A stretch of 64,000 nt of DNA from Gammaproteobacteria bacterium (GTDB taxonomy: Bacteria; Gemmatimonadota; Gemmatimonadetes; Longimicrobiales; Gaopeijiaceae). The notes under the pieces were generated by a model that was not told the DNA's origin, ran no database searches, and was given only the letters and a program-made list of their open reading frames with translations. A program made the position numbers and the translations under genes. The stretch spans positions 209,067 to 273,066 of the forward strand of contig JAPPMM010000065.1 of assembly GCA_028819075.1 (NCBI GenBank). Reading direction: 5' to 3'. Shown here piece after piece: positions 1-64,000 of the stretch (positions are counted from its first letter, which is position 1; every line of letters starts with the position of its first letter).

Positions 1-177
1 CTCGCACACCGACGCGCCCGCCTCACGGAAGGCATCGTCGAGGAAGGAGGCCTCTTCCCCCGCCCCGGACTCCACCGCGACCTCGACGCCCACCTTCGCC
101 AACGCGGCCACTTCAGCGGGAACCAGCGCCACCCGGCGCTCTCCCGCGCGGCTCTCCCGCAGTACGCAAACCCTCAT
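1..177 (-). CDS. NAD(P) transhydrogenase subunit alpha or alanine dehydrogenase, N-terminus (partial)
   Basis: Only the first 59 codons are in the window; the gene continues off the left edge. The protein begins MRVCVLRESRAGERRVAL and continues with VPAEVAALAKVGVEVAVE, which is the N-terminal substrate/NAD-binding half shared by PntA and alanine dehydrogenases: a Rossmann-like start, the R-x-ALVP segment and the V-E-GAG loop. The ATG at 177 is preceded by GGAGAGG about 3 nt upstream, which supports this start. PntA (membrane transhydrogenase, NADH to NADPH) is slightly preferred over alanine dehydrogenase because of the ESRAGERRVAL segment, but the part that separates them is outside the window. 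Confidence 0.7.
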   Translation of the reverse strand, partial: MRVCVLRESRAGERRVALVPAEVAALAKVGVEVAVESGAGEEASFLDDAFREAGASVCE

Positions 178-324
178 CCGCCTCTCCGCTGGAATGTCAG
201 AACGTGCCCTCTTGCGGGTCCGGAGACCCGTCCCGCCGCCGTCCCCCGGGGAAAAACCCCCCATTAGATAACGAGCCCGCGAGATGGCCGCAACGGGCGC
301 GCGGATGCCGCCGCAGCACGGTTT

Positions 325-1791
325 CTATTTCAACCGCGCCGCCTCCAGTTCGAGCCTGCGCCACGCCAGTTCCACATGCTCGCGCCGGGTGCGCAGGTTG
401 CCGACGGAAAGGCGGAGAACGTAGCGCCCATCGAGGACCGTATGCGACAGGAAGACGTCTCCGGAGGCGTTGACCGCGTCGAGGATGCGCTCGTTGGCCT
501 GGTTGTTCCGATCACGTCCCATCTCCGGATCGCGGTATCGAAAGACGACCAGGCTCAGCAACGTCGAACTCATCAGTTGCCACCGGTCCGAAGCCTGCAC
601 CCACCCTGCGAACCGGCGCGCCAGGCGACAATGTTCGCGAAGCCGGTCCGCAAGCCCGTGGCCGCCGAAGTAGCGCAGCACGAACCAGAGCTTGAGCGCG
701 CGAAAGCTGCGGCCGAGCGCCACGCCGTAGTTCATCAGGTCACGCGCCTCGTCCGCTTCGGGGGTGCGCAGGTAGGGCGGGACCAGGGAGAACGCGTCGG
801 CGAGAGCCTCCGGACGCCGGCAATAGAGGAGCGCGCAGTCCATGGGCGTGAAGAGCCACTTGTGCGCATTGAGCACGATGGAGTCGGCGCGCTCCCACCC
901 GGCCAGCAGCGGGCGGAGTTCCTCGACGATCGCCGCCACGCCCGCGTACGCGGCGTCGACGTGCAGCCAGATCCCGTGCTCCTCGCAGATGCGGGCGATC
1001 TCCGGCATGGGATCGATGCTCGCCGTCGAAGTCGTCCCGGCGACGGCCACCACCGCCACCGGACGCACCCCGGCGGCCAGGTCTTCCGCGATCGCGGCGC
1101 GCAGGGCTTCCGGCTTCATGCGATAGCCGTCGTCGGCGGGGAGGTGGCGCACGCCCCGGCGGCCCAGCCCGAGGGTAACGACGGCCTTGTCGATGGAGGA
1201 GTGGACGTGTTCCGAGGCGTAGATCCGCCCCGCCGGCAGTGAATGAAGCCCCTGCTCGCCCGCTTCCGGAAACGCCTGGGCACGAGCGGCGGCGAGCGCG
1301 TACAGGGAGTTGTGCGAAGCCGTGTCGTTGACGAATCCGGCGAAGCCGTCCGGCAGGCCGAGGAGCTGCCGGAGCCAGTCTGCCGTCAGGCCTTCCAGCT
1401 CGGTCGCAGCGGGAGACGTCCTCCAGATCATCGCGTTCGCGTTGACCGCCGCGGCCAGCAATTCGGCGAGAATGGCCGGGGAGGAAGCCGTATTTGCGAA
1501 GTACGCCAGGAAGCCCGGATGATTCCAGTGCGTGAGGCCCGGAACCACCCGTTCCTCGAAGTCACGCAGGATGTCGTCCAGGGACTCGCCCTCCCGCGGA
1601 GGAGAAGGCGCCAGCGAGGCACGCACCTCCCCCGGCCGCACGCGGGCCAGAACGGGATATCGTCCCGCGGAGCCAAGGTACTCCGAGATCCATTCCAGGA
1701 TGCGCCCGCCCTGGACCAGGAATTCCTCGGGAGGCATGTCTCCCAGCTCCGCGACAGGCAGGGCCGGAAGGCCGGCTTCGGAAGATCGCAT
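325..1791 (-). CDS. Pyridoxal-phosphate-dependent group II amino acid decarboxylase (aromatic amino acid decarboxylase family)
   Basis: A 488-residue cytoplasmic PLP enzyme of the group II decarboxylases (tyrosine/tryptophan/DOPA decarboxylase relatives), which remove the alpha-carboxyl group of an amino acid to give an amine. Visible hallmarks are HWNHPGFLAYF near residue 88, a ligand-binding histidine in the SEHVHSS segment near 193, HVDAAYAG near 277 with the aspartate that contacts the pyridine ring, and NAHKW near 307 with the Schiff-base lysine at about 311. The length is normal for the family. The gene starts 5 nt downstream of the RsbRD-like gene, so the two are probably co-transcribed. 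The substrate cannot be read from the sequence; an aromatic amino acid is the default expectation. Confidence 0.9.
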   Translation of the reverse strand: MRSSEAGLPALPVAELGDMPPEEFLVQGGRILEWISEYLGSAGRYPVLARVRPGEVRASLAPSPPREGESLDDILRDFEERVVPGLTHWNHPGFLAYFANTASSPAILAELLAAAVNANAMIWRTSPAATELEGLTADWLRQLLGLPDGFAGFVNDTASHNSLYALAAARAQAFPEAGEQGLHSLPAGRIYASEHVHSSIDKAVVTLGLGRRGVRHLPADDGYRMKPEALRAAIAEDLAAGVRPVAVVAVAGTTSTASIDPMPEIARICEEHGIWLHVDAAYAGVAAIVEELRPLLAGWERADSIVLNAHKWLFTPMDCALLYCRRPEALADAFSLVPPYLRTPEADEARDLMNYGVALGRSFRALKLWFVLRYFGGHGLADRLREHCRLARRFAGWVQASDRWQLMSSTLLSLVVFRYRDPEMGRDRNNQANERILDAVNASGDVFLSHTVLDGRYVLRLSVGNLRTRREHVELAWRRLELEAARLK

Positions 1792-1796
1792 GGACT

Positions 1797-2384
1797 TCAG
1801 CCGCGGCCGCTTCCCACGATGTCGCGGAATTCGCGTCGGATCGCGCGAAGCTGCTCGGCGACCCGGGTGAGCAGTTCCTCCGTCACCGATTCCGGAACAC
1901 CCGGCCCGGCAACCAGCGCCGAGACCAGACTGTCGGTGTAGCCGATGGACGCATGCGTGACGCCCTGGTCAACGAGCCGGTTCAGGCGCAGCACCTCACG
2001 CATCCCCGGCACCACGTCACGGGGCATGCGCGGTTCCGCATACAGGACCCGGATGAGGGACACGCGAAGAACCTGAAACTCCTCGATGACCTCCCCGGCC
2101 ACCAACCCCCGCTCGGCCGCGAGTTCGCCGTAGAGATTCGCGGCTTCCTGCCAGACAGGCCGCACCCTGCGCCGGTACGGCCCCAGGATTTCGGGAAGGA
2201 TGCTGACGAAGGTCTCGTAGAAATCGTGGAGCAGCTCGACCAGCTGTCGTGGTCGCCGTTCAAACCGCTTGGTGACCTCGGAGAGCCAGCGGGCGACGAT
2301 CTTGTCGCTCCTGGCGATCACCCAGGCCTGCATTTCGACGGGGTCGAGCTGGGCGAGTGAGGGTCCCGCCCCCGGGGGCTGCAT
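1797..2384 (-). CDS. RsbRD-like N-terminal domain protein (regulatory)
   Basis: A 195-residue soluble, mostly helical protein. The segment from about residue 18 on (WVIARSDKIVARWLSEV, then LVELLHDFYETFVSILPEIL, and late ALVAGPGVPESVTEELLTRV) resembles the RsbRD-type N-terminal helical domain that precedes STAS or kinase domains in stressosome and sensor proteins. No STAS, kinase or HTH domain follows, so the protein is that domain alone. The ATG at 2384 is chosen because the alternative GTG at 2495 would add a low-complexity extension. It lies just downstream of the giant histidine kinase on the same strand, so a partner role in that signalling pathway is plausible but inferred. Confidence 0.6.
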   Translation of the reverse strand: MQPPGAGPSLAQLDPVEMQAWVIARSDKIVARWLSEVTKRFERRPRQLVELLHDFYETFVSILPEILGPYRRRVRPVWQEAANLYGELAAERGLVAGEVIEEFQVLRVSLIRVLYAEPRMPRDVVPGMREVLRLNRLVDQGVTHASIGYTDSLVSALVAGPGVPESVTEELLTRVAEQLRAIRREFRDIVGSGRG

Positions 2385-2495
2385 GGGGGACTCGAGTATG
2401 TTCGTGGCGGAATCGCGGATGGGGATGATGTGCCGGGGATCGGGGTGATGTGCAGGCCGTGGTCGCGAACCTGGCCAACTCCGGGCGGTCCGCAC

Positions 2496-5400
2496 TCAAT
2501 CTTGCGGGTTCGACATCGTCCGTCCAGTGCCCGCGGCCGAGACCAGCGCGCGCGGCCCCGGCTCCCACGCCACGAAGCGAATGGACATCGTCGTGCCGAC
2601 CCGGGGCGTGCTCTCCGCCCACACCCGGCCACCCCAGGAGCGTACCAGCCGCTGCACGATCGCGAGGCCGAGACCCGTGCCGGTGGAGCTGGTGGAGAAT
2701 CTCGGTTCGAAGATGCGACCCAGAAGCTCCGGTTCGATGCCGCGGCCGTCGTCGCTGACCTGAAGGCACACGCCCCCATCCTCGGCGGAGGCCCCGATGT
2801 GGACGTGGCCGCTGGGCTTGACGGCTTCTCGCGCGTTCTCGAGCAGGTTGATCAGGACCTCCTTGAACTCGGACTCCCGGGCGCGGACCCGGGGGAGTGC
2901 GGCCGGGAAGGCGGTATCGATGACGATTCCCTGCTCGTTGCTCTGGTAGAGCGCGAGGATCTCCTCTACCGCCCTGTCCAGGTGCATGCCTTCCAGGGGG
3001 AGTTCGCTCGCCTTCCTGGGGGAGCCGTAGCGCGAGAAGCTGCGGGCAATCTCGGCGAGCCGATCGATTTCCCGAAGGATCGACTCCACGTTGCGCTCGA
3101 GAATCTCCGAGAAATCGCGCCGACGATCGTGCCAGGCTCGACGGACGTGCTCGATGCTCAGCTTGATCGGCGTAAGCGGATTCTTGACTTCGTGGGCCAC
3201 CTGACGAGCCATCTGTCCCCACGCCACGATACGCTCGCTGCGCAGCTCGTCGGTCACGTCCTCCAGGCTCAGCACGGCCCCCCGCGGGCGACCGTCGCGG
3301 GTGATGCGGCGTGCCCGCACCCGCACTCTGCGCGAAGAGTCCCGGGAACCGGGAGCGGCTGCTGCGAGTTCGGTTCCGGGCAACTCGAATTCGTGATCGG
3401 CTCCCTCGCCCCCGTCGCGGTAAAAGCGCTCCACCCAGCGCGACAGGTCGCGCGCAAGTCCCGGGGTCGCCGGCAGCGGCTCTCCCGGCCCCACCGAGGC
3501 TCCCAGCAGCGCCTGGGCCTGCGGGTTCACCAGGGTTACCGCCCCCGCCTGATCCAGGGCGATCACCCCGGTCGCCGCCTCGTCCACGATGGCCTGCGTG
3601 CGCTGCGTGGTGCGCACCAGGGCGCCGCGCGCCCGATGAAGCCGCTGCACCATTCGGTTGAAGGCCAGGAAGACGGTGCCGAACTCATCGGTGCGCGTCT
3701 CCGGCAACCGCACCCCCAGGTTCCCCTCCCCCACTCGCTCCGACGCCAGCCGCAGGGTGCGAATGGGGTTCGCCAGCCGACGACCCACCAGCAGCGCCAG
3801 CCCAAGCGACAGCGCGATCCCGGTGACGACCGCGAACGCCAGCAGCAGGATCAGATCGTTTTGCTCGAACGCCGTCGCGCCGGCATCCAGCGGGGCCGCC
3901 GAGGCCAGCACCTGTCCGGTCTGAAGTCGCCGGTACGCAAGCACGTATTCCCCGCCCCAGCGACGCACGTTGGCGTGCACGAGCACCGCTTCCCCGTCCT
4001 CGAGCGACCGATGGACCTGCGCGGGCAGCCAGGAATACTGGACGCCCAGTTCGAGGAACGCCGGCCGGGAGCTTCGGATCAGCTCGCCGTCCTGAAAGAG
4101 AAGGAGGACCGTGCCGGTGCTGGTGGGCAGCAGTCCCACCTGCCCCTGCAGGGCGAGGAAGTCCTCGGCGGCGTCCGCCACCGCTCGGTCCGCCAGCGCC
4201 TCGGCGGTTCGAACCACGGCCCGGTCCAGGGTCCTGGAGGCGATGGCGGCAAACGCGAAGGCGGGGATGAGAAAGAACAGGAACAGGGCGAACGTGACCT
4301 GCACGCGAAAGCTGCGGCCCGCCCCGGGACCCAGCCGCATCGGCGCGCGCGGGATCCCTCGGCTGCTGCACCAGCCAACGCCCCACAGACCGGCCACGAT
4401 CAGCAGATCGAGCAGCAGGACGAGCACGGTTCCCGCCACGAGCACCGCCGTCCCGGGGAGTTCCACCTCGTAGTGTGCGTTGTACCATCCCTCGGGGAAC
4501 AGGATGGTCTGCTCGCCCTGCCATCCCTGGGAGGTCCGCTCCCACCGCGGGGCCTCCCGCGTCGGCGACGGATCGTCCTCGTTGAGCGGCAGCAGGGTGA
4601 CGGTCCCCTCGTCCGCCCGGTCCCGCCCGAACGGCACATCCGGGAGGAGGGCCGTGCTGAAGCCTCGCCGCGGGGGCACCGCGACGGTGATCACCGATCG
4701 GTCCGGCAGCATCGCGAGACCGAGGTAGTGTACATCCTCCGACTGAAGTCGCAGGACCGTGGTTCCGAGCGCGGCTTCGTCCAGATAGTCGTCCACGATC
4801 AAGGGACGGGGACCGGAGACGCCGATCCGCAAGGCGGCGCTGGGCAGTCCGCCGGGAGTCCAGCGGTCGATCCAGGCGGCGACTCCCTCCTGGGCAAGAC
4901 CGCTCACGCGCCAGGTGCCGTAGAGGAGTCCGGTGCCGCGGGCTCCGCTCTCGAACAGGGAATCCGTCCTCTCGGACAAGCCCTCGAGGAGAAACTGCAG
5001 ATAGGGATTGACCTGGTTCCCGAGGGTCGAAAGACGTTCCTCGGCGACCTCCCGCTGCGCCGCGACGCGCCCGCCCCAGGTGAACGGCAGCGCCGCGCTC
5101 GCGGCGAGCAGAACCGCGGCCGCCCCCGTCGCCATCGACCCGCGCCACGTGGTGGCGGGTTGTCGGCCCAGGCCGATCAGGGCCACCGGGAGCGCCCACA
5201 GGACACCAGCCCACGCGGGGGTGGGAGGCGAACCGAGGGACACGCTGTGCACCAGCAGGCCGAGCACCAGCGCCAGAAGCAGGCCGGCCGCGACCAGGGA
5301 CGGTCTCCCCGACGCAGGCGCGGGCCGGGTGGCGAGTCGAAGCGCCAGCGCGGCCACGACCACCAGCACGGAGGTCAGGGCGCACTGATAGATCAGCCAG

Positions 5401-6650
5401 TAGCCCGTCGTACCACCCAGTTGCGATGTCGTCGGCGCGAGCGAGAACCAGTGAGTCACCGCGGCGAACCCGATGCCGGCAAGAGCCGCGCCGATCAACG
5501 GAGCGCCGCGTCCGCGGACGCCCCCGGGCAGAAGTCCCGCGATGAACGCCCCCGCCAGCCCGAGCGCCAACACGCGGCCCAGCGTTCCCCCGGTGGTCCC
5601 GGGGAGAAGGAAGCGAGCCGGCGAAAACAGGCCGGAGACGCCCAGCAGATCGCCGAAAGGCAGGACGGTCGCCAGCAGGGCCAGGGTCGCCGCGGCCAGG
5701 ACGGCGTGATATGGCCTGGCCCTGAGGCCGATGAGCAGCAGCAGCCAGGCCGTCACAGCGAGCCCGGCGACCACCCGGCTCCATGCCCTCCGAACCGACT
5801 CGAACGCCTCCCCCTGCGTCACCTCCTCGGAGGAAATGGAAAAGAGCGTCCGCTCCTGCCAGTTGAAGTCGCGTATTGCGGGACCCGTCGCCTGTTCGGA
5901 GTGCGTGATCCGGATCGCCCGTCCGACATCGGACCGGAATCGGGTGGCGAAGGCGGCCTCTTCGTCGGGTACGTCGGGGGGCATGTCGCTCTGGAGCAGC
6001 GCGGCGGCCACCGCGGTCGCGCCGCTCGCGCCGATGCGTTCCGTGAAGTACAGATAGCTGTAGACCGGGCCTTGCCCGAATACGTACCGGTCCCAGCCCG
6101 AGCGGGCATCGAGGGGCACAACCCCCTGGTGATTGCCCGCCCAGGCGACCAGGTCCGTGCGCGCGTCGAATACCGCGATTGCATGCAGGTCGGCTTCGCG
6201 CCGCACGTCTTCCAGAAACGCCCAGTAGCCGGGCGAGCCCCCATCGAACTCCCGGCCGGCGACCTGAGAGGCCGCCACGGTCCCGCGGTCGATCAAGGTC
6301 TCGAAGCGCTGGTCCAGGGCCGCTTCCAGGCGGGCCTCGCGTCCGCTCCGGAAGCGATCCCAGTCGCCGGCCACCAGCGCGAAGCGCGCGGAGCCAAGCA
6401 TCCCGCTCGCGATCCCGGCCAGAAGGACAAGGGCGGCGGCGAGCGTCCAGGGATTGCGACCGGACCGGCGGGACACCATCCGGAGCAGGCCTAGAACAGC
6501 CGCCAGCGCACTCGCCAGCAGCCATCCGGGCGCGGACCAGCGCGTCCACACCGCCAGCGCCGCCACGCTCAGCCACAACAGCGCGGACACGGCGGACTGT
6601 CGTGACTCGGCCCGCAGGAGGCCCCTGAGCAAGGAGGAAACGCCGTTCAT
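2496..6650 (-). CDS. NtrY-type multi-sensor membrane histidine kinase, very large
   Basis: A 1384-residue inner-membrane sensor kinase. From the N-terminus it shows two or three membrane helices (about 20-90), a first extracytoplasmic domain (about 95-285), a block of six or more membrane helices (about 290-530), a second extracytoplasmic domain (about 540-730), another helix, a third sensor segment bounded by helices near 785 and 940, then HAMP (about 955-1000), PAS (about 1015-1075), and HisKA with the phosphoacceptor in HEVKNPLTPIKLSIEH near 1153. The HATPase follows with the N box LINLLENA, DDGRGI and GTGLGLAIV. The HEVKNPLTPIK motif is typical of NtrY. The ATG at 6650 is preferred over upstream in-frame codons because the upstream stretch is low-complexity and a membrane helix follows at once. 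No response regulator gene is adjacent. Confidence 0.9.
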   Translation of the reverse strand: MNGVSSLLRGLLRAESRQSAVSALLWLSVAALAVWTRWSAPGWLLASALAAVLGLLRMVSRRSGRNPWTLAAALVLLAGIASGMLGSARFALVAGDWDRFRSGREARLEAALDQRFETLIDRGTVAASQVAGREFDGGSPGYWAFLEDVRREADLHAIAVFDARTDLVAWAGNHQGVVPLDARSGWDRYVFGQGPVYSYLYFTERIGASGATAVAAALLQSDMPPDVPDEEAAFATRFRSDVGRAIRITHSEQATGPAIRDFNWQERTLFSISSEEVTQGEAFESVRRAWSRVVAGLAVTAWLLLLIGLRARPYHAVLAAATLALLATVLPFGDLLGVSGLFSPARFLLPGTTGGTLGRVLALGLAGAFIAGLLPGGVRGRGAPLIGAALAGIGFAAVTHWFSLAPTTSQLGGTTGYWLIYQCALTSVLVVVAALALRLATRPAPASGRPSLVAAGLLLALVLGLLVHSVSLGSPPTPAWAGVLWALPVALIGLGRQPATTWRGSMATGAAAVLLAASAALPFTWGGRVAAQREVAEERLSTLGNQVNPYLQFLLEGLSERTDSLFESGARGTGLLYGTWRVSGLAQEGVAAWIDRWTPGGLPSAALRIGVSGPRPLIVDDYLDEAALGTTVLRLQSEDVHYLGLAMLPDRSVITVAVPPRRGFSTALLPDVPFGRDRADEGTVTLLPLNEDDPSPTREAPRWERTSQGWQGEQTILFPEGWYNAHYEVELPGTAVLVAGTVLVLLLDLLIVAGLWGVGWCSSRGIPRAPMRLGPGAGRSFRVQVTFALFLFFLIPAFAFAAIASRTLDRAVVRTAEALADRAVADAAEDFLALQGQVGLLPTSTGTVLLLFQDGELIRSSRPAFLELGVQYSWLPAQVHRSLEDGEAVLVHANVRRWGGEYVLAYRRLQTGQVLASAAPLDAGATAFEQNDLILLLAFAVVTGIALSLGLALLVGRRLANPIRTLRLASERVGEGNLGVRLPETRTDEFGTVFLAFNRMVQRLHRARGALVRTTQRTQAIVDEAATGVIALDQAGAVTLVNPQAQALLGASVGPGEPLPATPGLARDLSRWVERFYRDGGEGADHEFELPGTELAAAAPGSRDSSRRVRVRARRITRDGRPRGAVLSLEDVTDELRSERIVAWGQMARQVAHEVKNPLTPIKLSIEHVRRAWHDRRRDFSEILERNVESILREIDRLAEIARSFSRYGSPRKASELPLEGMHLDRAVEEILALYQSNEQGIVIDTAFPAALPRVRARESEFKEVLINLLENAREAVKPSGHVHIGASAEDGGVCLQVSDDGRGIEPELLGRIFEPRFSTSSTGTGLGLAIVQRLVRSWGGRVWAESTPRVGTTMSIRFVAWEPGPRALVSAAGTGRTMSNPQD

Positions 6651-6830
6651 CGTGGCGTCAGCGCGGGTTGCGCATCCGCTTCCCAGCCTCCGGAGGACCG
6701 GACCGCGAGGCCCGCGGCTGCTCCGCGATCGCTGCAATCGGTGACATGCGGGAATCGGTTTGCAGGATCCGTCCCCCGGCTGGGGTGTAGTCGGATGTCG
6801 TTTCGATCACTTGCGACCGAGGCTCCGTCC

Positions 6831-7538
6831 GTGCGACGCATTCTCTTCCCTGTACTTCTTTTCACCCTCGCCGGGTCCCCTCCATCCAGCGGCGCTTCCG
6901 CCCAGATCACCATCCTGGACCGGGGCGAGTTCGAGGTGGCCGTCAACGGCCGGGGAGTGGGGACCGAGACCTTCTCGATCCGCCAGGTGGGCACCGGGAG
7001 CGAGGCCCGGGTCATCGCCGCGGGGCAGATTCGCGCCGCCCTCCCCGACGGCGCGAACACGATGGACATGCTCATGGAGCTGACCGGCGCCGGCTGGATG
7101 CCCTCCGCCTATCAGAACAAGGTAGGAGGCGAGGGGGCCCGGGAGATCGGCTTCGAACTTCGCGGCGCCCGTTTCGAGTCGCGCGTCACATCCGATATCG
7201 GGGAGCAGGTGAAGGAGTATCGGGCCGCCCCGGGCACCAGGATCCTCGAGCGGGGCACTGCGCATCATTTTCACTTTCTTGTGCGTCCCGCGGATCCGGG
7301 TCCCCTGTCCATTCCCGTCATCGTGCCCCGGGACGGATTTCAGGCCGAGGCCCAGGTCATCCTCGCCGGAACCGCCGAGTTGCGCATCGGCGGGGAGGTG
7401 ATGCCGGCGCGGCACTACCGGGTGCGAGCCGGAGAGCTGCGCTGGGAGGCATGGCATGATGCCGAGGGCAGGGTCTTGCGGGTCGTGGAGAGTTCCACGG
7501 GATACTCCGCCGTCCGCCTGACCCGCCCCGGGTCCTGA
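6831..7538 (+). CDS. Secreted protein of unknown function
   Basis: About 235 residues. With the GTG at 6831 the protein opens with a clear signal peptide (two arginines, ILFPVLLFTLAG, then a small-residue cleavage region ending SGASAQ), and a GAGG lies 8 nt upstream; an ATG at 6795 would give a 12-residue longer leader. The mature part is beta-rich, starting ITILDRGEFEVAVNGRGVG, and contains no cysteine pair or catalytic motif I recognise. It looks like periplasmic beta-barrel-like domains of DUF3108/DUF6134 type, but I cannot assign one firmly. It is transcribed divergently from the histidine kinase and toward the TolC/MacA export genes, 151 bp upstream of them, so it may share their context. 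Confidence 0.7.
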   Translation: MRRILFPVLLFTLAGSPPSSGASAQITILDRGEFEVAVNGRGVGTETFSIRQVGTGSEARVIAAGQIRAALPDGANTMDMLMELTGAGWMPSAYQNKVGGEGAREIGFELRGARFESRVTSDIGEQVKEYRAAPGTRILERGTAHHFHFLVRPADPGPLSIPVIVPRDGFQAEAQVILAGTAELRIGGEVMPARHYRVRAGELRWEAWHDAEGRVLRVVESSTGYSAVRLTRPGS

Positions 7539-7689
7539 GCCGTCCGTGTCGGGTACATCCTGCGGCTCCGACGAGTGGCCGGATCCCCGGGGCATCGGCT
7601 CAGCGGTGAAACCCCATCGGACACGGGCTCGTATGTTTCGCGGCCGCAACAGGCCGAAGACCGCCATCCACGCAAGGGAGAAAGATACG

Positions 7690-9192
7690 GTGTTCAGGAT
7701 GATCCCGATTGCCAGGTGCGCGCTGGCGCTCCTGCTGTGTTGCGCGACGTCGTCCTGGCTGCAGGCCCAGGAGGTGCCTTCCCGCCTCACGCTCGACGAA
7801 GCAATCCGCATCGCCCGGCTGCAAAACCCCGGCTTCCAGTCGGTTCGCAACGACTCGCGCGTTGCGGACTGGTCGGTTCGTTCCGCCTACGGCGACCTGC
7901 TGCCCTTCGCCAATCTGAGCTCCAGCCTCTCCTGGCAGGGAAGAGGTGAACAGCAGTTCGGAAGCCTGACGACCAGCCAGCTGGGGTTCGGCAACGAGCC
8001 CTCCTACTACTTCTCCAGCTACAACGCGGGCCTCAGCTACTCCATCGGCGCCGAGTCGCTGTTTCGCCCGGGGCGAGCAAAGGCAGCCCGAAACGCCACG
8101 GTCGCGCTCATCGACCAGGCCGAAGCCAACCTCGTTCGCGACGTCACGATCGTCTACCTGGACGTTCTGCGCCAGCAGGAGGGGTATCTGCTTGCCCAGC
8201 AGGAGCTGGAGCGCGCGCGTTTCAACCTGCGCCTGGCCGAAGGGCAGCTGGAAGTGGGCACGGCGACCCCGCGCGACGTGCGCCAGGCGGAAGTGTCGGT
8301 CGGCCGCGCCGAGGTCACCCTTCTCCAGGCCGAATTCGCGGTAAGCAATGCGCGCATCGCCCTCCTGGTCGTGCTCGGAGCGGAGGTGCCGCAGGAATTC
8401 ACCGTCGTGAGCGCGTTCGAGGTACGCGAGCCGGTCTGGTCGGAAGCGGAACTGGTGGCGATGGCGCTCGAGGGCAATCCCGGGCTCATCGCCGAGCGGG
8501 CGAATGAGGCCGTTGCCGCAAGCGACGTGAAGATGGCGCGGTCCTCGTACTACCCTTCCCTGTCCCTCAGCGCGGGGCTGAGCGGGTTCACGCGCGAAGC
8601 GTCCAGCGTGGAATCAATGATCAGCCAGTCCAGGGCCCGGGTCAGTGGCCAGCAAGAGCAGTGTCGCGTGCTTAACCAGCTGTACGGCATCTTGGGCAAT
8701 CCTCGGACGGAGGACTGCGACAGCATCGTCTTCACGCCCGATCAGGAAGAGGCCATCATCGCGCAGAACAACGCGTTCCCGTTCGACTTCACCCGCCAGC
8801 CGGCCCGGGCCTCCCTCACGGTGAGCGTGCCCGTGTTCCAGGGCTTCAGCCGGCAGCTGCAGGTGGAGAACGCGCGGGCCGCCCGTGAAGACGCGCGCCA
8901 TCGGCTGCGAGGCGCGGAACTGGATCTGCGGGCGCAGATCGCCTCCAGTCTGGCAGCCGTGCGCACGGCGTACGAGACGGAACTCATCGAGCAGCGCAAC
9001 CAGGCGGTGGCGGCGGAGCAGCTGCGCCTGGCCACCGAACAGTACCGCGTCGGTTCCGCGAGCTTTCTGGACCTTGTCGAGGCGGAGACCGTCATGGCGC
9101 AGGCCGACCGCGAACGCGTCGCCTCCATATATTCATATCACGACCTGCTCGCCAACCTGGAAGCACTTGTGGGCGCGAGGCTGCGGCCCTGA
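7690..9192 (+). CDS. TolC family outer membrane efflux protein
   Basis: A 500-residue outer-membrane channel subunit. A signal peptide (IARCALALLLCCATSS ending LQAQE) is followed by two tandem outer-membrane-efflux repeats, roughly residues 30-240 and 280-490. Each contains the long alpha-helical periplasmic barrel segments (for example RLTLDEAIRIARLQNPGFQ, and later a stretch rich in EAR and AEQLRLATEQYRVGSASFLD) typical of TolC/NodT proteins. The GTG at 7690 is chosen because GGGAG lies 9 nt upstream; an ATG at 7699 is the alternative. The next genes encode the MacA-like adaptor and two permeases, so this is the outer-membrane exit of a tripartite export system. Confidence 0.92.
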   Translation: MFRMIPIARCALALLLCCATSSWLQAQEVPSRLTLDEAIRIARLQNPGFQSVRNDSRVADWSVRSAYGDLLPFANLSSSLSWQGRGEQQFGSLTTSQLGFGNEPSYYFSSYNAGLSYSIGAESLFRPGRAKAARNATVALIDQAEANLVRDVTIVYLDVLRQQEGYLLAQQELERARFNLRLAEGQLEVGTATPRDVRQAEVSVGRAEVTLLQAEFAVSNARIALLVVLGAEVPQEFTVVSAFEVREPVWSEAELVAMALEGNPGLIAERANEAVAASDVKMARSSYYPSLSLSAGLSGFTREASSVESMISQSRARVSGQQEQCRVLNQLYGILGNPRTEDCDSIVFTPDQEEAIIAQNNAFPFDFTRQPARASLTVSVPVFQGFSRQLQVENARAAREDARHRLRGAELDLRAQIASSLAAVRTAYETELIEQRNQAVAAEQLRLATEQYRVGSASFLDLVEAETVMAQADRERVASIYSYHDLLANLEALVGARLRP

Positions 9193-9270
9193 CGCCCGTC
9201 GGAATGTGCGGGGAGGCGACGGGGCACAGGTGCCCAGGGTCCTGGACCGGAATTCGGGAACAACATCCAA

Positions 9271-10590
9271 ATGACGCTTAGAGCAAAGATCGCCATCGGC
9301 GTTCTCGTGGTAACCGTCCTCGTGGTCGCCGGAGTGCTGACCACGCTGCAGACACGCAACACCGGTACTCAGGTGCGCACGGAGGAAGTAGGCCGGCGCG
9401 ACCTGGAAGCGATCGTCACCGCGAGTGGCAACATCCGGGCGCGGCGAACCGTGGACATCAGCTCCGATGTCTCGGGCCGCATCGTCGAACTCAACGTCGA
9501 CGAAGGCGACGATGTGCAAGAAGGACAAGTACTTCTGCGCATCGACCAGACGCAGTTCCAGGCCGCCGTGGCCCAGTGGCGGGCCGGGCTGTCCCAGCGG
9601 GAGGCGCAGGCGGCCCAGCAGAACGCCAGCCTCATCCAGGCGACGCGCGAGTACGACCGCATGCAGGGGCTCTGGACGCGCGACTCGACGCTCGTCAGCC
9701 GGCAGCAGGTCGACGACGCCGGGACGCAGGCCGAGGTCGCGCAGGCTCTCTTCACCGCCGCGGAGCACGGCGTGGACCAGGCCCGCGCAACGCTCGCCGA
9801 GGCCGAGGATCGGCTTTCCAAGACCACCATCCGGGCTCCCATCTCGGGCAGGGTCACCCGGCTCAACATCGAGCTCGGCGAGACCGCCATCGTGGGCACG
9901 ATGAACAACCCGGGCAGCCTGCTGCTCACCGTCAGCGACCTGTCGGTGATCGAGGCGGTGATGCAGGTCGACGAGACCGACGTGCCAGAGATCAGCATAG
10001 GCGACAGCGCCGCGATGGAACTGGACGCGTTTCCGGACACGGAGTTCGCCGGGACCGTGACCGAAATCGGGAACTCCGCCATCCGGCCTCCCTCGAGCAC
10101 GGCGGGCACGGGCCAGACCCCCACCATCGACTTCGAGGTGGTGATAACGCTGGACGACCCGCCGGTCGAGTTGCGGCCGGACCTTTCGACCACGGCCGAC
10201 ATCGTCACCGAGACTCGTGAGCAGGCGCTCGCGATTCCGATCATCGCCCTCACGATTCGCGACCGCTCGGAGGACGAGGCGGACGAGGACGATTCCAATG
10301 GCGACGAGGAGTTCGGCGACGGTTCGACGGAATCGGAGAACACGCGCGCGGAAGACGAGGAGGAGGAGGAGGAGGAAGAGGAAGGCGTCTTCGTGGTGCG
10401 CGACGGCGAGGCGCATTTCGTTCCGGTCGCCGTGGGGATCGCGGGACAGGAGTACTTCGAGGTGCTCTCCGGACTCTCGGAGGGCGACACGGTGGTGAGC
10501 GGCCCGTACCAGCGCATTCGCGAACTCACCGATGGCGAGGAAGTGCGGACCGACAGTGCCTCGGTTGAGCCGGACGAGCCGGCCTCGTGA
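9271..10590 (+). CDS. MacA/HlyD-type periplasmic adaptor of an ABC export system
   Basis: A 439-residue membrane-fusion protein. One N-terminal anchor helix (about 7-25) is followed by a barrel-sandwich (lipoyl-like) half (GNIRARRTVDISSDVSGRI), a coiled-coil hairpin (about 90-190), the second lipoyl half (TTIRAPISGRVTRLN), a beta-barrel and a membrane-proximal domain ending near residue 425. The closest architecture is MacA. An unusual, extremely acidic insertion sits near residues 330-370 between the beta-barrel and the last domain, ending in an uninterrupted run of about ten glutamates encoded partly by six consecutive GAG codons. The gene lies 78 bp after tolC and 24 bp before the permeases. 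Confidence 0.92.
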   Translation: MTLRAKIAIGVLVVTVLVVAGVLTTLQTRNTGTQVRTEEVGRRDLEAIVTASGNIRARRTVDISSDVSGRIVELNVDEGDDVQEGQVLLRIDQTQFQAAVAQWRAGLSQREAQAAQQNASLIQATREYDRMQGLWTRDSTLVSRQQVDDAGTQAEVAQALFTAAEHGVDQARATLAEAEDRLSKTTIRAPISGRVTRLNIELGETAIVGTMNNPGSLLLTVSDLSVIEAVMQVDETDVPEISIGDSAAMELDAFPDTEFAGTVTEIGNSAIRPPSSTAGTGQTPTIDFEVVITLDDPPVELRPDLSTTADIVTETREQALAIPIIALTIRDRSEDEADEDDSNGDEEFGDGSTESENTRAEDEEEEEEEEEGVFVVRDGEAHFVPVAVGIAGQEYFEVLSGLSEGDTVVSGPYQRIRELTDGEEVRTDSASVEPDEPAS

Positions 10591-10614
10591 CCCGCGGACG
10601 GACCTGAGGCGGTC

Positions 10615-11856
10615 ATGCAGCTCTGGGAAGGCGTACGGCTGGCGCTGGGCTACATCCGCAGCGAGAAGCTGAAGAGTTTCTTCAGCCTCCTCGGCGTCAT
10701 CGTCGGCATCATGTTCCTGATCGTCGTGGTCAGCATTATCGAGGGCGTCGACCGCTACATCCGGGACGATCTGTCCTCCATGGTCTTCGGCGTAAACACG
10801 GTGTCCGTGCAGCGCAGCCGGCCGAACGTCGTGGACGGCGATCCGGTTTCCCTGCGCCGCGCCGCGCGCCGGCCCTGGATCGAACTGGGTGACGCCGAGG
10901 CCATTCGTGCACGGCTGGAGACGCCGGCCCTGGTGGGGACGGAGACCAACATCGGCGGCGAGGTCGAAGGACCGGGCGGCCGCAAGCTGGAAAACGCATG
11001 GCTCATCGCGGCCTCCCCGGAGATCTTCACCATTCGTGACTACGGAGTGGAGCTGGGCCGCCCGTTTTCGCAGGAAGAGGCGGGCCGGGGGGCGTCCGTC
11101 GCGGTTCTGGGCAAGGGTGCGGCCGAGCTGCTGTTCGAGGACGCGGATCCCCTGGGAGCAACGGTACGCATTCGCAACGCTCCCTATCGTGTCGTCGGCG
11201 TGATCGAGGAACAGGGATCCATGCTCGGCTTCTCGCGAGACAACATGATCGTCGCACCCGCCCGTTCGCCGTTGCGGCGGGTCCTGCGCCGGCGGGACTT
11301 CGTGAGCCAGGTGGTCGTCCAGACCGAGACTCCGGAATCGCTCCGGGAGGCTCAGTCCGAGCTCGAAGGGATCATGCGCGCGCGGCACGGCCTGCGGCCG
11401 AGCGAGCCCAACGACTTCGACCTGGAAACGGCCGAGGAAAGCCTGAGCTTCTGGGACACCATCTCGCGCGTGCTCTTCGTCGCGTTCCCCGGCCTCGTGG
11501 CGATCTCGCTGGTCGTGGGCGGCATAGTGATCATGAACATCATGCTGGTGTCGGTCATGGAGCGCACCCGCGAGATCGGGGTGCGCAAGGCCATCGGGGC
11601 GCGGCGCAAGGACATCCTGTTCCAGGTGCTGGTTGAAACCGCCACGCTCTCGGGGGTGGGAGCGGTGATCGGAATCGGGATCGGGATCGGGCTCACCTTC
11701 ATCGTGCGCGCGGTTTCACCCCTGCCGGCGGCGGTCGCGCCCCACTGGATCGCGCTGGGTGTCGTGTTGGGGGTGTCGGTAGGCGTGATCGCCGGGGTCT
11801 ACCCGGCGGCGCGGGCGTCCAAGCTCGATCCGGTCGATGCCCTGAGGTACGAGTGA
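10615..11856 (+). CDS. MacB/FtsX-type ABC transporter permease (first)
   Basis: A 413-residue inner-membrane protein. One N-terminal membrane helix (LLGVIVGIMFLIVVVSIIEG, about 24-43) is followed by a large periplasmic core domain of the MacB_PCD type (about 45-270) and three C-terminal helices forming the FtsX domain. That domain includes the conserved cytoplasmic loop MERTREIGVRKAIGARRKDI. There is no ATP-binding cassette in the protein, unlike true MacB, where the ATPase is fused at the N-terminus. Its stop overlaps the start of the second permease, so the two are translationally coupled and probably form a heterodimer. Confidence 0.92.
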   Translation: MQLWEGVRLALGYIRSEKLKSFFSLLGVIVGIMFLIVVVSIIEGVDRYIRDDLSSMVFGVNTVSVQRSRPNVVDGDPVSLRRAARRPWIELGDAEAIRARLETPALVGTETNIGGEVEGPGGRKLENAWLIAASPEIFTIRDYGVELGRPFSQEEAGRGASVAVLGKGAAELLFEDADPLGATVRIRNAPYRVVGVIEEQGSMLGFSRDNMIVAPARSPLRRVLRRRDFVSQVVVQTETPESLREAQSELEGIMRARHGLRPSEPNDFDLETAEESLSFWDTISRVLFVAFPGLVAISLVVGGIVIMNIMLVSVMERTREIGVRKAIGARRKDILFQVLVETATLSGVGAVIGIGIGIGLTFIVRAVSPLPAAVAPHWIALGVVLGVSVGVIAGVYPAARASKLDPVDALRYE

Positions 11857-13130
11857 TGAAGGCGAACCTGAACACGCTCGGCGAGGGTATCCGGATCGCC
11901 CTGAGCGCGATCGGGGCGAGCAAGGTGCGCGCAGGGCTCACCATCCTCGGCGTAGCCATCGGGGTCGCGGTAGTGGTCACCATGGCGGCGATGATCACGG
12001 GAATCCGCAGCAGCATCTTCGAGTCCTTCGAGGCCGCGGGCCCGGAGAACTTCTTCGTCATGCCGTTCGACTTCAGCGAAATCCGTCTGACGGGGGACGG
12101 GAGCGGGCGGCCGCCCTGGTGGAACCGGCCCGATCTCACGCACGAAGAGATCCGCCGTATCGAACGTTTGCCCGCGGTGGACGAGGCGACGGTGGACTTC
12201 GACTTCAGCGTCACCATGTCGTTCGAGGGAAACCGCGTTACCAACATTCAGTCGAGCGGCAACTCGGCCGGCTGGCCCAGCTACACGGCGGGAGACTTCT
12301 CCGCGGGCCGCAACTTCGTTCCCAGCGAGGTACAGCAGGCGCGGGCGGTCGTTGTCCTTTCGCGCCCCCTGGCCGAAGAGTTGTTCGGCCAGCGCGATCC
12401 CGTTGGCAGGAGTATCCGGGTTTCCGCAAGGACGCGGGGCGTTAACCCGCTCTTTCGGGTCATCGGCGTCTTCGACCTGGAGGGCAACGTTTTCGCGGAG
12501 GTCGTCGACCACTTCGCCATCTTCCCATGGACGAGCGCCGAGAAGCGACTCAAGGCCAGGAACCCGTTTCAGAACTTCCTGTCGCTCGTGGTGGTGCCCA
12601 GCCCCGATTTCGATCGTGACGAAGCCAAGGACCAGGTCACCACCGTTCTGCGGTCCATGCGAGGGCTCGGCCCCGGTGACGACAACAACTTCGCGCTGAT
12701 CGAGTCCCAGCAGATGATCGACACGTTCGATCAGCTCACCGCCGTGTTTTTCCTGGTGATGATCGCGCTCTCGTCCGTCGCCCTCATGGTGGGCGGTATC
12801 GGTGTGATCGGGATCATGATGATTTCGGTGACTGAGCGGACGCGGGAGATCGGCATCCGAAAGGCCGTCGGCGCAACCCGGAACGAGATCCTCTGGCAGT
12901 TCCTGGTGGAAGCCGCGGTGCTGACCTTCATGGGAGGCGCGATCGGGCTGGGGCTGGGAGCGGCGCTGGCGACCGGAATCGAGGCGCGGACGCCGCTCCC
13001 CGCGGCCATCCCCCTCTGGTCGGTCATCGCGGCACTGGTTTCCGCCATTGTGACAGGGATGCTGTTCGGCCTCTTCCCGGCTCTGCGCGGCGCGCGCATG
13101 ACACCGGTCAGGGCGTTGGGCTTCGAGTAG
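11856..13130 (+). CDS. MacB/FtsX-type ABC transporter permease (second)
   Basis: A 424-residue paralogue of the preceding permease with the same plan: N-terminal helix (LTILGVAIGVAVVVTMAAMI), a periplasmic core domain (about 50-290), and three C-terminal FtsX helices with the loop TERTREIGIRKAVGATRNEI. The ATG at 11856 overlaps the preceding TGA stop; an in-frame GTG at 11853 is the alternative. No ATPase gene precedes or follows, so the nucleotide-binding subunit must come from elsewhere in the genome. The last 23 bp overlap the end of the convergent HIRAN gene. Confidence 0.92.
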   Translation: MKANLNTLGEGIRIALSAIGASKVRAGLTILGVAIGVAVVVTMAAMITGIRSSIFESFEAAGPENFFVMPFDFSEIRLTGDGSGRPPWWNRPDLTHEEIRRIERLPAVDEATVDFDFSVTMSFEGNRVTNIQSSGNSAGWPSYTAGDFSAGRNFVPSEVQQARAVVVLSRPLAEELFGQRDPVGRSIRVSARTRGVNPLFRVIGVFDLEGNVFAEVVDHFAIFPWTSAEKRLKARNPFQNFLSLVVVPSPDFDRDEAKDQVTTVLRSMRGLGPGDDNNFALIESQQMIDTFDQLTAVFFLVMIALSSVALMVGGIGVIGIMMISVTERTREIGIRKAVGATRNEILWQFLVEAAVLTFMGGAIGLGLGAALATGIEARTPLPAAIPLWSVIAALVSAIVTGMLFGLFPALRGARMTPVRALGFE

Positions 13131-13485
13131 AAAGACCCGAGGCCTGCCCGTCTGCGACGAGGCAGCGCACGTCCACCACCAGCCGCCGCCAACTGGGCAC
13201 GCGGTCATTTCCAACGCGCAGGGCGGTCGCCCGGGTGCGTCCGCCCGCCCGCAGCCAGGGTCCCAGCCAGCCGCCGATCTCGGGAGGCAGGTAGCCCACG
13301 GGATCGCCGGCGGGCAGGTGCACCCACACCGCGCCGTGGCGGCCGTCCGCTGGATCGGGGATGAGCACCAGCGCGTCGCCCGGGTTGAGGGCGTCGAGAT
13401 GCCGGTCGCGGCCCCCGAATACGGTTCCGTGAACGGTCGAGCGGAACCGCGCCGGCGGGCCCGCGGGAAGTCGTGCCTGGCTCAT
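13108..13485 (-). CDS. Standalone HIRAN-domain protein
   Basis: A 125-residue soluble protein. From residue 13 it follows the HIRAN pattern: a first strand with VHGTVFGG, a central turn in LNPGDALVLIPDPADGRHGAVWV, and the signature VGYLPPEIGGWLGPWLRAG, equivalent to the usual GYLPREIA...LAP..D.G. HIRAN domains bind 3' DNA ends and normally form part of larger SNF2/HLTF-type or restriction-linked proteins; here the domain is alone. The 3' end overlaps the convergent ABC permease by 23 bp, and the start faces the cysteine desulfurase gene across about 100 bp. Function in DNA metabolism is inferred from the domain only. Confidence 0.7.
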   Translation of the reverse strand: MSQARLPAGPPARFRSTVHGTVFGGRDRHLDALNPGDALVLIPDPADGRHGAVWVHLPAGDPVGYLPPEIGGWLGPWLRAGGRTRATALRVGNDRVPSWRRLVVDVRCLVADGQASGLSTRSPTP

Positions 13486-13586
13486 CGGCGATTCCCTGTT
13501 GGATGCACACCTTCAATCGAAACCCCGGGGCGGCTAAAGTTAGGCGCCGGAACCCGTCCCGCCATGAGCAGGCTGCGCCGTTTCCG

Positions 13587-14759
13587 ATGAACCGTCCCGC
13601 CCTCTATTTCGACCACGCCGCCACAACGCCCCTGCGGCCGGAGGCGCTGGATGCCATGCGTCCCCACCTTGGCGGCGTCTTCGGCAACCCGTCGAGCGCC
13701 CACCGGTGGGGGCGGCAGGCGCGCGCGGCCCTGGACGAGGCGCGGGCGGAGTGCGCGCGCGCGGTCGGGGCCGAGCCCGCGGAGATCGCCTTCGTGCGGG
13801 GCGGCACCGAGGCCGACAACATGGCCGTGCTCGGACGGGCCGCGGTCGCGCTGGCGGCGGGAGAGCGCCCGCGCACGGTAGCGACCACGATCGAACACCC
13901 CGCGGTGCGGGAGGCGTGCGACGAGGTGGCCGCGCGCGGCGGGGAGAGCGTGCACGTCGAGGTCGACCGGGCGGGCGAACTCGACGAGGACGCGCTCGCG
14001 GGCGCCTTGTCGCGGGGGGCGTGCGTGCTCTCGGTGATGTGGGTCAACAACGAGGTCGGCACGGTGCTGCCGGTCGAGCGCGTGGCGCGCCGCGCGCGCG
14101 CTGCGGGAGTGGTGGTGCACTCCGACGCGGTGCAGGCGGTGGGCAAGGTGCCGGTGGACTTCGGCCGGGCCGGACTCGACCTGGCCTCCATGACCGCCCA
14201 CAAGATCGGCGGACCCCGGGGGGTGGGGCTGCTCTACCGCCGGCGCGGCGTGGAGCTCGCGCCCCTCCTCTTCGGCGGCGGGCAGGAGCGCCGCCTGCGG
14301 CCGGGGACAGAGGACGTTGCGGGGGCGGTGGGCCTGGCGAAGGCGCTCACCCTGGCCGCGGAGGAACAGGCCGCCGAGGCGGAGCGGCTCGCGGCGGAGC
14401 GCGACCGCCTGCAGGCCGCCATCGTCGACGCGCTCCCCGCAGCGCGCGTGTTCGGCGCGGAGGGCGAGCGAGCCCCGCATCTGCTGAACGTGGGGTTCCC
14501 CGGGCTGGACGCGGCCACCCTGGTGATGGCCTTCGACCTGGCAGGGGTGGCGGTCTCCGGGGGATCGGCGTGCGCGTCCGGCAGCACCACCACAAGCCCG
14601 GTGCTGCGCGCCCTCTACGGCGACGACGCGGAGGGACTGGCTTCCGTGCGCTTCAGCCTGGGCCGCACCACCACTTCCGCAGAGGTGAGCGAGGCCGCGC
14701 GCCGGACGGTCGAGATCGTGACCCGCGCCGGCGCGCTCGCCGGCGCAGGAGCAGTCTGA
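13587..14759 (+). CDS. Cysteine desulfurase (NifS/IscS family)
   Basis: A 390-residue PLP enzyme that takes sulfur from cysteine and carries it as a persulfide. It opens with YFDHAATTPLRPEAL; other hallmarks are the SDAVQAVGK segment, TAHKIGGPRGVG with the PLP lysine, the GGGQERRLRPGTE loop, and the active-site loop GGSACASGSTT with the persulfide cysteine. The ATG at 13587 fits the usual family N-terminus; the upstream in-frame stretch is not family-like. The gene is 2 nt upstream of mnmA, which points to a dedicated sulfur donor for tRNA thiolation (as in IscS-MnmA), though a general role in Fe-S assembly is equally possible. Confidence 0.93.
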   Translation: MNRPALYFDHAATTPLRPEALDAMRPHLGGVFGNPSSAHRWGRQARAALDEARAECARAVGAEPAEIAFVRGGTEADNMAVLGRAAVALAAGERPRTVATTIEHPAVREACDEVAARGGESVHVEVDRAGELDEDALAGALSRGACVLSVMWVNNEVGTVLPVERVARRARAAGVVVHSDAVQAVGKVPVDFGRAGLDLASMTAHKIGGPRGVGLLYRRRGVELAPLLFGGGQERRLRPGTEDVAGAVGLAKALTLAAEEQAAEAERLAAERDRLQAAIVDALPAARVFGAEGERAPHLLNVGFPGLDAATLVMAFDLAGVAVSGGSACASGSTTTSPVLRALYGDDAEGLASVRFSLGRTTTSAEVSEAARRTVEIVTRAGALAGAGAV

Positions 14760-14761
14760 CG

Positions 14762-15907
14762 ATGCCCGCCGAGCGGATCCTGGTCGCCATGTCCGGTGGG
14801 GTCGACTCGTCGGTTGCGGCCGCCCTGCTCGCCGAACAGGGCCACCAGCTCGTCGGCGCGACCATGAAGACCTTCTGCTACCAGGAGGATCCGGGACCGT
14901 CGCGCACCTGCTGCGGGCTCGACGGCATCATGGACGCGCGCCGGGTCGCCGATGCGCTGGGCATCGCCCATTACGTCTTCGACGTGGAGGAGGAGTTCAC
15001 CCGCGACGTCATCGACGACTTCGTCTCGGAGTACGCGCGCGGACGCACGCCCAACCCCTGCGTCCGGTGCAATTCCAACACCAAGTTCCGGGACCTGCTC
15101 CGGCGGGGAGAGCTGCTCGGGTGCGATGCCGTCGCTTCGGGGCACTACGTGCGGGCCGGAGTGGTGGACGGGGAGGCGGCTCTCTTCCGGGGACGCGACC
15201 CGGCGAAGGATCAGTCCTACTTCCTGTGGGGCCTTCCCCGCGCGCTGCTGCCCCGGCTGAGGTTTCCGCTGGGCGAACTCACCAAGCCCGAAGTCCGCGC
15301 CCGCGCGCGCGAACTCCGCCTCGTCACCGCCGCCAAGCCCGAGTCGCAGGAGATCTGCTTCGTGCCCACCGGCGACTACCGCGATCTGCTGCGACGCAGG
15401 CTCGGCGAGCGCCACGACGCGCTCCGGGCCGGCAACCTGGTGGACACCCGCGGACGGGTCGTCGGCCGCCACCAGGGCTACGCCTCCTTCACCGTGGGCC
15501 AGCGCCGCGGACTGGGCGGGGGCTTCGACCAGAGGCTGTACGTCGTCGAGATCCGCCCGGACTCGCGCGAGGTGGTGGTGGGCGCGAGAGAGGCGCTGGA
15601 GTGCCGCGAGCTCCGGGTGGCCGAACTCAACTGGCTCACTGCGGAGCCGCCCGCGGACGGAACCGTCGTGCGCGCCCAGCTCCGCTACCGGGCTCCGGCG
15701 GTGCCGGGCCGCGTTCAGCACGGCGGGGACGGTCTCAATCTCGAGCTGGAGGAGCCCGTGCTCGCGGTCACGCCCGGGCAGTCGGCGGTCTTCTTCGACG
15801 GGAGCGAGCGGATTCTCGGCGGCGGACGCATCGCCAACGCGGCCATGGCGGGCGGGACCGCGGGCGGACTCGAGGAGGCGGCCGGAGACCTGGCGCATCG
15901 CCCCTGA
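14762..15907 (+). CDS. mnmA: tRNA-specific 2-thiouridylase MnmA
   Basis: A 381-residue enzyme that makes 2-thiouridine at the wobble position (U34) of Lys, Glu and Gln tRNAs, using ATP and persulfide sulfur. The PP-loop SGGVDSSVAAALL is at about residues 10-22. The first catalytic cysteine lies in TPNPCVRCN near 100 and the second in SQEICFVPTGDY near 200, followed by GQRRGLGGG in the central domain. Both catalytic cysteines are present and the length is normal. It directly follows the cysteine desulfurase gene, the likely sulfur source. Confidence 0.95.
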   Translation: MPAERILVAMSGGVDSSVAAALLAEQGHQLVGATMKTFCYQEDPGPSRTCCGLDGIMDARRVADALGIAHYVFDVEEEFTRDVIDDFVSEYARGRTPNPCVRCNSNTKFRDLLRRGELLGCDAVASGHYVRAGVVDGEAALFRGRDPAKDQSYFLWGLPRALLPRLRFPLGELTKPEVRARARELRLVTAAKPESQEICFVPTGDYRDLLRRRLGERHDALRAGNLVDTRGRVVGRHQGYASFTVGQRRGLGGGFDQRLYVVEIRPDSREVVVGAREALECRELRVAELNWLTAEPPADGTVVRAQLRYRAPAVPGRVQHGGDGLNLELEEPVLAVTPGQSAVFFDGSERILGGGRIANAAMAGGTAGGLEEAAGDLAHRP

Positions 15908-15915
15908 CCCGCGCG

Positions 15916-16149
15916 TCAATCCAGCGGCTGGGCTCCCTCCAGCAGCCGGAGCAGCTCGCCATCGCTCGCGCCGTTCACGAGAGCTTCCGCTCCGGCCTTG
16001 CCCGCCGGAACCTCGGCGACCATCGGGCGCCTGGCGGGATCCGAACAGCAGCGGAAGACCACCCGCCCGGGATGCGCGAGCCCGTGGCGGCCGGTGGTGG
16101 CGAAGGCCTCCCACGTGCGGAACGACCCGTCGCGAATCACGCGCTGCAT
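15916..16149 (-). CDS. Small conserved-looking protein downstream of dnaJ
   Basis: A 77-residue predicted protein beginning MQRVIRDGSFRTWEAFATTG. The ATG at 16149 has a GAGG about 9 nt upstream and lies 10 nt after the dnaJ stop, so it is placed and spaced like the last gene of the grpE-dnaJ operon. There is a central CC pair (VFRCCSDPARRP) and a helical C-terminus (DGELLRLLEGAQPLD). I do not recognise a family. It ends 8 bp from the convergent mnmA stop. Support is the ribosome site, operon position and balanced composition; the protein itself is unconfirmed. Confidence 0.55.
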   Translation of the reverse strand: MQRVIRDGSFRTWEAFATTGRHGLAHPGRVVFRCCSDPARRPMVAEVPAGKAGAEALVNGASDGELLRLLEGAQPLD

Positions 16150-16159
16150 CTGCCGGGCC

Positions 16160-17275
16160 TCAGTAGCTGAGTTCGGCCACTTCCGCGAACTGCCGGATGG
16201 CCTCCTGGGCGTCTTCCGAGAGCGCCTCCGGGACCTGGACCTGGATTTCGACGATCTGATCGCCCACGCGCGCTCCCTTCCGAATCCCGTGCCCACGGAC
16301 GCGAAAGCGCGCGCCCGGCTGCGTGCCCGCCGGGATCTTGAGCACGACCCTCTTGCCGTGCACGGTCCTGACCCGAATGCGGGTGCCCATGGTGGCCTGC
16401 GCGATGTTGAGGGGCACCGTGACGTGGATGTCGCGCCCGTCCCGCCGGAAGAACCGGTGCGGCTTCACCTTGAAGGTGATGATCAGGTCCCCGCGGGTCC
16501 CTCCCCTGGCGCCGCGCTCGCCCTGCCCGCTCAGCCGCACCTTTGAGCCCGAGTCCACACCGCGCGGCACGGCCACCCCGATCTTGCGGTTCTGGCGCAC
16601 CGTTCCCGTCCCCTTGCAGGCGTCACACGGATCGGTGGGAATCCTGCCCCGGCCGAGGCACGCCGGGCAGGGTCGCTTCACGGCAAATCCGCCCTGGCCG
16701 AAGGAGACGGTCCCGGTTCCCGAGCACTCCTTGCAGCGGGTGGTGGTCGTTCCCGGCCGAGCCCCGTTGCCCCCGCAGGTGGCGCACTCCTCGGTCATGG
16801 GAACCGTGATGGTCACGCGTCCGCCCGTCACCGCCACCTCGAAATCGATGTCCACAACGTACTCTACGTCGTTGCCCTTGCGCGGGCCGGTCGAGGTTTC
16901 CCGGGCGGTCTTCCGGCCTCCACGATCGAAGATGGAACCGAAGAGGTCGCCGATCCCGCCCAGATCGTCGAACGAAAACCCCTGTCCGGCACCCGCCGGC
17001 CCGGCCCCGGGGGACGCGGGCCCCCGCCGGTTGCCGCCCAGACCGAAGGCGCCCAGGCGCCGCATCTGGTCGTACTGCTTGCGCTTGGCGGAGTCGGAGA
17101 GGACCGAGTAGGCTTCCCCCACCTCCTTGAACCGCTCGGACGCCGCGGCGTCGCCCTGGTTGGCGTCCGGGTGATATCGCTTCGCCAACCGGCGATACGC
17201 CTTCTTGATCTCCTCGGGCGTCGCCTTCTCCGAGACGCCCAGGGCCTTGTAGTAGTCTTTCGTCGCCGGCGACAT
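16160..17275 (-). CDS. dnaJ: Molecular chaperone DnaJ
   Basis: A 371-residue type I Hsp40 co-chaperone that stimulates DnaK ATPase and binds unfolded clients. The J domain (about 6-72) carries HPD at 35-37. A Gly-rich linker follows, then a zinc domain (about 148-215) with four CxxCxGxG-like repeats ([32 protein letters not shown]) and C-terminal client-binding beta domains. All eight zinc cysteines are present. The gene lies 14 nt after grpE on the same strand; dnaK is not in the window, and no CIRCE-type operator is visible upstream of grpE. Confidence 0.97.
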
Positions 17276-17289
17276 CGATCGCAGCCGAT

Positions 17290-17979
17290 CTAGCCGTGCT
17301 TGCGCACGCTGACGCGCGCGGGCCGCACCAGGTGGCCTTCAAGCAGGTACCCCCGCTGCAGAACCATGTCCACCGTGTCGTCATCGTCCTCCGAGGAGGC
17401 GGGGGCCGTCATGACGGCCTCCATCACGTTCGGGTCGAAGTCCTCGCCGGCCGGGTCGAGCACCTCCAGGCCCGCCTCCGCAAGCGCCCGCAGCAGCTTC
17501 CGTTCCACCATGTCGACGCCTTCCACGATGTCCTGCACGGACGCCGTCTTCGGATCCAGAAGGGCGACCCGCTGAAGGTCGTCGACCGACTCCACCAGGC
17601 GGCGCACCAGGTCCGCCTGCGCGCGCGCCCAGGTTTCCAGCTTCTCGGCGCGCACCCTCTTGCGATAATTCTCGAATTCCGCTGCGAGACGCAGATGGCG
17701 GTCGTTGAGATGGTCGATCTCGCGTTCGAGATCGCTTCTGGATGGGCCCGGCTCGTCAGGGGCGTCCGCGCCCGCTCCGTCCTCGCGCGTGGATGCCTCC
17801 CCGTCGGCTTCGCCCCGCGACCCGCTCGCCGGGAAATCCTCGTCGCGGGACGCCGCCGGCCCCGGACCATCGGCGCGCGCGTCATCCGGCGGGGCGCCTT
17901 CTTCGGGTTCTACCCGCGGGGCTTCGGAATCGGCCTCGGAAGCCGGGTCTGCCTGGTTGTCGAAAGTCCTGGGGCTCAT
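17290..17979 (-). CDS. grpE: Nucleotide exchange factor GrpE
   Basis: A 229-residue nucleotide exchange factor for DnaK. The first 85 or so residues are an acidic, Pro/Ala-rich disordered tail, longer than usual. A coiled coil (about 85-130, with [20 protein letters not shown] followed by [11 protein letters not shown]) and the beta-wing domain ending with [18 protein letters not shown] follow, matching GrpE. It is the first gene of the grpE-dnaJ unit and is divergent from dapB. Regulation by HrcA or sigma32 cannot be read from the 198-bp divergent region. Confidence 0.95.
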
Positions 17980-18177
17980 CTATCTCGTTTGGAGTTGAGG
18001 CGTTGACGGCGCTGCGGGCCCGCAAACGATACCCCGCTACCGAACGAGATGTCCAGTAGGCGGGATTCAGCGCCACCCGTGGGATCGACCAGCGTTCCAA
18101 AGGGTAGATTCCGGCATTCCCCACGGGCGGCATCCGTTCGTCCGGAAGCAGGAACGTGGAAACAGCGGAGGAAGGGC

Positions 18178-18900
18178 GTGGCACGTCGCGCCGGCGCGGA
18201 ATCGCTACGCATCGTGATCCTCGGATGCGGAAGGATGGGCCGGTCGATCGATGCGCTCGCGCGGACCCGGGGCTTCGACGTGCTGGCCAGGCTGGAGCGC
18301 CGCGAGGTGGAAGGACGCCGGGAAGCAACGCGCGACCGCATCGCCGGAGCCGATGTGGCGCTGGAGTTCACCACATCCGCGTCGGCTGCCTCCAATATTC
18401 GCCTTTGCGTGGAGGCGGGGTGCCCCGTCGTCTCCGGCACGACGGGATGGTCCGAGCAGTTGCCCGCGGTCGCCGCCTGGGTGAAGGAACGGGGCGGGGC
18501 GCTGCTATGGGCCCCCAACTTCTCCTTCGGGGCAGTCGCCCTCCAACTGCTGGCGCACCGGGCGGGCGAACTCTTCGCCGGCGCGGGCGGCTTCGACGCG
18601 CATGTGGTTGAAACCCATCACGCCGGCAAGCTCGACGCCCCGTCCGGCACGGCCATCGCTCTGGAACAGTCGCTGGAAGAAGGATTGGGACGGAGCTCTT
18701 CGATTACATCGATCCGGACCGGGCACGTTCCCGGCACACACGAGATATCGATCGACGGTCCCCGCGAGCGACTCGTCCTGCGCCACGAAGCCCGCGACCG
18801 CGGCGTGTTCGCGGAGGGCGCGCTGCGGGCGGCGACGTGGCTGGTCGGTCGTACGGGGGTATACACCATGCGAGATCTTCTCGCGGGAGAGGCAGGGTGA
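18178..18900 (+). CDS. dapB: 4-hydroxy-tetrahydrodipicolinate reductase
   Basis: About 240 residues. DapB reduces hydroxytetrahydrodipicolinate with NAD(P)H, the second step committed to diaminopimelate and lysine. The dinucleotide motif ILGCGRMG is near residue 12, and the signature HHAGKLDAPSGTA with the catalytic histidines and lysine is near 145. The GTG at 18178 is chosen because GGAGG sits 6 nt upstream; an upstream ATG in the same frame would add an Arg/Pro-rich tail unlike the family. The stop overlaps the dapA start (GTGA), so dapB-dapA are coupled. Confidence 0.95.
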   Translation: MARRAGAESLRIVILGCGRMGRSIDALARTRGFDVLARLERREVEGRREATRDRIAGADVALEFTTSASAASNIRLCVEAGCPVVSGTTGWSEQLPAVAAWVKERGGALLWAPNFSFGAVALQLLAHRAGELFAGAGGFDAHVVETHHAGKLDAPSGTAIALEQSLEEGLGRSSSITSIRTGHVPGTHEISIDGPRERLVLRHEARDRGVFAEGALRAATWLVGRTGVYTMRDLLAGEAG

Positions 18901-19784
18901 AGCACGAGACGCTGAGGGGATGCGGAACGGCGCTGGTAACGCCGTTCCGGGAAACGGGAGAGGTGGACGAGGCGGCGCTGCGGTCGCTGGTCGATTGGCA
19001 GATCGAAGAGGGCATCGATTTCCTTGTGCCCGCGGGCTCCACCGGGGAGGCGGCGACGCTCTCGGTCGAGGAGCACGAGCGGGTGGTGGCGGTCACGGTC
19101 GAGCAGGCCGCCGGACGCGTCCCCGTCGTGGGGGGGGCGGGATCGAACGACACTGCCGAGGCGATCGAGCTCTCGCTCAGGATCGCGTCGACCGGCGTGA
19201 CCCACCTGATGCACGTCTCGCCCCCGTACAACCGCCCGCAGCAGCGCGGGCTGATCGAGCACTTCACCGCGGTCGCGGACGCGGCTCCCCGCCCGGTGGT
19301 GCTCTACAACGTGCCGGGCCGCACGGGCAGCAACATCGCCGCCGCCACCACCCTGGCGCTGGCCGCGCACCCCAACATCGTGGGGACCAAGGAGGCCGCG
19401 GGCAGCTGCGACCAGGTCGCGGAGATCGCCCGCGGCCGGCCTCGCGGATTCGGGCTGCTGTCGGGCGACGATTCCATGACGGTGCCGTTCATGGCGCTCG
19501 GCGCCGACGGCGTGATCTCGGTGGTCAGCAACGCCACCCCGCGCGCCATGGCGGAGCTGGTGGGGGCGATGGCGTGCGGCGACCTGCAGCGCGCGCGGGC
19601 CCTGCACTACCGCCTCGCCGACTGGATGCGGGTGGCGTTCGTCGAGTCGAACCCCGTGCCGGTCAAGGCGGCGCTGGGGATGCTGGGGCGCATCCATCCC
19701 CGGGTCAGGCTGCCGCTTGCTTCCCTTGCCGAGACCCACCACGAAACCGTGGCGGCGGCCGTGCGAGCCGCGGAGGGGACATGA
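18897..19784 (+). CDS. dapA: 4-hydroxy-tetrahydrodipicolinate synthase
   Basis: A 295-residue TIM-barrel aldolase that condenses pyruvate with aspartate semialdehyde. The Schiff-base lysine is K165 in GTKEAAG, the catalytic tyrosine is Y137 in YNVPGRT, and the threonine motif appears as GSTGE (usually GTTGE), with the catalytic threonine kept. The GTG start at 18897 overlaps the dapB stop, and the gene's own stop overlaps the dapD ATG. The three genes form one lysine/diaminopimelate operon. Confidence 0.95.
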   Translation: MKHETLRGCGTALVTPFRETGEVDEAALRSLVDWQIEEGIDFLVPAGSTGEAATLSVEEHERVVAVTVEQAAGRVPVVGGAGSNDTAEAIELSLRIASTGVTHLMHVSPPYNRPQQRGLIEHFTAVADAAPRPVVLYNVPGRTGSNIAAATTLALAAHPNIVGTKEAAGSCDQVAEIARGRPRGFGLLSGDDSMTVPFMALGADGVISVVSNATPRAMAELVGAMACGDLQRARALHYRLADWMRVAFVESNPVPVKAALGMLGRIHPRVRLPLASLAETHHETVAAAVRAAEGT

Positions 19785-20668
19785 GCCCATCCATCCCGGG
19801 CCTCGGGACAACGCTGCAGGAGCGCATCGACGCGCTCCATGCCTGGCCCGCCGGCGAGGCTCTTCCGGAGGCCGCCGAAAAGGTCGTGGGCGAACTGCTG
19901 GGGCGCCTGGAGGGGGGATCGCTGCGCTCCGCCGTGCATGAGGACGATGGCTCCTGGGCGGCGGTGCCCTGGGTGAAGCGGGGGATCCTGGTGGCCTTCC
20001 GCAGCGGGCGCGTCACCCCGGTCGCCGCCCCCGGCGGCAGCGCGGTCGACGCCCGGGCTCCATCCGCCTTCCTGGACAAGCACAACCTGCCCGTGCGCCG
20101 CTTCGCCTCCGGGGAGGGCGTCCGGGTGGTGCCGGGCGGCTCGGCCGTGCGCCGCGGAGCCTACCTCGGTCCCGGGGTGGTGTGCATGCCGCCCATGTAC
20201 GTGAACGTGGGCGCCTGGGTGGGGGCGGGCAGCATGATCGACTCGCACGCGCTGGTGGGCTCGTGCGCCCAGATCGGGGAGCGCGTGCATCTGAGCGCGG
20301 CGGCCCAGATCGGCGGCGTCCTGGAGCCCGTGGGCGCGGCCCCGGTGGTGATCGAGGACGACGTGCTGGTGGGGGGCAATGCCGGCGTCTACGAGGGGAC
20401 GGTGGTGCGGCGCGGGGCGGTGCTGGCCGCGGGAGTCATCCTGACGCGCGGGACCCCGGTCTTCGACCTGGTGCGCGAGGAGGTGTATCGCGCCGGCCCC
20501 TCGCGGCCGCTCGAGATTCCCGAGGACGCCGTGGTCGTCCCCGGGGGGCGCGCGGTCACCGGCAAGTGGGGCCGCGCGCAGGGGCTGTCGCTGTATGCCC
20601 CGGTCATCGTGAAGTACCGGGACGCCGGGACGGATCTGGCGACCACCCTGGAGGACTGGCTGCGGTAG
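19781..20668 (+). CDS. dapD: 2,3,4,5-tetrahydropyridine-2,6-dicarboxylate N-succinyltransferase
   Basis: A 295-residue hexapeptide-repeat acyltransferase of the succinylase lysine pathway. The N-terminal helical domain (about 1-90) is followed by a left-handed beta-helix (about 95-250) with repeats such as GAWVGAGSMIDSHALVGSCA and IGERVHLSAAAQIGGVLEPV; the acidic and glycine residues of the active site are in this helix. DapD uses succinyl-CoA. The ATG overlaps the dapA stop. The TAG stop codon is the first triplet of a dispersed repeat (20666-20713), so the repeat defines the end of this gene. Confidence 0.95.
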   Translation: MSPSIPGLGTTLQERIDALHAWPAGEALPEAAEKVVGELLGRLEGGSLRSAVHEDDGSWAAVPWVKRGILVAFRSGRVTPVAAPGGSAVDARAPSAFLDKHNLPVRRFASGEGVRVVPGGSAVRRGAYLGPGVVCMPPMYVNVGAWVGAGSMIDSHALVGSCAQIGERVHLSAAAQIGGVLEPVGAAPVVIEDDVLVGGNAGVYEGTVVRRGAVLAAGVILTRGTPVFDLVREEVYRAGPSRPLEIPEDAVVVPGGRAVTGKWGRAQGLSLYAPVIVKYRDAGTDLATTLEDWLR

Positions 20669-20713
20669 CAGCCCGCCGACGACACTTCCCGGCATTCGGG
20701 CGGCGCTGCATCC
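20666..20713 (+). repeat. REP-like dispersed repeat, solo unit supplying the dapD stop codon
   Basis: The unit begins TAGCAGCCCG at the dapD stop, continues with CCCGGCATTCGGGCGGCG and ends TGCATCC. It aligns with units at 24660-24708, 57722-57770 and 60051-60226. Similarity to the 60051-60226 element continues for another 40 bp or so beyond the unit (CGCGC-GGA-CGC-TCGCTC-GC pattern), so this is the most extended of the solo copies. Confidence 0.75.
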
Positions 20714-20771
20714 GCGCCGGACCGCGTCGCTCCGCCATGCCGGACTGCCGAATACACTGCCCGTGGTGGTC

Positions 20772-20793
20772 TACCCACTACCGGTAGTGGGTA
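20772..20793. terminator. Perfect 22-bp palindrome between convergent dapD and cinA, possible bidirectional terminator
   Basis: A perfect 22-bp dyad; the left arm is TACCCACTACC and the right arm is its exact reverse complement. It lies 103 bp after the dapD stop and 31 bp after the cinA stop, in the convergent gap. In RNA it can fold to a 9-bp stem with a CCGG loop from either strand. There is no T-tract on either side, so intrinsic termination is not certain; a protein-binding site or RNA-end-protecting hairpin is also possible. Confidence 0.5.
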
Positions 20794-20824
20794 TCGCCGG
20801 CAAGCGGCGCCCCTGCGCCGACCC

Positions 20825-22102
20825 TCAGCCGCCCCGCAACATCCGGTACAGGAGCGCGAGCACGGCCTGGGCGCTGCGTTCGCGGACCGCCCGCCGCCCG
20901 CCCGGAAACAGGCTCCGGCGCGCCCGGGTGCGGCCGTCCAGGTGAACCGCGTACCACACCGTGCCCACGGGCTTCTCCGCCGATCCCCCGCCCGGCCCGG
21001 CCACACCGGTCACGGCCACCCCGGCGTCGGCGCCGAAGGCCCGGGCCACCCCCTCCGCCATGGCGCGCGCCACCTCCTCGGATACCGCGCCCTTCCGGGC
21101 CAGCAGGTCGCGGGACACCCCCAGATGGGCGCGCTTGGCATCGTCCGCATAGGTGACCATCCCCCCCGGAAAGTACTCGGAGGACCCCGGCAGCTCCGTG
21201 ATGCGCCGCGCCACCAAGCCGCCCGTGCAGCTCTCCGCCACCGCGAGAGTTCGCCCGGATGACGTCATTTCCGCCGCGATGCACTCGACGATATCCCCGC
21301 TCTCGGCCGGGTAGCGGTACGGCCGCAGGACCGGCTCGACCAGCGCTTCCACCCGGTCGAGCCGGCGTGCAGCCCGGGGATCGTCGGGGGTCGCGCGCGC
21401 ACTCAGCCGAACGTCGACCCCGGTGAGCCGCGGCAGGAAGGCGATGGACACCGCACCCAGGTTCTCGGGAACGCCCGCGTCGATGCGCTCGGCGAGCGAG
21501 GATTCGGCGATGCCGGTGGTGTGGAAGACGCGGTGCACCAGGGGCAGCAGACGGTCGCCCAGACGGTCGCGCAGCAACGGCTCGACGCCCGTGTCGAACA
21601 GCCCGCGCATCTCCGCGGGGACGCCGGGGAGGAGCACGACGATCCCGCCTTCCACGTCCAGGACCAGTCCGGGGGCGGTCCCGACCCGGTTGGGAAGCAC
21701 CTGCGCGCCCTCGGGCACCCGGGCCATGCGCTCGTTGCCCGCCGGAAGCGGGGTCCTGCGCCAGGTCGCCCAGCGAGTCCTGAGCTCGTCGAGCAGCTCC
21801 TCATCCAGACGAAGGGGCCTGCCCAGCGCCTCGGCCACGACTTCCCGCGTGATGTCGTCCGCAGTGGGACCCAGGCCTCCCGTCACCAGCACGACGTCGG
21901 CAACCTCCAGAGCGCGCGCGAGCGCCCCCCGGATGTCGGCCGCGCTGTCCCCGACCACGAACCTCGCCCGCACCGGAAGCCCCAGGCTCCCCGCCCGCCG
22001 GCCCATCCAGGCGCCGTTGCTGTCGACGGTGAAGCCGGCCAGAAGCTCGTCGCCCACCGCGACGATGGCGCAGCTGGCCGGGGGAGGCGCCGTCCGGGTC
22101 AG
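20825..22102 (-). CDS. cinA: CinA family protein (nicotinamide-nucleotide amidohydrolase / competence-damage protein)
   Basis: About 425 residues. The N-terminal MoCF-like/COG1058 domain (about 10-170, with AVGDELLAGFTVDSNG and VTGGLGPTADDITRE) and the C-terminal amidohydrolase domain (about 265-425, with AVAESCTGGLVARRITE and VAGPGGGSAEKPVGTVW) are both complete. CinA acts on pyridine nucleotides and NMN and is linked to DNA uptake in some bacteria. No ATG, GTG or TTG fits the family start. The best start is a CTG at 22102 with GGGAG 6 nt upstream, overlapping the pgsA stop as CTGA. Confidence 0.9.
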   Translation of the reverse strand: MTRTAPPPASCAIVAVGDELLAGFTVDSNGAWMGRRAGSLGLPVRARFVVGDSAADIRGALARALEVADVVLVTGGLGPTADDITREVVAEALGRPLRLDEELLDELRTRWATWRRTPLPAGNERMARVPEGAQVLPNRVGTAPGLVLDVEGGIVVLLPGVPAEMRGLFDTGVEPLLRDRLGDRLLPLVHRVFHTTGIAESSLAERIDAGVPENLGAVSIAFLPRLTGVDVRLSARATPDDPRAARRLDRVEALVEPVLRPYRYPAESGDIVECIAAEMTSSGRTLAVAESCTGGLVARRITELPGSSEYFPGGMVTYADDAKRAHLGVSRDLLARKGAVSEEVARAMAEGVARAFGADAGVAVTGVAGPGGGSAEKPVGTVWYAVHLDGRTRARRSLFPGGRRAVRERSAQAVLALLYRMLRGG

Positions 22103-22740
22103 CGGTTGCTCCCGGCCAGGCCGCGGTTGCGCCAGAAATAGAGCCCCATCGAATAGATCGTCAGCACCAGCGCCAGCAGCAGGGCCAGGCCGATGACCGC
22201 GCTGTGGAAGTGGACCCACAGATCCCAGACGGCTCCGCTCCAGCTTCCCTGTTCCGCGAAGCGGACCAGGGCGTACCACAGGAGCACGGCTCCCATGAAC
22301 ACGTTCTGCAGAAGGGCCTTGTACTTCCCGGCGCGGTCGGCGGCGATCACCACCCCCCGGCGCACGGCGAAACCCCGCAGGAGGGTCACCATCAACTCGC
22401 GCCCCAGCAGGACGACGAGCACCCAAAGCGGAAGTTCGCCCCACCACGGAATCTCGCCCCCTCCCGCCGGACGGTGCGAGACGATGTAGATGGGCACGAG
22501 GGTGGACACCAGCAGCAGCTTGTCGGCGATGGGGTCCAGCAGCTTGCCCAGGTCGCTGATGAGGTTGTGCTTGCGCGCCAGATAGCCGTCCCACACATCG
22601 CTCAGCGCCGCCGCCAGAAAGAGACCGAAGGTGACCGCCAGCACCGTGCCGTCGGACGACAGGGCCAGGAAGAAGATCGCGGGACAGGCAGCCATCCGCG
22701 ACAGCGTAATGATGTTGGGCAGATTCCGTTGGCTCGCCAT
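22099..22740 (-). CDS. pgsA: CDP-diacylglycerol-glycerol-3-phosphate 3-phosphatidyltransferase
   Basis: A 213-residue inner-membrane enzyme making phosphatidylglycerol-phosphate. The CDP-alcohol phosphotransferase motif (D-x2-DG-x2-AR-x8-G-x3-D-x3-D) is seen as SDVWDGYLARKHN followed by GKLLDPIADK at about residues 45-72. Several hydrophobic helices follow, including LWVLVVLLGRELMVTLLRGF. The ATG at 22740 gives the usual N-terminus (MASQRNLPNIITLSRM). It sits 8 nt after mglA on the same strand and overlaps cinA. Confidence 0.93.
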   Translation of the reverse strand: MASQRNLPNIITLSRMAACPAIFFLALSSDGTVLAVTFGLFLAAALSDVWDGYLARKHNLISDLGKLLDPIADKLLLVSTLVPIYIVSHRPAGGGEIPWWGELPLWVLVVLLGRELMVTLLRGFAVRRGVVIAADRAGKYKALLQNVFMGAVLLWYALVRFAEQGSWSGAVWDLWVHFHSAVIGLALLLALVLTIYSMGLYFWRNRGLAGSNR

Positions 22741-22748
22741 GGCGGACC

Positions 22749-23327
22749 TCAGCGAAGCGACTGCACCACCAGCCTGCTCACCGCCGCGAGCGTCTCGAAG
22801 ACGCCCTTGCCCTCCGTGGCGACGCTCTCGAAGTCCGGCACGCCGGCCGGATTCAGGCGCGCACGCAACTGTTGCACCGGAACGATGCCCGGCAGGTCGC
22901 GCTTGTTGTACTGGATCACGAAGGGAAGACGGGAGACATCGCACCCGCGCGCCTCCAGTGTTTCGTAGAGACTCTGCATCGCCTCGTCGTTGGCTTCGTC
23001 GCGGTCGATCTGGTAATCGGCTACTAAGACGACCCCGTCCACGCCCTCGAGGAGAATCCGGCGTCTGCTCTCGAAATAAGCCTGACCCGGCACGGTGTAG
23101 AGGTGGAAGCGGGTCCGGAGGCCCTGTACGTCGCCAAGATCGAGGGCCAGAAAGTCGAACAGCAGCGTGCTGCCCTGCTTCGTGGCCAGGGAGATGAGCT
23201 CGCCCCGGTTTCCGGGATCGACGCGGGAGTGGACGTATTCGATGTTGGTGGTCTTGCCCCCCTGCCCCGGCCCGCAGTAGAGGATCTTGCAGTTGACCTC
23301 CCGGCCGGCGTAGTTCGTCATCGGCAT
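22749..23327 (-). CDS. MglA-like small Ras-type GTPase
   Basis: A 192-residue cytoplasmic GTPase of the MglA family, which marks the leading cell pole and directs polarity or motility in gliding bacteria. The P-loop GPGQGGKTT is at residues 19-27, the switch II/G3 region has TVPGQ (near 79) in place of DxxG as in other MglA proteins, and the base-specificity motif is NKRD (near 140). The usual GAP partner MglB (roadblock) is not adjacent; the preceding gene encodes a small membrane protein instead. The ATG at 23327 is used; an ATG two codons later is an alternative. Confidence 0.88.
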   Translation of the reverse strand: MPMTNYAGREVNCKILYCGPGQGGKTTNIEYVHSRVDPGNRGELISLATKQGSTLLFDFLALDLGDVQGLRTRFHLYTVPGQAYFESRRRILLEGVDGVVLVADYQIDRDEANDEAMQSLYETLEARGCDVSRLPFVIQYNKRDLPGIVPVQQLRARLNPAGVPDFESVATEGKGVFETLAAVSRLVVQSLR

Positions 23328-23331
23328 GGCT

Positions 23332-23646
23332 TCACGCCATCTTCTCGCTAAGCCCGGTCTCCAGCACCGCCAGCTCCCGCTCCATCCGCGCTTCGATGGC
23401 CCGTGCCCGATCGCGGAGCAGCTTGCGGGGCTCCCACGCCATGTAGTCCTTCAGGAGGTTCACCGTGTTCACCGAGGCGCGGGCGCGCGCCATGTGCCCC
23501 AGAGCCGCGAGCCGCCGAAAGACCCGCGGGCTGAAGAGGTCCCGCTGGTGCCGGGTCATCTGGTCGTGGGCGACCAGAACCGCGACACCCCCGACCGCCA
23601 CCAGCAGCAGCGCCACCAGCCCCACCTTCTTCAGCTTCTTGTTCAT
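23332..23646 (-). CDS. Small single-pass membrane protein next to mglA
   Basis: A 104-residue protein: a Lys-rich N-terminus, one membrane helix (VGLVALLLVAVGGVAVLVAH, about 8-27), then a charged helical domain rich in Arg/Ala/Glu that reads like an amphipathic coil (SPRVFRRLAALGHMARARAS). The ATG at 23646 has GGAG 8 nt upstream. It ends 4 nt before mglA and follows recR by 36 nt, so it is part of the dnaX-cinA strand group. I do not recognise a family; a membrane-side partner for the GTPase is a possibility from position only. Confidence 0.7.
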   Translation of the reverse strand: MNKKLKKVGLVALLLVAVGGVAVLVAHDQMTRHQRDLFSPRVFRRLAALGHMARARASVNTVNLLKDYMAWEPRKLLRDRARAIEARMERELAVLETGLSEKMA

Positions 23647-23682
23647 CCGCTGGCTCCACCGCCCCGGCGGCGATTCCGTTTC

Positions 23683-24276
23683 CTACATCTCACGGCGCGC
23701 TTCCAGCGCCTGTGCGAGCGTCGTCCCATCCACGAACTCCAGGTCGCTGCCCACGGGTACGCCCGTGGCCAGGCGCGTCACCCTCAGGCCCATCGGCCTG
23801 AGCTGACGTTCGATATACACCGCCGTCGCCTCGCCCTCAACCCGCGGGTTGGTGGCGAGGATGATCTCGCGCACCTCACCCTCCGCCGAGCGGATGCGCT
23901 CGAACAGGGACCGCAGGTTCAACTGCTCGGGCCCGATCCCGTCCAGGGGCGACAGGCGACCGCCCAGTACATGATACACCCCCCCGTACCTTCCGGTGCG
24001 CTCCACCGCACCGACATCGAAACTCCCCTCGACCACGCAGATCGTGGAAGTGTCCCGCCGCGGGTTGGAACATATCGCGCAGCACTCTTCGTCGCCGAAG
24101 TTGCCGCACGTCGCACAGGGACGCACCCGTTCAGCCAGGACCTCGATGGCGGCGGCGAGCCTTCGGGACTCGTCCGGGCCGGTGCGGAGCAGGTGATGCA
24201 CCAGGCGGAGCGCGGTCCTGGGGCCGACCCCGGGGAGTCGGGAGAACTCGCTGGTGACCCGGTCGATCACCGACAT
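23683..24276 (-). CDS. recR: Recombination mediator protein RecR
   Basis: A 197-residue RecFOR-pathway protein that helps load RecA at gaps. A helix-hairpin-helix start ([20 protein letters not shown]), a four-cysteine zinc finger near 54-70 (CATCGNF, then CCAICSNPRR), and a Toprim domain (TICVVEGSFDVGAVERTG, later EIILATNPRVEGEATAVYIE) are all in place. The ATG at 24276 is preceded by GGAAGG. It lies 17 nt after ybaB, the common dnaX-ybaB-recR order. Confidence 0.96.
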   Translation of the reverse strand: MSVIDRVTSEFSRLPGVGPRTALRLVHHLLRTGPDESRRLAAAIEVLAERVRPCATCGNFGDEECCAICSNPRRDTSTICVVEGSFDVGAVERTGRYGGVYHVLGGRLSPLDGIGPEQLNLRSLFERIRSAEGEVREIILATNPRVEGEATAVYIERQLRPMGLRVTRLATGVPVGSDLEFVDGTTLAQALEARREM

Positions 24277-24293
24277 CGAGCCTTCCCGCGCCG

Positions 24294-24617
24294 CTAGAAC
24301 AGTTTGGGAAGCTGTCCCGGCATCGGAAAGCCGCCGGTCATCTTCTTCATTTCGGCCTCGTAGTGCCGGCGCGCCTTGCTCTGCGCCTCCCCCACCGCGG
24401 CCAGAACGAGATCCTCGAGCATCTCGACATCGTCGGGATCCACGGCCGAGGGTTCGATCGTGATGCTGCGCACCGTACCCTTGCCGTCCACCACCGCGGT
24501 CACCATGCCTCCGCCGGAGGATGCGCTCAGTTCCTGTCGGTCCAGGGTCTCCTGAAGCTCGGTGACCCGGCTCTGCATCTGCTGTCCCAACTGGATGAGC
24601 CGCTGCAGATCTTTCAT
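24294..24617 (-). CDS. YbaB/EbfC family nucleoid-associated protein
   Basis: A 107-residue DNA-binding protein. It begins MKDLQRLIQLGQQMQSRVTE (the helical arm) and contains VTAVVDGKGTVRSITIEP and the helical C-terminus ending MTGGFPMPGQLPKLF, matching YbaB/EbfC. It sits between dnaX and recR as in most bacteria. An 88-bp gap upstream contains a REP-like unit that overlaps the dnaX stop codon. Confidence 0.94.
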   Translation of the reverse strand: MKDLQRLIQLGQQMQSRVTELQETLDRQELSASSGGGMVTAVVDGKGTVRSITIEPSAVDPDDVEMLEDLVLAAVGEAQSKARRHYEAEMKKMTGGFPMPGQLPKLF

Positions 24618-24659
24618 CGAGTGGTTCTCGGGGGCGAGGGTGTGTGAGGAGCGGGCGTG

Positions 24660-24708
24660 AATGCATCGCCGCTCGAATGCCGGGGGAAGTTGGTCCAACG
24701 GGCTGCTA
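24660..24708 (-). repeat. REP-like dispersed repeat, solo unit supplying the dnaX stop codon
   Basis: Read on the minus strand this unit starts TAGCAGCCCGTTGGACCAAC at the dnaX stop (24706-24708), continues CCCGGCATTCGAGCGGCG and ends ATGCATTC. It fills most of the gap between dnaX and ybaB, ending about 40 nt before the ybaB start, without a second half or central hairpin. Confidence 0.75.
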
Positions 24709-26391
24709 ATCCACCAATTCGAGATCGAGTTCTTCTACCGCGCGTGCCAGGAGTGGTTCCCGCTCCACGAGCTCCTCCAGACGCTCCTGCCGCACCTGTT
24801 CCGGAGACACCGCGCGGGGTGCGCGGGGCGCCGCCCGGCCACCCTCGACGATGTCGATTTCGGGGGTGTAGTCAAGGTGACGGGCGAGCGCCTGCCTGAG
24901 CGATGCGACCGAGTTGCGGGGAAGATCATCGAGTCCCATGCCGTCGGGAAGTCCGATCCTCAACCCACTCTCTCCAGCCTTCTCGACGGATGCACCCTTG
25001 AGGATGGTCAGCAGGCCGCCGGGCAGGGTTCCCCGTCCCTGACGGAGTACGGTCTCGAAGGCCGTGACGAGATCCGGACCGGTGGTGGCGGAGGACGAAA
25101 CGGGCTCCGGAGCGGGCGACGGCACTGCGGACGGACGGGACGCGGGCGGCGGCGCCGCGGGCGGACGGGACGCGGGCGACGGACGGGAAGGGGGTGACGG
25201 CCGGGAAGGGGTCGGCTTCGGATCCGCCGCCGGGCGCGCCGGCGCGCCGCCGAGGCCCTCGATCAGATCCTCGATCAGGACGGTGTGCTCCAGGTGGCTC
25301 AGGCGCAGCAGCAGGAGCTCGATCAGGACACGCGGCTGGCTCACCCGCTTCAGGCTGCCCTGTGACTCGAGATCGGCCGCCATCGCCAGCATGCGCACCA
25401 GATCGGCGGCTTCGAAGTGCCGTGCGCGCGCTTCGAGGGCGGCGCGGTACTCGCCGCCCGCATCGACGGATTCCTCGCCGTCCAGACGGACGCGCAGGAG
25501 CAGGCGCAGACTCTCCACCAGACCGTGGTAGAACTCCACCAGGTCGTAACCCTCGTCCACGAGCGCCTCGACGAAGGAAAAAACATCCCGGTGACGGTGC
25601 CCGTGGATGATGTCGAAGAGTTCGAGGAAGCGTTCCTCCTCGACCAGGCCGAGCACCTCCCGCACCGCTCCGGGGGCGACCTCGCCCCCGGTGAGCGCCA
25701 GAACCTGGTCGAGAAGCGAGAGAGCGTCGCGCATCCCCCCATCGGCCTTGCGCGCGATGATGCGCAGTGCTTCGGCGGAGGCCCGTGCGCCTTCGCTTCC
25801 GATCACCTGCTCCAGTCTGGCCACGATGTCGGCCACCCCGAGCCGCCGGAAGTCGAACCTCTGGCAGCGGGAGAGGATGGGCGATGCGGACTGCTGGATG
25901 CGCTGGGGCTCGGTGGTGGCGAAGATGAACATCACCCGGGGAGGCGGCTCCTCCAGAATCTTGAGCAGAGCATTCCACGCCTCCCGCGTGAGCATGTGCG
26001 CTTCGTCTACGATGTAGACCTTGAAGCGATACTCGTCGGAGGGCGCGTACATCGCCCGCTCGCGCAGGCTGCGGGCGTCGTCGACGCCCCGGTTGGAGGC
26101 CGCGTCGATCTCCACGACGTCCAGCGATGTGCGGCCGCTCCAGATGAGCGAGCAGCTCTCGCATGTGCCGCAGGGTTCGCCCTCGCCTGTTCGCGCAGGG
26201 CAGTTGAGCGCCATGGCCAGGACGCGCGCCAGTGTGGTCTTGCCGACGCCCCGCGGACCGCAGAAGAGGTAGGCGTGACCGGTGCGGTCTGCGCTCACCG
26301 CCCGCCGCAGCGTCTCGGAAACGTGTTCCTGGGTCGCAACCTCGGCGAAGCGCCGGGGACGGTACTTGCGGGCTAGCGCGGTATGGGACAC
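24706..26391 (-). CDS. dnaX: DNA polymerase III subunit gamma/tau
   Basis: A 561-residue clamp-loader ATPase. The start is VSHTALARKYRPRRF (GTG at 26391). Walker A is CGPRGVGKTT (about 44-53), four zinc cysteines are C64, C74, C77 and C80, the Walker B is VDEAHML (about 128-134), and the SRC sensor motif is LSRCQRFDF. Domain III follows, then a Pro/Ser/Arg-rich linker (about 405-435) made of imperfect SRPSP-like repeats and a short C-terminal tau-like domain. There is no A-rich slippery heptamer in the frame, so programmed frameshifting to a short gamma form is not indicated. The TAG stop lies inside a REP-like repeat. Confidence 0.96.
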   Translation of the reverse strand: MSHTALARKYRPRRFAEVATQEHVSETLRRAVSADRTGHAYLFCGPRGVGKTTLARVLAMALNCPARTGEGEPCGTCESCSLIWSGRTSLDVVEIDAASNRGVDDARSLRERAMYAPSDEYRFKVYIVDEAHMLTREAWNALLKILEEPPPRVMFIFATTEPQRIQQSASPILSRCQRFDFRRLGVADIVARLEQVIGSEGARASAEALRIIARKADGGMRDALSLLDQVLALTGGEVAPGAVREVLGLVEEERFLELFDIIHGHRHRDVFSFVEALVDEGYDLVEFYHGLVESLRLLLRVRLDGEESVDAGGEYRAALEARARHFEAADLVRMLAMAADLESQGSLKRVSQPRVLIELLLLRLSHLEHTVLIEDLIEGLGGAPARPAADPKPTPSRPSPPSRPSPASRPPAAPPPASRPSAVPSPAPEPVSSSATTGPDLVTAFETVLRQGRGTLPGGLLTILKGASVEKAGESGLRIGLPDGMGLDDLPRNSVASLRQALARHLDYTPEIDIVEGGRAAPRAPRAVSPEQVRQERLEELVEREPLLARAVEELDLELVD

Positions 26392-26524
26392 GCGGATTCG
26401 GCTGCGGGAGAAAGGAACATGCCCCAGGTGAACCGCAGCCGCGATCGCCGCACGTACCGCTGCTGCCTGCACGGCCCTGACGGGGTTCGGTGGGTCTTCG
26501 CTCTGCGGACCTGGGGCACGCAGC

Positions 26525-26553
26525 AATCTGGATTCGGGGGTATCGCGCGTCAA
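26525..26553 (-). promoter_or_regulatory. Predicted sigma70-type promoter for dnaX
   Basis: On the minus strand TTGACG (26553-26548) is followed after 17 nt by CAGATT (26530-26525), about 135 nt upstream of the dnaX GTG. The -35 is a 5/6 match and the -10 only 3/6. It lies between a GC-rich hairpin downstream of yraN and the dnaX start, the expected place for a new transcription start. Confidence 0.4.
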
Positions 26554-26558
26554 GCGGA

Positions 26559-26585
26559 AGCGGGGGCCGCCAGCCCGGCCCCGCT
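26559..26585 (-). terminator. GC-rich hairpin downstream of yraN, possible terminator
   Basis: Arms AGCGGGGGCC (26559-26568) and GGCCCCGCT (26577-26585) pair with one bulge around an 8-nt loop. It is 40 bp after the yraN stop on the transcribed strand, just before the predicted dnaX promoter. No T-run follows, so it may be a weak or Rho-assisted stop. The rest of the 233-bp gap between yraN and dnaX shows no gene; no SRP-RNA signature was found. Confidence 0.35.
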
Positions 26586-26624
26586 CGACGCCGGCCAGCG
26601 GGGCGGATGGGTGCGCGAACCGGG

Positions 26625-27002
26625 TCAGAGGCGCCACGCATCGGCGACATGGTCGACGTGCGGAACACGCGACGCGTCGCGTGTGCTCCCGAACTGGACC
26701 GCCACCGCGTCGAAGCGCAGCGACAGTCCCCTGAGGCCGCCACGCGCATGCATCCAGGCGCGGGCGACCTTGGCGATCTCGCCCTTCTTGCGTTCCGTGA
26801 TGGCCTCGAGTGGATGGCCGAAGCCCGTTCCCCGTCGCGCCTTGACCTCCACGAAGGCCACCGTGCGCCCGCGGCGCACGATCAGATCCACCTCGTTGCG
26901 GCCCGCGCGGTAGTTGCGCTCCAGCACGGTCCAGCCCGCGTCCTCGAGATGGCGCGCGGCGATCGCTTCGCCCTCGCGCCCCAACTGCCCGCTTGCGGTC
27001 AT
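26625..27002 (-). CDS. YraN family (UPF0102) endonuclease-like protein
   Basis: A 125-residue protein with the compact restriction-endonuclease-like fold of the YraN family. It opens MTASGQLGREGEAIAARHLE, followed by GWTVLERNYRAGRNEVDLIV and VAFVEVKARRG. The E in NEVDLI, the D, and the ExK of FVEVKARR form the PD-(D/E)xK-type metal site. Function is not established in the family; a role in recombination or DNA repair has been suggested. It follows hutU by 53 bp on the same strand. Confidence 0.9.
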   Translation of the reverse strand: MTASGQLGREGEAIAARHLEDAGWTVLERNYRAGRNEVDLIVRRGRTVAFVEVKARRGTGFGHPLEAITERKKGEIAKVARAWMHARGGLRGLSLRFDAVAVQFGSTRDASRVPHVDHVADAWRL

Positions 27003-27055
27003 GAATGAATGTGCGGGCGAAGCGCGGGCGCTGGAATGGCTTCGTGGGACCGCGG

Positions 27056-28720
27056 CTACTCCAGCATCGGGATGCGGATTCCCTCGCGCCGAGCGGTCCG
27101 GAGGGCGATGGGGTAGCCGGCGTCGGCGTGGCGCGCGACCCCGATGCCGGGGTCGTTGGTGAGCACCCGCTCGATGCGCGCCCGCATCCCGGGGGTGCCG
27201 TCGGCGACCACGACCTGGCCGGCGTGAAGCGAGTAGCCGATTCCGACGCCGCCGCCGTGGTGGAAGGACACCCAGCTGGCCCCCGACGCGGTGTTGAGCA
27301 GCGCATTCAGGATCGGCCAGTCCGCGATGGCGTCGCTGCCGTCGCGCATGGCCTCGGTTTCGCGGTTGGGGGAAGCGACGCTCCCGGTGTCAAGGTGGTC
27401 GCGGCCGATGACTACCGGCGCGCTCACCTCCCCGCTTGCCACCAGGTCGTTGATGGCGCACCCGAAGCGCGCCCGCTCTCCCTGCCCCAGCCAGCAGATG
27501 CGCGCGGGGAGGCCTTGAAACGCGACCCGGTCGCGGGCCAGCCGGATCCAGCGGCACAGGTGCTCGTCGCGGGGGAACATCTCCAGCACCAGGTCGTCGA
27601 TACGGTGAATGTCGGCGGGATCTCCCGAGAGCGCGGCCCAGCGGAAGGGGCCCCTGCCCTCGCAGAACAGGTCGCGGATGTAGGCGGGCACGAAGCCCGG
27701 ATAGGCGAAGGCGTTGTCCAGGCCCGCCTCCAGGGCAATGCCGCGCAGGTTGTTGCCGTAGTCGAACGCCACCGCGCCGGCTTCCTGCATCGCCACGATG
27801 GCCGCGCAGTGGGCGCGCATGGAGGAAAGCGACCGCCGCTGGTACTCCTTCGGGTCGGCTTTGCGCAGGCGCGCGGCTTCTTCGAGGGAGAGGCCGGCCG
27901 GGACGTACCCGCCCAGGGGGTCGTGCGCCGATGTCTGGTCGGTGACCACATCCGGGGTCACGCCGCGCGCCACCAGCTCCGGAAGCACCTCGGCGCAGTT
28001 GCCCACCAGCCCGACCGAGACCGCCTCGCCCGACCGCGCCGCGCCCCGCACCCACGCCAGGGCTTCGTCGAGGTCGTGGGTCATGCGGTCGCAGTAGCGG
28101 GTCGCGATGCGCCGCTCGATGCGCTCGGCGTCGACCTCCACGCACAGGATGGCGCCCTCGTTCATGGTGGCGGCGAGCGGCTGGGCTCCACCCATGCCCC
28201 CCATCCCGCCGGTCAGCACCCAGTGTCCGCGCAGAGATGCCCCGAAGTGCTTGCGGGCGAGTGCGCCGAAGGTCTCGTAGGTGCCCTGGAGGATGCCCTG
28301 GGTGCCGATGTAGATCCACGACCCCGCCGTCATTTGCCCGAACATGATGAGGCCGCGCCTCTCCAGCTCCCGGAAGTGCTCCCAGGTCGCCCATTTGCCG
28401 ACCAGGTTGGCGTTCGCGATGAGCACCCGCGGCGCCTCCGGATGGGTGCGGAACACCCCCACCGGCTTTCCGGACTGAACGAGCAGCGTCTCGTCGTCGG
28501 CGAGGCCGCGCAGCGTGCGCACGATGGCGTCGAAGGCGTCCCAGGAGCGCGCCGCCCTTCCGGTGCCGCCGTACACCACCAGGGCGTCGGGCGCTTCGGC
28601 AACCTCGGGGTCGAGGTTGTTCATGAGCATGCGCAGGGCGGCCTCCTGGGTCCAGCCGCGGCACGAAATGCGCTCTCCCCTGGGAGCCCGCACGGTGCGG
28701 GTCCGTGGCGTGCGGGTCAT
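27056..28720 (-). CDS. hutU: Urocanate hydratase
   Basis: A 554-residue NAD+-dependent enzyme of histidine breakdown (urocanate to imidazolone propionate). Family hallmarks include [20 protein letters not shown] near 47, [20 protein letters not shown], the Gly-rich NAD loop [17 protein letters not shown], and the catalytic region near 410 ([20 protein letters not shown]). The ATG at 28720 has GGGAGG 4 nt upstream and overlaps the hutH stop (ATGA). hutI and formiminoglutamate-processing genes are not in the window. Confidence 0.96.
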
Positions 28721-30288
28721 GAGCCTCCCCCGGCGCTGCGGGTGATGTCGGCGATGGCGCCCGAAGCCACCAGATCGGCGAGCGCCTCCAGGTCCGCGGT
28801 CAGCGACCGGTCGCCGGAAAGCGTCGCAACCCGGGTACGAACGAGCGCGTGAATCTCCTCGACCGCGTCGCTGGAACGCAGCGGACGGCGGTAGTCGATG
28901 CCCTGCGCCGCGCACATGAGTTCGGCGGCCAGGATGTGCTCCAGACAGGACACGGCCCGCCCCGCCTTGCGCGCAGCCGCGAGCCCCATGGCGACGTGGT
29001 CTTCCTGGCCGGCGCTGGTCGGCACCGAGTCGACGCTGGCCGGGTGGGCCAGAACGCGCATCTCCGACAGCAGGTCGGCGACCACCACCTGCGCGACCAT
29101 CAGGCCGCTCTCGAGCCCCGGGCGCCGGGCGAGAAAGGCGGGCAGCCCGAGCGACAGGTCCGGGTTGACGAGCCGCTCGATGCGGCGCTCGCACATGGAC
29201 GCCACGTCCACCACCGCGATCGCGAGAAGGTCGAGCGCCTGCGCCACGATCTGGGCGTGGAAGTTGCCTCCGGAGAGGACCTCGCGGGACTCGCCGGCGC
29301 CCCCTGCCGCTTCCGGGAACACCAGGGGATTGTCGGTCGCGCTGTTCACCTCCACCTCGAGGATGCGCCGCGCGTAGCCGAGCGCGGAGCGAGCGGCCCC
29401 GTGCACCTGCGGGATGCAGCGAAGCGAGTACGCATCCTGCACCCGCGGGTCGCCGAGGCGGTGCGACTCGCGAATCTCGGATCCCGCGATGAGGGCGCGC
29501 AGGCGGGCAGCCGACGCCGCCTGCCCGGGGTGGGGCCGCGCGGCCTGGATCTCCGGCCGGAACGCCTCGGGGGTCCCCAGGAGGGCTTCCGTCGACATCG
29601 CGCCGCTCGCCTCGGCGGTGTCCAGCGCCCGCTCCGCGGCCAGCAGCGCCAGAACCCCCAGCGCGGTGGTCGCCTGGGTGCCGTTGATGAGCGCGAGGCC
29701 CTCCTTGGGTCCCAGCCCGATCGGCGCGAGCCCCGATTCGGCCAGGACGTCTTCCATCGAGCGCTGCTCGCCGCCCATCTCGCCCATCCCCTCGCCCAGA
29801 AGGCTCAGGGCCACGTGCGCCAGGGGCGCGAGATCACCGCTCGCACCCACCGAGCCGAATTCGGGGATGACGGGGTGGATCCCGCGGTCGAGCATGTCCA
29901 GCAGCCGCTCTACGAGCCGCGGGCGGCATCCCGAATGTCCCCGGGCCAGGGCGTTTGCGCGCAGCAGCATGATCGCCCGCACGCATTCGCGGGGCAGGGG
30001 TTCGCCGACGCCGGAGGCGTGGCTGCGGATGAGATTGTGCTGCAGCGCCCTGCGGTCCTCGGGCGCAATGACGACCTCGGCCAGCCGCCCGAACCCGGTG
30101 GTCATGCCGTAGACCGGCTCGCCCGACCCGATCAGCCGCTCGATCGTGGCGCGGGAGGCCCGCATGCGCCGGGCGGCCGCGGCGTCCAGCGAAAGACGCT
30201 GCGTGCCGGGGGCCGAGCGCGCCACCGCCTCCACCGCCTCCAGCGTGAGCGAGTGTCCGTCGATCGGGATCCCGTGCGGAACGTCCAA
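28717..30288 (-). CDS. hutH: Histidine ammonia-lyase
   Basis: A 523-residue enzyme that deaminates histidine to urocanate. The ASG triad that cyclises to the MIO electrophile is in [20 protein letters not shown] near residue 147; [33 protein letters not shown]-like SATDNPLVF and QEDHVAMGL are also present. The start is a TTG at 30288, 6 nt after the mgtE stop, without a clear ribosome site, so expression may depend on coupling to mgtE. The pair hutH-hutU performs the first two steps of histidine use. Confidence 0.95.
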
Positions 30289-30294
30289 TTTCGG

Positions 30295-31650
30295 CTACAT
30301 CAGGAGGACGGTGGCGAGGCCCAGCAGGAGCAGGAAGCCCAGGAAATCGGTCGCGGTGTGCAGGAAGACCGAGGACGCGACCGCCGGGTCGAATCCCAGG
30401 CGGTGCAGCAACATGGGGATGAACGCCCCTCCGAACCCCGCCATCAGCATCGTGCCCCACATCGAGATCAGCACGACCAGCCCGAGGCGCGGATCTCCGC
30501 CCGGCACGAGCAGGCTCGCCCCGGCCACGATGCCTCCCAGCACGGCCCCGTTCACAAGCCCCACCAGGACTTCCTTGCTCACCACCGCCCCCGGATCGGC
30601 GCCCACATCGTCGCGCAGCGCCAAGCGGCGCACCGTCACCGCCAGGGCCTGGGACCCGGCGTTCCCGCCCATCCCGGCGATCACGGGCATGACGACCGCG
30701 AGAATGACGGCGCTCTCGACGGTATCGGCGTAGAAATAGACCACCAGCGCTGCCGCGGTCGCGGTCAACAGGTTCAGGACCAGCCACGGAAGACGGGTTC
30801 GGACCGCTGCCACCCAGTTCGCCCCCAGCGACTCGTCGTCCGAGACACCGCCGAAGCGCAGGATGTCCTCTGTCTGCTCGGCTTCCATCACATCGAGCAC
30901 GTCGTCGAAGGTAATCCGCCCCAGCAGCTTTCCACCGGGATCCACCACCGGTACCGTGGGCAGGTTGTAGCGGGCCATGAGGCGGCCAACCTCCTCCTGG
31001 TCCTCGTCCGGGCTCACCGCGGCCGCCACGGGCTCCACCAGCGTCGATACCGGGTCCTCCGGCTCAGCCAGGATCAGATCGTCGAGAGGGACCGTTCCCA
31101 CCAGCCGCCCGCTGCCGTCGACAACCCACACGGTGTAGAAGTCCTCCACCTCCCTGCCCTGCCGGCGGACCTCCTCGATCGCCTGCCCGGCGCTGAGGAT
31201 TTCCGGCACCGAGACCAGCGCCGCGGTCATGATGCCGCCCGCGCTCTCCTCCGGATAGGCGAGCAGTTCGCGGATCTCTCCCGCGTCCTCGACGGACATC
31301 TCCGCGAGGATGCGCGCCCGCTCCTCGGGCTGCAGGTCGGCTACCAGGTCGGTGGCGTCGTCGTCGGCCAGCTCGCTCAGCAGTTTCGCGCCGCGGTGGG
31401 GCGTCATGGCCGCAAGCAGATCCGCCGCGTGCTCGTCCTCCTCCATCTCGGCGAGGGTCTCGGAGGCCAGCTCGGCGGGGAGAGCGCGCAGAACCACAAG
31501 GCGGTCGGCGTCCGAGAGCGACTCCAGGACATCCGCCACATCCGAAGGATGCAGCTTCGCCAGGGTATGGTTCGCCTCCGCGATCTTCCCCTGGGCGATC
31601 GCGGCCAGCAGAACCTCCTTGCGGAGCGCGAGGGACTCTTGCGACGACAC
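30295..31650 (-). CDS. mgtE: MgtE family magnesium transporter
   Basis: A 451-residue Mg2+ channel. The N-terminal superhelical domain (about 1-130, with LHPSDVADVLESLSDADRLV) senses Mg2+. Two CBS domains (about 135-260) follow, then five membrane helices (about 285-450) with the pore signature VMPVIAGMGGNAGSQALAVTVR, in which the conserved NAGSQ asparagine-glycine segment lines the pore. The start is GTG at 31650, 17 nt after the ybeY stop. It probably belongs to the long aspS-to-hut strand group. Confidence 0.95.
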   Translation of the reverse strand: MSSQESLALRKEVLLAAIAQGKIAEANHTLAKLHPSDVADVLESLSDADRLVVLRALPAELASETLAEMEEDEHAADLLAAMTPHRGAKLLSELADDDATDLVADLQPEERARILAEMSVEDAGEIRELLAYPEESAGGIMTAALVSVPEILSAGQAIEEVRRQGREVEDFYTVWVVDGSGRLVGTVPLDDLILAEPEDPVSTLVEPVAAAVSPDEDQEEVGRLMARYNLPTVPVVDPGGKLLGRITFDDVLDVMEAEQTEDILRFGGVSDDESLGANWVAAVRTRLPWLVLNLLTATAAALVVYFYADTVESAVILAVVMPVIAGMGGNAGSQALAVTVRRLALRDDVGADPGAVVSKEVLVGLVNGAVLGGIVAGASLLVPGGDPRLGLVVLISMWGTMLMAGFGGAFIPMLLHRLGFDPAVASSVFLHTATDFLGFLLLLGLATVLLM

Positions 31651-31667
31651 GGCGAATGGTCCGGAAG

Positions 31668-32165
31668 CTAGGGCGGGTTCGACGAGGCGCGAGAATTCTC
31701 GCGGGACCCGTCGCCGGCGGCAAGCACCCGCTTCACCAGCGCTTCCTGGCGGAGGAAGAAGGCGCTCGCGAAGCGATCCTCGGCGGGATGGTCGTACCCC
31801 AGCGCGTGGAGGGTTCCGTGGATGGCGAGCCGCACCAGTTCCTCGTGCGCGGACAGACCGAGTTCGGCTGCCTGGCGCAGGGCCTGCGGGTAGCCGATGT
31901 AGATGTCGGCCAGCAGCGGCTCATCCGGACCGTGCAGGGCGAAGGAGATCACGTCGGTGACGCGGTCGCGGCCGAGGTAGTCGCGATTCAGGGCACGGAT
32001 GCGGTCGTCTCCGACGAGGGTGAGCGACACCTCCCCATGCATCGTTTCCTCGTCGGCGCACGTGGTGCGCACGGCACGGACCAGGCTCGCGCGCACACGC
32101 GCCGAAATCGCCGATTCGGCCGCGGCCGGGGAGTCAACGTCAACCAGCACCTGGGGCCCGGTCAC
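31668..32165 (-). CDS. ybeY: Endoribonuclease YbeY (rRNA maturation factor)
   Basis: About 165 residues from a GTG at 32165, 16 nt after the preceding HD-phosphohydrolase stop; an upstream ATG would add a Pro-rich tail overlapping that gene by 95 bp and is less likely. The metal motif HGTLHALGYDH near residue 123 has the three zinc-binding histidines, and the LNRDYLGRDRVTDVISFAL segment is typical. YbeY trims 16S rRNA 3' ends. Neighbouring phoH and pgpH are its usual partners in many genomes. Confidence 0.93.
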   Translation of the reverse strand: MTGPQVLVDVDSPAAAESAISARVRASLVRAVRTTCADEETMHGEVSLTLVGDDRIRALNRDYLGRDRVTDVISFALHGPDEPLLADIYIGYPQALRQAAELGLSAHEELVRLAIHGTLHALGYDHPAEDRFASAFFLRQEALVKRVLAAGDGSRENSRASSNPP

Positions 32166-32181
32166 GGTTCCGGGAGCGGTG

Positions 32182-34464
32182 TCAGGGGGAGGAGGAGGGG
32201 GACGGCGCGGCGTCGCCGGCGGGATCACCGTTTGCGGCGGCTTCCGAGGGTTCGTCGCCGGCCGCTTCGCCGTCATCGCGAGCCTTGCTGATATGCGCCG
32301 TTTCGGGATAGTCGATGCGGCGGTGGTACATCGCTTCGAGCACCTTCGCGAACTGCTCCTTCACGAGCGATACCTGCGCGAAGGTGAGCGGAGCCTCGTC
32401 CAACTGGCCATCGGCCACCCGGCTGTCCACGATCGCGTCGACCATGGCTCGGATGCGTTCCGGGGTGGGATCGCGCAGGGTGCGGGCGGCCGACTCCACG
32501 GGATCTGCCAGGAGCGCCACCGCGGTCTCCCTGGACTGCGGCTTCGGTCCCGCATAGTGGAACTCGGTTGCGTCGACATTCTCTTCACCGGCCTGCTCGA
32601 GCGCCTTGCCGTAGAAGTAGCCGATGCGCTGGGTGCCGTGGTGCTCGGCGATGAAGGCCGAGATGGCCGCGGGCAGCTTTTCCTGACGGGCCAGCCGGAG
32701 TCCTTCGACCACGTGGCGCCGCAGGATGGCCGCCGAGATCGCCGGATCGAGCCGGTCGTGCGGGTTTACGCCCCCGTGCTGGTTCTCGATGAAGTACTGC
32801 GGCTCGAGCACCTTGCCGACGTCGTGGTAGTACGTGCCCACCCGGCACAGAAGCCCGTTCGCGCCGATGGCCGTGCCTGCCGCTTCGGCCAGGTTGGCCA
32901 CGTTGACGGTGTGGGCGTAGGTGCCGGGTGCCTCCATGGACAGGCGCTTGAGCAGCGTGCGGTTGGGATCCGCGAACTCGAGCAGCGTCTGATCGGTGGT
33001 GATGCCCGTGAACCACTCGAACGCGGGCACGAAGAGGAGCGCCAGGCCCGCGCTTACGATGGCGTTCCCGGTGGTCCAGCCGATGGAGGGGAGCACCCCC
33101 GCGGAGGGCTGCATCCGACTGAGCCACAGTGAGAGCGTGACGAAGGCATAGGATCCGGCGATTACGGCGATGAAGGTCCAGCTCTGCGAGCGCCGCCGCA
33201 CGACTCCTACGGCGAGCGCCGCCGCGCCGCCGCCCACCATGGTGGTCACCATCACTTCCGCGCCCTGGAAGGGCGTTAGCGACGCGGTAACGACGGCCAG
33301 CACCAGCGCGAGCATGAGGGCGAGGCGGCCGTCCCACACCACCGCCACCGAGAGCGTCACGAAGGCAATGGGGAGCAGCTCGGGCGGGAAGATGGCAACC
33401 CGCGAAATGACGATTGCGGAGGCGAAGTAGGTGGCCAGCAGCAGAGCCAGGAGCGTCATCCAGCGGATGTTGGTGTACACCTCGCCGCGATAGGCCCACA
33501 GCACGATCCAGAGCATCCCGAGCAGCAGCACCTGCAGGAGGTACGCGCCGAGGGACGGCAGAAAGCCCGTGGCCGTCGCGCCGAGCAGCCCGAGCGTCCG
33601 TAGCTGCTCTTCGTAGGCGCGCAGGCGGACCAGGTCCTCGTCGGTGACCTGCTGGTTGGCGCGCAGGATGGCCTCTCCGGTGAGCACGTTGCCGCGCGTG
33701 GTGGCGACGGACTGGCGGGCCGCCGTGCGCCGGGCCGCCGTGGCCTCCTGGTTGGGCACGTAGCTGAACTCGCGGAAGCGGATGAGGAGCAGACGCAGGA
33801 TCTCGGTCGCCTCCGGAGAAGCGTCGTCGGGCAGCAGCGCGGCGGAGCGGTTGTAGAGGTCGGTGGCGGTCAGCAGCTCGGCGGCCGACACGAAACGTTC
33901 ACCGCCCTCGTCGAGCACCGTGATGCGGTCACCGAGGTTATCCCGTGTCGTCGCATCGACCACGCCGGCCGGGATGAGTTCCCGCGCGGCGCGCAGTGCG
34001 GCCCGGAGCACTTCCTCGCGGACGGCCGCATCCCGCAGCATCTCCACCAGCGCAGGTGTCGCGGCGATGTTCTCGGCCGCCAGCACGGAATCGAGCGCCG
34101 CGGGGCCCGCCCCCAGGGTATCCTCGACCGTGGCGAAGAAACGGTTGAGGGCGTCGGCGGTGGAGTCGCCCGCCTCCGGACGGTAGCGGTAGATCATCGG
34201 CACCGCGGCAACCGCGGCCGCCCGGTCGCGCTCCAGCTCGGCCGCGGACTTGGGCACCGCGAACTCGACCTCGGCAATCAGATCCTCGGTCGCGACCACC
34301 CCGGCCTCGTACCCGCTCACGTCGGCCACCCGCGGGTTGGGCGGGAACCCCACCGTCACCAGGAGGGCGAGCCCGGCGAGCATCAGGACGCGCGCGCCGT
34401 GGTGGACGACCGCCTCGGGCCACAGGCGCTCCGGCGGGCTCGACAGCATGCGCCAGAGGGTCAC
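32182..34464 (-). CDS. PgpH-type 7TM HD phosphohydrolase, probable c-di-AMP phosphodiesterase
   Basis: A 760-residue inner-membrane protein with the PgpH plan: one N-terminal helix (about 25-40), an extracytoplasmic 7TMR-HDED domain (about 45-290), seven membrane helices (about 305-485), and a cytoplasmic HD domain (about 505-690). The HD residues are seen in AHTVNVANLAEAAG (H518), YYHDVGK (H547-D548) and AEHHGT. PgpH proteins degrade cyclic di-AMP to pApA. The acidic C-terminal tail is disordered. The GTG start overlaps the phoH stop (GTGA). Confidence 0.93.
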   Translation of the reverse strand: MTLWRMLSSPPERLWPEAVVHHGARVLMLAGLALLVTVGFPPNPRVADVSGYEAGVVATEDLIAEVEFAVPKSAAELERDRAAAVAAVPMIYRYRPEAGDSTADALNRFFATVEDTLGAGPAALDSVLAAENIAATPALVEMLRDAAVREEVLRAALRAARELIPAGVVDATTRDNLGDRITVLDEGGERFVSAAELLTATDLYNRSAALLPDDASPEATEILRLLLIRFREFSYVPNQEATAARRTAARQSVATTRGNVLTGEAILRANQQVTDEDLVRLRAYEEQLRTLGLLGATATGFLPSLGAYLLQVLLLGMLWIVLWAYRGEVYTNIRWMTLLALLLATYFASAIVISRVAIFPPELLPIAFVTLSVAVVWDGRLALMLALVLAVVTASLTPFQGAEVMVTTMVGGGAAALAVGVVRRRSQSWTFIAVIAGSYAFVTLSLWLSRMQPSAGVLPSIGWTTGNAIVSAGLALLFVPAFEWFTGITTDQTLLEFADPNRTLLKRLSMEAPGTYAHTVNVANLAEAAGTAIGANGLLCRVGTYYHDVGKVLEPQYFIENQHGGVNPHDRLDPAISAAILRRHVVEGLRLARQEKLPAAISAFIAEHHGTQRIGYFYGKALEQAGEENVDATEFHYAGPKPQSRETAVALLADPVESAARTLRDPTPERIRAMVDAIVDSRVADGQLDEAPLTFAQVSLVKEQFAKVLEAMYHRRIDYPETAHISKARDDGEAAGDEPSEAAANGDPAGDAAPSPSSSP

Positions 34465-35438
34465 CGGGGCTCTCCTTCCACGGTGTCCTTCTCGTACGCG
34501 CGGATGATGTGCTTCACCAGCCGATGGCGGATGACATCCACCGCGTCCAGATAGACGAGCGCGATACCGTTCACGTTGCGGAGGATGTTCTCCACCTGAA
34601 GCAGACCCGAATCCGCTCGGTTCGGGAGGTCGATCTGGGTCTTGTCGCCGGTGATGACCACGCGCGAGTTCAGGCCCAGGCGGGTCAGGAACATCTTCAT
34701 CTGGGCGCGGGTGGCGTTCTGGGCCTCGTCCAGGATGACGAAGGCGTCCGAAAGCGTGCGGCCGCGCATGTAGGCGAGGGGCGCGATTTCGATGGTGCGA
34801 TCGTCCAGGGCGCGGCGCACGCGCTCGGGCGGCATCATGTCCTCCAGCGCATCGTAGAGGGGCCGCAGGTAGGGGTCGACCTTCTCCTGCAGGTCGCCGG
34901 GGAGAAAGCCCAGGTTCTCGCCCGCCTCCACCGCGGGCCGGGCCAGCACGATGCGCCGCACCCGCTTGCGGTAGAGCGCCTCCACCGCCTTGGCCACGGC
35001 CAGATAGGTCTTGCCTGTGCCGGCCGGACCGATCGAAATGACGATTTCGAAGCTGTCGATGGCCTCGACGTAGCGCCGCTGTCCCTCGGAGCGCGGGCTG
35101 ATCACCCGGCGTGACCCGGGCAGCGCGATGCGGGACGGCTCTCCCGCCTCCACGGGTGCCGCCCGGCCGCCGCTGGCGTGCTCTTCCGCGAAGCGTGCGA
35201 TGTCGGAGGCGTCGAACCCGACCCTCATGCGGGCCAGCTCGATCATGTGGCGCACCACGGGGACGGCCCGCTCCACGCCTTCGAGGGCCCCCGAGAGCAG
35301 CAGCCGGTCGCCGCGCAGGATCACCCGGATGCCGAAGAGACGCGCCAGTCCCTGCATATTGGCGTCGTTGACCCCGGCCAGCAGGAGCGGATCGGCTCCC
35401 TCGGTGTCGAGGCGGTGCTCCACTATGGTCTGGGTCAT
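34461..35438 (-). CDS. phoH: PhoH family ATPase
   Basis: A 325-residue PhoH-like P-loop ATPase. A KH-like N-terminal segment (about 25-70, with NDANMQGLARLFGIRVILRG) precedes the ATPase core: Walker A GPAGTGKTYLAV (about 137-148), an RxxVEAGENLGFLPGD segment, Walker B AFVILDEAQNAT and the GDKTQID sensor. Its position directly before pgpH and ybeY matches the widespread phoH-pgpH-ybeY cluster, in which PhoH is linked to RNA metabolism. Start ATG overlaps the aspS stop. Confidence 0.95.
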   Translation of the reverse strand: MTQTIVEHRLDTEGADPLLLAGVNDANMQGLARLFGIRVILRGDRLLLSGALEGVERAVPVVRHMIELARMRVGFDASDIARFAEEHASGGRAAPVEAGEPSRIALPGSRRVISPRSEGQRRYVEAIDSFEIVISIGPAGTGKTYLAVAKAVEALYRKRVRRIVLARPAVEAGENLGFLPGDLQEKVDPYLRPLYDALEDMMPPERVRRALDDRTIEIAPLAYMRGRTLSDAFVILDEAQNATRAQMKMFLTRLGLNSRVVITGDKTQIDLPNRADSGLLQVENILRNVNGIALVYLDAVDVIRHRLVKHIIRAYEKDTVEGEPR

Positions 35439-37207
35439 GCCAGCTTCAGCGCCTCCAGCTCCGCCCTTCCCGGACGTCCGGGCGCGGCCTCGAAGAGGGC
35501 CCTCGCCGCGGTGGTCTTCGGGAACGCGATCACGTCTCTCAGGCTTGTGGCTCCCGCGAAATGCTGCACGATGCGGTCCATCCCCAGCGCGATTCCGCCA
35601 TGCGGAGGAGCACCGGAACGCAACGCCCGAAGGAGGAAGCCGAAGCGCTCTTCGATCTGCCGGTCGCCCAGGCCCAGAGCCCGCAGGACGCGCTCCTGCA
35701 ATGCCGCGTCGTGGATGCGCAGGCTGCCCGATCCGAGTTCCGAACCGTTATACACCAGATCGTACGCGCGTGCCCCGCACGAAAGCGGATCCGACTCCAG
35801 TCGAGGCAGGTCCTCCTCCGCCGGCATCACGAAGGGATGGTGGTTGAAGGTGATGCCCGCTCCGTCCGGAAGCGGGTCGAAGAGCGGGAAGTCGAGAATC
35901 CACGCCCACGCATGCTCCCGGCCGCGTGGGACGGCGGCCACATCCGCCGCCCGCAGCCTCGCCGCCGCGAGAGCCGGCGAGGTGACCGCATCCGGGCCGG
36001 CTGCGGCCAGGGCCAGATCGCCGGCACGCAGGCTCAGCGCGTCGTAGTGCCCCTCGCCCAAGAAGCGGGCGAGCGGACCCGAACCGCCGTCTTCGGTGCG
36101 CTTGACCCAGAGCAGCCCGGGCGCACCGGCCTTCCTTGCGGCCGACTCGATCACCCCCACCTGCTTGCGGGAGAGCGATGCACCTCCCGGAAGGCGGAGC
36201 CCGCGCACGCGCCCGCCCGCCTCCAGCGCCGCGCGCGTAATGCGGAAGTCCACATCCGCGAAGGGCTCCGACCAGTCCTCGATCTCAAGCCCGAAGCGGA
36301 GGTCGGGACGGTCGCTGCCATAGCCGTCCAGGGCATCGCGGTACGCCATGCGCTGGAACGGCGCGGGCGTGCCCATCCCCGCCACCTCGGAAAGGCGGAC
36401 CATGAGTCCCTCGATCCACCCCAGGATATCCTCCGGCGCGATGAACGATGCCTCCACGTCGATCTGGGTGAACTCGGGCTGCCGGTCGGTGCGCTGATCC
36501 TCGTCGCGGAAACAGCGCGCGATCTGGAAGTAGCGGTCGAACCCCGCGGTCATGAGGATCTGCTTGTAGATCTGCGGGCTCTGCGGCAGGGCGTAGAACT
36601 CTCCCGGGTGGACGCGGCTGGGCACCAGGAAGTCGCGCGCCCCCTCCGGCATCGGCTTGGTGAGGATCGGGGTCTCGATCTCGAGGAAGCCCAGCCGGTC
36701 GAGGTAGTTGCGGGTCTCGAGCACCAGCCGGTGACGCAGTTCCAGCGCGGCCTGCATGGGCGCGCGCCGCAGGTCCAGATGGCGGTGCAGCAGCCGCAGT
36801 TCCTCCGCCGGAGGCTCCTCTCCCGGGTTCTGGTGCACCGGGATGGCGGGCGTGTCTGCGTCCCCGAGCAGTTCGAAGCTCGTGGCCTGCAGTTCCACCG
36901 CACCGGTCGCCATTTCGGGGTTTTGCGCCTCTGCCGGCCGTCGGACGACCTCGCCGCGCACCGCGATCACGTCTTCGGCGCCGAGCTTGCCCGCCGCCCT
37001 GAACGACTCCGGTTCCGTCCAGTCGGGGCCGAAGGAAACCTGCACGATCCCGGAGCGGTCGCGCAGATCGATGAACACCATGCCGCCCAGGTCGCGGCGC
37101 CGATGAACCCAGCCGGCGAGTCGCTGCGTGCGGCCCGCGTCCTGTTCGCGGAGGCTTCCCGCCATGCGCGACCGCCGGGAAGTGCGCTCCGGTTTCGGAT
37201 CAGTCAT
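35435..37207 (-). CDS. aspS: Aspartyl-tRNA synthetase
   Basis: A 590-residue class IIb synthetase of bacterial type. An OB anticodon-binding domain (about 15-115, with RLAGWVHRRRDLGGMVFIDL) is followed by the catalytic domain with motif 2 FRDEDQRTDRQPEFTQIDVE, the GAD insertion domain (about 290-405), and motif 3 GIALGMDRIVQHF; HHPF is also present. The start at 37207 is one of two reasonable ATGs (the other is 14 codons later). Whether it also charges tRNA-Asn cannot be judged from the sequence read alone. Confidence 0.95.
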   Translation of the reverse strand: MTDPKPERTSRRSRMAGSLREQDAGRTQRLAGWVHRRRDLGGMVFIDLRDRSGIVQVSFGPDWTEPESFRAAGKLGAEDVIAVRGEVVRRPAEAQNPEMATGAVELQATSFELLGDADTPAIPVHQNPGEEPPAEELRLLHRHLDLRRAPMQAALELRHRLVLETRNYLDRLGFLEIETPILTKPMPEGARDFLVPSRVHPGEFYALPQSPQIYKQILMTAGFDRYFQIARCFRDEDQRTDRQPEFTQIDVEASFIAPEDILGWIEGLMVRLSEVAGMGTPAPFQRMAYRDALDGYGSDRPDLRFGLEIEDWSEPFADVDFRITRAALEAGGRVRGLRLPGGASLSRKQVGVIESAARKAGAPGLLWVKRTEDGGSGPLARFLGEGHYDALSLRAGDLALAAAGPDAVTSPALAAARLRAADVAAVPRGREHAWAWILDFPLFDPLPDGAGITFNHHPFVMPAEEDLPRLESDPLSCGARAYDLVYNGSELGSGSLRIHDAALQERVLRALGLGDRQIEERFGFLLRALRSGAPPHGGIALGMDRIVQHFAGATSLRDVIAFPKTTAARALFEAAPGRPGRAELEALKLA

Positions 37208-37428
37208 GTGAGCCCGGGTTGAAAGCGGGGACAAGCCGACGAATCGGACTTGCGGGGAGTGCTCGTCGAACATCTCGCGAGCGGGGATGGAAGAGGAAGC
37301 CGACGGCCCCTCTCCTGCGAAATCGCGCTAAGTTAGTCAGCGTGCGCCCCCGGCTCAAGCAAGGAGACTTCGCCTGTTTCCGGAGGGTGCGCGAGAACGA
37401 GCGTGCGGTGACTTCCTTCCGGACTGCC

Positions 37429-38511
37429 ATGGTGCGAAAAGCGAGCGGCGACGAGCGCCCCGACCTGCTGGGCCTGGTCCCGGCGGAATTGCGCGAAGTT
37501 CTGCGCCGCCACTTCCGTGAACGCGGGCAGCCGGAGTTCCGCACCGGCCAGGTGGAACGCTGGGTGTTCCGCAACGATGCCCGCGGCTTCGGGGAGATGA
37601 ACGACCTGCCGCTGGGCGAACGCGACGTCCTCGCCTCGGCCTTTCGCCTCGAGGAGCCCGCGACCGCCAGCGTGTCGGTCTCGCGGGACGGGACCGTAAA
37701 GCACCTGTGGCGGCTCTGGGACGGCGAGCTGGTGGAATCGGTGCTGATCCCCACCCGCTCGCGCCTCACCCTGTGCATCTCGTCGCAGGCGGGCTGCCCG
37801 CTGGGGTGCACCTTCTGCGCTACCGGCTGGTCGGGCTTCCGGCGGCAGTTGACGGCGGGTGAGATCGTGGCCCAGTTCCGAGCCTCCCGGCGCTGGGCGC
37901 GGCAGCGCGACATGGGCGAAGTCTCCAACATCGTGTTCATGGGGATGGGGGAACCGCTCGCCAACCCGCGCGCGGTCCTGCCCTCGCTCACCATCCTGAA
38001 TGGCGGCTACGGGGTCGGGGCGCGCAGAATCACGGTGTCGACGGTGGGCGTGGTCCCCGGAATCCGCTCCCTGGCCGAACGGCCGGAGCAGTTCGGGCTC
38101 GCGCTTTCGCTGCACGCTCCGGAATCCGAATTGCGCCGGGAGCTGATCCCGCTGGAGAAGCGCTATCCGCTGGCCGAGGTGAAGGCCGCCCTCGAGCGAT
38201 TCCGCCGGGTGCGCGGCCGCCGCATCACGCTCGAGTACACGATGATCCGGGGCGTGAACGACGATCTCGCGCTCATCCCCGCCCTGGCCGGTTTCGCGCG
38301 CGACACGCGCGCCTTCGTGAACCTGATCCCATTCAACCCGATTCCCTACCAGCCCGACTGGCGCCCGAGCGCGCCCGCGAGAGTGCAGGCGTTCCGCAGG
38401 AAGCTGGAGGAGGGCGGAGTGGCGGTGATGGTGCGCGAGCCCCGGGGGCGCGACATCGACGCGGCGTGCGGTCAGTTGCGGGCGAGCCGGCTGACGGTGC
38501 TCACCGGGTAG
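37429..38511 (+). CDS. rlmN: 23S rRNA (adenine2503-C2)-methyltransferase RlmN
   Basis: A 360-residue radical-SAM enzyme methylating A2503 of 23S rRNA and A37 of some tRNAs. The Fe-S motif is CPLGCTFCATG (CX3CX2C). FMGMGEPLANPRAVLPSL and ISLHA-like LALSLHAPESELRREL are typical, and the second catalytic cysteine of the RlmN mechanism is plausibly the one near the C-terminus in DIDAACGQLRAS. The ATG at 37429 gives a standard N-terminal domain. It is divergent from aspS and convergent with lepB. Confidence 0.95.
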   Translation: MVRKASGDERPDLLGLVPAELREVLRRHFRERGQPEFRTGQVERWVFRNDARGFGEMNDLPLGERDVLASAFRLEEPATASVSVSRDGTVKHLWRLWDGELVESVLIPTRSRLTLCISSQAGCPLGCTFCATGWSGFRRQLTAGEIVAQFRASRRWARQRDMGEVSNIVFMGMGEPLANPRAVLPSLTILNGGYGVGARRITVSTVGVVPGIRSLAERPEQFGLALSLHAPESELRRELIPLEKRYPLAEVKAALERFRRVRGRRITLEYTMIRGVNDDLALIPALAGFARDTRAFVNLIPFNPIPYQPDWRPSAPARVQAFRRKLEEGGVAVMVREPRGRDIDAACGQLRASRLTVLTG

Positions 38512-38527
38512 GGGTTGCCGGCCCGCG

Positions 38528-39262
38528 TCAGCGGATGCGGTCCCCTATGCGATCCCAGCGAATGCGGCGGAGCCAGGGGAAGGGCGTCATCGTGCCGCGT
38601 TCGTACGAGTAGTAGATGAACAGTGCGCGGCCCTCGAGCCGCCAGCCCTCAAGCAGCCCCCAGTAGCGTGAATCCTGGCTTTCGTCGCGGTTGTCGCCCA
38701 GCATGAAGTAGTTGCCGGGCGGGATGATGATGGGACCCCAGTCGTCGCGGCTGGGGCGATACGAGTCCGCATCCTCCCCGGGCACCAGGAACGGCGTCTG
38801 CCAGGTCATGCGGATGTCGTCGTGGTCCGGGCTCGCCGGGTTGTGCTGCGCGTAGGGCTCATTCGCGACCGAGCCGTTGATGTAGAGGGTCTTGCCGCGC
38901 ATCTCCAGCGTGTCGCCGGGCAGGCCGATCAGGCGCTTCACCAGCATCATGTTCTCCTCGTGCGGCGGATCGAACACGAGGATGTCGAAACGTTTCGGGC
39001 TCGAGTAGCCCGGGATGCGAATGGAGGTGCCCGGGATGGGGGAGCCGATCGCGGCCCGGTTCACCACCAGGAAGTCGCCCAGCAGGAGCGTGTCCATCAT
39101 CGAACCCGAGATGATGACGAAGGTCTGCAGGACGAAGAACCGGATCAGAAAGAAGAGGCCACCCCAGATGAGGAGCATGCGCAGCCAATCGCCCAGAGTC
39201 CCTTCGGATCTCTCGGCCCTGGCCCGCGCCGCCCGGCTCGACTTGCGCTTCTTCCTGCTCAT
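38528..39262 (-). CDS. lepB: Signal peptidase I
   Basis: A 244-residue membrane protease that removes signal peptides. A basic N-terminus and one membrane helix (about 27-48) are followed by the catalytic serine S54 in ISGSMMDTLL, the catalytic lysine K108 in MLVKRLIGLPGDTLEMRGK, and the downstream box GNYFMLGDNRDESQDSRYWG. The ATG at 39262 has GGGGAG 8 nt upstream. It overlaps the start of its upstream neighbour's stop region by 4 nt, so the two are coupled. Confidence 0.96.
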   Translation of the reverse strand: MSRKKRKSSRAARARAERSEGTLGDWLRMLLIWGGLFFLIRFFVLQTFVIISGSMMDTLLLGDFLVVNRAAIGSPIPGTSIRIPGYSSPKRFDILVFDPPHEENMMLVKRLIGLPGDTLEMRGKTLYINGSVANEPYAQHNPASPDHDDIRMTWQTPFLVPGEDADSYRPSRDDWGPIIIPPGNYFMLGDNRDESQDSRYWGLLEGWRLEGRALFIYYSYERGTMTPFPWLRRIRWDRIGDRIR

Positions 39263-39807
39263 CGCTGGCTCCCCGCCTGGTTCAGACCGTCCGCCCACTC
39301 CCTGAGACGCGAGAGGATCCCGCGCCAGCCCGGCTCGGGCGGAGGGGCCGCCACCGCGTCCTGCGCGCGTTCCGCCTCGGGCTCGATCAGGATGGAGGGA
39401 TCCCAGGTGCTCCCGAGCAGCACCGTGACGTCGACGTACGCAGTCGAGTCGGGCTCGTCCTGGTAGGTGGGGATTGCGAGGGCGTCCGCGACCATCGACG
39501 CTAGGTCGACGCGTCCCAGCCGGGCGAGCACCAGGGAGCTGTCGCGGTCGAACGCGCCGGCGTTGCCGAACTCGACCACATCGAAACCGGCGTCGCGCAG
39601 CACCTCCGTGGCCTCCCGCGCCATCCCGGGTACCCCACCCGCGTTCAACACCTCCACGCGCACCCGCTCGCGCGGATTGGCGATCACGTCGGCGGTCAGG
39701 GGCGGGGCTTCGGGCGGCTCCCACCACTGGAGCACCGCCGAGCCCGCCAGCACGGCCAGTCCGCCGAGCACGGCCACCAAGGCCAGTCCGCGGAGCAGCC
39801 TACCCAT
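39259..39807 (-). CDS. LytR C-terminal-domain (LytR_C) membrane-anchored protein
   Basis: A 182-residue protein: one N-terminal membrane helix (about 7-28), then a domain with RVRVEVLNAGGVPGMAREAT, EVLRDAGFDVVEFGNAG and IPTYQDEPDS...VDVTVLLGS. That is the LytR_C pattern (V-x-V-x-NG, an A/E-rich helix, then GF-V-x-Y-N). The domain is found at the C-terminus of cell-wall LCP proteins, but here no LCP catalytic domain is attached. A cell-envelope role is inferred. It is sandwiched between an HD protein and lepB with overlaps. Confidence 0.75.
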   Translation of the reverse strand: MGRLLRGLALVAVLGGLAVLAGSAVLQWWEPPEAPPLTADVIANPRERVRVEVLNAGGVPGMAREATEVLRDAGFDVVEFGNAGAFDRDSSLVLARLGRVDLASMVADALAIPTYQDEPDSTAYVDVTVLLGSTWDPSILIEPEAERAQDAVAAPPPEPGWRGILSRLREWADGLNQAGSQR

Positions 39808-40393
39808 GAGCCCTCATCCTCAGCAGCTCCAGGAAGGCCGCGGTTTCGGGCCGGACGGACCCGCCGATCCCCCGCAGGTGCTCGGTGCGCGCGCCCGCCA
39901 CCTCGAAGGCGACGTCGTCCATTTCATCGGGCATGCGTCCCCGGAGCGACGCCCGCCATTCCGCCCGGACCGCGCGTCCGGGTTCGAGAAAGTCCGCCGC
40001 GTAAAGAGCCACACCCGCGGTGTCCAGGCCGGGATGACCGAGGGTGTGGAAGGCCACCGCCCGCAAAAGGCCATCGTCCTCGACGCCCTCGCGGGCCAGA
40101 CGGCCGGCGGCGGCGGGCCCGTGCAGCAGCTTCCCGGGGAGCTCCGCGAACTCATCGTCCACCATCGCCCGCAGCTCCGCAGGGTCGCCATCTCTCAGGA
40201 CATCGTGGAGATGCCCCATCGCCGCCCACCGCACCACTTCGTCTTCGCATTCTGCGCGTACTACTGCCCATTCGCGCATAAGGTTCGACACCCGGATCAT
40301 GTGGAGGCGGCGGGACTCGCTTGCCTGCGCCCAGCAGGGGAGCAGCCCGCCGCCGGCGCGGACGACGAGAGGGTGATTGCGCGGGGGATTCAT
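39800..40393 (-). CDS. HD-domain protein, YqeK-like (possible Ap4A hydrolase)
   Basis: A 197-residue soluble HD phosphohydrolase. The metal residues are visible in SRRLHMIRVSNLMREW, AAMGHLHDVLRDGD (the HD pair) and a later AFHTLGHPGL segment, followed by a helical C-terminus with FLEPGRA. YqeK hydrolyses Ap4A-type dinucleotides, and the size and motif order fit it, but the usual partners nadD and rsfS are not adjacent, so the assignment stays tentative. The gene overlaps the LytR_C gene by 8 nt. Confidence 0.7.
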   Translation of the reverse strand: MNPPRNHPLVVRAGGGLLPCWAQASESRRLHMIRVSNLMREWAVVRAECEDEVVRWAAMGHLHDVLRDGDPAELRAMVDDEFAELPGKLLHGPAAAGRLAREGVEDDGLLRAVAFHTLGHPGLDTAGVALYAADFLEPGRAVRAEWRASLRGRMPDEMDDVAFEVAGARTEHLRGIGGSVRPETAAFLELLRMRAHG

Positions 40394-40511
40394 ACAGGGG
40401 AGTAGATAGCGCCCCGGGCCGGGAGGAATCAACCCCGGCGTGCGCCTTCCGGACCCGGACTCGTCTCCGGAGATGGCGCATTGGTTCCCGGTTGCCGATA
40501 GCTTTGCGGTC

Positions 40512-42131
40512 ATGCAATGGGACAGTCTGCTGGTGGTGGCCACCGCACGCGCGCTCGGGCGCGAGTTGCGCGCAGGACGGACACGCGCCCTCCATCTGGA
40601 TCGCGGCGCGGGCCGGGTTGCGCTCTTTCTGCGGGGACGGACGGTCGTGTTCGCTCTGCACCCGGCCTCAACGGGGCTCGCCGTCATCGACGAGGCGACG
40701 CCTCCTGCGGGCGCCGTCCCGCTGGCGGGGATCGTGCGCGAGGTCTCCGCACCCGCGGACGAGCGCGCCATCCTGGTGGAGATCACCCGCCTGCGGGGCC
40801 GGACGCGCCGTACGCGACTCGTGCTGGAACTCTCGCCGGGCCGGTGGAACGCAATCCTCACCGAGGGCCCCGACGACCGCATCCGAAGCGTGCTCAGACC
40901 ACGCCGTTCCGGGGAGCGCAAGCTGCTTCCCGGCGCGGTCTACGAGCTGCCGCGCCCGTCGAAGCGCCGGGGGGCTAGCCGCCCGATGGCCCTCGCGTCG
41001 TGGCGCGAGCTGTTCCAGGACGTGGAGCCGCGGCAGCGGGTGACAACCCTGGTCCGCAACGTCGCCTACACCTCGCGCATGAACGCGCACGCGTTTCTGG
41101 GTGACGGAGACGAGGCTGGCTGGAAACGCTGGCGCAAGTGGCGCGATCTGAAGGACCTCGACCCCCGGCTGCTATCTTCGGGCCGGGGGCTCCAGCCCTA
41201 TCCCTATCCCCTTCCGGGGATGGAGGGCAGCGCGCGCGAGACTCTTCTTGCCGCGCTGACGGACGGGTCGGAGGTGCTCGCTCGCGCAAGCCTGGTCCCG
41301 TCCGAGGTGATGTCGGCCCTGGAAAAGCGCATCGGCGCGGCAGAGGGCCGGCTGGTGCGCCTGCAGGAACAGCTCGCCCGACTCGAGGACCCGGTCCGGA
41401 TGCGTGGGATCGGGGATCTGCTCCTCGCGAGGATGAAGCTGATCCCGCGCGGGGCGGCCCGGGTGTCGCTCGACGACTTCGAAGGCGGCACCATCCGCGT
41501 CTCGCTCGATCCCACGCTGGCGCCGCACGAGAACGCGGCGCGCTACTACGCCCGCGCCGCACGCGTGGATCGGGCCGCCGCCACGCTCCCGGGCGAGATC
41601 GAGGACGCGGACGCCCGGCTGGCCGCCTGGTACGCGGTCTCCGAGGAGGTAGCAGAAGGATCGATGGATGCCGGGGAACTGGAGCGGCGGCTGGGACTGC
41701 CCGCTCCGGGACCGAGGTCGCGGAAGGCCCCTGCCCGCCTCCCCTACCACCGCTTTCGCAGTTCGGCGGGCACCGCGATCCGGGTGAGCCGCGGGGCGAA
41801 GAGCAACCACGAACTGACCTTCCATCACTCCGATCCCGACGACATCTGGCTGCATGCCCGTCACGCCTCCGGCGCGCACGTCATCCTGCGCTGGCGCGGC
41901 GAGGGCAACCCGGCCCCCCGTGACCTGGAGGAGGCCGCCATCCTGGCCGCGGTGAACTCGAAGGGCCGCACCTCGGCGACCGTTCCGGTGGACTGGACGC
42001 GCCGCAAGTACGTGCGCAAGCCGAGGGGCGCACCTCCCGGCACGGTCACGCTCGAGCGCGAGAAGACGGTGTTCGTCAGCCCGGATGCGGAGGTGGCGAA
42101 GAGGTTGAGGGTGGATCCTGAGCGACGCTAG
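40512..42131 (+). CDS. NFACT/RqcH-like protein (ribosome quality control)
   Basis: About 539 residues from the ATG at 40512, which matches where family members begin (MQWDSLLVVATARALGRELR). Domains in order: an NFACT-N (FbpA-like) domain (about 1-250), a coiled-coil/helical middle (about 255-420), and the NFACT-R domain with HHSDPDDIWLHARHASGAH near 440. Bacterial RqcH recruits alanyl-tRNA to stalled 50S subunits; older annotations call this fibronectin-binding protein. Two in-frame ATG/GTG codons upstream (40440, 40473) are less likely. It ends 4 nt into the convergent lipoprotein gene. Confidence 0.88.
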   Translation: MQWDSLLVVATARALGRELRAGRTRALHLDRGAGRVALFLRGRTVVFALHPASTGLAVIDEATPPAGAVPLAGIVREVSAPADERAILVEITRLRGRTRRTRLVLELSPGRWNAILTEGPDDRIRSVLRPRRSGERKLLPGAVYELPRPSKRRGASRPMALASWRELFQDVEPRQRVTTLVRNVAYTSRMNAHAFLGDGDEAGWKRWRKWRDLKDLDPRLLSSGRGLQPYPYPLPGMEGSARETLLAALTDGSEVLARASLVPSEVMSALEKRIGAAEGRLVRLQEQLARLEDPVRMRGIGDLLLARMKLIPRGAARVSLDDFEGGTIRVSLDPTLAPHENAARYYARAARVDRAAATLPGEIEDADARLAAWYAVSEEVAEGSMDAGELERRLGLPAPGPRSRKAPARLPYHRFRSSAGTAIRVSRGAKSNHELTFHHSDPDDIWLHARHASGAHVILRWRGEGNPAPRDLEEAAILAAVNSKGRTSATVPVDWTRRKYVRKPRGAPPGTVTLEREKTVFVSPDAEVAKRLRVDPERR

Positions 42132-43477
42132 TCCGGCGAGGGCCACTCGACCTGGAACCTTGCTATGTAGCTGACGTCAAGCTCGTCCCTGAGAACAGCC
42201 CAGATCGTGTCGCCCTTGAAGTACGGATCCATCTGCCCCGGGTAGGGGCGTGCGGCCCAGCCTTCGGGGGTATCGACGTGACCGATCCATCGACCATCCG
42301 CGTCGAAGACGTCGTAACCGTCCGTCGGATTCCAGTACGACCAGAGCCGTGGCCCCAGTCCGCGGCGCCGTTGCTCCTCGGTCGAAGGCCGGCTGATACC
42401 CGGAGCTCCCGGCCAGACCCACACTCGGCCGTCGTCCGTGCGCCAGAGTCGAAGGAACGCGGGACGCTCCCGCGGAAGGATCGGAATCGGAGGAAGCGAC
42501 CTTGACTCAGCTCCACGTCCCAGCCTCGCGAGAGTCTGGTTGTCACTGCGCCGACGCATGTTCTGTACGCGGAACCCGTCGTCCCAGTATTCATGCTCCT
42601 CGTCCGTCCTCACCGGTGGATCCCATGCCCGCGACATCCGAGTCACTCCCCCGTCCGACCGGACGACGTCTATCGCGTAGCTGGCCGAGCAGCCGAAAGC
42701 CAATACACCCGTTCGGCCCCGCGTCCATTGCGCGAAGGGCATGTGGCGGAGGCGGTTGTCCTCCATGCTCCCTCCGGAGTGCCCCGGGGATCGCCGCTCA
42801 CAGCCCTCCCAGGCTCGAGTTGGCAGGAACACGGTGTCCGTCACTTCCTCGTGGCCGATCAGGCGTCCGAACAACGGTCTCTGCTGCCCCGCGCGGAGCG
42901 TGTCCAGGCCACTCCGGGGCGGGTTGAGCGAGATCCAGAGCTGACCCCGTTCGTCCCATCGGAGGGCATCCCGCCCGTATCCCGGTCTTCCCGCCGACGG
43001 ACGTAGTCTGATCTCTCGGACCAGGGTGCCGTCGGGCGAAAAGACACTGACGCGTCGATTGCCGAAGTCCAGCGCGGCCAGCGCCCCGTCGGTGGAGAGG
43101 TCCATGCTGACCACGTACGTCACCTCGCCGGGGCCCTGGCCTTGCCGGGCAATCGTCCTTACGTATGTGCCTTCCGCATCGTAGTGGCGCAGGTCGCCGT
43201 CGAGATCGGCGACAAAGAGACTTCCGTCGGGGCCGACCGTGAACACCGGCAACCTGCTCAGCAGGTACTCCGGCGGACCTTCGATCATGCCGATTCGTGA
43301 CACCTCGCGAAGGGAGGCTGTGCCTCGCAGGGGTGAGGATGAGAACACGAACGTCGTGTCACCCAGTTGCCGTGACGAGGATTCCTGTAACGATTCGGGC
43401 GTTCCCTCGCCGCATCCGCCCATCGAAAGCGTCATCAGAAACGCTGCCAGCGCACGGCTCACGGTCCTACCTCCCAT
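42128..43477 (-). CDS. Secreted 6-bladed beta-propeller lipoprotein
   Basis: A 449-residue lipoprotein: the signal sequence ends in the lipobox LSMGGC (about residue 17-22). The mature part is beta-rich with NHL/6-bladed-propeller style repeats (VGPDGSLFVADLDGDLRHYD, then TYVVSMDLSTDGALAALDFG, RRVSVFSPDGTLVREI, YDVFDADGRWIGHV). It lacks recognisable catalytic residues; such proteins are common in Gemmatimonadota-like genomes, usually of unknown ligand. It is convergent with the NFACT gene (4-bp overlap). Confidence 0.8.
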   Translation of the reverse strand: MGGRTVSRALAAFLMTLSMGGCGEGTPESLQESSSRQLGDTTFVFSSSPLRGTASLREVSRIGMIEGPPEYLLSRLPVFTVGPDGSLFVADLDGDLRHYDAEGTYVRTIARQGQGPGEVTYVVSMDLSTDGALAALDFGNRRVSVFSPDGTLVREIRLRPSAGRPGYGRDALRWDERGQLWISLNPPRSGLDTLRAGQQRPLFGRLIGHEEVTDTVFLPTRAWEGCERRSPGHSGGSMEDNRLRHMPFAQWTRGRTGVLAFGCSASYAIDVVRSDGGVTRMSRAWDPPVRTDEEHEYWDDGFRVQNMRRRSDNQTLARLGRGAESRSLPPIPILPRERPAFLRLWRTDDGRVWVWPGAPGISRPSTEEQRRRGLGPRLWSYWNPTDGYDVFDADGRWIGHVDTPEGWAARPYPGQMDPYFKGDTIWAVLRDELDVSYIARFQVEWPSPD

Positions 43478-43538
43478 TAACCGAGGAAAGGCTCTCAGTA
43501 CGATGCGGAGGGGAAGCCTGGCTCGTCAACTAAACATT

Positions 43539-43574
43539 TAGCAGTCCGGTGGCTGAATCCGCAGGCTGGCTATC
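43539..43574 (+). repeat. Degenerate REP-like unit at the trpA 3' end
   Basis: TAGCAGTCCGGTGGCTGAAT followed by CCGC matches the left unit of the 60051 element (TAGCGGTCCGTGGATGAATC then CGC) with three differences; similarity then fades. It lies in the 92-bp gap between the lipoprotein start and the trpA stop and overlaps the last three bases of trpA. Immediately before it is a short AT-rich dyad (CTAAACATTTAG, 43530-43541). Confidence 0.4.
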
Positions 43575-44395
43575 CGGCGGGATCCCGACCGTCCCGCCCC
43601 ATCGCCCCCCTGAGGGCGGCGACGAACTCGCGCACGCCGTCCGCTCCGTCGCGCTCGCAGCGGTCGATTAGGGCGCTGCCCACCACCACCCCGTCCGCCA
43701 CCGCGGCCACGTCGGCGGCCTGTTCGGGGGTGGAGATGCCGAACCCCACCACGACCGGGATGCCCCCGGCCCGCCGTTTGACCGCCTCGACCTCCCGCCC
43801 CAGCGCCCGTCGCAACTGTGCGCGTGCGCCCGTGATCCCAGTGCGCGAGATGTAGTACAGGAACCCCGCGCCCGCGCCCGCGATCACGGTGATCCGTTCG
43901 GGCGACGTGGTCGGGGCGATCAGGCGGATCAGGTCGAGGCCGTGCGCCGCCAGCCGCTCCTCCAGCGCGGGATCCGACCCCGCGGGCACGTCGGTCAGGA
44001 GCAGCCCCTGGGCGCCGGCGCGGGCGGCCGCGCGGGCGAACTCGTCGACCCCGTAGCGCAGGATGGGGTTCAGGTAGCCGAAGAGAACCACTGGAGTGTC
44101 GTGTCCGGCGCGGAAGGCCCGCAGCACCTCAAGCGTGCCCTCCGTGGTCATGCCCCCCTCGAGCGCCCGGAACGAGGAGCGCTGGATTGTGGGTCCGTCC
44201 GCGAGAGGGTCGCTGAACGGGATGCCCAGCTCGATGATGTCCGCCCCCGCACGCGCCATCTTCCGCAGCAGCTCAAGGGACTGGGGCGCATCCGGATAGC
44301 CGCAGGTCAGGAATGGGATGAGCGCGGCGCGGCGCTCGGCCCGGCAACGCGCGAAGCACTGTGCGAGGGACATGCCGGTTCGGGCATGGGCGCGG

Positions 44396-44403
<8 letters not shown>
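43570..44403 (-). CDS. trpA: Tryptophan synthase alpha chain
   Basis: A 277-residue TIM-barrel subunit that cleaves indole-3-glycerol phosphate. Catalytic E and D appear in [20 protein letters not shown] (Glu near 57, Asp near 68); the phosphate loop is [17 protein letters not shown] with SALI following. The ATG at 44403 overlaps the trpB stop by 8 nt, so the alpha and beta subunits are coupled, as is usual for this heterotetramer. Confidence 0.96.
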
Positions 44404-45594
<1,191 letters not shown>

Positions 45595-45598
<4 letters not shown>

Positions 45599-46245
45599 GA
45601 GTCACCTCCGTTGCCCTGCGCGGCGCGCACGAAGCCCCGCACCTTCGCGGGGTCCTTTACGCCCAGCCGGCGCTCCACCCCGGAGCTGGCGTCGACGACG
45701 TGCGGCCGCAGGATCGAGACGGCCTCCGCCACGTTGCCGGGGTTGAGGCCCCCCGCCGCCACGAAGCGCTGCCCGGGGGCGAAGCGGTCGCGGATTCCGG
45801 CCAGGCTCTGCCAGGGGAAGCGGGTGCCGGTTCCGCCGGGCAGCTTTTCGTGCCATCCGTCGAAGAGGAGTCCGTCGGCGGCGCCTCCGTACCGGTCGAG
45901 CGCGGTCAGGGCCTCGGCCGCGTCGCGCACGGGCGCGGCCTTCCACACCGTCCAGGGGCCGCTCGCGCGCAGGCGGGCGACGGTGGCGGGGTCTTCGCGG
46001 CCGTGCAGCTGCACCACGGACGCCCCGGTGTCGCGCGCCGCCGCCACCGCCTGATCGAGGGTCGGGTCGACCAGGAGGATCACCAGCGGGATGGCGGCGG
46101 CCTCTGCCACCGCCCGCGCGGTGGGGATGTCCACGCTGCGCGAGAACCCGGGGGTGAGCACGGTGCCCACATAGGTAGCGCCTGCCTGCGCGGCGAGGCG
46201 GCCGTCCGCGGGGCGGGTGATCCCGCAGATCTTCACTTCAGGCAC
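45595..46245 (-). CDS. trpF: Phosphoribosylanthranilate isomerase
   Basis: A 216-residue TIM barrel for the third step of tryptophan synthesis. The general-base cysteine is in [11 protein letters not shown] (residue 7), the general-acid aspartate in [16 protein letters not shown] near 128, and phosphate-binding loops [10 protein letters not shown] and [17 protein letters not shown] near the end. The GTG start overlaps trpC by 8 nt; the stop overlaps trpB. Confidence 0.95.
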
Positions 46246-47131
46246 GGGGGCGGGTCCGGTTGGGGGTGGGGGGTTCGGGAGCGGTGGCGGTCGCGGGTGA
46301 CGGTTCCGGCCCGGCCGTGGCGGCGCGCGGTCCGCGCGGGACGCCGGTCAGGGCTGCCACCGCGTCGCCGGGGCGCGGACTCCGCAGGAGCGCCTCACCC
46401 ATCAGGACGGCGTCCGCGCCCGCGGCACCTACGGTGGCCAGGTCCTCCCGGGTGGCCAGCCCGCTCTCCGAGATCACCACGACGTCCGGCGGAATGCGGC
46501 GAACCAGTTCCAGCGTGACGGCCACGCTCGAGCGGAAGGTGCTCAGGTCGCGGTTGTTGATGCCCACCACGTCGGCGCCGGCCGCGAGCGCCCGTTCCAG
46601 CTCGGCGGCATCGTGAACCTCCACCAGCGCGGCCATCCCCAACGCTTGCGCGCCCCTCAGCAGCTCTCCCAGAAGCGGATCCCCCAGGATGCGCACGATG
46701 AGCAGCACCGCGTCGGCGCCCGCCGCGCGCGACTCGTCGAGTTGAACCGGGTCGACCAGAAAGTCCTTGCGCAGAACCGGCCGCGGCACCCTCGCGCGCA
46801 CCCGCCGCAGATCGTCCAGGTCGCCTCCGAAGTACGTGCGATCGGTCAGCACGCTGATGGCCGATGCGCCCGAGCGCCCGTAGTCCGCCGCCAGATCCGC
46901 CGGATCCAGGTCCTCGCGAATGGATCCCGCCCCCGGAGAACGCCGCTTGACCTCCGCGATGATGGCCACATCCCCCGACGATCCTCTCAGCGCGGAGCGG
47001 AAGTCGCGGGCCGGAGGCGCCGAACGGGCGGCCCGCGCCACCTCGGCCCGCACGGACCTCAGGGCCCGGACTTCGTCACGCTTCGTGCGGACGATGCGGT
47101 CGAGGATGTTCACGCGTTCGGGATCGGACAT
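46238..47131 (-). CDS. trpC: Indole-3-glycerol-phosphate synthase
   Basis: A 297-residue TIM barrel closing the indole ring. The catalytic lysines and glutamates are seen in IIAEVKRRSPGAGSI, VLRKDFLVDPVQLDESRAAG, VEVHDAAELERAL and GINNRDLSTFRSS. The C-terminal 40 residues are a Pro/Ala/Thr-rich tail not typical of the family. It is the first gene of the trpC-F-B-A unit and is divergent from lexA across 118 bp. Confidence 0.96.
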   Translation of the reverse strand: MSDPERVNILDRIVRTKRDEVRALRSVRAEVARAARSAPPARDFRSALRGSSGDVAIIAEVKRRSPGAGSIREDLDPADLAADYGRSGASAISVLTDRTYFGGDLDDLRRVRARVPRPVLRKDFLVDPVQLDESRAAGADAVLLIVRILGDPLLGELLRGAQALGMAALVEVHDAAELERALAAGADVVGINNRDLSTFRSSVAVTLELVRRIPPDVVVISESGLATREDLATVGAAGADAVLMGEALLRSPRPGDAVAALTGVPRGPRAATAGPEPSPATATAPEPPTPNRTRPRA

Positions 47132-47164
47132 CCGCGGTCGAGGACGGATGCCGTTCCGGTTCTT

Positions 47165-47223
47165 TCGGAGTGCATCTTGCGCTTCGGTAAACCTTCGGGT
47201 AGGTTATTCGGGTCCTGTTCGGT
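47165..47223 (+). promoter_or_regulatory. lexA upstream region: predicted promoter overlapped by five TTCGG direct repeats
   Basis: TTCGG occurs at 47165, 47184, 47195, 47208 and 47219, the last four spaced 11, 13 and 11 bp, close to one helical turn. A candidate promoter, TTGCGC (47178-47183), 17 nt, TAGGTT (47201-47206), lies inside the array, and the lexA ATG follows at 47250. LexA normally represses its own gene; whether these repeats are its operator here is unknown. The same 118 bp also carries the trpC promoter in the other direction. Confidence 0.4.
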
Positions 47224-47249
47224 CATCACTTTCGCGGAGCGCGCATTCG

Positions 47250-47858
47250 ATGCCCCTGACCAAGCGACAGAAACAGATCCTGGACTTCATCGAAGGCTAC
47301 CTGGACGAGTGGGGCTACGCGCCCAACTTCGAGGAAATCGCGCATGCCTTCGGATACGCTTCCCTGGCCACGGTCCACGAACACCTGAGCAATCTGGAGC
47401 GCAAGGGCTATATCCGGAAGGCCTACAACCAAAGTCGCTCCATCGAGATGGTGCACCGGGAGACGGGCGCCGGCGTCTTCGCGCTGCCGCTGCTCGGAGC
47501 GGTCGCCGCGGGGCTTCCCATCGAGGCCATTCAGGACACCGAAACCCTGTCCGTGCCCCGGGACATGGTTCCGAGCGGCGCCGAGAGCTACGTCCTTCGG
47601 GTCGAGGGCGATTCGATGATCGACGAGCAGATTCGCGACGGCGACTACATCGTGGTCAGCGCCCGCCAGGTGGCGCATGAGGGCGAGACCGTAGTCGCCC
47701 TGGTGGGGGGCGATTCGGCCACCGTCAAGAAGTTCTATCGCGACCGGGGCTCCCGCATCCGGCTGCAGCCCGCCAACGAAGCGATGGAGCCGATCATCGT
47801 CGACGCGGCCGACGTTCAGATCCAGGGCGTCGTGGTCGGCGTGATCCGCAAGTACTGA
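47250..47858 (+). CDS. lexA: LexA repressor
   Basis: A 202-residue SOS repressor and self-cleaving protease. The winged HTH (about 1-65) starts PLTKRQKQILDFIEGYLDE and has TVHEHLSNLERKGYI as recognition helix region. The cleavage site is A87-G88 (AAGLP), the catalytic serine S122 in EGDSM, and the catalytic lysine K160 in DSATVKKF. All are intact, so the protein should respond to RecA filaments. It is flanked by trp genes on the opposite strand. Confidence 0.96.
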   Translation: MPLTKRQKQILDFIEGYLDEWGYAPNFEEIAHAFGYASLATVHEHLSNLERKGYIRKAYNQSRSIEMVHRETGAGVFALPLLGAVAAGLPIEAIQDTETLSVPRDMVPSGAESYVLRVEGDSMIDEQIRDGDYIVVSARQVAHEGETVVALVGGDSATVKKFYRDRGSRIRLQPANEAMEPIIVDAADVQIQGVVVGVIRKY

Positions 47859-47955
47859 GGTTCGATCGAGGGACAACCGATCGGGACGGGACGATTCACG
47901 GGGGGTCGGACCGAGGTTCGGTCACCAGACCGGCTGCGGCCGGAGGGAGGGTAGG

Positions 47956-48126
47956 ATGAGGATTCCGTTTGCGGTGGGCAGACTGAAGGGCGATTTCGCG
48001 GAAGTGGTGCTTGTGGGAGAGGATCCGGGGCCGGGAGACGTACCGTTTCTTCGCTCGGCGCGGATGACACGCAGCCCCGCACGATTCCGTCCCCAGCGCC
48101 GCCGGAGTGCGGCCCGCCCGGCCTGA
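47956..48126 (+). CDS. Possible small gene downstream of lexA
   Basis: A 56-residue open frame starting MRIPFAVGRLKGDFAEVVLV with an excellent ribosome site (GGAGGGAGG, 47942-47950, 5 nt before the ATG). The N-terminal half reads like a beta strand plus acidic turn; the C-terminal half is very basic (RFRPQRRRSAARPA). It lies 97 bp after lexA on the same strand inside an otherwise gene-free 349-bp stretch (47859-48207). No family is recognised. It could be a DNA-damage-linked small protein, or a chance frame; the ribosome site is the main support. Confidence 0.35.
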   Translation: MRIPFAVGRLKGDFAEVVLVGEDPGPGDVPFLRSARMTRSPARFRPQRRRSAARPA

Positions 48127-48207
48127 GAATCGCGATGACGGTCGTCCCTGAGCGGGACGGACCAGGCGAGCAGATCCCGCGGGGGGTGCGGAGACCCGCG
48201 ACCTTTC

Positions 48208-49254
48208 TCAACCGCCGCCGGCGCGGCTGGCTTCGCGGAGTTCCGCGAGCTTGCGGATCGCGAGCCCGCGGTCGATGGTTTCGGTCGCGATGGCAACCCC
48301 CTCCGGAAGAGAATGAGCCAGGCCCGCCACGTAGATGGCGGGGCCGGCGTTGGCGAGGACGAACGCACGCGCCGAGCCCCGGCGGCGGCCTTCCAGCACA
48401 TCCACGATCAGGGTGGCGTTCTCATGCGGGGTTCCACCGGCAAGCGCCTCCAGACCTCCCGGCTCCAGTCCCAGGTCAGCCGGGATAACGGAGTAGGTCG
48501 TGATCCTGCCGCCGCGAAGATCGGACACGGTGGTGGTCCCGGCGGGGCTCAACTCGTCCATCCCGGGCTCGCCATGCACCACCAGAGCGCGCTGGTGGCC
48601 AAGTTCGAGCAGTGCGCGCGCGATCAATTCCCGCCAGGCGGGGTCGGAAACGCCGACCAGTTGGCGAGTCACCCCGGCCGGATTGGTGAGGGGCCCGAGC
48701 AGATTCATGATCGTGGGGACGGCCAGCTCGGCCCGCACCGGACCTACGTGACGCATGGCGGGATGAAGAAGGGGCGCAAACATGAAGACGATCCCGGTTT
48801 CCGCCAGAACCCGGCCCATTTCGTCCGGTGTCAGTTCGATGCGAACTCCGAGAGCTTCCAGGACGTCGGCGCTTCCGCTTTGCGATGTGAACGAGCGGTT
48901 GCCGTGCTTGGCGACCCGCACGCCGGCAGCCGCCGCGGTCAGGGCGGCCGCGGTGGACACGTTGAACGTGCGCACGCTGCCGCCCCCGGTGCCGCAGGTA
49001 TCGACCAGCTCGTGGGTTCGCTCCGAAGCCACCGGCCGCATCGCCCGGCGCAGCGCCCGCACGCCCCCGGCGATCTCCGATGGCACCACCCCCTTGGTCC
49101 GGAGTGCGATCAGGAAGGCCGCCATCGCCACGTGCGTCGCCTCGCCGGACATGACGGTCGTGAACGCGCCCTCCGCCTCGGCCGCGGTCAGGTCGGCGCC
49201 TTCGGACACGCGGGCGATCAGGGGGGCCAGCTCGAGTTTCGCTTCGGGCGACAT
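48208..49254 (-). CDS. trpD: Anthranilate phosphoribosyltransferase
   Basis: A 348-residue enzyme adding phosphoribose to anthranilate. The phosphate/PRPP-binding loop is DTCGTGGGSVRTFNVST near residue 85, with KHGNRSFTSQSGSADVLEAL and PTIMNLLGPLTNPAG as further signatures. It is separated from trpC-F-B-A by lexA and the possible small gene; trpE and trpG are outside the window. Start ATG at 49254; upstream in-frame codons lie in the truA promoter region. Confidence 0.96.
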   Translation of the reverse strand: MSPEAKLELAPLIARVSEGADLTAAEAEGAFTTVMSGEATHVAMAAFLIALRTKGVVPSEIAGGVRALRRAMRPVASERTHELVDTCGTGGGSVRTFNVSTAAALTAAAAGVRVAKHGNRSFTSQSGSADVLEALGVRIELTPDEMGRVLAETGIVFMFAPLLHPAMRHVGPVRAELAVPTIMNLLGPLTNPAGVTRQLVGVSDPAWRELIARALLELGHQRALVVHGEPGMDELSPAGTTTVSDLRGGRITTYSVIPADLGLEPGGLEALAGGTPHENATLIVDVLEGRRRGSARAFVLANAGPAIYVAGLAHSLPEGVAIATETIDRGLAIRKLAELREASRAGGG

Positions 49255-49414
49255 GGCGTATTCCAATGCTGCGCAGGGGGATGGCGGGACCGCTCGGGCG
49301 ATGGTACCAAGGACGGGGCAGGCGGTCAACGCGCGGGACCCGGGACGTTGCCGGCCGTGGCAGAGGACGGGCTCTATTGAGTTGTCGCTCCGGGACTCCT
49401 AGTTTCCCGGCGTC

Positions 49415-50371
49415 ATGGCCCGGGGACAACGCCGCTTCCGACTCACGCTGCACTACGACGGGACCCGTTTCTTCGGCTGGCAGATGCAGCCGGAAGTGCG
49501 CACGGTGCAGGGTGAGTTGCAAGCCACCCTCGAGCGACTTACAGGCGCGCCGCGCACGGTAACGGGGGCGGGGAGAACCGACCGGGGGGTACATGCCACC
49601 GGCCAGGTGGCCGCGGTCACCCTGCCACCGCGCTGGAGCGCCACCACCCTCCTGCGCGCGCTCAACGCCACGCTCCCGCAGGACATCTGGGTTGCGGAGG
49701 CCCACGTCGCTCCGCACGGCTTCCACCCACGCTACGACGCGACGGGGCGCGAGTACGGATACCGGCTGGGCCTGACGGCTGCGGCCCGCTCGCCATTCCA
49801 CCGGCCGTGGTGCTGGCCTCTCGCCCCCGTGACCGACGACGCTGCCTCGGCCAGGGCGGACGTGGATGTCGAAGCCCTGCACGCAGCGGCCGCGCTCCTG
49901 GCGGGCGAGGAATCCTTCGCCGCCTTCGCGCGCGCCGGCCAGGAACACCGGGGAGACCGCTGTATCGTCACGGGGGCACGCTGGACTCAGTGGGCCCTGG
50001 GCGTCGAGTTCACCATCCTCGCCAACCGGTTCCTGCACCACATGGTCCGCTACCTGGTGGGCACCATGGTCGACATCGCCCGCGGACGCCGACCGCTCGA
50101 CGACATGCGCGCGATGCTCGCCGGCAACCGCGACGGCCTGGTCACGTCGCCCCCCGCTCCCGCCGCCGGCCTCTTCCTTCGCCGAGTGCGCTATCCCGCG
50201 CACACAACCGCGCACAATACGGCAATCCCGGACGACTCCGCGACAGATTCAGACAACACCGCGGCGGCCGACATCCCTCCCGAGGCCGCCCGAAGCGTCC
50301 CGTTCGCCGACCCCGCCCTGTTAGATTCCGACACCGACCGCCCACTCGCAGGGAGCGCCAACCACTCATGA
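49415..50371 (+). CDS. truA: tRNA pseudouridine synthase A
   Basis: A 318-residue enzyme making pseudouridine at tRNA positions 38-40. The catalytic aspartate is in GAGRTDRGVHATGQVA near residue 55, and FLHHMVRYLVGTMVDIARGR is a typical later motif. The C-terminal 45 or so residues (after FLRRVRYPAHTT) are an added Asp/Ala-rich disordered tail not needed by the family. The stop overlaps the following transaldolase start (ATGA). Confidence 0.95.
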   Translation: MARGQRRFRLTLHYDGTRFFGWQMQPEVRTVQGELQATLERLTGAPRTVTGAGRTDRGVHATGQVAAVTLPPRWSATTLLRALNATLPQDIWVAEAHVAPHGFHPRYDATGREYGYRLGLTAAARSPFHRPWCWPLAPVTDDAASARADVDVEALHAAAALLAGEESFAAFARAGQEHRGDRCIVTGARWTQWALGVEFTILANRFLHHMVRYLVGTMVDIARGRRPLDDMRAMLAGNRDGLVTSPPAPAAGLFLRRVRYPAHTTAHNTAIPDDSATDSDNTAAADIPPEAARSVPFADPALLDSDTDRPLAGSANHS

Positions 50372-51024
50372 AGATCTTCCTCGACACCGCCGACCTGGGT
50401 GAGATCCGCCGCGCCGCCGCCGCGGGCCTCATCGATGGCGTTACCACGAACCCCTCCCTGCTGGCCAAGGTGGCCGGCGACCGCGATCCGATGGAGATCT
50501 TCCTGGAGATCTGCGAGGCTATCGACGGCCCGGTGAGCGCGGAGGTCGTCGCGCTCGACACCGAGGCCATGGTCGACGAGGGCACCCGGCTGGCCGCCGT
50601 CCACCCCAACATCGCGGTCAAGGTGCCGCTCACCGAGGACGGCCTGGTGGCGTGCCGCGAACTCAGCTCGCGCGACATCCCCGTTAACGTGACCCTGTGT
50701 TTCTCGGCCCCGCAGGCGCTGCTCGCCGCCAAGGCGGGGGCGGCCTACATCTCGCCCTTCATCGGACGGCTGGACGACATCTCCCACGACGGCATGGAGC
50801 TGATCCGCCAGATCCGCGTCATCTACGACAACTACGGCATGCGGACGGAGATTCTGGCGGCTTCCCTGAGGCATCCGCGCCACGTTGTGGAGTCGCTGGA
50901 AGTGGGCGCCGACGTCGCCACCCTGCCGGCGGGCGTGCTGCACAAGCTGATCCGCCACCCGCTGACCGACCTCGGGCTGGCCGCCTTCCTGGCCGACTGG
51001 GAGAAACTGGGACGTGACCTCTAG
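50368..51024 (+). CDS. Small transaldolase (FSA/TalC type)
   Basis: A 218-residue TIM-barrel transaldolase, the short form. It opens MKIFLDTADLGEIRRAAAAG with DGVTTNPSLLAK; the Schiff-base lysine is in NIAVKVPLT near 86, and later FSAPQALLAAKAGAAYISPF and GADVATLPAGVLHKLIRHP. This class transfers dihydroxyacetone units in the non-oxidative pentose phosphate route or acts as a fructose-6-phosphate aldolase; the two cannot be told apart here. The stop TAG is inside the start of purB (11-bp overlap). Confidence 0.93.
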   Translation: MKIFLDTADLGEIRRAAAAGLIDGVTTNPSLLAKVAGDRDPMEIFLEICEAIDGPVSAEVVALDTEAMVDEGTRLAAVHPNIAVKVPLTEDGLVACRELSSRDIPVNVTLCFSAPQALLAAKAGAAYISPFIGRLDDISHDGMELIRQIRVIYDNYGMRTEILAASLRHPRHVVESLEVGADVATLPAGVLHKLIRHPLTDLGLAAFLADWEKLGRDL

Positions 51025-52513
51025 CAGTCCGGGCCGCGCGGCCGCGGCCGGGGCATCCAGCACTGGGAAGTCCGCCTCGGGCGGCTACGTGCACCCCCTC
51101 TCGGGACGTTACGCCTCTCGCGAGATGCAGCACATTTTCTCGCAGGCGCGCAAGTTCACCACCTGGCGCCGGCTCTGGATCGCGCTGGGCGAATCGCAGC
51201 GCGAGCTGGGGCTGGACATCTCCGGCGAGGCGCTGCGCCAGATGCGGGCCGCGGTCGACGACCTGGACCTCGACCGGGCCGCGGAGCTGGAGCGCCGGTT
51301 CCGCCACGACGTGATGGCGCACGTCCACCTCTTCGGCGAGGTGGCGCCCGCGGCGCGAGGCATCATCCACCTCGGCGCCACGAGCGCCTTCGTGGGCGAC
51401 AACGCCGACCTCATCCTTCACCGGGAAGCCCTCACCCTGATCCGCGACCGGCTGGTGCGCTGCGTCGAGGCACTGACTGGTTTCGCTCGCCGCTACCGGT
51501 CGCTCCCCACCCTGGCCTACACCCACTTCCAGCCCGCCCAGCCCACCACGGTCGGCAAGCGGGCGACGCTCTGGATCCAGGATCTGCTGCTCGACATCGA
51601 GGAGATCGAGTTTCGCCTCGGCTCGCTCCGCTTCAGGGGCGTGCGCGGCACCACCGGCAGCCAGGCCTCCTTCCTCGACCTCTTCGACGGCGACTCCGCG
51701 AAGGTGGACGCCCTCGACGACGCCGTGGCCCAGCGCATGAGCTTCGAGCACCGCTACCCGGTGAGCGGCCAGACCTATCCGCGCAAGGTCGACGCTGCCC
51801 TGCTGGCGACGCTCGCGGGCACCGCCGCGTCCACATCCAAGATGGGGCACGATCTGCGCCTGCTCTCGCATCTGGGAGAAGTCGAGGAGCCCTTCGAGAG
51901 CACCCAGATCGGCTCCTCGGCCATGCCCTACAAGCGCAACCCGATGCGCGCGGAGAGGGTTTGCGCCCTTTCCCGCCACGTGATCACTTTGTATCAGGAC
52001 GGCGCGTTCACCGCGGCCACCCAGTGGCTGGAACGGAGCCTCGACGATTCCGCAAACCGGCGCGTCAGCATCCCCGACGCCTTCCTCACCCTCGACGGCA
52101 TACTGGTTCTGGTCGAAAACGTCTCCTCCGGGCTGGTGGTCAACGAAGCGGTGGTCCGCCGCTCGCTCGACGCGCAGCTCCCCTTCATGGCCACCGAAAC
52201 CATCCTCATGCGCGCGACCCGGGACGGAGGCGACCGCCAGCAACTGCACGAGCGCATCCGGCGCCACGCCCACGCGGCCACCCGCAAGGCGCGCGAGGAA
52301 GGCGGAGACCCCGACCTGTTTTCCCGCATAGCCGGCGACGACGCCTTCGGCCTGAGCGCGCCCGAACTGGCCGACCTCCTCCGGGGCGAGCGGTTCATCG
52401 GGCGCGCTCCCGAACAGGTGGAGCGCTTCCTCGACGGGTTCGCCCAGCCGCTTGTCGACCGTCTCGGACCCCAAGCCCGCGCCCGTCTCGACGCCCCCGA
52501 CATTCGTGTCTGA
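51014..52513 (+). CDS. purB: Adenylosuccinate lyase
   Basis: A 499-residue enzyme acting twice in purine synthesis (SAICAR to AICAR, and adenylosuccinate to AMP). It contains HDVMAHVHLFGEVAPAARGI, THFQPAQPTTVGKRATLW and the fumarase-superfamily signature GSSAMPYKRNPMRAERV near residue 297. The N-terminal 25 residues (Ser/Ala/Gly-rich) are not family-like and lie where the gene overlaps the transaldolase stop; the start is GTG at 51014. It begins the purine gene run. Confidence 0.95.
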   Translation: MTSSSPGRAAAAGASSTGKSASGGYVHPLSGRYASREMQHIFSQARKFTTWRRLWIALGESQRELGLDISGEALRQMRAAVDDLDLDRAAELERRFRHDVMAHVHLFGEVAPAARGIIHLGATSAFVGDNADLILHREALTLIRDRLVRCVEALTGFARRYRSLPTLAYTHFQPAQPTTVGKRATLWIQDLLLDIEEIEFRLGSLRFRGVRGTTGSQASFLDLFDGDSAKVDALDDAVAQRMSFEHRYPVSGQTYPRKVDAALLATLAGTAASTSKMGHDLRLLSHLGEVEEPFESTQIGSSAMPYKRNPMRAERVCALSRHVITLYQDGAFTAATQWLERSLDDSANRRVSIPDAFLTLDGILVLVENVSSGLVVNEAVVRRSLDAQLPFMATETILMRATRDGGDRQQLHERIRRHAHAATRKAREEGGDPDLFSRIAGDDAFGLSAPELADLLRGERFIGRAPEQVERFLDGFAQPLVDRLGPQARARLDAPDIRV

Positions 52514-52538
52514 CCTCAACCATGACCCCACCCCAGCC

Positions 52539-53510
52539 ATGGAGCTCGACGACAACGTGACGACCATCGTGGATTCCGCCCTATCCCTCCCCCTTCTCCA
52601 CCGCGGCAAGGTGCGGGACGTCTACGAGGCGGGCCCCGACACCCTGTTCATGGTGGCGAGCGACCGCGTGAGCGCCTTCGACGTGGTCCTGCCCCAGCCC
52701 GTGCCCCACAAGGGCGAAGTGCTCACCCAGCTGACCGCGTGGTGGCTGGCGCGCTTCTCCGCCCGCTCGCCGGTGCCGGGCGCCGAGGGGGGCATCGACC
52801 ACCACCTGCTCGCCGTGCGGCGGGACGAGATCATCGACCGTGTCCCCGAACTGGCGCACAGCGTCGACAGCTGGGCGCGCCGGGCGATGCTGGTGCGCCG
52901 CACCCGGCCGATCCTGGTCGAGTGCATCGTGCGCGGCTACATCACCGGGTCGGCCTGGCGGGAATACCGCCGGAGCGGGACGCTCGCCGGCGAGCCCCTT
53001 GCCCCGGGCATGATCGAGAGCGACCGCATGGAGCCGCCCATCTTCTCCCCCTCGACCAAGGCACACGAGGGCCACGACGAGAACATCACCTACGACCAGG
53101 TGGTGGAGCTGCTGGGCGCGTCCATGGCGGAGACCCTGCGCGACCTCTCGCTCGGCATCTACAGCGCCGGATCGGAGACCGCGCGCCAGCGGGGGATCAT
53201 CCTCGCGGACACCAAGTTCGAGTTCGGGATGGACTCGGATGGCCGGCTCCTCCTCATCGACGAGGTGCTGACCCCCGACTCCTCGCGCTTCTGGCCCGCC
53301 GAGCACTACGCGACCGGCCGCGGACAGCCCTCCCTCGACAAGCAGCCCGTGCGCGACTACCTCGCTCACGAAACGGCCTGGAACAAGATGCCGCCCCCGC
53401 CCGACCTCCCCGACCGCATCGTGGAGGAGTCGACGGCCCGCTACCTGGACATCTTCCAGCGGCTGGTGGGCGTGCCGCTGTCCGAGTACAGGGGCCCCAG
53501 CTTCGGATGA
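52539..53510 (+). CDS. purC: Phosphoribosylaminoimidazole-succinocarboxamide synthase
   Basis: About 323 residues from an ATG at 52539; a GTG at 52506, overlapping the purB stop, is an alternative. The protein begins with the usual LPLLHRGKVRDVYEAGPD, followed by VASDRVSAFDVVLPQPVPHKG and ECIVRGYITGSAWREYRRSG, and the FGMDSDGRLLLIDEVLTPDS segment with metal/ATP ligands. It is the SAICAR synthase of the longer, eukaryote-like length class. It directly follows purB and precedes pssA by 10 bp. Confidence 0.95.
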   Translation: MELDDNVTTIVDSALSLPLLHRGKVRDVYEAGPDTLFMVASDRVSAFDVVLPQPVPHKGEVLTQLTAWWLARFSARSPVPGAEGGIDHHLLAVRRDEIIDRVPELAHSVDSWARRAMLVRRTRPILVECIVRGYITGSAWREYRRSGTLAGEPLAPGMIESDRMEPPIFSPSTKAHEGHDENITYDQVVELLGASMAETLRDLSLGIYSAGSETARQRGIILADTKFEFGMDSDGRLLLIDEVLTPDSSRFWPAEHYATGRGQPSLDKQPVRDYLAHETAWNKMPPPPDLPDRIVEESTARYLDIFQRLVGVPLSEYRGPSFG

Positions 53511-53520
53511 AGACGATCCC

Positions 53521-54450
53521 GTGATCCGCAAGCGCGCGCGCCGCAGGCGGCTCCAGAGGGGCATCATCATCATCCCCTCCGCCTTCACCCTGGGCAACGT
53601 CTTCTTCGGCGTGTTCGCCATGGTGATGGCGTCGCGGGGCGCGTACGAATGGGCCGCCTGGTTCATCGTGTTCGCGGGCATCCTCGACACCTTCGACGGC
53701 GGCCTGGCGCGCTTCACGCGCACGGGCTCGCGCTTCGGCGCCGAGCTCGACTCCCTGGCCGACGCGGTCAGCTTCGGCGTAGCCCCGGCGATGGTCATGT
53801 ACCAGCTCTACTGGGCCGACGGCTCCTGGAGCTGGCTGCTCTCCTACCTCTTCGTGACCGCGGTCGTGGTCCGCCTGGCGCGCTTCAACGTGGAGCAGGG
53901 GGGAGAGGCGAAACGCTCGTTCCACGGGCTGCCGTCACCGGCTGCGGGGATGATGCTGGCGACATCCTACCCCTTCACCCAGACGGCATTCTTCGAGGCG
54001 TATCTGAGCACCCTTCCGTGGACCCAGATCATGGGCATCCTCATGGTGCTGCTCTCCGCGCTGATGCTGAGCCACGTCCCCTACGCGCGCATGCCCCGGG
54101 TCGGGCTGCGCACCCCCAGAACCCGCATCAACAGCGCCATCGTCGTGGCCACCATCGTCACCGCGATCGCCGTCCCCCGCTACTACTTCTTCCCGGTCCT
54201 GTTCGGGTACGCCGTCTGGGGTCTTCTGAAGTCGGTGGTGATCGGCTTCCTCGACCGGATTCCCGAGCGCGATCCTCTCCTGGAAGTGGATGAGGATGAG
54301 GATGACGACGAGCCTGAAGACGAGGAAGAAGCCCGGCCGCTCGACTACGGCGGCCTCGGACCCCGCTACCGCCCCGGCAGGCGCAATCGGCTCGCCCGAC
54401 GCCGGCGGACCAACCCCCGCGACGACAACGGCACGGAGGACACAACTTGA
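53521..54450 (+). CDS. pssA: CDP-diacylglycerol-serine O-phosphatidyltransferase
   Basis: A 309-residue inner-membrane enzyme making phosphatidylserine. The CDP-alcohol phosphotransferase motif is [18 protein letters not shown] followed by ELDSLAD near residue 56-80, with the SxFGxxxDSxxD end typical of PssA. Six or more hydrophobic helices span about 15-245. The C-terminal tail has an acidic block ([14 protein letters not shown]) and then a basic block, which is unusual for the family. It sits between purC and purS, overlapping purS by 4 nt (TTGA), so a lipid gene is embedded in the purine operon. No psd gene is adjacent. Confidence 0.93.
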
Positions 54451-54725
54451 GCGCCTACGCCATCGAAATCCGCGTGACCCCCCGCCGCGGGCTGCTGGAC
54501 CCGCAGGGGAAGGCCATCCAGCACGCCCTGGACTCCCTGGGCTTCGCCGGGGTCGGGGAGGTGCGCGCCGGCAAGCTGCTCGTGATCGAGCTCGAAGCCG
54601 ACTCGCCGGACGAGGCCGCCGCCCGGGCCACCCGGATGTGCGAGAAACTGCTCGCGAACCCCGTGACCGAGGATTTCGCCATCGAAGTCGGACGCAACGC
54701 CGCACAGCCGGAGGCGGCGACGTGA
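54447..54725 (+). CDS. purS: Phosphoribosylformylglycinamidine synthase subunit PurS
   Basis: A 92-residue subunit of the three-part FGAM synthase (PurS-PurQ-PurL), with the typical start [24 protein letters not shown] and [19 protein letters not shown]. The start is a TTG at 54447 overlapping the pssA stop, with GGAGG (54435-54439) spaced 7 nt upstream. A strong site with a weak codon suggests tuned expression. Its stop overlaps purQ. Confidence 0.93.
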
Positions 54726-55426
54726 GAGCGGTGGTGGTGACCTTCCCTGGGTCCAACTGCGACTACGACTGCCTGCAGGTGCTGCGCAAGGTGATGGGGG
54801 TCGACACCCGCTTCATCTGGCATCGCGAGCACGAGCTGGGCGACCCCGACCTGGTGGTGCTTCCAGGCGGCTTTTCCTACGGCGACTACCTGCGCGCCGG
54901 CGCCATCGCACGCTTCAGCCCCATCGTGGAGGCGGTGAAGCGCTACGCCGGGCGCGGCGGGATCGTGCTCGGCATCTGCAACGGCTTCCAGATCCTGTGC
55001 GAGGCCGGGCTGCTCCCGGGCGCCCTCAAACGCAACGAATCGCTGAAGTTCCGGAGCCACGACGTGCACGTGCGCGTCGAGACCACGAACACCGCCTTCA
55101 CCCGCGCGTACCGCCCCGGCCAGGTCCTGCGCATTCCGATCGCGCACGCCGAAGGCAACTACATCGCCGACCCGGCCACCCTCGAGCGCCTCGAGGCGGA
55201 GGGGCGCGTCGTCTTCCGCTACACCACGCGCGAAGGAGCACGCGGCGACGGCGGCAACCCGAACGGCTCCGCCAACGACATCGCCGGGATCGTGAACGCC
55301 GCGGGGAACGTGCTCGGGCTCATGCCCCATCCCGAGCGGGCGGCGGAAGGCGTACTGGGCTCGACCGACGGGCTGGGCATGTTCGAGTCGCTGGTCGCTC
55401 ATTGCGCGCGCGAGAGGGTGGCATGA
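54722..55426 (+). CDS. purQ: Phosphoribosylformylglycinamidine synthase subunit PurQ
   Basis: A 234-residue glutamine amidotransferase subunit. The nucleophile cysteine is in [19 protein letters not shown] near residue 86, and the catalytic His/Glu are in [11 protein letters not shown] near 207. It feeds ammonia to PurL. GTG start at 54722 overlaps the purS stop; its stop overlaps the purL ATG. Confidence 0.96.
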
Positions 55427-57714
55427 TCGGGCCCGCGAGCGGCGGGAACGGCAGCGGACCGGCCGCGCCGGAGCCGCGTCCCGGAGATCCGGAGATCACG
55501 GCGGAACTCGTCGCCGACCACGGTCTAACGCCCGAGGAATACGACAAGATCGTCGGGCACCTCGGGCGCACCCCCACCTTCACCGAACTCGGCGTCTTCT
55601 CGGCGATGTGGTCGGAGCACTGCGGGTACAAGAACTCAAAGCGCCTGCTCCGGCTCCTGCCCACCGAGGCCCCCTGGGTCATCCAGGGCCCGGGCGAGAA
55701 CGCGGGGGTGATCGACATCGGCGACGGATACGCGCTCGCCTTCAAGATCGAGTCGCACAACCATCCGTCCGCCGTCGAGCCGTACCAGGGCGCGGCCACG
55801 GGAATCGGGGGGATCCTGCGCGACGTTTTCACGATGGGGGCCCGGCCGGTCGCGGTGCTCGACTCGCTGCACTTCGGAGACCTGGACTCGAGCCGCGTGC
55901 GCTACCTCTTCGACGGCGTCGTGCGCGGAGCCGGCGACTACGGCAACTGCGTGGGCATCCCCAACCTCGGCGGCGAGGCCTATTTCGACCGCGGCTACGA
56001 GGGCAATCCCATCATCAACGTGATGTGCCTGGGCATCATGAAGCGGGAACAGCTCATCCGCGGCGAGGCCCACGGGGAAGGCAACACGCTGATGGCGGTG
56101 GGCGCGCGCACCGGGCGCGACGGCATCCACGGGGCCACCTTCGCCAGCGAGGAGCTGGGCGAGGACTCCGACGCCAGCCGGCCCCAGGTGCAGGTGGGCG
56201 ACCCCTTCACCGAGAAGCTCCTGCTCGAGGCAAGCCTGGAGCTGATCCGGAGCGGCCACATCGTGGGCATCCAGGACATGGGCGCGGCCGGCATCACCTC
56301 CAGCGCCGCGGAGATGGCCGGCCGTTCCGGCAGCGGGGTCGTGATCGACACCGCGCTGGTGCCGGTGCGCGAGCCGGGGATGACGCCGTACGAGATCCTG
56401 CTCTCGGAGAGCCAGGAGCGCATGATGGTGGTCGTGCACAGGGGCCGGGAAGAGGAGGTCCGGCAGATCCTGGCCAAGTGGGAGCTGGAGGCGGCGGAGG
56501 TCGGCCAGGTCACCTCCGATGGACGCTTCCGCATCCTGGAGGACGGCCGCCCGGTCGCCGACATTCCCGCCCTGCCCCTCACCGAGGGGTGCCCGACCTA
56601 CGAGCGCGAGGGCATCGAGGGCGAAGAGGTGCGCGAGCTGAGGGAGATGGACCTGGCGCCCTATGCGGGCGGCGAGGGCGACCGCACCGCCGACTTCCTC
56701 CGCCTGCTGGCCTCTCCCAACCTGGCCTCCCGCCGCTGGATCCACGACCAGTACGACACCACCGTGCGCACGGCGAGCGTGATCCAGCCGGGAGGGGACG
56801 CGGGCGTCCTGCGCGTGCGCGGCACCCGGCGCGGCATCGCGGTCACCACCGACTGCAGCGGCCGCTACACCTACCTGGAGCCCGGCACCGGAGCCCGCAT
56901 CGCCGTGGCTGAGGCCGCGCGCAACCTGGCGTGCGCGGGGGCGTTGCCCATGGCGGTGACCAACAACCTCAACTTCGGCAACCCGCTCAAGCCGCACATC
57001 TACCATCAGCTGCGGGAGGCCGTGCTGGGCATGGTCGAGGCGTGCGCGCTCTTCGAGACCCCGGTCACCGGCGGCAACGTCTCGCTCTACAACGAGACCA
57101 GCGGCACGCCCATCTACCCCACGCCCGTCATCGGCATGGTCGGCATCATCGAGGACCTGGAGCGGGTGACGCGACACGCGTTCCGGGACGAGGGCGACGT
57201 CATCGTGCTGCTCGGGCGCAACACCGACGAGCTGGGCGCCTCCGAGTACCTGTACGCGATGCACGGCATCGTGGGCGGCAAGCCCCCGCGGGTGGACCTG
57301 CTGGCGGAACGCGTGCTCCAGCAGGCGCTGCTGGCCATGATCGGCGAGGGGCTGCTGCGCTCGGCGCACGATTGTTCGGAGGGCGGCCTGGTGTGCGCGC
57401 TCGCCGAGAGCGCGCTGCACGAGGGCGAAGACCCGGTCGGCATCCGCGTGCGACTGGCGGACCCGCTGCCCTCGACTGCACTATTCTTTGGAGAGGCGCA
57501 GGGGCGCGTGGTGGTTTCGTGCGATCCCGCGAGCCTCGGTCGGGTGCGGCGGCTGGCCGATCGGTACGGCGTGCCCTGCACGAAGATCGGCACGGTAGGA
57601 GCGATCGGCGCAAGTTTCGTCGTGGAGAGCGCGGACGCGCGCATCGAGGCGGACATCAGGGAGGTGGGTGCGGTGTACTTCGGGGCTCTGCCGGAGCGCA
57701 TGGACGCGCAGTAG
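55423..57714 (+). CDS. purL: Phosphoribosylformylglycinamidine synthase subunit PurL
   Basis: A 763-residue small-type PurL. Signatures include [19 protein letters not shown] near residue 64, [35 protein letters not shown] and a Gly-rich later domain ([20 protein letters not shown]). The catalytic histidines are in place. It lacks the glutaminase part, provided by PurQ, and needs PurS. The stop at 57712-57714 is followed 8 nt later by a REP-like unit. Confidence 0.97.
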
Positions 57715-57721
57715 CAAGGGA

Positions 57722-57770
57722 TAGTATTCCGTGGACGAACCACGCCCGGCATGCGAGCGGCGATGCATCC
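57722..57770 (+). repeat. REP-like dispersed repeat, solo unit between purL and purF
   Basis: The unit starts TAGTATTCCGTGGACGAACC, continues CCCGGCATGCGAGCGGCG and ends ATGCATCC. It fills most of the 84-bp gap between purL and purF, ending just before the purF ribosome site (GGAGG at 57787-57791). Unlike the copies at dapD and dnaX it is not at the stop codon but 8 nt beyond it. Confidence 0.7.
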
Positions 57771-57798
57771 ACGAACTGCGGGCGCCCGGAGGCGGCAC

Positions 57799-59298
<1,500 letters not shown>

Positions 59299-59357
59299 GG
59301 GGGCGTCCGGGGGCGTCACACTTCGGAGCGCCCGGCCAAGCGTCGGGGAGGGTCCGG

Positions 59358-59960
59358 TCAGCCGCCGGGAGGCACCACCACTTCCGCCGTGTAGATGAGG
59401 TCGCCGAGCGGCGAGTTGTCGCCGTTGGCGGAGTTGCCGGTCACGTGGAACACCACCGGCGACGGTTCCCCGGGCGCCACCCACTCGAAGCTCCAGCTGG
59501 CAACATCTCCGGGACCGAGTTGGCTCCCCGCAACCGTGTGGTTGATGTAGTCGACGCCGTCCTCGCTGCGTACGACCGTGCGCCCGTCCAGGGGCGCCAG
59601 CCGTCCTGCCGGCGTGCCCGTCCGCTCGCCCTCATTGAAGCGCGCGGCGGCCTGGAAGCCCGCACTGCCCATCCCCTCCCCTTCCACGATCACGGTGACC
59701 ACGTAGACCGCGCCCGGCGTGAAGGAGGCGGGAATGCCGTCGAGCAGAAGTGCGCCGCCCAGTGCGTTCAGCTCAAGGTCCAGATGGCACTCGATGCAGG
59801 TGAGTTCGCCGAAGCCGCCGGTGCGCGCGAGGGGCGGGCCGTCGGCGTGGGGGATGGGGGCGCGCGGGGCAGCGGCGGGGGCTCCGCCGGCGCCGGAGAC
59901 GCCCACCCCGGCAACCACACCGGCGAGGAGCCACCGGTTGGGAATACGCAGATTACGCAT
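59358..59960 (-). CDS. Secreted choice-of-anchor-V (reelin-like) domain protein with a CxxCH motif
   Basis: A 200-residue predicted secreted protein. After a signal segment (RWLLAGVVAGVGVSGAGG) it has a heme-attachment-type motif TCIECH near residue 54, then a beta-sandwich with FTPGAVYVVTVIVEGEGMGS, GFQAAARFNEGE, YINHT, WSFEWVAPGEPSPVVFHV and NSANGDNSPLGD, matching choice-of-anchor V domain proteins. A c-type heme is possible but one CxxCH alone does not prove it. The start ATG at 59960 lies inside a 9-bp tandem repeat tract and has no ribosome site. It ends in VVVPPGG without a sorting tail. Confidence 0.75.
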   Translation of the reverse strand: MRNLRIPNRWLLAGVVAGVGVSGAGGAPAAAPRAPIPHADGPPLARTGGFGELTCIECHLDLELNALGGALLLDGIPASFTPGAVYVVTVIVEGEGMGSAGFQAAARFNEGERTGTPAGRLAPLDGRTVVRSEDGVDYINHTVAGSQLGPGDVASWSFEWVAPGEPSPVVFHVTGNSANGDNSPLGDLIYTAEVVVPPGG

Positions 59961-59981
59961 TTTACGCAAAATACGTAAAAC
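59946..59981. repeat. 9-bp tandem repeat tract at the start of the anchor-V gene
   Basis: Four 9-bp units on the plus strand begin ACGC/ACGT at 59946, 59955, 59964 and 59973 (ACGCAGATT, ACGCATTTT, ACGCAAAAT, ACGTAAAAC). Inside it TTTTACG (59960-59966) and CGTAAAA (59974-59980) form a 7-bp dyad with a 7-nt spacer. The gene start codon at 59958-59960 is within the tract, so it would be transcribed as a leader/start region or bound by a protein. Confidence 0.6.
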
Positions 59982-60050
59982 GCGACCGGCCGGGCCGATC
60001 CCGCTGTCGACCCGGCCGATCCGTCCGGCGTCCCGCAGCCCGCGGACGCC

Positions 60051-60226
60051 TAGCGGTCCGTGGATGAATCCGCGCGAGCACCGAGAGCGGCGAGGCGCCG
60101 CGCTGGCAAGGCGCTTTGAAGGCCGAATAGCAGGGCTATTGGGCCGAAGAGCAACGCAGAGCGAAGCGATCCAGCGCGGATGCATCGCCGCTCGAATGCC
60201 GGGCGGAGTTCGTCCACGGGCTGCTA
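60051..60226. repeat. BIME-like element: two inverted REP-like units around a central hairpin
   Basis: A 176-bp element bounded by TAG (60051) and CTA (60224-60226). The left unit reads TAGCGGTCCGTGGATGAATC onward; the right unit (60178-60226) is the same unit in reverse, TAGCAGCCCGTGGACGAACT read on the minus strand. Additional inverted similarity (GAGCGGCGA then CCGCGCTGG on both sides) continues inward to a hairpin with arms GGCCGAATAGC (60121-60131) and GCTATTGGGCC (60135-60145). The right end supplies the TAG stop of the Vgb-like gene. The remaining gap back to 59982 shows no gene. Confidence 0.75.
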
Positions 60227-61258
60227 AAAGCTGACCGGCCTCGAAGGCGGCAGCACCGCCCGGCCGATGGTGTTCGTGTCGGCCCCGAACCAGACCACGT
60301 TGGTGTCGGCGTCGTAGTACATGTGGCGGATGGTCCCGCCCCCACTCTCGACCGCCACCGAGCTGATGTACTCCTCTGTGCGCGTGTCGAAGCCCACGAA
60401 CATGTTGGGCTGGACGCCGGTCTCGACGAACCAGACCCGGTCGTCGTTGTCGATGGCCACGCCGTAGGGGCGCGCATCGCCACCGCTCGGGTTGGCCCAC
60501 TCGGTGACCTCGCCGGTGGCCGGGTCGACCCGGCCCAGGAAGCCGCGCGCATAGTCCACGTACCACGCGATGTCGTTGGAGTCGATCACCATCCGCCGGG
60601 GGCGCGCGCCCTCCGGAAGCTCGTAGTAGGTGGGTTCGAAGCTCTCGGGGTCGACCATGACCAGCATGTTGGTACCGAAGAGGGTCGCCCAGGGCCGGTC
60701 GCGGGAGTCCATCTTGAGGCCGTAGGGCCGGGTCGACCCGCCGCGCGCGCCGGGATTGTTCGGCATCTCGACCAGCCGCACTTCCCCGCTCTCCTTCCAG
60801 AACTTGCCCACGAAGTTGCCGCCCTGGACGGTGAACCAGAGGTCGCCGGCGGCGTCGAAGGCGAAGGTGTGCGGGTCGCGGGCGCGCTCGTCGGGCATGG
60901 CGAAGATCTCGATGTCGCCCGTCCCGGGGTCGAGGCGGCCGAGGTTGCCCACCAGGTTGCCGGTATACCAGACCATGCCGTCGTCGGCCACCACCACGGT
61001 GTGCGGGCCGGCGCCGTCGGGCAGGTCGAACTTCTCCATCTCGCCGGTCTCGGGGTCGAGGACCGCGGCGTAGTGGGACCGCTGGCCGGCGAACCAGACG
61101 CGGCCGTCGGGGGCCACGTACGGATCACGGGGCCGGCTCTGCTCCCACGGCACCACCCACTCCTCCAGGGTCGGGTCGTTCTCTTGAGCAAACCCGCTGA
61201 CAGGGGCCGCCAGCAACATCAGGGACACCGCTACCATCGCACTGCAAAGGGATTTCAT
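60224..61258 (-). CDS. Secreted Vgb-like (virginiamycin B lyase family) beta-propeller protein
   Basis: A 344-residue secreted protein. The signal peptide (SLCSAMVAVSLMLLAAPVSG ending FAQ) is followed by seven-bladed-propeller repeats of the streptogramin-lyase type: DPYVAPDGRVWFAGQRS, PHTVVVADDGMVWYTGNLVG, PHTFAFDAAGDLWFTVQGG, RPYGVAIDNDDRVWFVETG, each ending in a GxxWxT/V-like turn. The family name reflects one characterised antibiotic-inactivating enzyme; most members have other, unknown roles, and none of the lyase catalytic residues can be confirmed by eye. The ATG at 61258 has GGGAGG 8 nt upstream. The stop TAG is part of the repeat element. Confidence 0.85.
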   Translation of the reverse strand: MKSLCSAMVAVSLMLLAAPVSGFAQENDPTLEEWVVPWEQSRPRDPYVAPDGRVWFAGQRSHYAAVLDPETGEMEKFDLPDGAGPHTVVVADDGMVWYTGNLVGNLGRLDPGTGDIEIFAMPDERARDPHTFAFDAAGDLWFTVQGGNFVGKFWKESGEVRLVEMPNNPGARGGSTRPYGLKMDSRDRPWATLFGTNMLVMVDPESFEPTYYELPEGARPRRMVIDSNDIAWYVDYARGFLGRVDPATGEVTEWANPSGGDARPYGVAIDNDDRVWFVETGVQPNMFVGFDTRTEEYISSVAVESGGGTIRHMYYDADTNVVWFGADTNTIGRAVLPPSRPVSF

Positions 61259-61488
61259 GACTCGGCCCTCCCGCCGGGTTTCGGAGATGTTCTGCACACG
61301 TTGAGATGCTTCGGACTACAGCTTTAATCGAAGGTTCGGGTGGGGACGGGGCAAGGAGGTGGGGCGTGTGCGTTTCCCATCCATTCCGCACTCGTGCCGT
61401 GCTCGTGCCACACGTCACTTCGCCCACGCAAACGCCCCGCCTCGCCCACGTCCTTCGCTTTGCAAGGACACATGGCGTTCATCCGGCG

Positions 61489-61517
61489 TTGAAGCGGGTC
61501 GCTGCGGTTTCTATCTT
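61489..61517 (+). promoter_or_regulatory. Predicted promoter of tRNA-Ser
   Basis: TTGAAG (61489-61494), 17 nt, TATCTT (61512-61517). The tRNA begins 8 nt after the -10 box, so transcription would start within a few bases of the mature 5' end. The rest of the 267-bp divergent gap 61259-61525 shows no gene. Confidence 0.6.
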
Positions 61518-61525
61518 GCGGAGAT

Positions 61526-61609
61526 GGAGGGGTGGCAGAGCGGCTAATTGCACCGGTCTTGAAAACCGGCGGGTCTTTACCCACGTGGGTTCGAATCCCA
61601 CCCCCTCCG
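61526..61609 (+). tRNA. tRNA-Ser(UGA)
   Basis: Acceptor stem GGAGGGG (61526-61532) pairs with CCCCTCC (61602-61608), discriminator G. The anticodon loop CTTGAAA places UGA at 61560-61562, and a class II long variable arm (GGGT-CTTT-ACCC) precedes the T arm with the invariant GGTTCGAATCC. CCA is not encoded. It reads serine UCA and related codons. Confidence 0.97.
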
Positions 61610-61856
61610 CTCGCGAGCAGCGCTCGCGCCGGAGAGGGTGTTATTCGAACCCAAGGTTGAGCCTCGGTTGCGAATCCCACCCCGGTCGCGCTCGTCCGAG
61701 GGTCGCCGGGATCCATCATGGACTGCGGACGGTAGGACGCGGGAAGCGGCATTGCGCGCTTTAGGCGACGAAGTTCCCGTCGGGCGGACGGCGATCGCAT
61801 GGCGACGCGGCTGTCTGGGCGGCTACTCACCAGCACTTCAAGAAGGCGGTGCAACC

Positions 61857-62879
61857 GTGGCGATCCTGCGATCCATTCCTCGCGTGGCGATTCTTCTTGC
61901 CGTGACGGCGTCACCTGGTGTCGGTCAGGTCCTCGAGGGGCCGGAGGGACCCGTCGAAATCATCGGGCTGGAGCGTTGGACTCCGCAGGGGTTGCTCGAT
62001 GCGATCCGGGAGACGGCGCCCGGCCAACCCTTGAGCGCCTGCGCGGCCACCATGAGGTTCGAACTCGGCTTCGCCGATGCCGGCGTGTTCGGCTATCTCC
62101 AGTCGACTACATCCAGGTCCGAACGATACACGGTCATTATCGGCATCGAAGACCGGGCTCGAGTCCGGTACCGACCCGAGGGAAGCGAGAGCATCGACCT
62201 GCCGGAATCGTGGCAAGCCCTGGCGTCCGTAGCCGATGAAGACATCGGGACTCTGGGCATGGCCCGGGAATTGTTCGATCTGCGAAATGACCCGGAAACC
62301 GCGCGGAAGTTTGCCACGCTCTTCGGCGCTGACCTGACCTCCATCGAGCGCGTCTGGGAACTGATCGCGGACAGAGACAGCGAGCAGGATCGGCTTCTGG
62401 CCCACAGGCTACTCGCCAACGCCGACTCGTGGTCATCGCGCGCAATCGCGGCGACGCTCCTCGTCAACTTCGGCGAACACGACGCGGTCTGGCACGACCT
62501 GCTTTCGGCGACAATCGATCCCATCGGGCAGGTGTCCGGCGCGGCAACATCCGTGCTCGGGAGCCTGGCTCAGATGGAGCGTAGCCGACCCGTCCAGTGG
62601 GATGCGGCGCGTGAACCGATTGCGGCGGTGCTCGATGGCACCAATCCGTTCGCCTTCAAGACGGTGATCGAAGTCCTGGCCGCTACCGGGATCGAACCCG
62701 CGTTCGGGAAGCAGCTCATCCGCGAAGCACCCGACCTCCTGCTCGCGCATGTCGGCGCGCAGCACGAGATCACGCGCCAACCCGCGATCGACCTCCTGAA
62801 GGCCGTGAGCGGTGAAGACTTCGGCGCCGATTCCGAAGCCTGGGCGGAATGGCTCGAGGGTTCGCTGGACGATTCCTGA
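61857..62879 (+). CDS. Secreted HEAT-like repeat protein of unknown function
   Basis: About 340 residues from the GTG at 61857, which gives a signal peptide (SIPRVAILLAVTASPGVGQ). An N-terminal 110-residue mixed alpha/beta domain (LERWTPQGLLDAIRETAPGQ, FELGFADAGVFGYLQ) precedes alpha-helical repeats of HEAT type, ending in DFGADSEAWAEWLEGS, a closing pattern often seen after HEAT repeats. No catalytic residues are evident. The upstream 247 bp back to the tRNA holds no clear gene but repeats 13 bp of the tRNA 3' half. Confidence 0.65.
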   Translation: MAILRSIPRVAILLAVTASPGVGQVLEGPEGPVEIIGLERWTPQGLLDAIRETAPGQPLSACAATMRFELGFADAGVFGYLQSTTSRSERYTVIIGIEDRARVRYRPEGSESIDLPESWQALASVADEDIGTLGMARELFDLRNDPETARKFATLFGADLTSIERVWELIADRDSEQDRLLAHRLLANADSWSSRAIAATLLVNFGEHDAVWHDLLSATIDPIGQVSGAATSVLGSLAQMERSRPVQWDAAREPIAAVLDGTNPFAFKTVIEVLAATGIEPAFGKQLIREAPDLLLAHVGAQHEITRQPAIDLLKAVSGEDFGADSEAWAEWLEGSLDDS

Positions 62880-63150
62880 TGGATCGACCGGTCCGTCGAA
62901 ACGCCTCCTGACGGGCTGACGATCGGCCGGACGATTCCTCACCAGTTGAGTGACCTGCCCGACCGGTCGCCGCGCCATGGTAGTTCACCGGGGTCCAAAC
63001 GCTTAACCCTCGGAACAACGAGGACCGGGCGCGAGACAACCCGATCCGCGGGCTCGGAGTCAGTAGCGAGTGTACCCTTGCGAAAACGACCGTCGCGGCA
63101 ATCAAGGGGTCGACCCTCGCGTGAATAGCTTGGAGAAGGAGGCAACGTCA

Positions 63151-63609
63151 ATGAGAGTTCCAGATCGGTCTTCGGTTTTCGCGCGCACCCTCCAACTCCG
63201 CAGGCGACGCATCGCCGTGCTCGGCACGTTGCTGGTGATTGGAGCCGGCGCCTCGTGCATGAGCGCCACCGCTCTCAGGCACGAGGCGATCGCGATGGAT
63301 GATGCCGTCGCGCTCGATGTCTCGCCGCGCGTCATCCCGTCGTCGGTGAAGGCCCATCTGGCGGACGGATCCACGGTCCTGTTCCCGGAAGGCGTCACCA
63401 TCGAGGAGGCGTGGGTCACCGGCAACGGAGACCGTTACGATATTCGTCTCAGTCCGGTCGGCTCCGTTTCCGAAATCGCGCGGGACAGTGTCGCCGCGCT
63501 GGAACGCTTCCGTACCGTGATCGATGGAGACAAGACGATCGCCTACAATGCACTGAGCACGCTGTTCGGGCTCGCGGCGGGGGCTGTAGCCCTGCTGATT
63601 GCAAGATGA
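63151..63609 (+). CDS. Small predicted lipoprotein/membrane protein
   Basis: A 152-residue protein with a strong ribosome site (AAGGAGG, 8 nt before the ATG at 63151). An Arg-rich start is followed by a hydrophobic segment IAVLGTLLVIGAGASC resembling a lipobox (GASC is not ideal), a beta-rich middle (VKAHLADGSTVLFPEGVTIE, GNGDRYDIRLSPVG), and a C-terminal membrane helix (ALSTLFGLAAGAVALLIAR). I do not recognise a family. The upstream 271 bp (62880-63150) hold no clear gene. It is followed by another lipoprotein gene 17 nt later. Confidence 0.6.
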   Translation: MRVPDRSSVFARTLQLRRRRIAVLGTLLVIGAGASCMSATALRHEAIAMDDAVALDVSPRVIPSSVKAHLADGSTVLFPEGVTIEEAWVTGNGDRYDIRLSPVGSVSEIARDSVAALERFRTVIDGDKTIAYNALSTLFGLAAGAVALLIAR

Positions 63610-63626
63610 ACTCCCGGGAGGCGAGA

Positions 63627-64000
63627 ATGGCGCACCTTCAACACCGATTCATCCGTGCGGGTATCGTTTGCCTGCTGATGTCGGCCTGCATTCCCTACTA
63701 TGGGCCGCAGGTCAGCGAGTTGGCGCCCGCTACCCGTCCCGCGGGCATCGCTTCGGTTCTCGATGTGGGAGGCGACCCCATGCAGGCAGAGGTTCTGGCT
63801 GTGGAGGACGACGCACTGATCGTCCTGGTCGACCGGGTTCCGCAGCACGGCATGGCCGGAAGGCTGGCGCGGATTCCCTTCACCGGCATCCGGACCGCCG
63901 AATTCGCAAATGCCGACGGCTTCGACTACAGCGCCTGGACGTTTCTCTTCAGCCTCGGACCACCCAGACCCCCCGAGGCCCGTTCCCTGGTGCTCGATGA
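63627..64000 (+). CDS. Predicted lipoprotein (partial, runs off window)
   Basis: An open frame from the ATG at 63627 (GGGAGG 5 nt upstream) to the window end with no stop, at least 124 residues. It opens MAHLQHRFIRAGIVCLLMSA with a lipobox LMSAC, then a beta-rich domain (RPAGIASVLDVGGDPMQAEV, EDDALIVLVDRVPQHG, RIPFTGIRTAEFANADG). Composition and position suggest a pair with the preceding 152-residue protein. No family is recognised, and the 3' end is outside the window. An upstream ATG at 63606 is an alternative start. Confidence 0.6.
   Translation, partial: MAHLQHRFIRAGIVCLLMSACIPYYGPQVSELAPATRPAGIASVLDVGGDPMQAEVLAVEDDALIVLVDRVPQHGMAGRLARIPFTGIRTAEFANADGFDYSAWTFLFSLGPPRPPEARSLVLD

Follow-up and report, generated by a model that had tools for sequence, protein, structure and literature searches.

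Why does a short inverted repeat end exactly where a gene ends? The window, i.e., the whole stretch of 64,000 nucleotides that was analysed, raises this question at positions 60051-60226. A preliminary description read this segment as an element of the REP/BIME type, made of two inverted units around a central hairpin, with one unit found alone at three other loci. The features so described are all real; the REP/BIME reading of them is mostly not supported. In our view, the element is very probably a young non-autonomous MITE, a 172-bp quasi-palindrome that would be moved by a transposase acting in trans and directed to the TA in CTAG, and whose solo units would be products of decay.

The Element and Its Fold

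The outer termini are indeed TAG (at 60051) and CTA (ending at 60226), and the central hairpin is present, with 11-bp arms (60121-60131 and 60135-60145) that carry one mismatch. The boundaries of the element are best set at 60053-60224, the flanking dinucleotides belonging to the target or the junction (Table 1). The notion of a single repeated unit stands in part: the two arms are inverted and related, but they are distinct sequences (L, TAGCRGTCCGTGGATGAATCCGCGCGAGCACCGAGAG; R, TAGCAGCCCGTGGACGAACTCCGCCCGGCATTCGAG). The element is short and non-coding, and its ends, of what we call the window type (GCAGTCCGTGGATGAA), pair over about 20 bp. Folded as RNA, the whole 176 nt form one strong hairpin (-118.7 kcal/mol, z = -10.2). 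The TAG motif occurs four times in the window at no more than three mismatches, against 0.04 expected, and a second motif is found at 20688, 24667, 57745, and 60186; the three lone units are single R-type arms, one of which (57722..57773) stands after the TAG stop, at 57712-57714, of an ORF that we take to be PurL-like.

The unit had been said to belong to no familiar family, and Rfam covariance models gave no match to the element near any gathering threshold; searches of plasmid and phage sequences gave no match either. We found no description of it in the literature consulted, mostly outside subscription journals, and members may have been described earlier. A core model, which included the window sequence, matched the window element at E = 1.3e-21.

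Table 1. Coordinates of the element, its parts, and the solo arms in the window
Feature	Position	Strand	Evidence or remark
Solo R-type arm, starts at the upstream gene's TAG stop	20666..20735	+	C65:229732-229801; L012 in the stop-codon test
Solo R-type arm, starts at the upstream gene's TAG stop	24655..24708	-	C65:233721-233774; L013 in the stop-codon test
Solo R-type arm between presumed PurL-like and PurF-like ORFs (our reading of the translations)	57722..57773	+	Motif and BLAST matches
Left flanking TA of the CTAG target	60051..60052	.	Empty CCTAGAAGC, filled CCTA-G...C-TAAAAGC
Probable full-length palindromic MITE, 172 bp, L arm first (G...C)	60053..60224	+	Eight empty sister species; one-hairpin fold
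Left terminal arm, window-type end GCGGTCCGTGGATGAATCCGCGCG	60053..60078	+	41% identity to other-phylum ends; pairs with right end
Left conserved core GCACCGAGAGCGGCGAGGCGCCGCGCTGGCAAGGCGC	60079..60117	+	Mean 91% identity to Actinomycetota / Geobacter / Deltaproteobacteria elements
Central hairpin GGCCGAATAGC-AGG-GCTATTGGGCC	60121..60145	+	Sequence and folds
Right conserved core, end = GGATGCATCGCCGCTCGAATGC	60146..60198	+	Mean 79% identity to other-phylum elements
Right terminal arm, inward GCAGCCCGTGGACGAACTCC	60199..60224	-	Pairs with left end; in 16/18 end pairs both sides vary between lineages
Stop codon (TAG) of the Vgb-like gene, retained at the junction	60224..60226	-	Minus-strand ORF 60224-61297; C-terminus the same in empty sites
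Right flanking TA	60225..60226	.	Next base A here, G in empty sites

A Recent Insertion at a Stop Codon

With the flanks of the element as query, we demonstrated that the left and right flanks abut in eight other species of the genus, where the empty locus reads GGACGCCTAGAAGC with an uninterrupted CTAG; wherever its sequence was read out, this empty site is GGACGCCTAGAAGCTGACC. The element is present at this locus in another genome of its own species. Its absence from the locus in eight sister species marks it as recently inserted at a CTAG. For eleven full copies, we then predicted the empty site, searched the genus for it, and aligned the junctions. Most of these copies also have empty orthologous sites, i.e., the insertion polymorphism characteristic of MITEs.

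The right terminus coincides, as had been noticed, with the stop of the Vgb-like gene. This gene, on the minus strand, ends in TTC TAG where the site is empty and in TTT TAG in the window; the change is synonymous, and as the junction again supplies a TAG, the Vgb-like protein stays the same. We demonstrated in this way an insertion that preserves the stop codon: it lies in the CTAG of the Vgb-like stop and TAG is retained, hence the exact abutment of the element on coding sequence. As to mechanism, a transposase provided in trans would have inserted the 172-bp element at the TA inside the CTAG that ended the Vgb-like gene (TTC TAG), and TAG would have been recreated at the junction.

The 282-kb contig holds only 44 CTAGs, when 825 are expected from base composition (a depletion of about 19-fold) and 207 from a Markov model; 18 of them are stop codons, 14 are intergenic, and 12 lie inside genes. 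In the same contig (G000:C65), TAG is the stop in 50 of 238 predicted genes despite the depletion of CTAG. An enrichment of the repeats at gene ends had been anticipated and was found: by approximate figures, obtained with a home-made codon-usage gene caller and 20 hand-picked TAG ends of our genome, 11/20 of these ends coincide exactly with the stop codon of the adjacent gene, versus 50/255 (20%) of non-genic TAGs (p = 0.0005). Compared with CTAGs outside gene interiors, 18/32 of which are stops, the same approximate 11/20 is indistinguishable (p = 1.0). The position at stop codons thus follows from the targeting of CTAG, which is depleted and which, outside gene interiors, is so often a stop. 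Repeats that abut stop codons exactly are in this manner explained by a transposon that targets CTAG, rare in genes and common at stops, and such a transposon can enter operons at almost no cost. The target in the window, a TA within CTAG, is also that of IS630-type elements, IS630 preferring the TA in CTAG according to Tenzen and Ohtsubo (1991), as cited in PMC2170065.

A Core Conserved Across Phyla and Its Changing Ends

Related elements of about 160-175 bp were found in 70/297 Gemmatimonadota genomes and in 27/297 genomes of the phylum that contains a Geobacter MAG, this MAG itself carrying a member (L142). Two Actinomycetota MAGs, KR13_N2.mb.8 and KR13_S3.mb.41, hold a related element in high number. 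A conserved core is common to elements of Gemmatimonadota, Actinomycetota, and Geobacter/"Deltaproteobacteria". When 14 lineages are aligned, the window element agrees with other-phylum elements at 91% in the left core versus 41% in the left end, and cross-phylum identity amounts to 86.5% in the left core versus 49% in the left end. Pairing is conserved as well: 93.7% of the cells of this alignment are paired and 35 pairs have changed on both sides (compensatory changes), the structure being derived from the same alignment. Pairing as high was reached in 0/500 shuffles, which overstate significance as related lineages are not independent, and every slid control, free of this fault, was far lower. 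As RNA, the strand with the L arm first forms a more stable fold than its complement in 14/14 lineages, by a mean of 15 kcal/mol, and the core is therefore strand-asymmetric; common ancestry may explain part of this unanimity. A G-U pair is conserved in 13/14 of the aligned lineages.

MITE families are normally defined by their ends. Here, several phyla share the core and the ends vary together, and the alignment suggests that the core may have been retained while its ends were exchanged to suit one transposase or another. Such a cross-phylum core with co-changing ends is unusual for MITEs, and the question becomes what the core does. We advance, as a tentative possibility, that these elements could form a class of mobile DNA whose conserved and functional part is a strand-specific hairpin core, with ends exchanged according to the transposase, a spread through several phyla under different enzymes, and non-identical flanking dinucleotides.

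The ends also bear on the mobilizing enzyme. IS630 terminal repeats, as we read them from loci, agree with the ends of ten sister lineages at 14-18/20 positions (shuffle p <= 0.001), and the window-type ends show no resemblance to the IS630 terminal repeats examined (9/20, p about 0.2). In the complete genome G059, elements with both types of ends have a common core. Given the TA in CTAG and the IS630-type ends on sister lineages with the same core, we infer for the window copy an IS630/Tc1-mariner-like mechanism, i.e., cut-and-paste by a DDE transposase. Our genome holds no intact gene for the IS630 transposase (DDE_3, PF13358), only a sub-threshold remnant; this domain is absent from 7 of the other 9 genomes of the genus and intact in a few relatives. 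A pattern search of our genome for an autonomous element with window-type ends found none. Two candidates were rejected: on contig C17, the genes lying between an inverted pair are ordinary ones, and a 1.6-kb inverted pair in G059, among the matches listed, corresponds to two separate MITE insertions in an operon that we take, from our reading of the translations, to be tuf-rpsJ-rplC. We also observed in our genome, at about 100626-100739 of contig C49 (L331), a decayed IS630-type element with an end, GTGTAGTGCCGCATAAGTCC, close to the MITE ends of other genera.

Flanking Dinucleotides

The flanks of seven insertions with an unambiguous empty site could be read, L003, L257, L046, and L031 being left out for their diverged sites. 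These flanks, left/right, are TA/TA (the window), TA/CA, TA/CA, TA/TG, CA/TA, CA/TA, and GA/TA. The left dinucleotide corresponds to the target of the empty site (four TA, two CA, and one GA) and the right one usually differs: the two are identical in 1/7 insertions and different in 6/7, with a net gain of 172 + 2 bp at most sites. At 3 bp, all seven differ from the target. At 5% divergence, at least six mismatches in seven would arise by chance with a probability of about 5e-6. Differing flanks are not expected from a strict target duplication and count against the MITE reading. The difference could come from mutation at duplicated CTAG sites, or from a junction carrying donor sequence. On the other hand, sister elements in G132, G021, and G267 are flanked as C-TA-[G...C]-TA-G. 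Among the Actinomycetota copies, no faithful duplication of 3, 4, or 5 bp was found beyond a weak signal at 3 bp (equal 3-mer flanks in 12/64 versus 5.9 expected, p = 0.01).

These flanks are what a mobile palindrome moved by a recombinase or as single-stranded DNA would leave, with no true target duplication, the target supplying the left flank and the element the right one; the weak equality of flanks in Actinomycetota, the tandem head-to-tail arrays described below, and the better fold of one strand in all 14 lineages lean the same way. We nevertheless regard this as unlikely, if the most serious of the alternatives, as the exact C-TA...TA-G flanks and the IS630-type ends in sister lineages speak against it, and mutation specific to CTAG could wear away duplicated sites.

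Single Arms as Probable Products of Decay

The element belongs, as the preliminary description had supposed, to a dispersed family with further copies in its own genome (4.4 Mb, 65 contigs). A BLAST-type search gave 26 matches, i.e., three full, one three-quarter, and about 22 partial copies, the partial ones being L-type or R-type arms. A pattern search gave 84 matches versus 34 for the reversed control, largely extragenic.

The relation between full elements and arms was followed at orthologous sites. We demonstrated that one site, L254, exists in three states: full in G006, a single arm of 53 bp in our own genome (G000) and in G002, G007, G008, and G009, and empty in at least three others (G003, G004, and G005). 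A second site (L002) is full in G000 and G008, reduced to a 51-bp remnant in G002 and G007, and empty in G009; a third (L028) is full in G006, reduced to 24 bp in G000, and empty in the others. Counting these two, the remnants seen at sites other than L254 measure 24, 33, and 51 bp. One remnant of 42 bp has kept both termini and lost the centre, and elements of 53-54 bp in G059 likewise have both termini without the centre. At L254, the single arms are best read as the derived form and the full element as ancestral to the remnant. Older copies would decay by deletion into single arms of about 30-75 bp, with paired termini lacking the centre (42-54 bp) and end-only scraps as other products. Long palindromes are unstable, and this instability is a plausible cause of the decay. 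Decay by deletion would thus produce the so-called solo units, and the other solo arms, the three in the window included, are probably remnants of the same origin.

This history bears directly on the REP/BIME or REPIN reading, which supposes two inverted REP units moved by a RAYT (a Y1 HUH transposase), the single REP being the basic unit. An inverted pair with solo units, an extragenic position at gene ends, and a hairpin fold all belong to this picture, and the unfaithful target duplication is what transposition through single-stranded DNA predicts. We nonetheless find it improbable. The single REP as basic unit is not supported at L254, where another species has a full element in place of the arm and others have an empty site, so that the single arm is best read as derived. 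The Y1 transposase domain (PF01797, Y1_Tnp) was found in 0/10 genomes of the genus (our own and nine congeners), with positive controls (5/14), and is also absent from the copy-bearing sister lineages G017, G021, G030, G025, and G018. Moreover, the ends of sister elements are of the IS630 type, and the locus in the window is an empty CTAG in eight sister species. Copies that decay from the full palindrome to the single arm can be mistaken for REP elements. The least probable reading of all is that of a sequence selected at the 3' ends of genes as a transcription terminator or an RNA-stability element, with incidental mobility: the stop-codon position, the very stable RNA hairpin, and the conserved pairing would suit it, but the element is absent at the locus in eight sister species with intact flanks, copies also stand between co-directional genes (e.g., at the presumed tuf stop before rpsJ in G059), arm-only decay should destroy the full hairpin, and the gene-end enrichment equals the CTAG expectation.

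Comparison with Known Systems

The MITEs derived from IS630/Tc1-mariner elements, of which RUP of pneumococcus is an example, resemble the window element in being small and non-coding, in their inverted terminal repeats, in the TA within CTAG, and in their presumed mobilization in trans, and IS630-type ends are found on its sister lineages. They differ in that the window-type ends match no IS630 end examined, the flanking TA is often imperfect, and the cross-phylum conservation of the window family lies in its core rather than in its ends. Another MITE, Chunjie, has reportedly inserted in an operon whose structure stayed undisturbed, going by the title of the paper. Compared by its description, Chunjie of Geobacter uraniireducens is likewise present as full and partial copies in one genome, and differs by its size, 178-235 bp (PMC10969869); the window family is itself present in a Geobacter MAG. 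In QMITE2 of Coxiella burnetii, set apart by description as a different element, truncated copies also come to resemble REPs (PMC10969869). REP/BIME elements and REPINs with their RAYTs share with the window element the inverted pair, the hairpin, and the extragenic position at gene 3' ends; unlike them, the window element has no RAYT found in the genus, clean empty sites, derived single arms, and a CTAG target.

Tandem Copies and Operons

Some copies stand in tandem. In G059, L348 (C1:3737900-3740200) and L378 are head-to-tail arrays of nearly identical copies, five at a 171-bp period and three at a 249-bp period. The Actinomycetota MAG KR13_N2.mb.8 (L134-L213) holds very many related copies, with partial tandem joins (...GGGGCAC-TGAGTCGCGCGCC). 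At L376 (G059:C1:3059400-3062200), a related element of the 247-bp class begins exactly at the TAG stop of the presumed tuf, before rpsJ, and a second tandem pair follows rplC in this ribosomal-protein operon.
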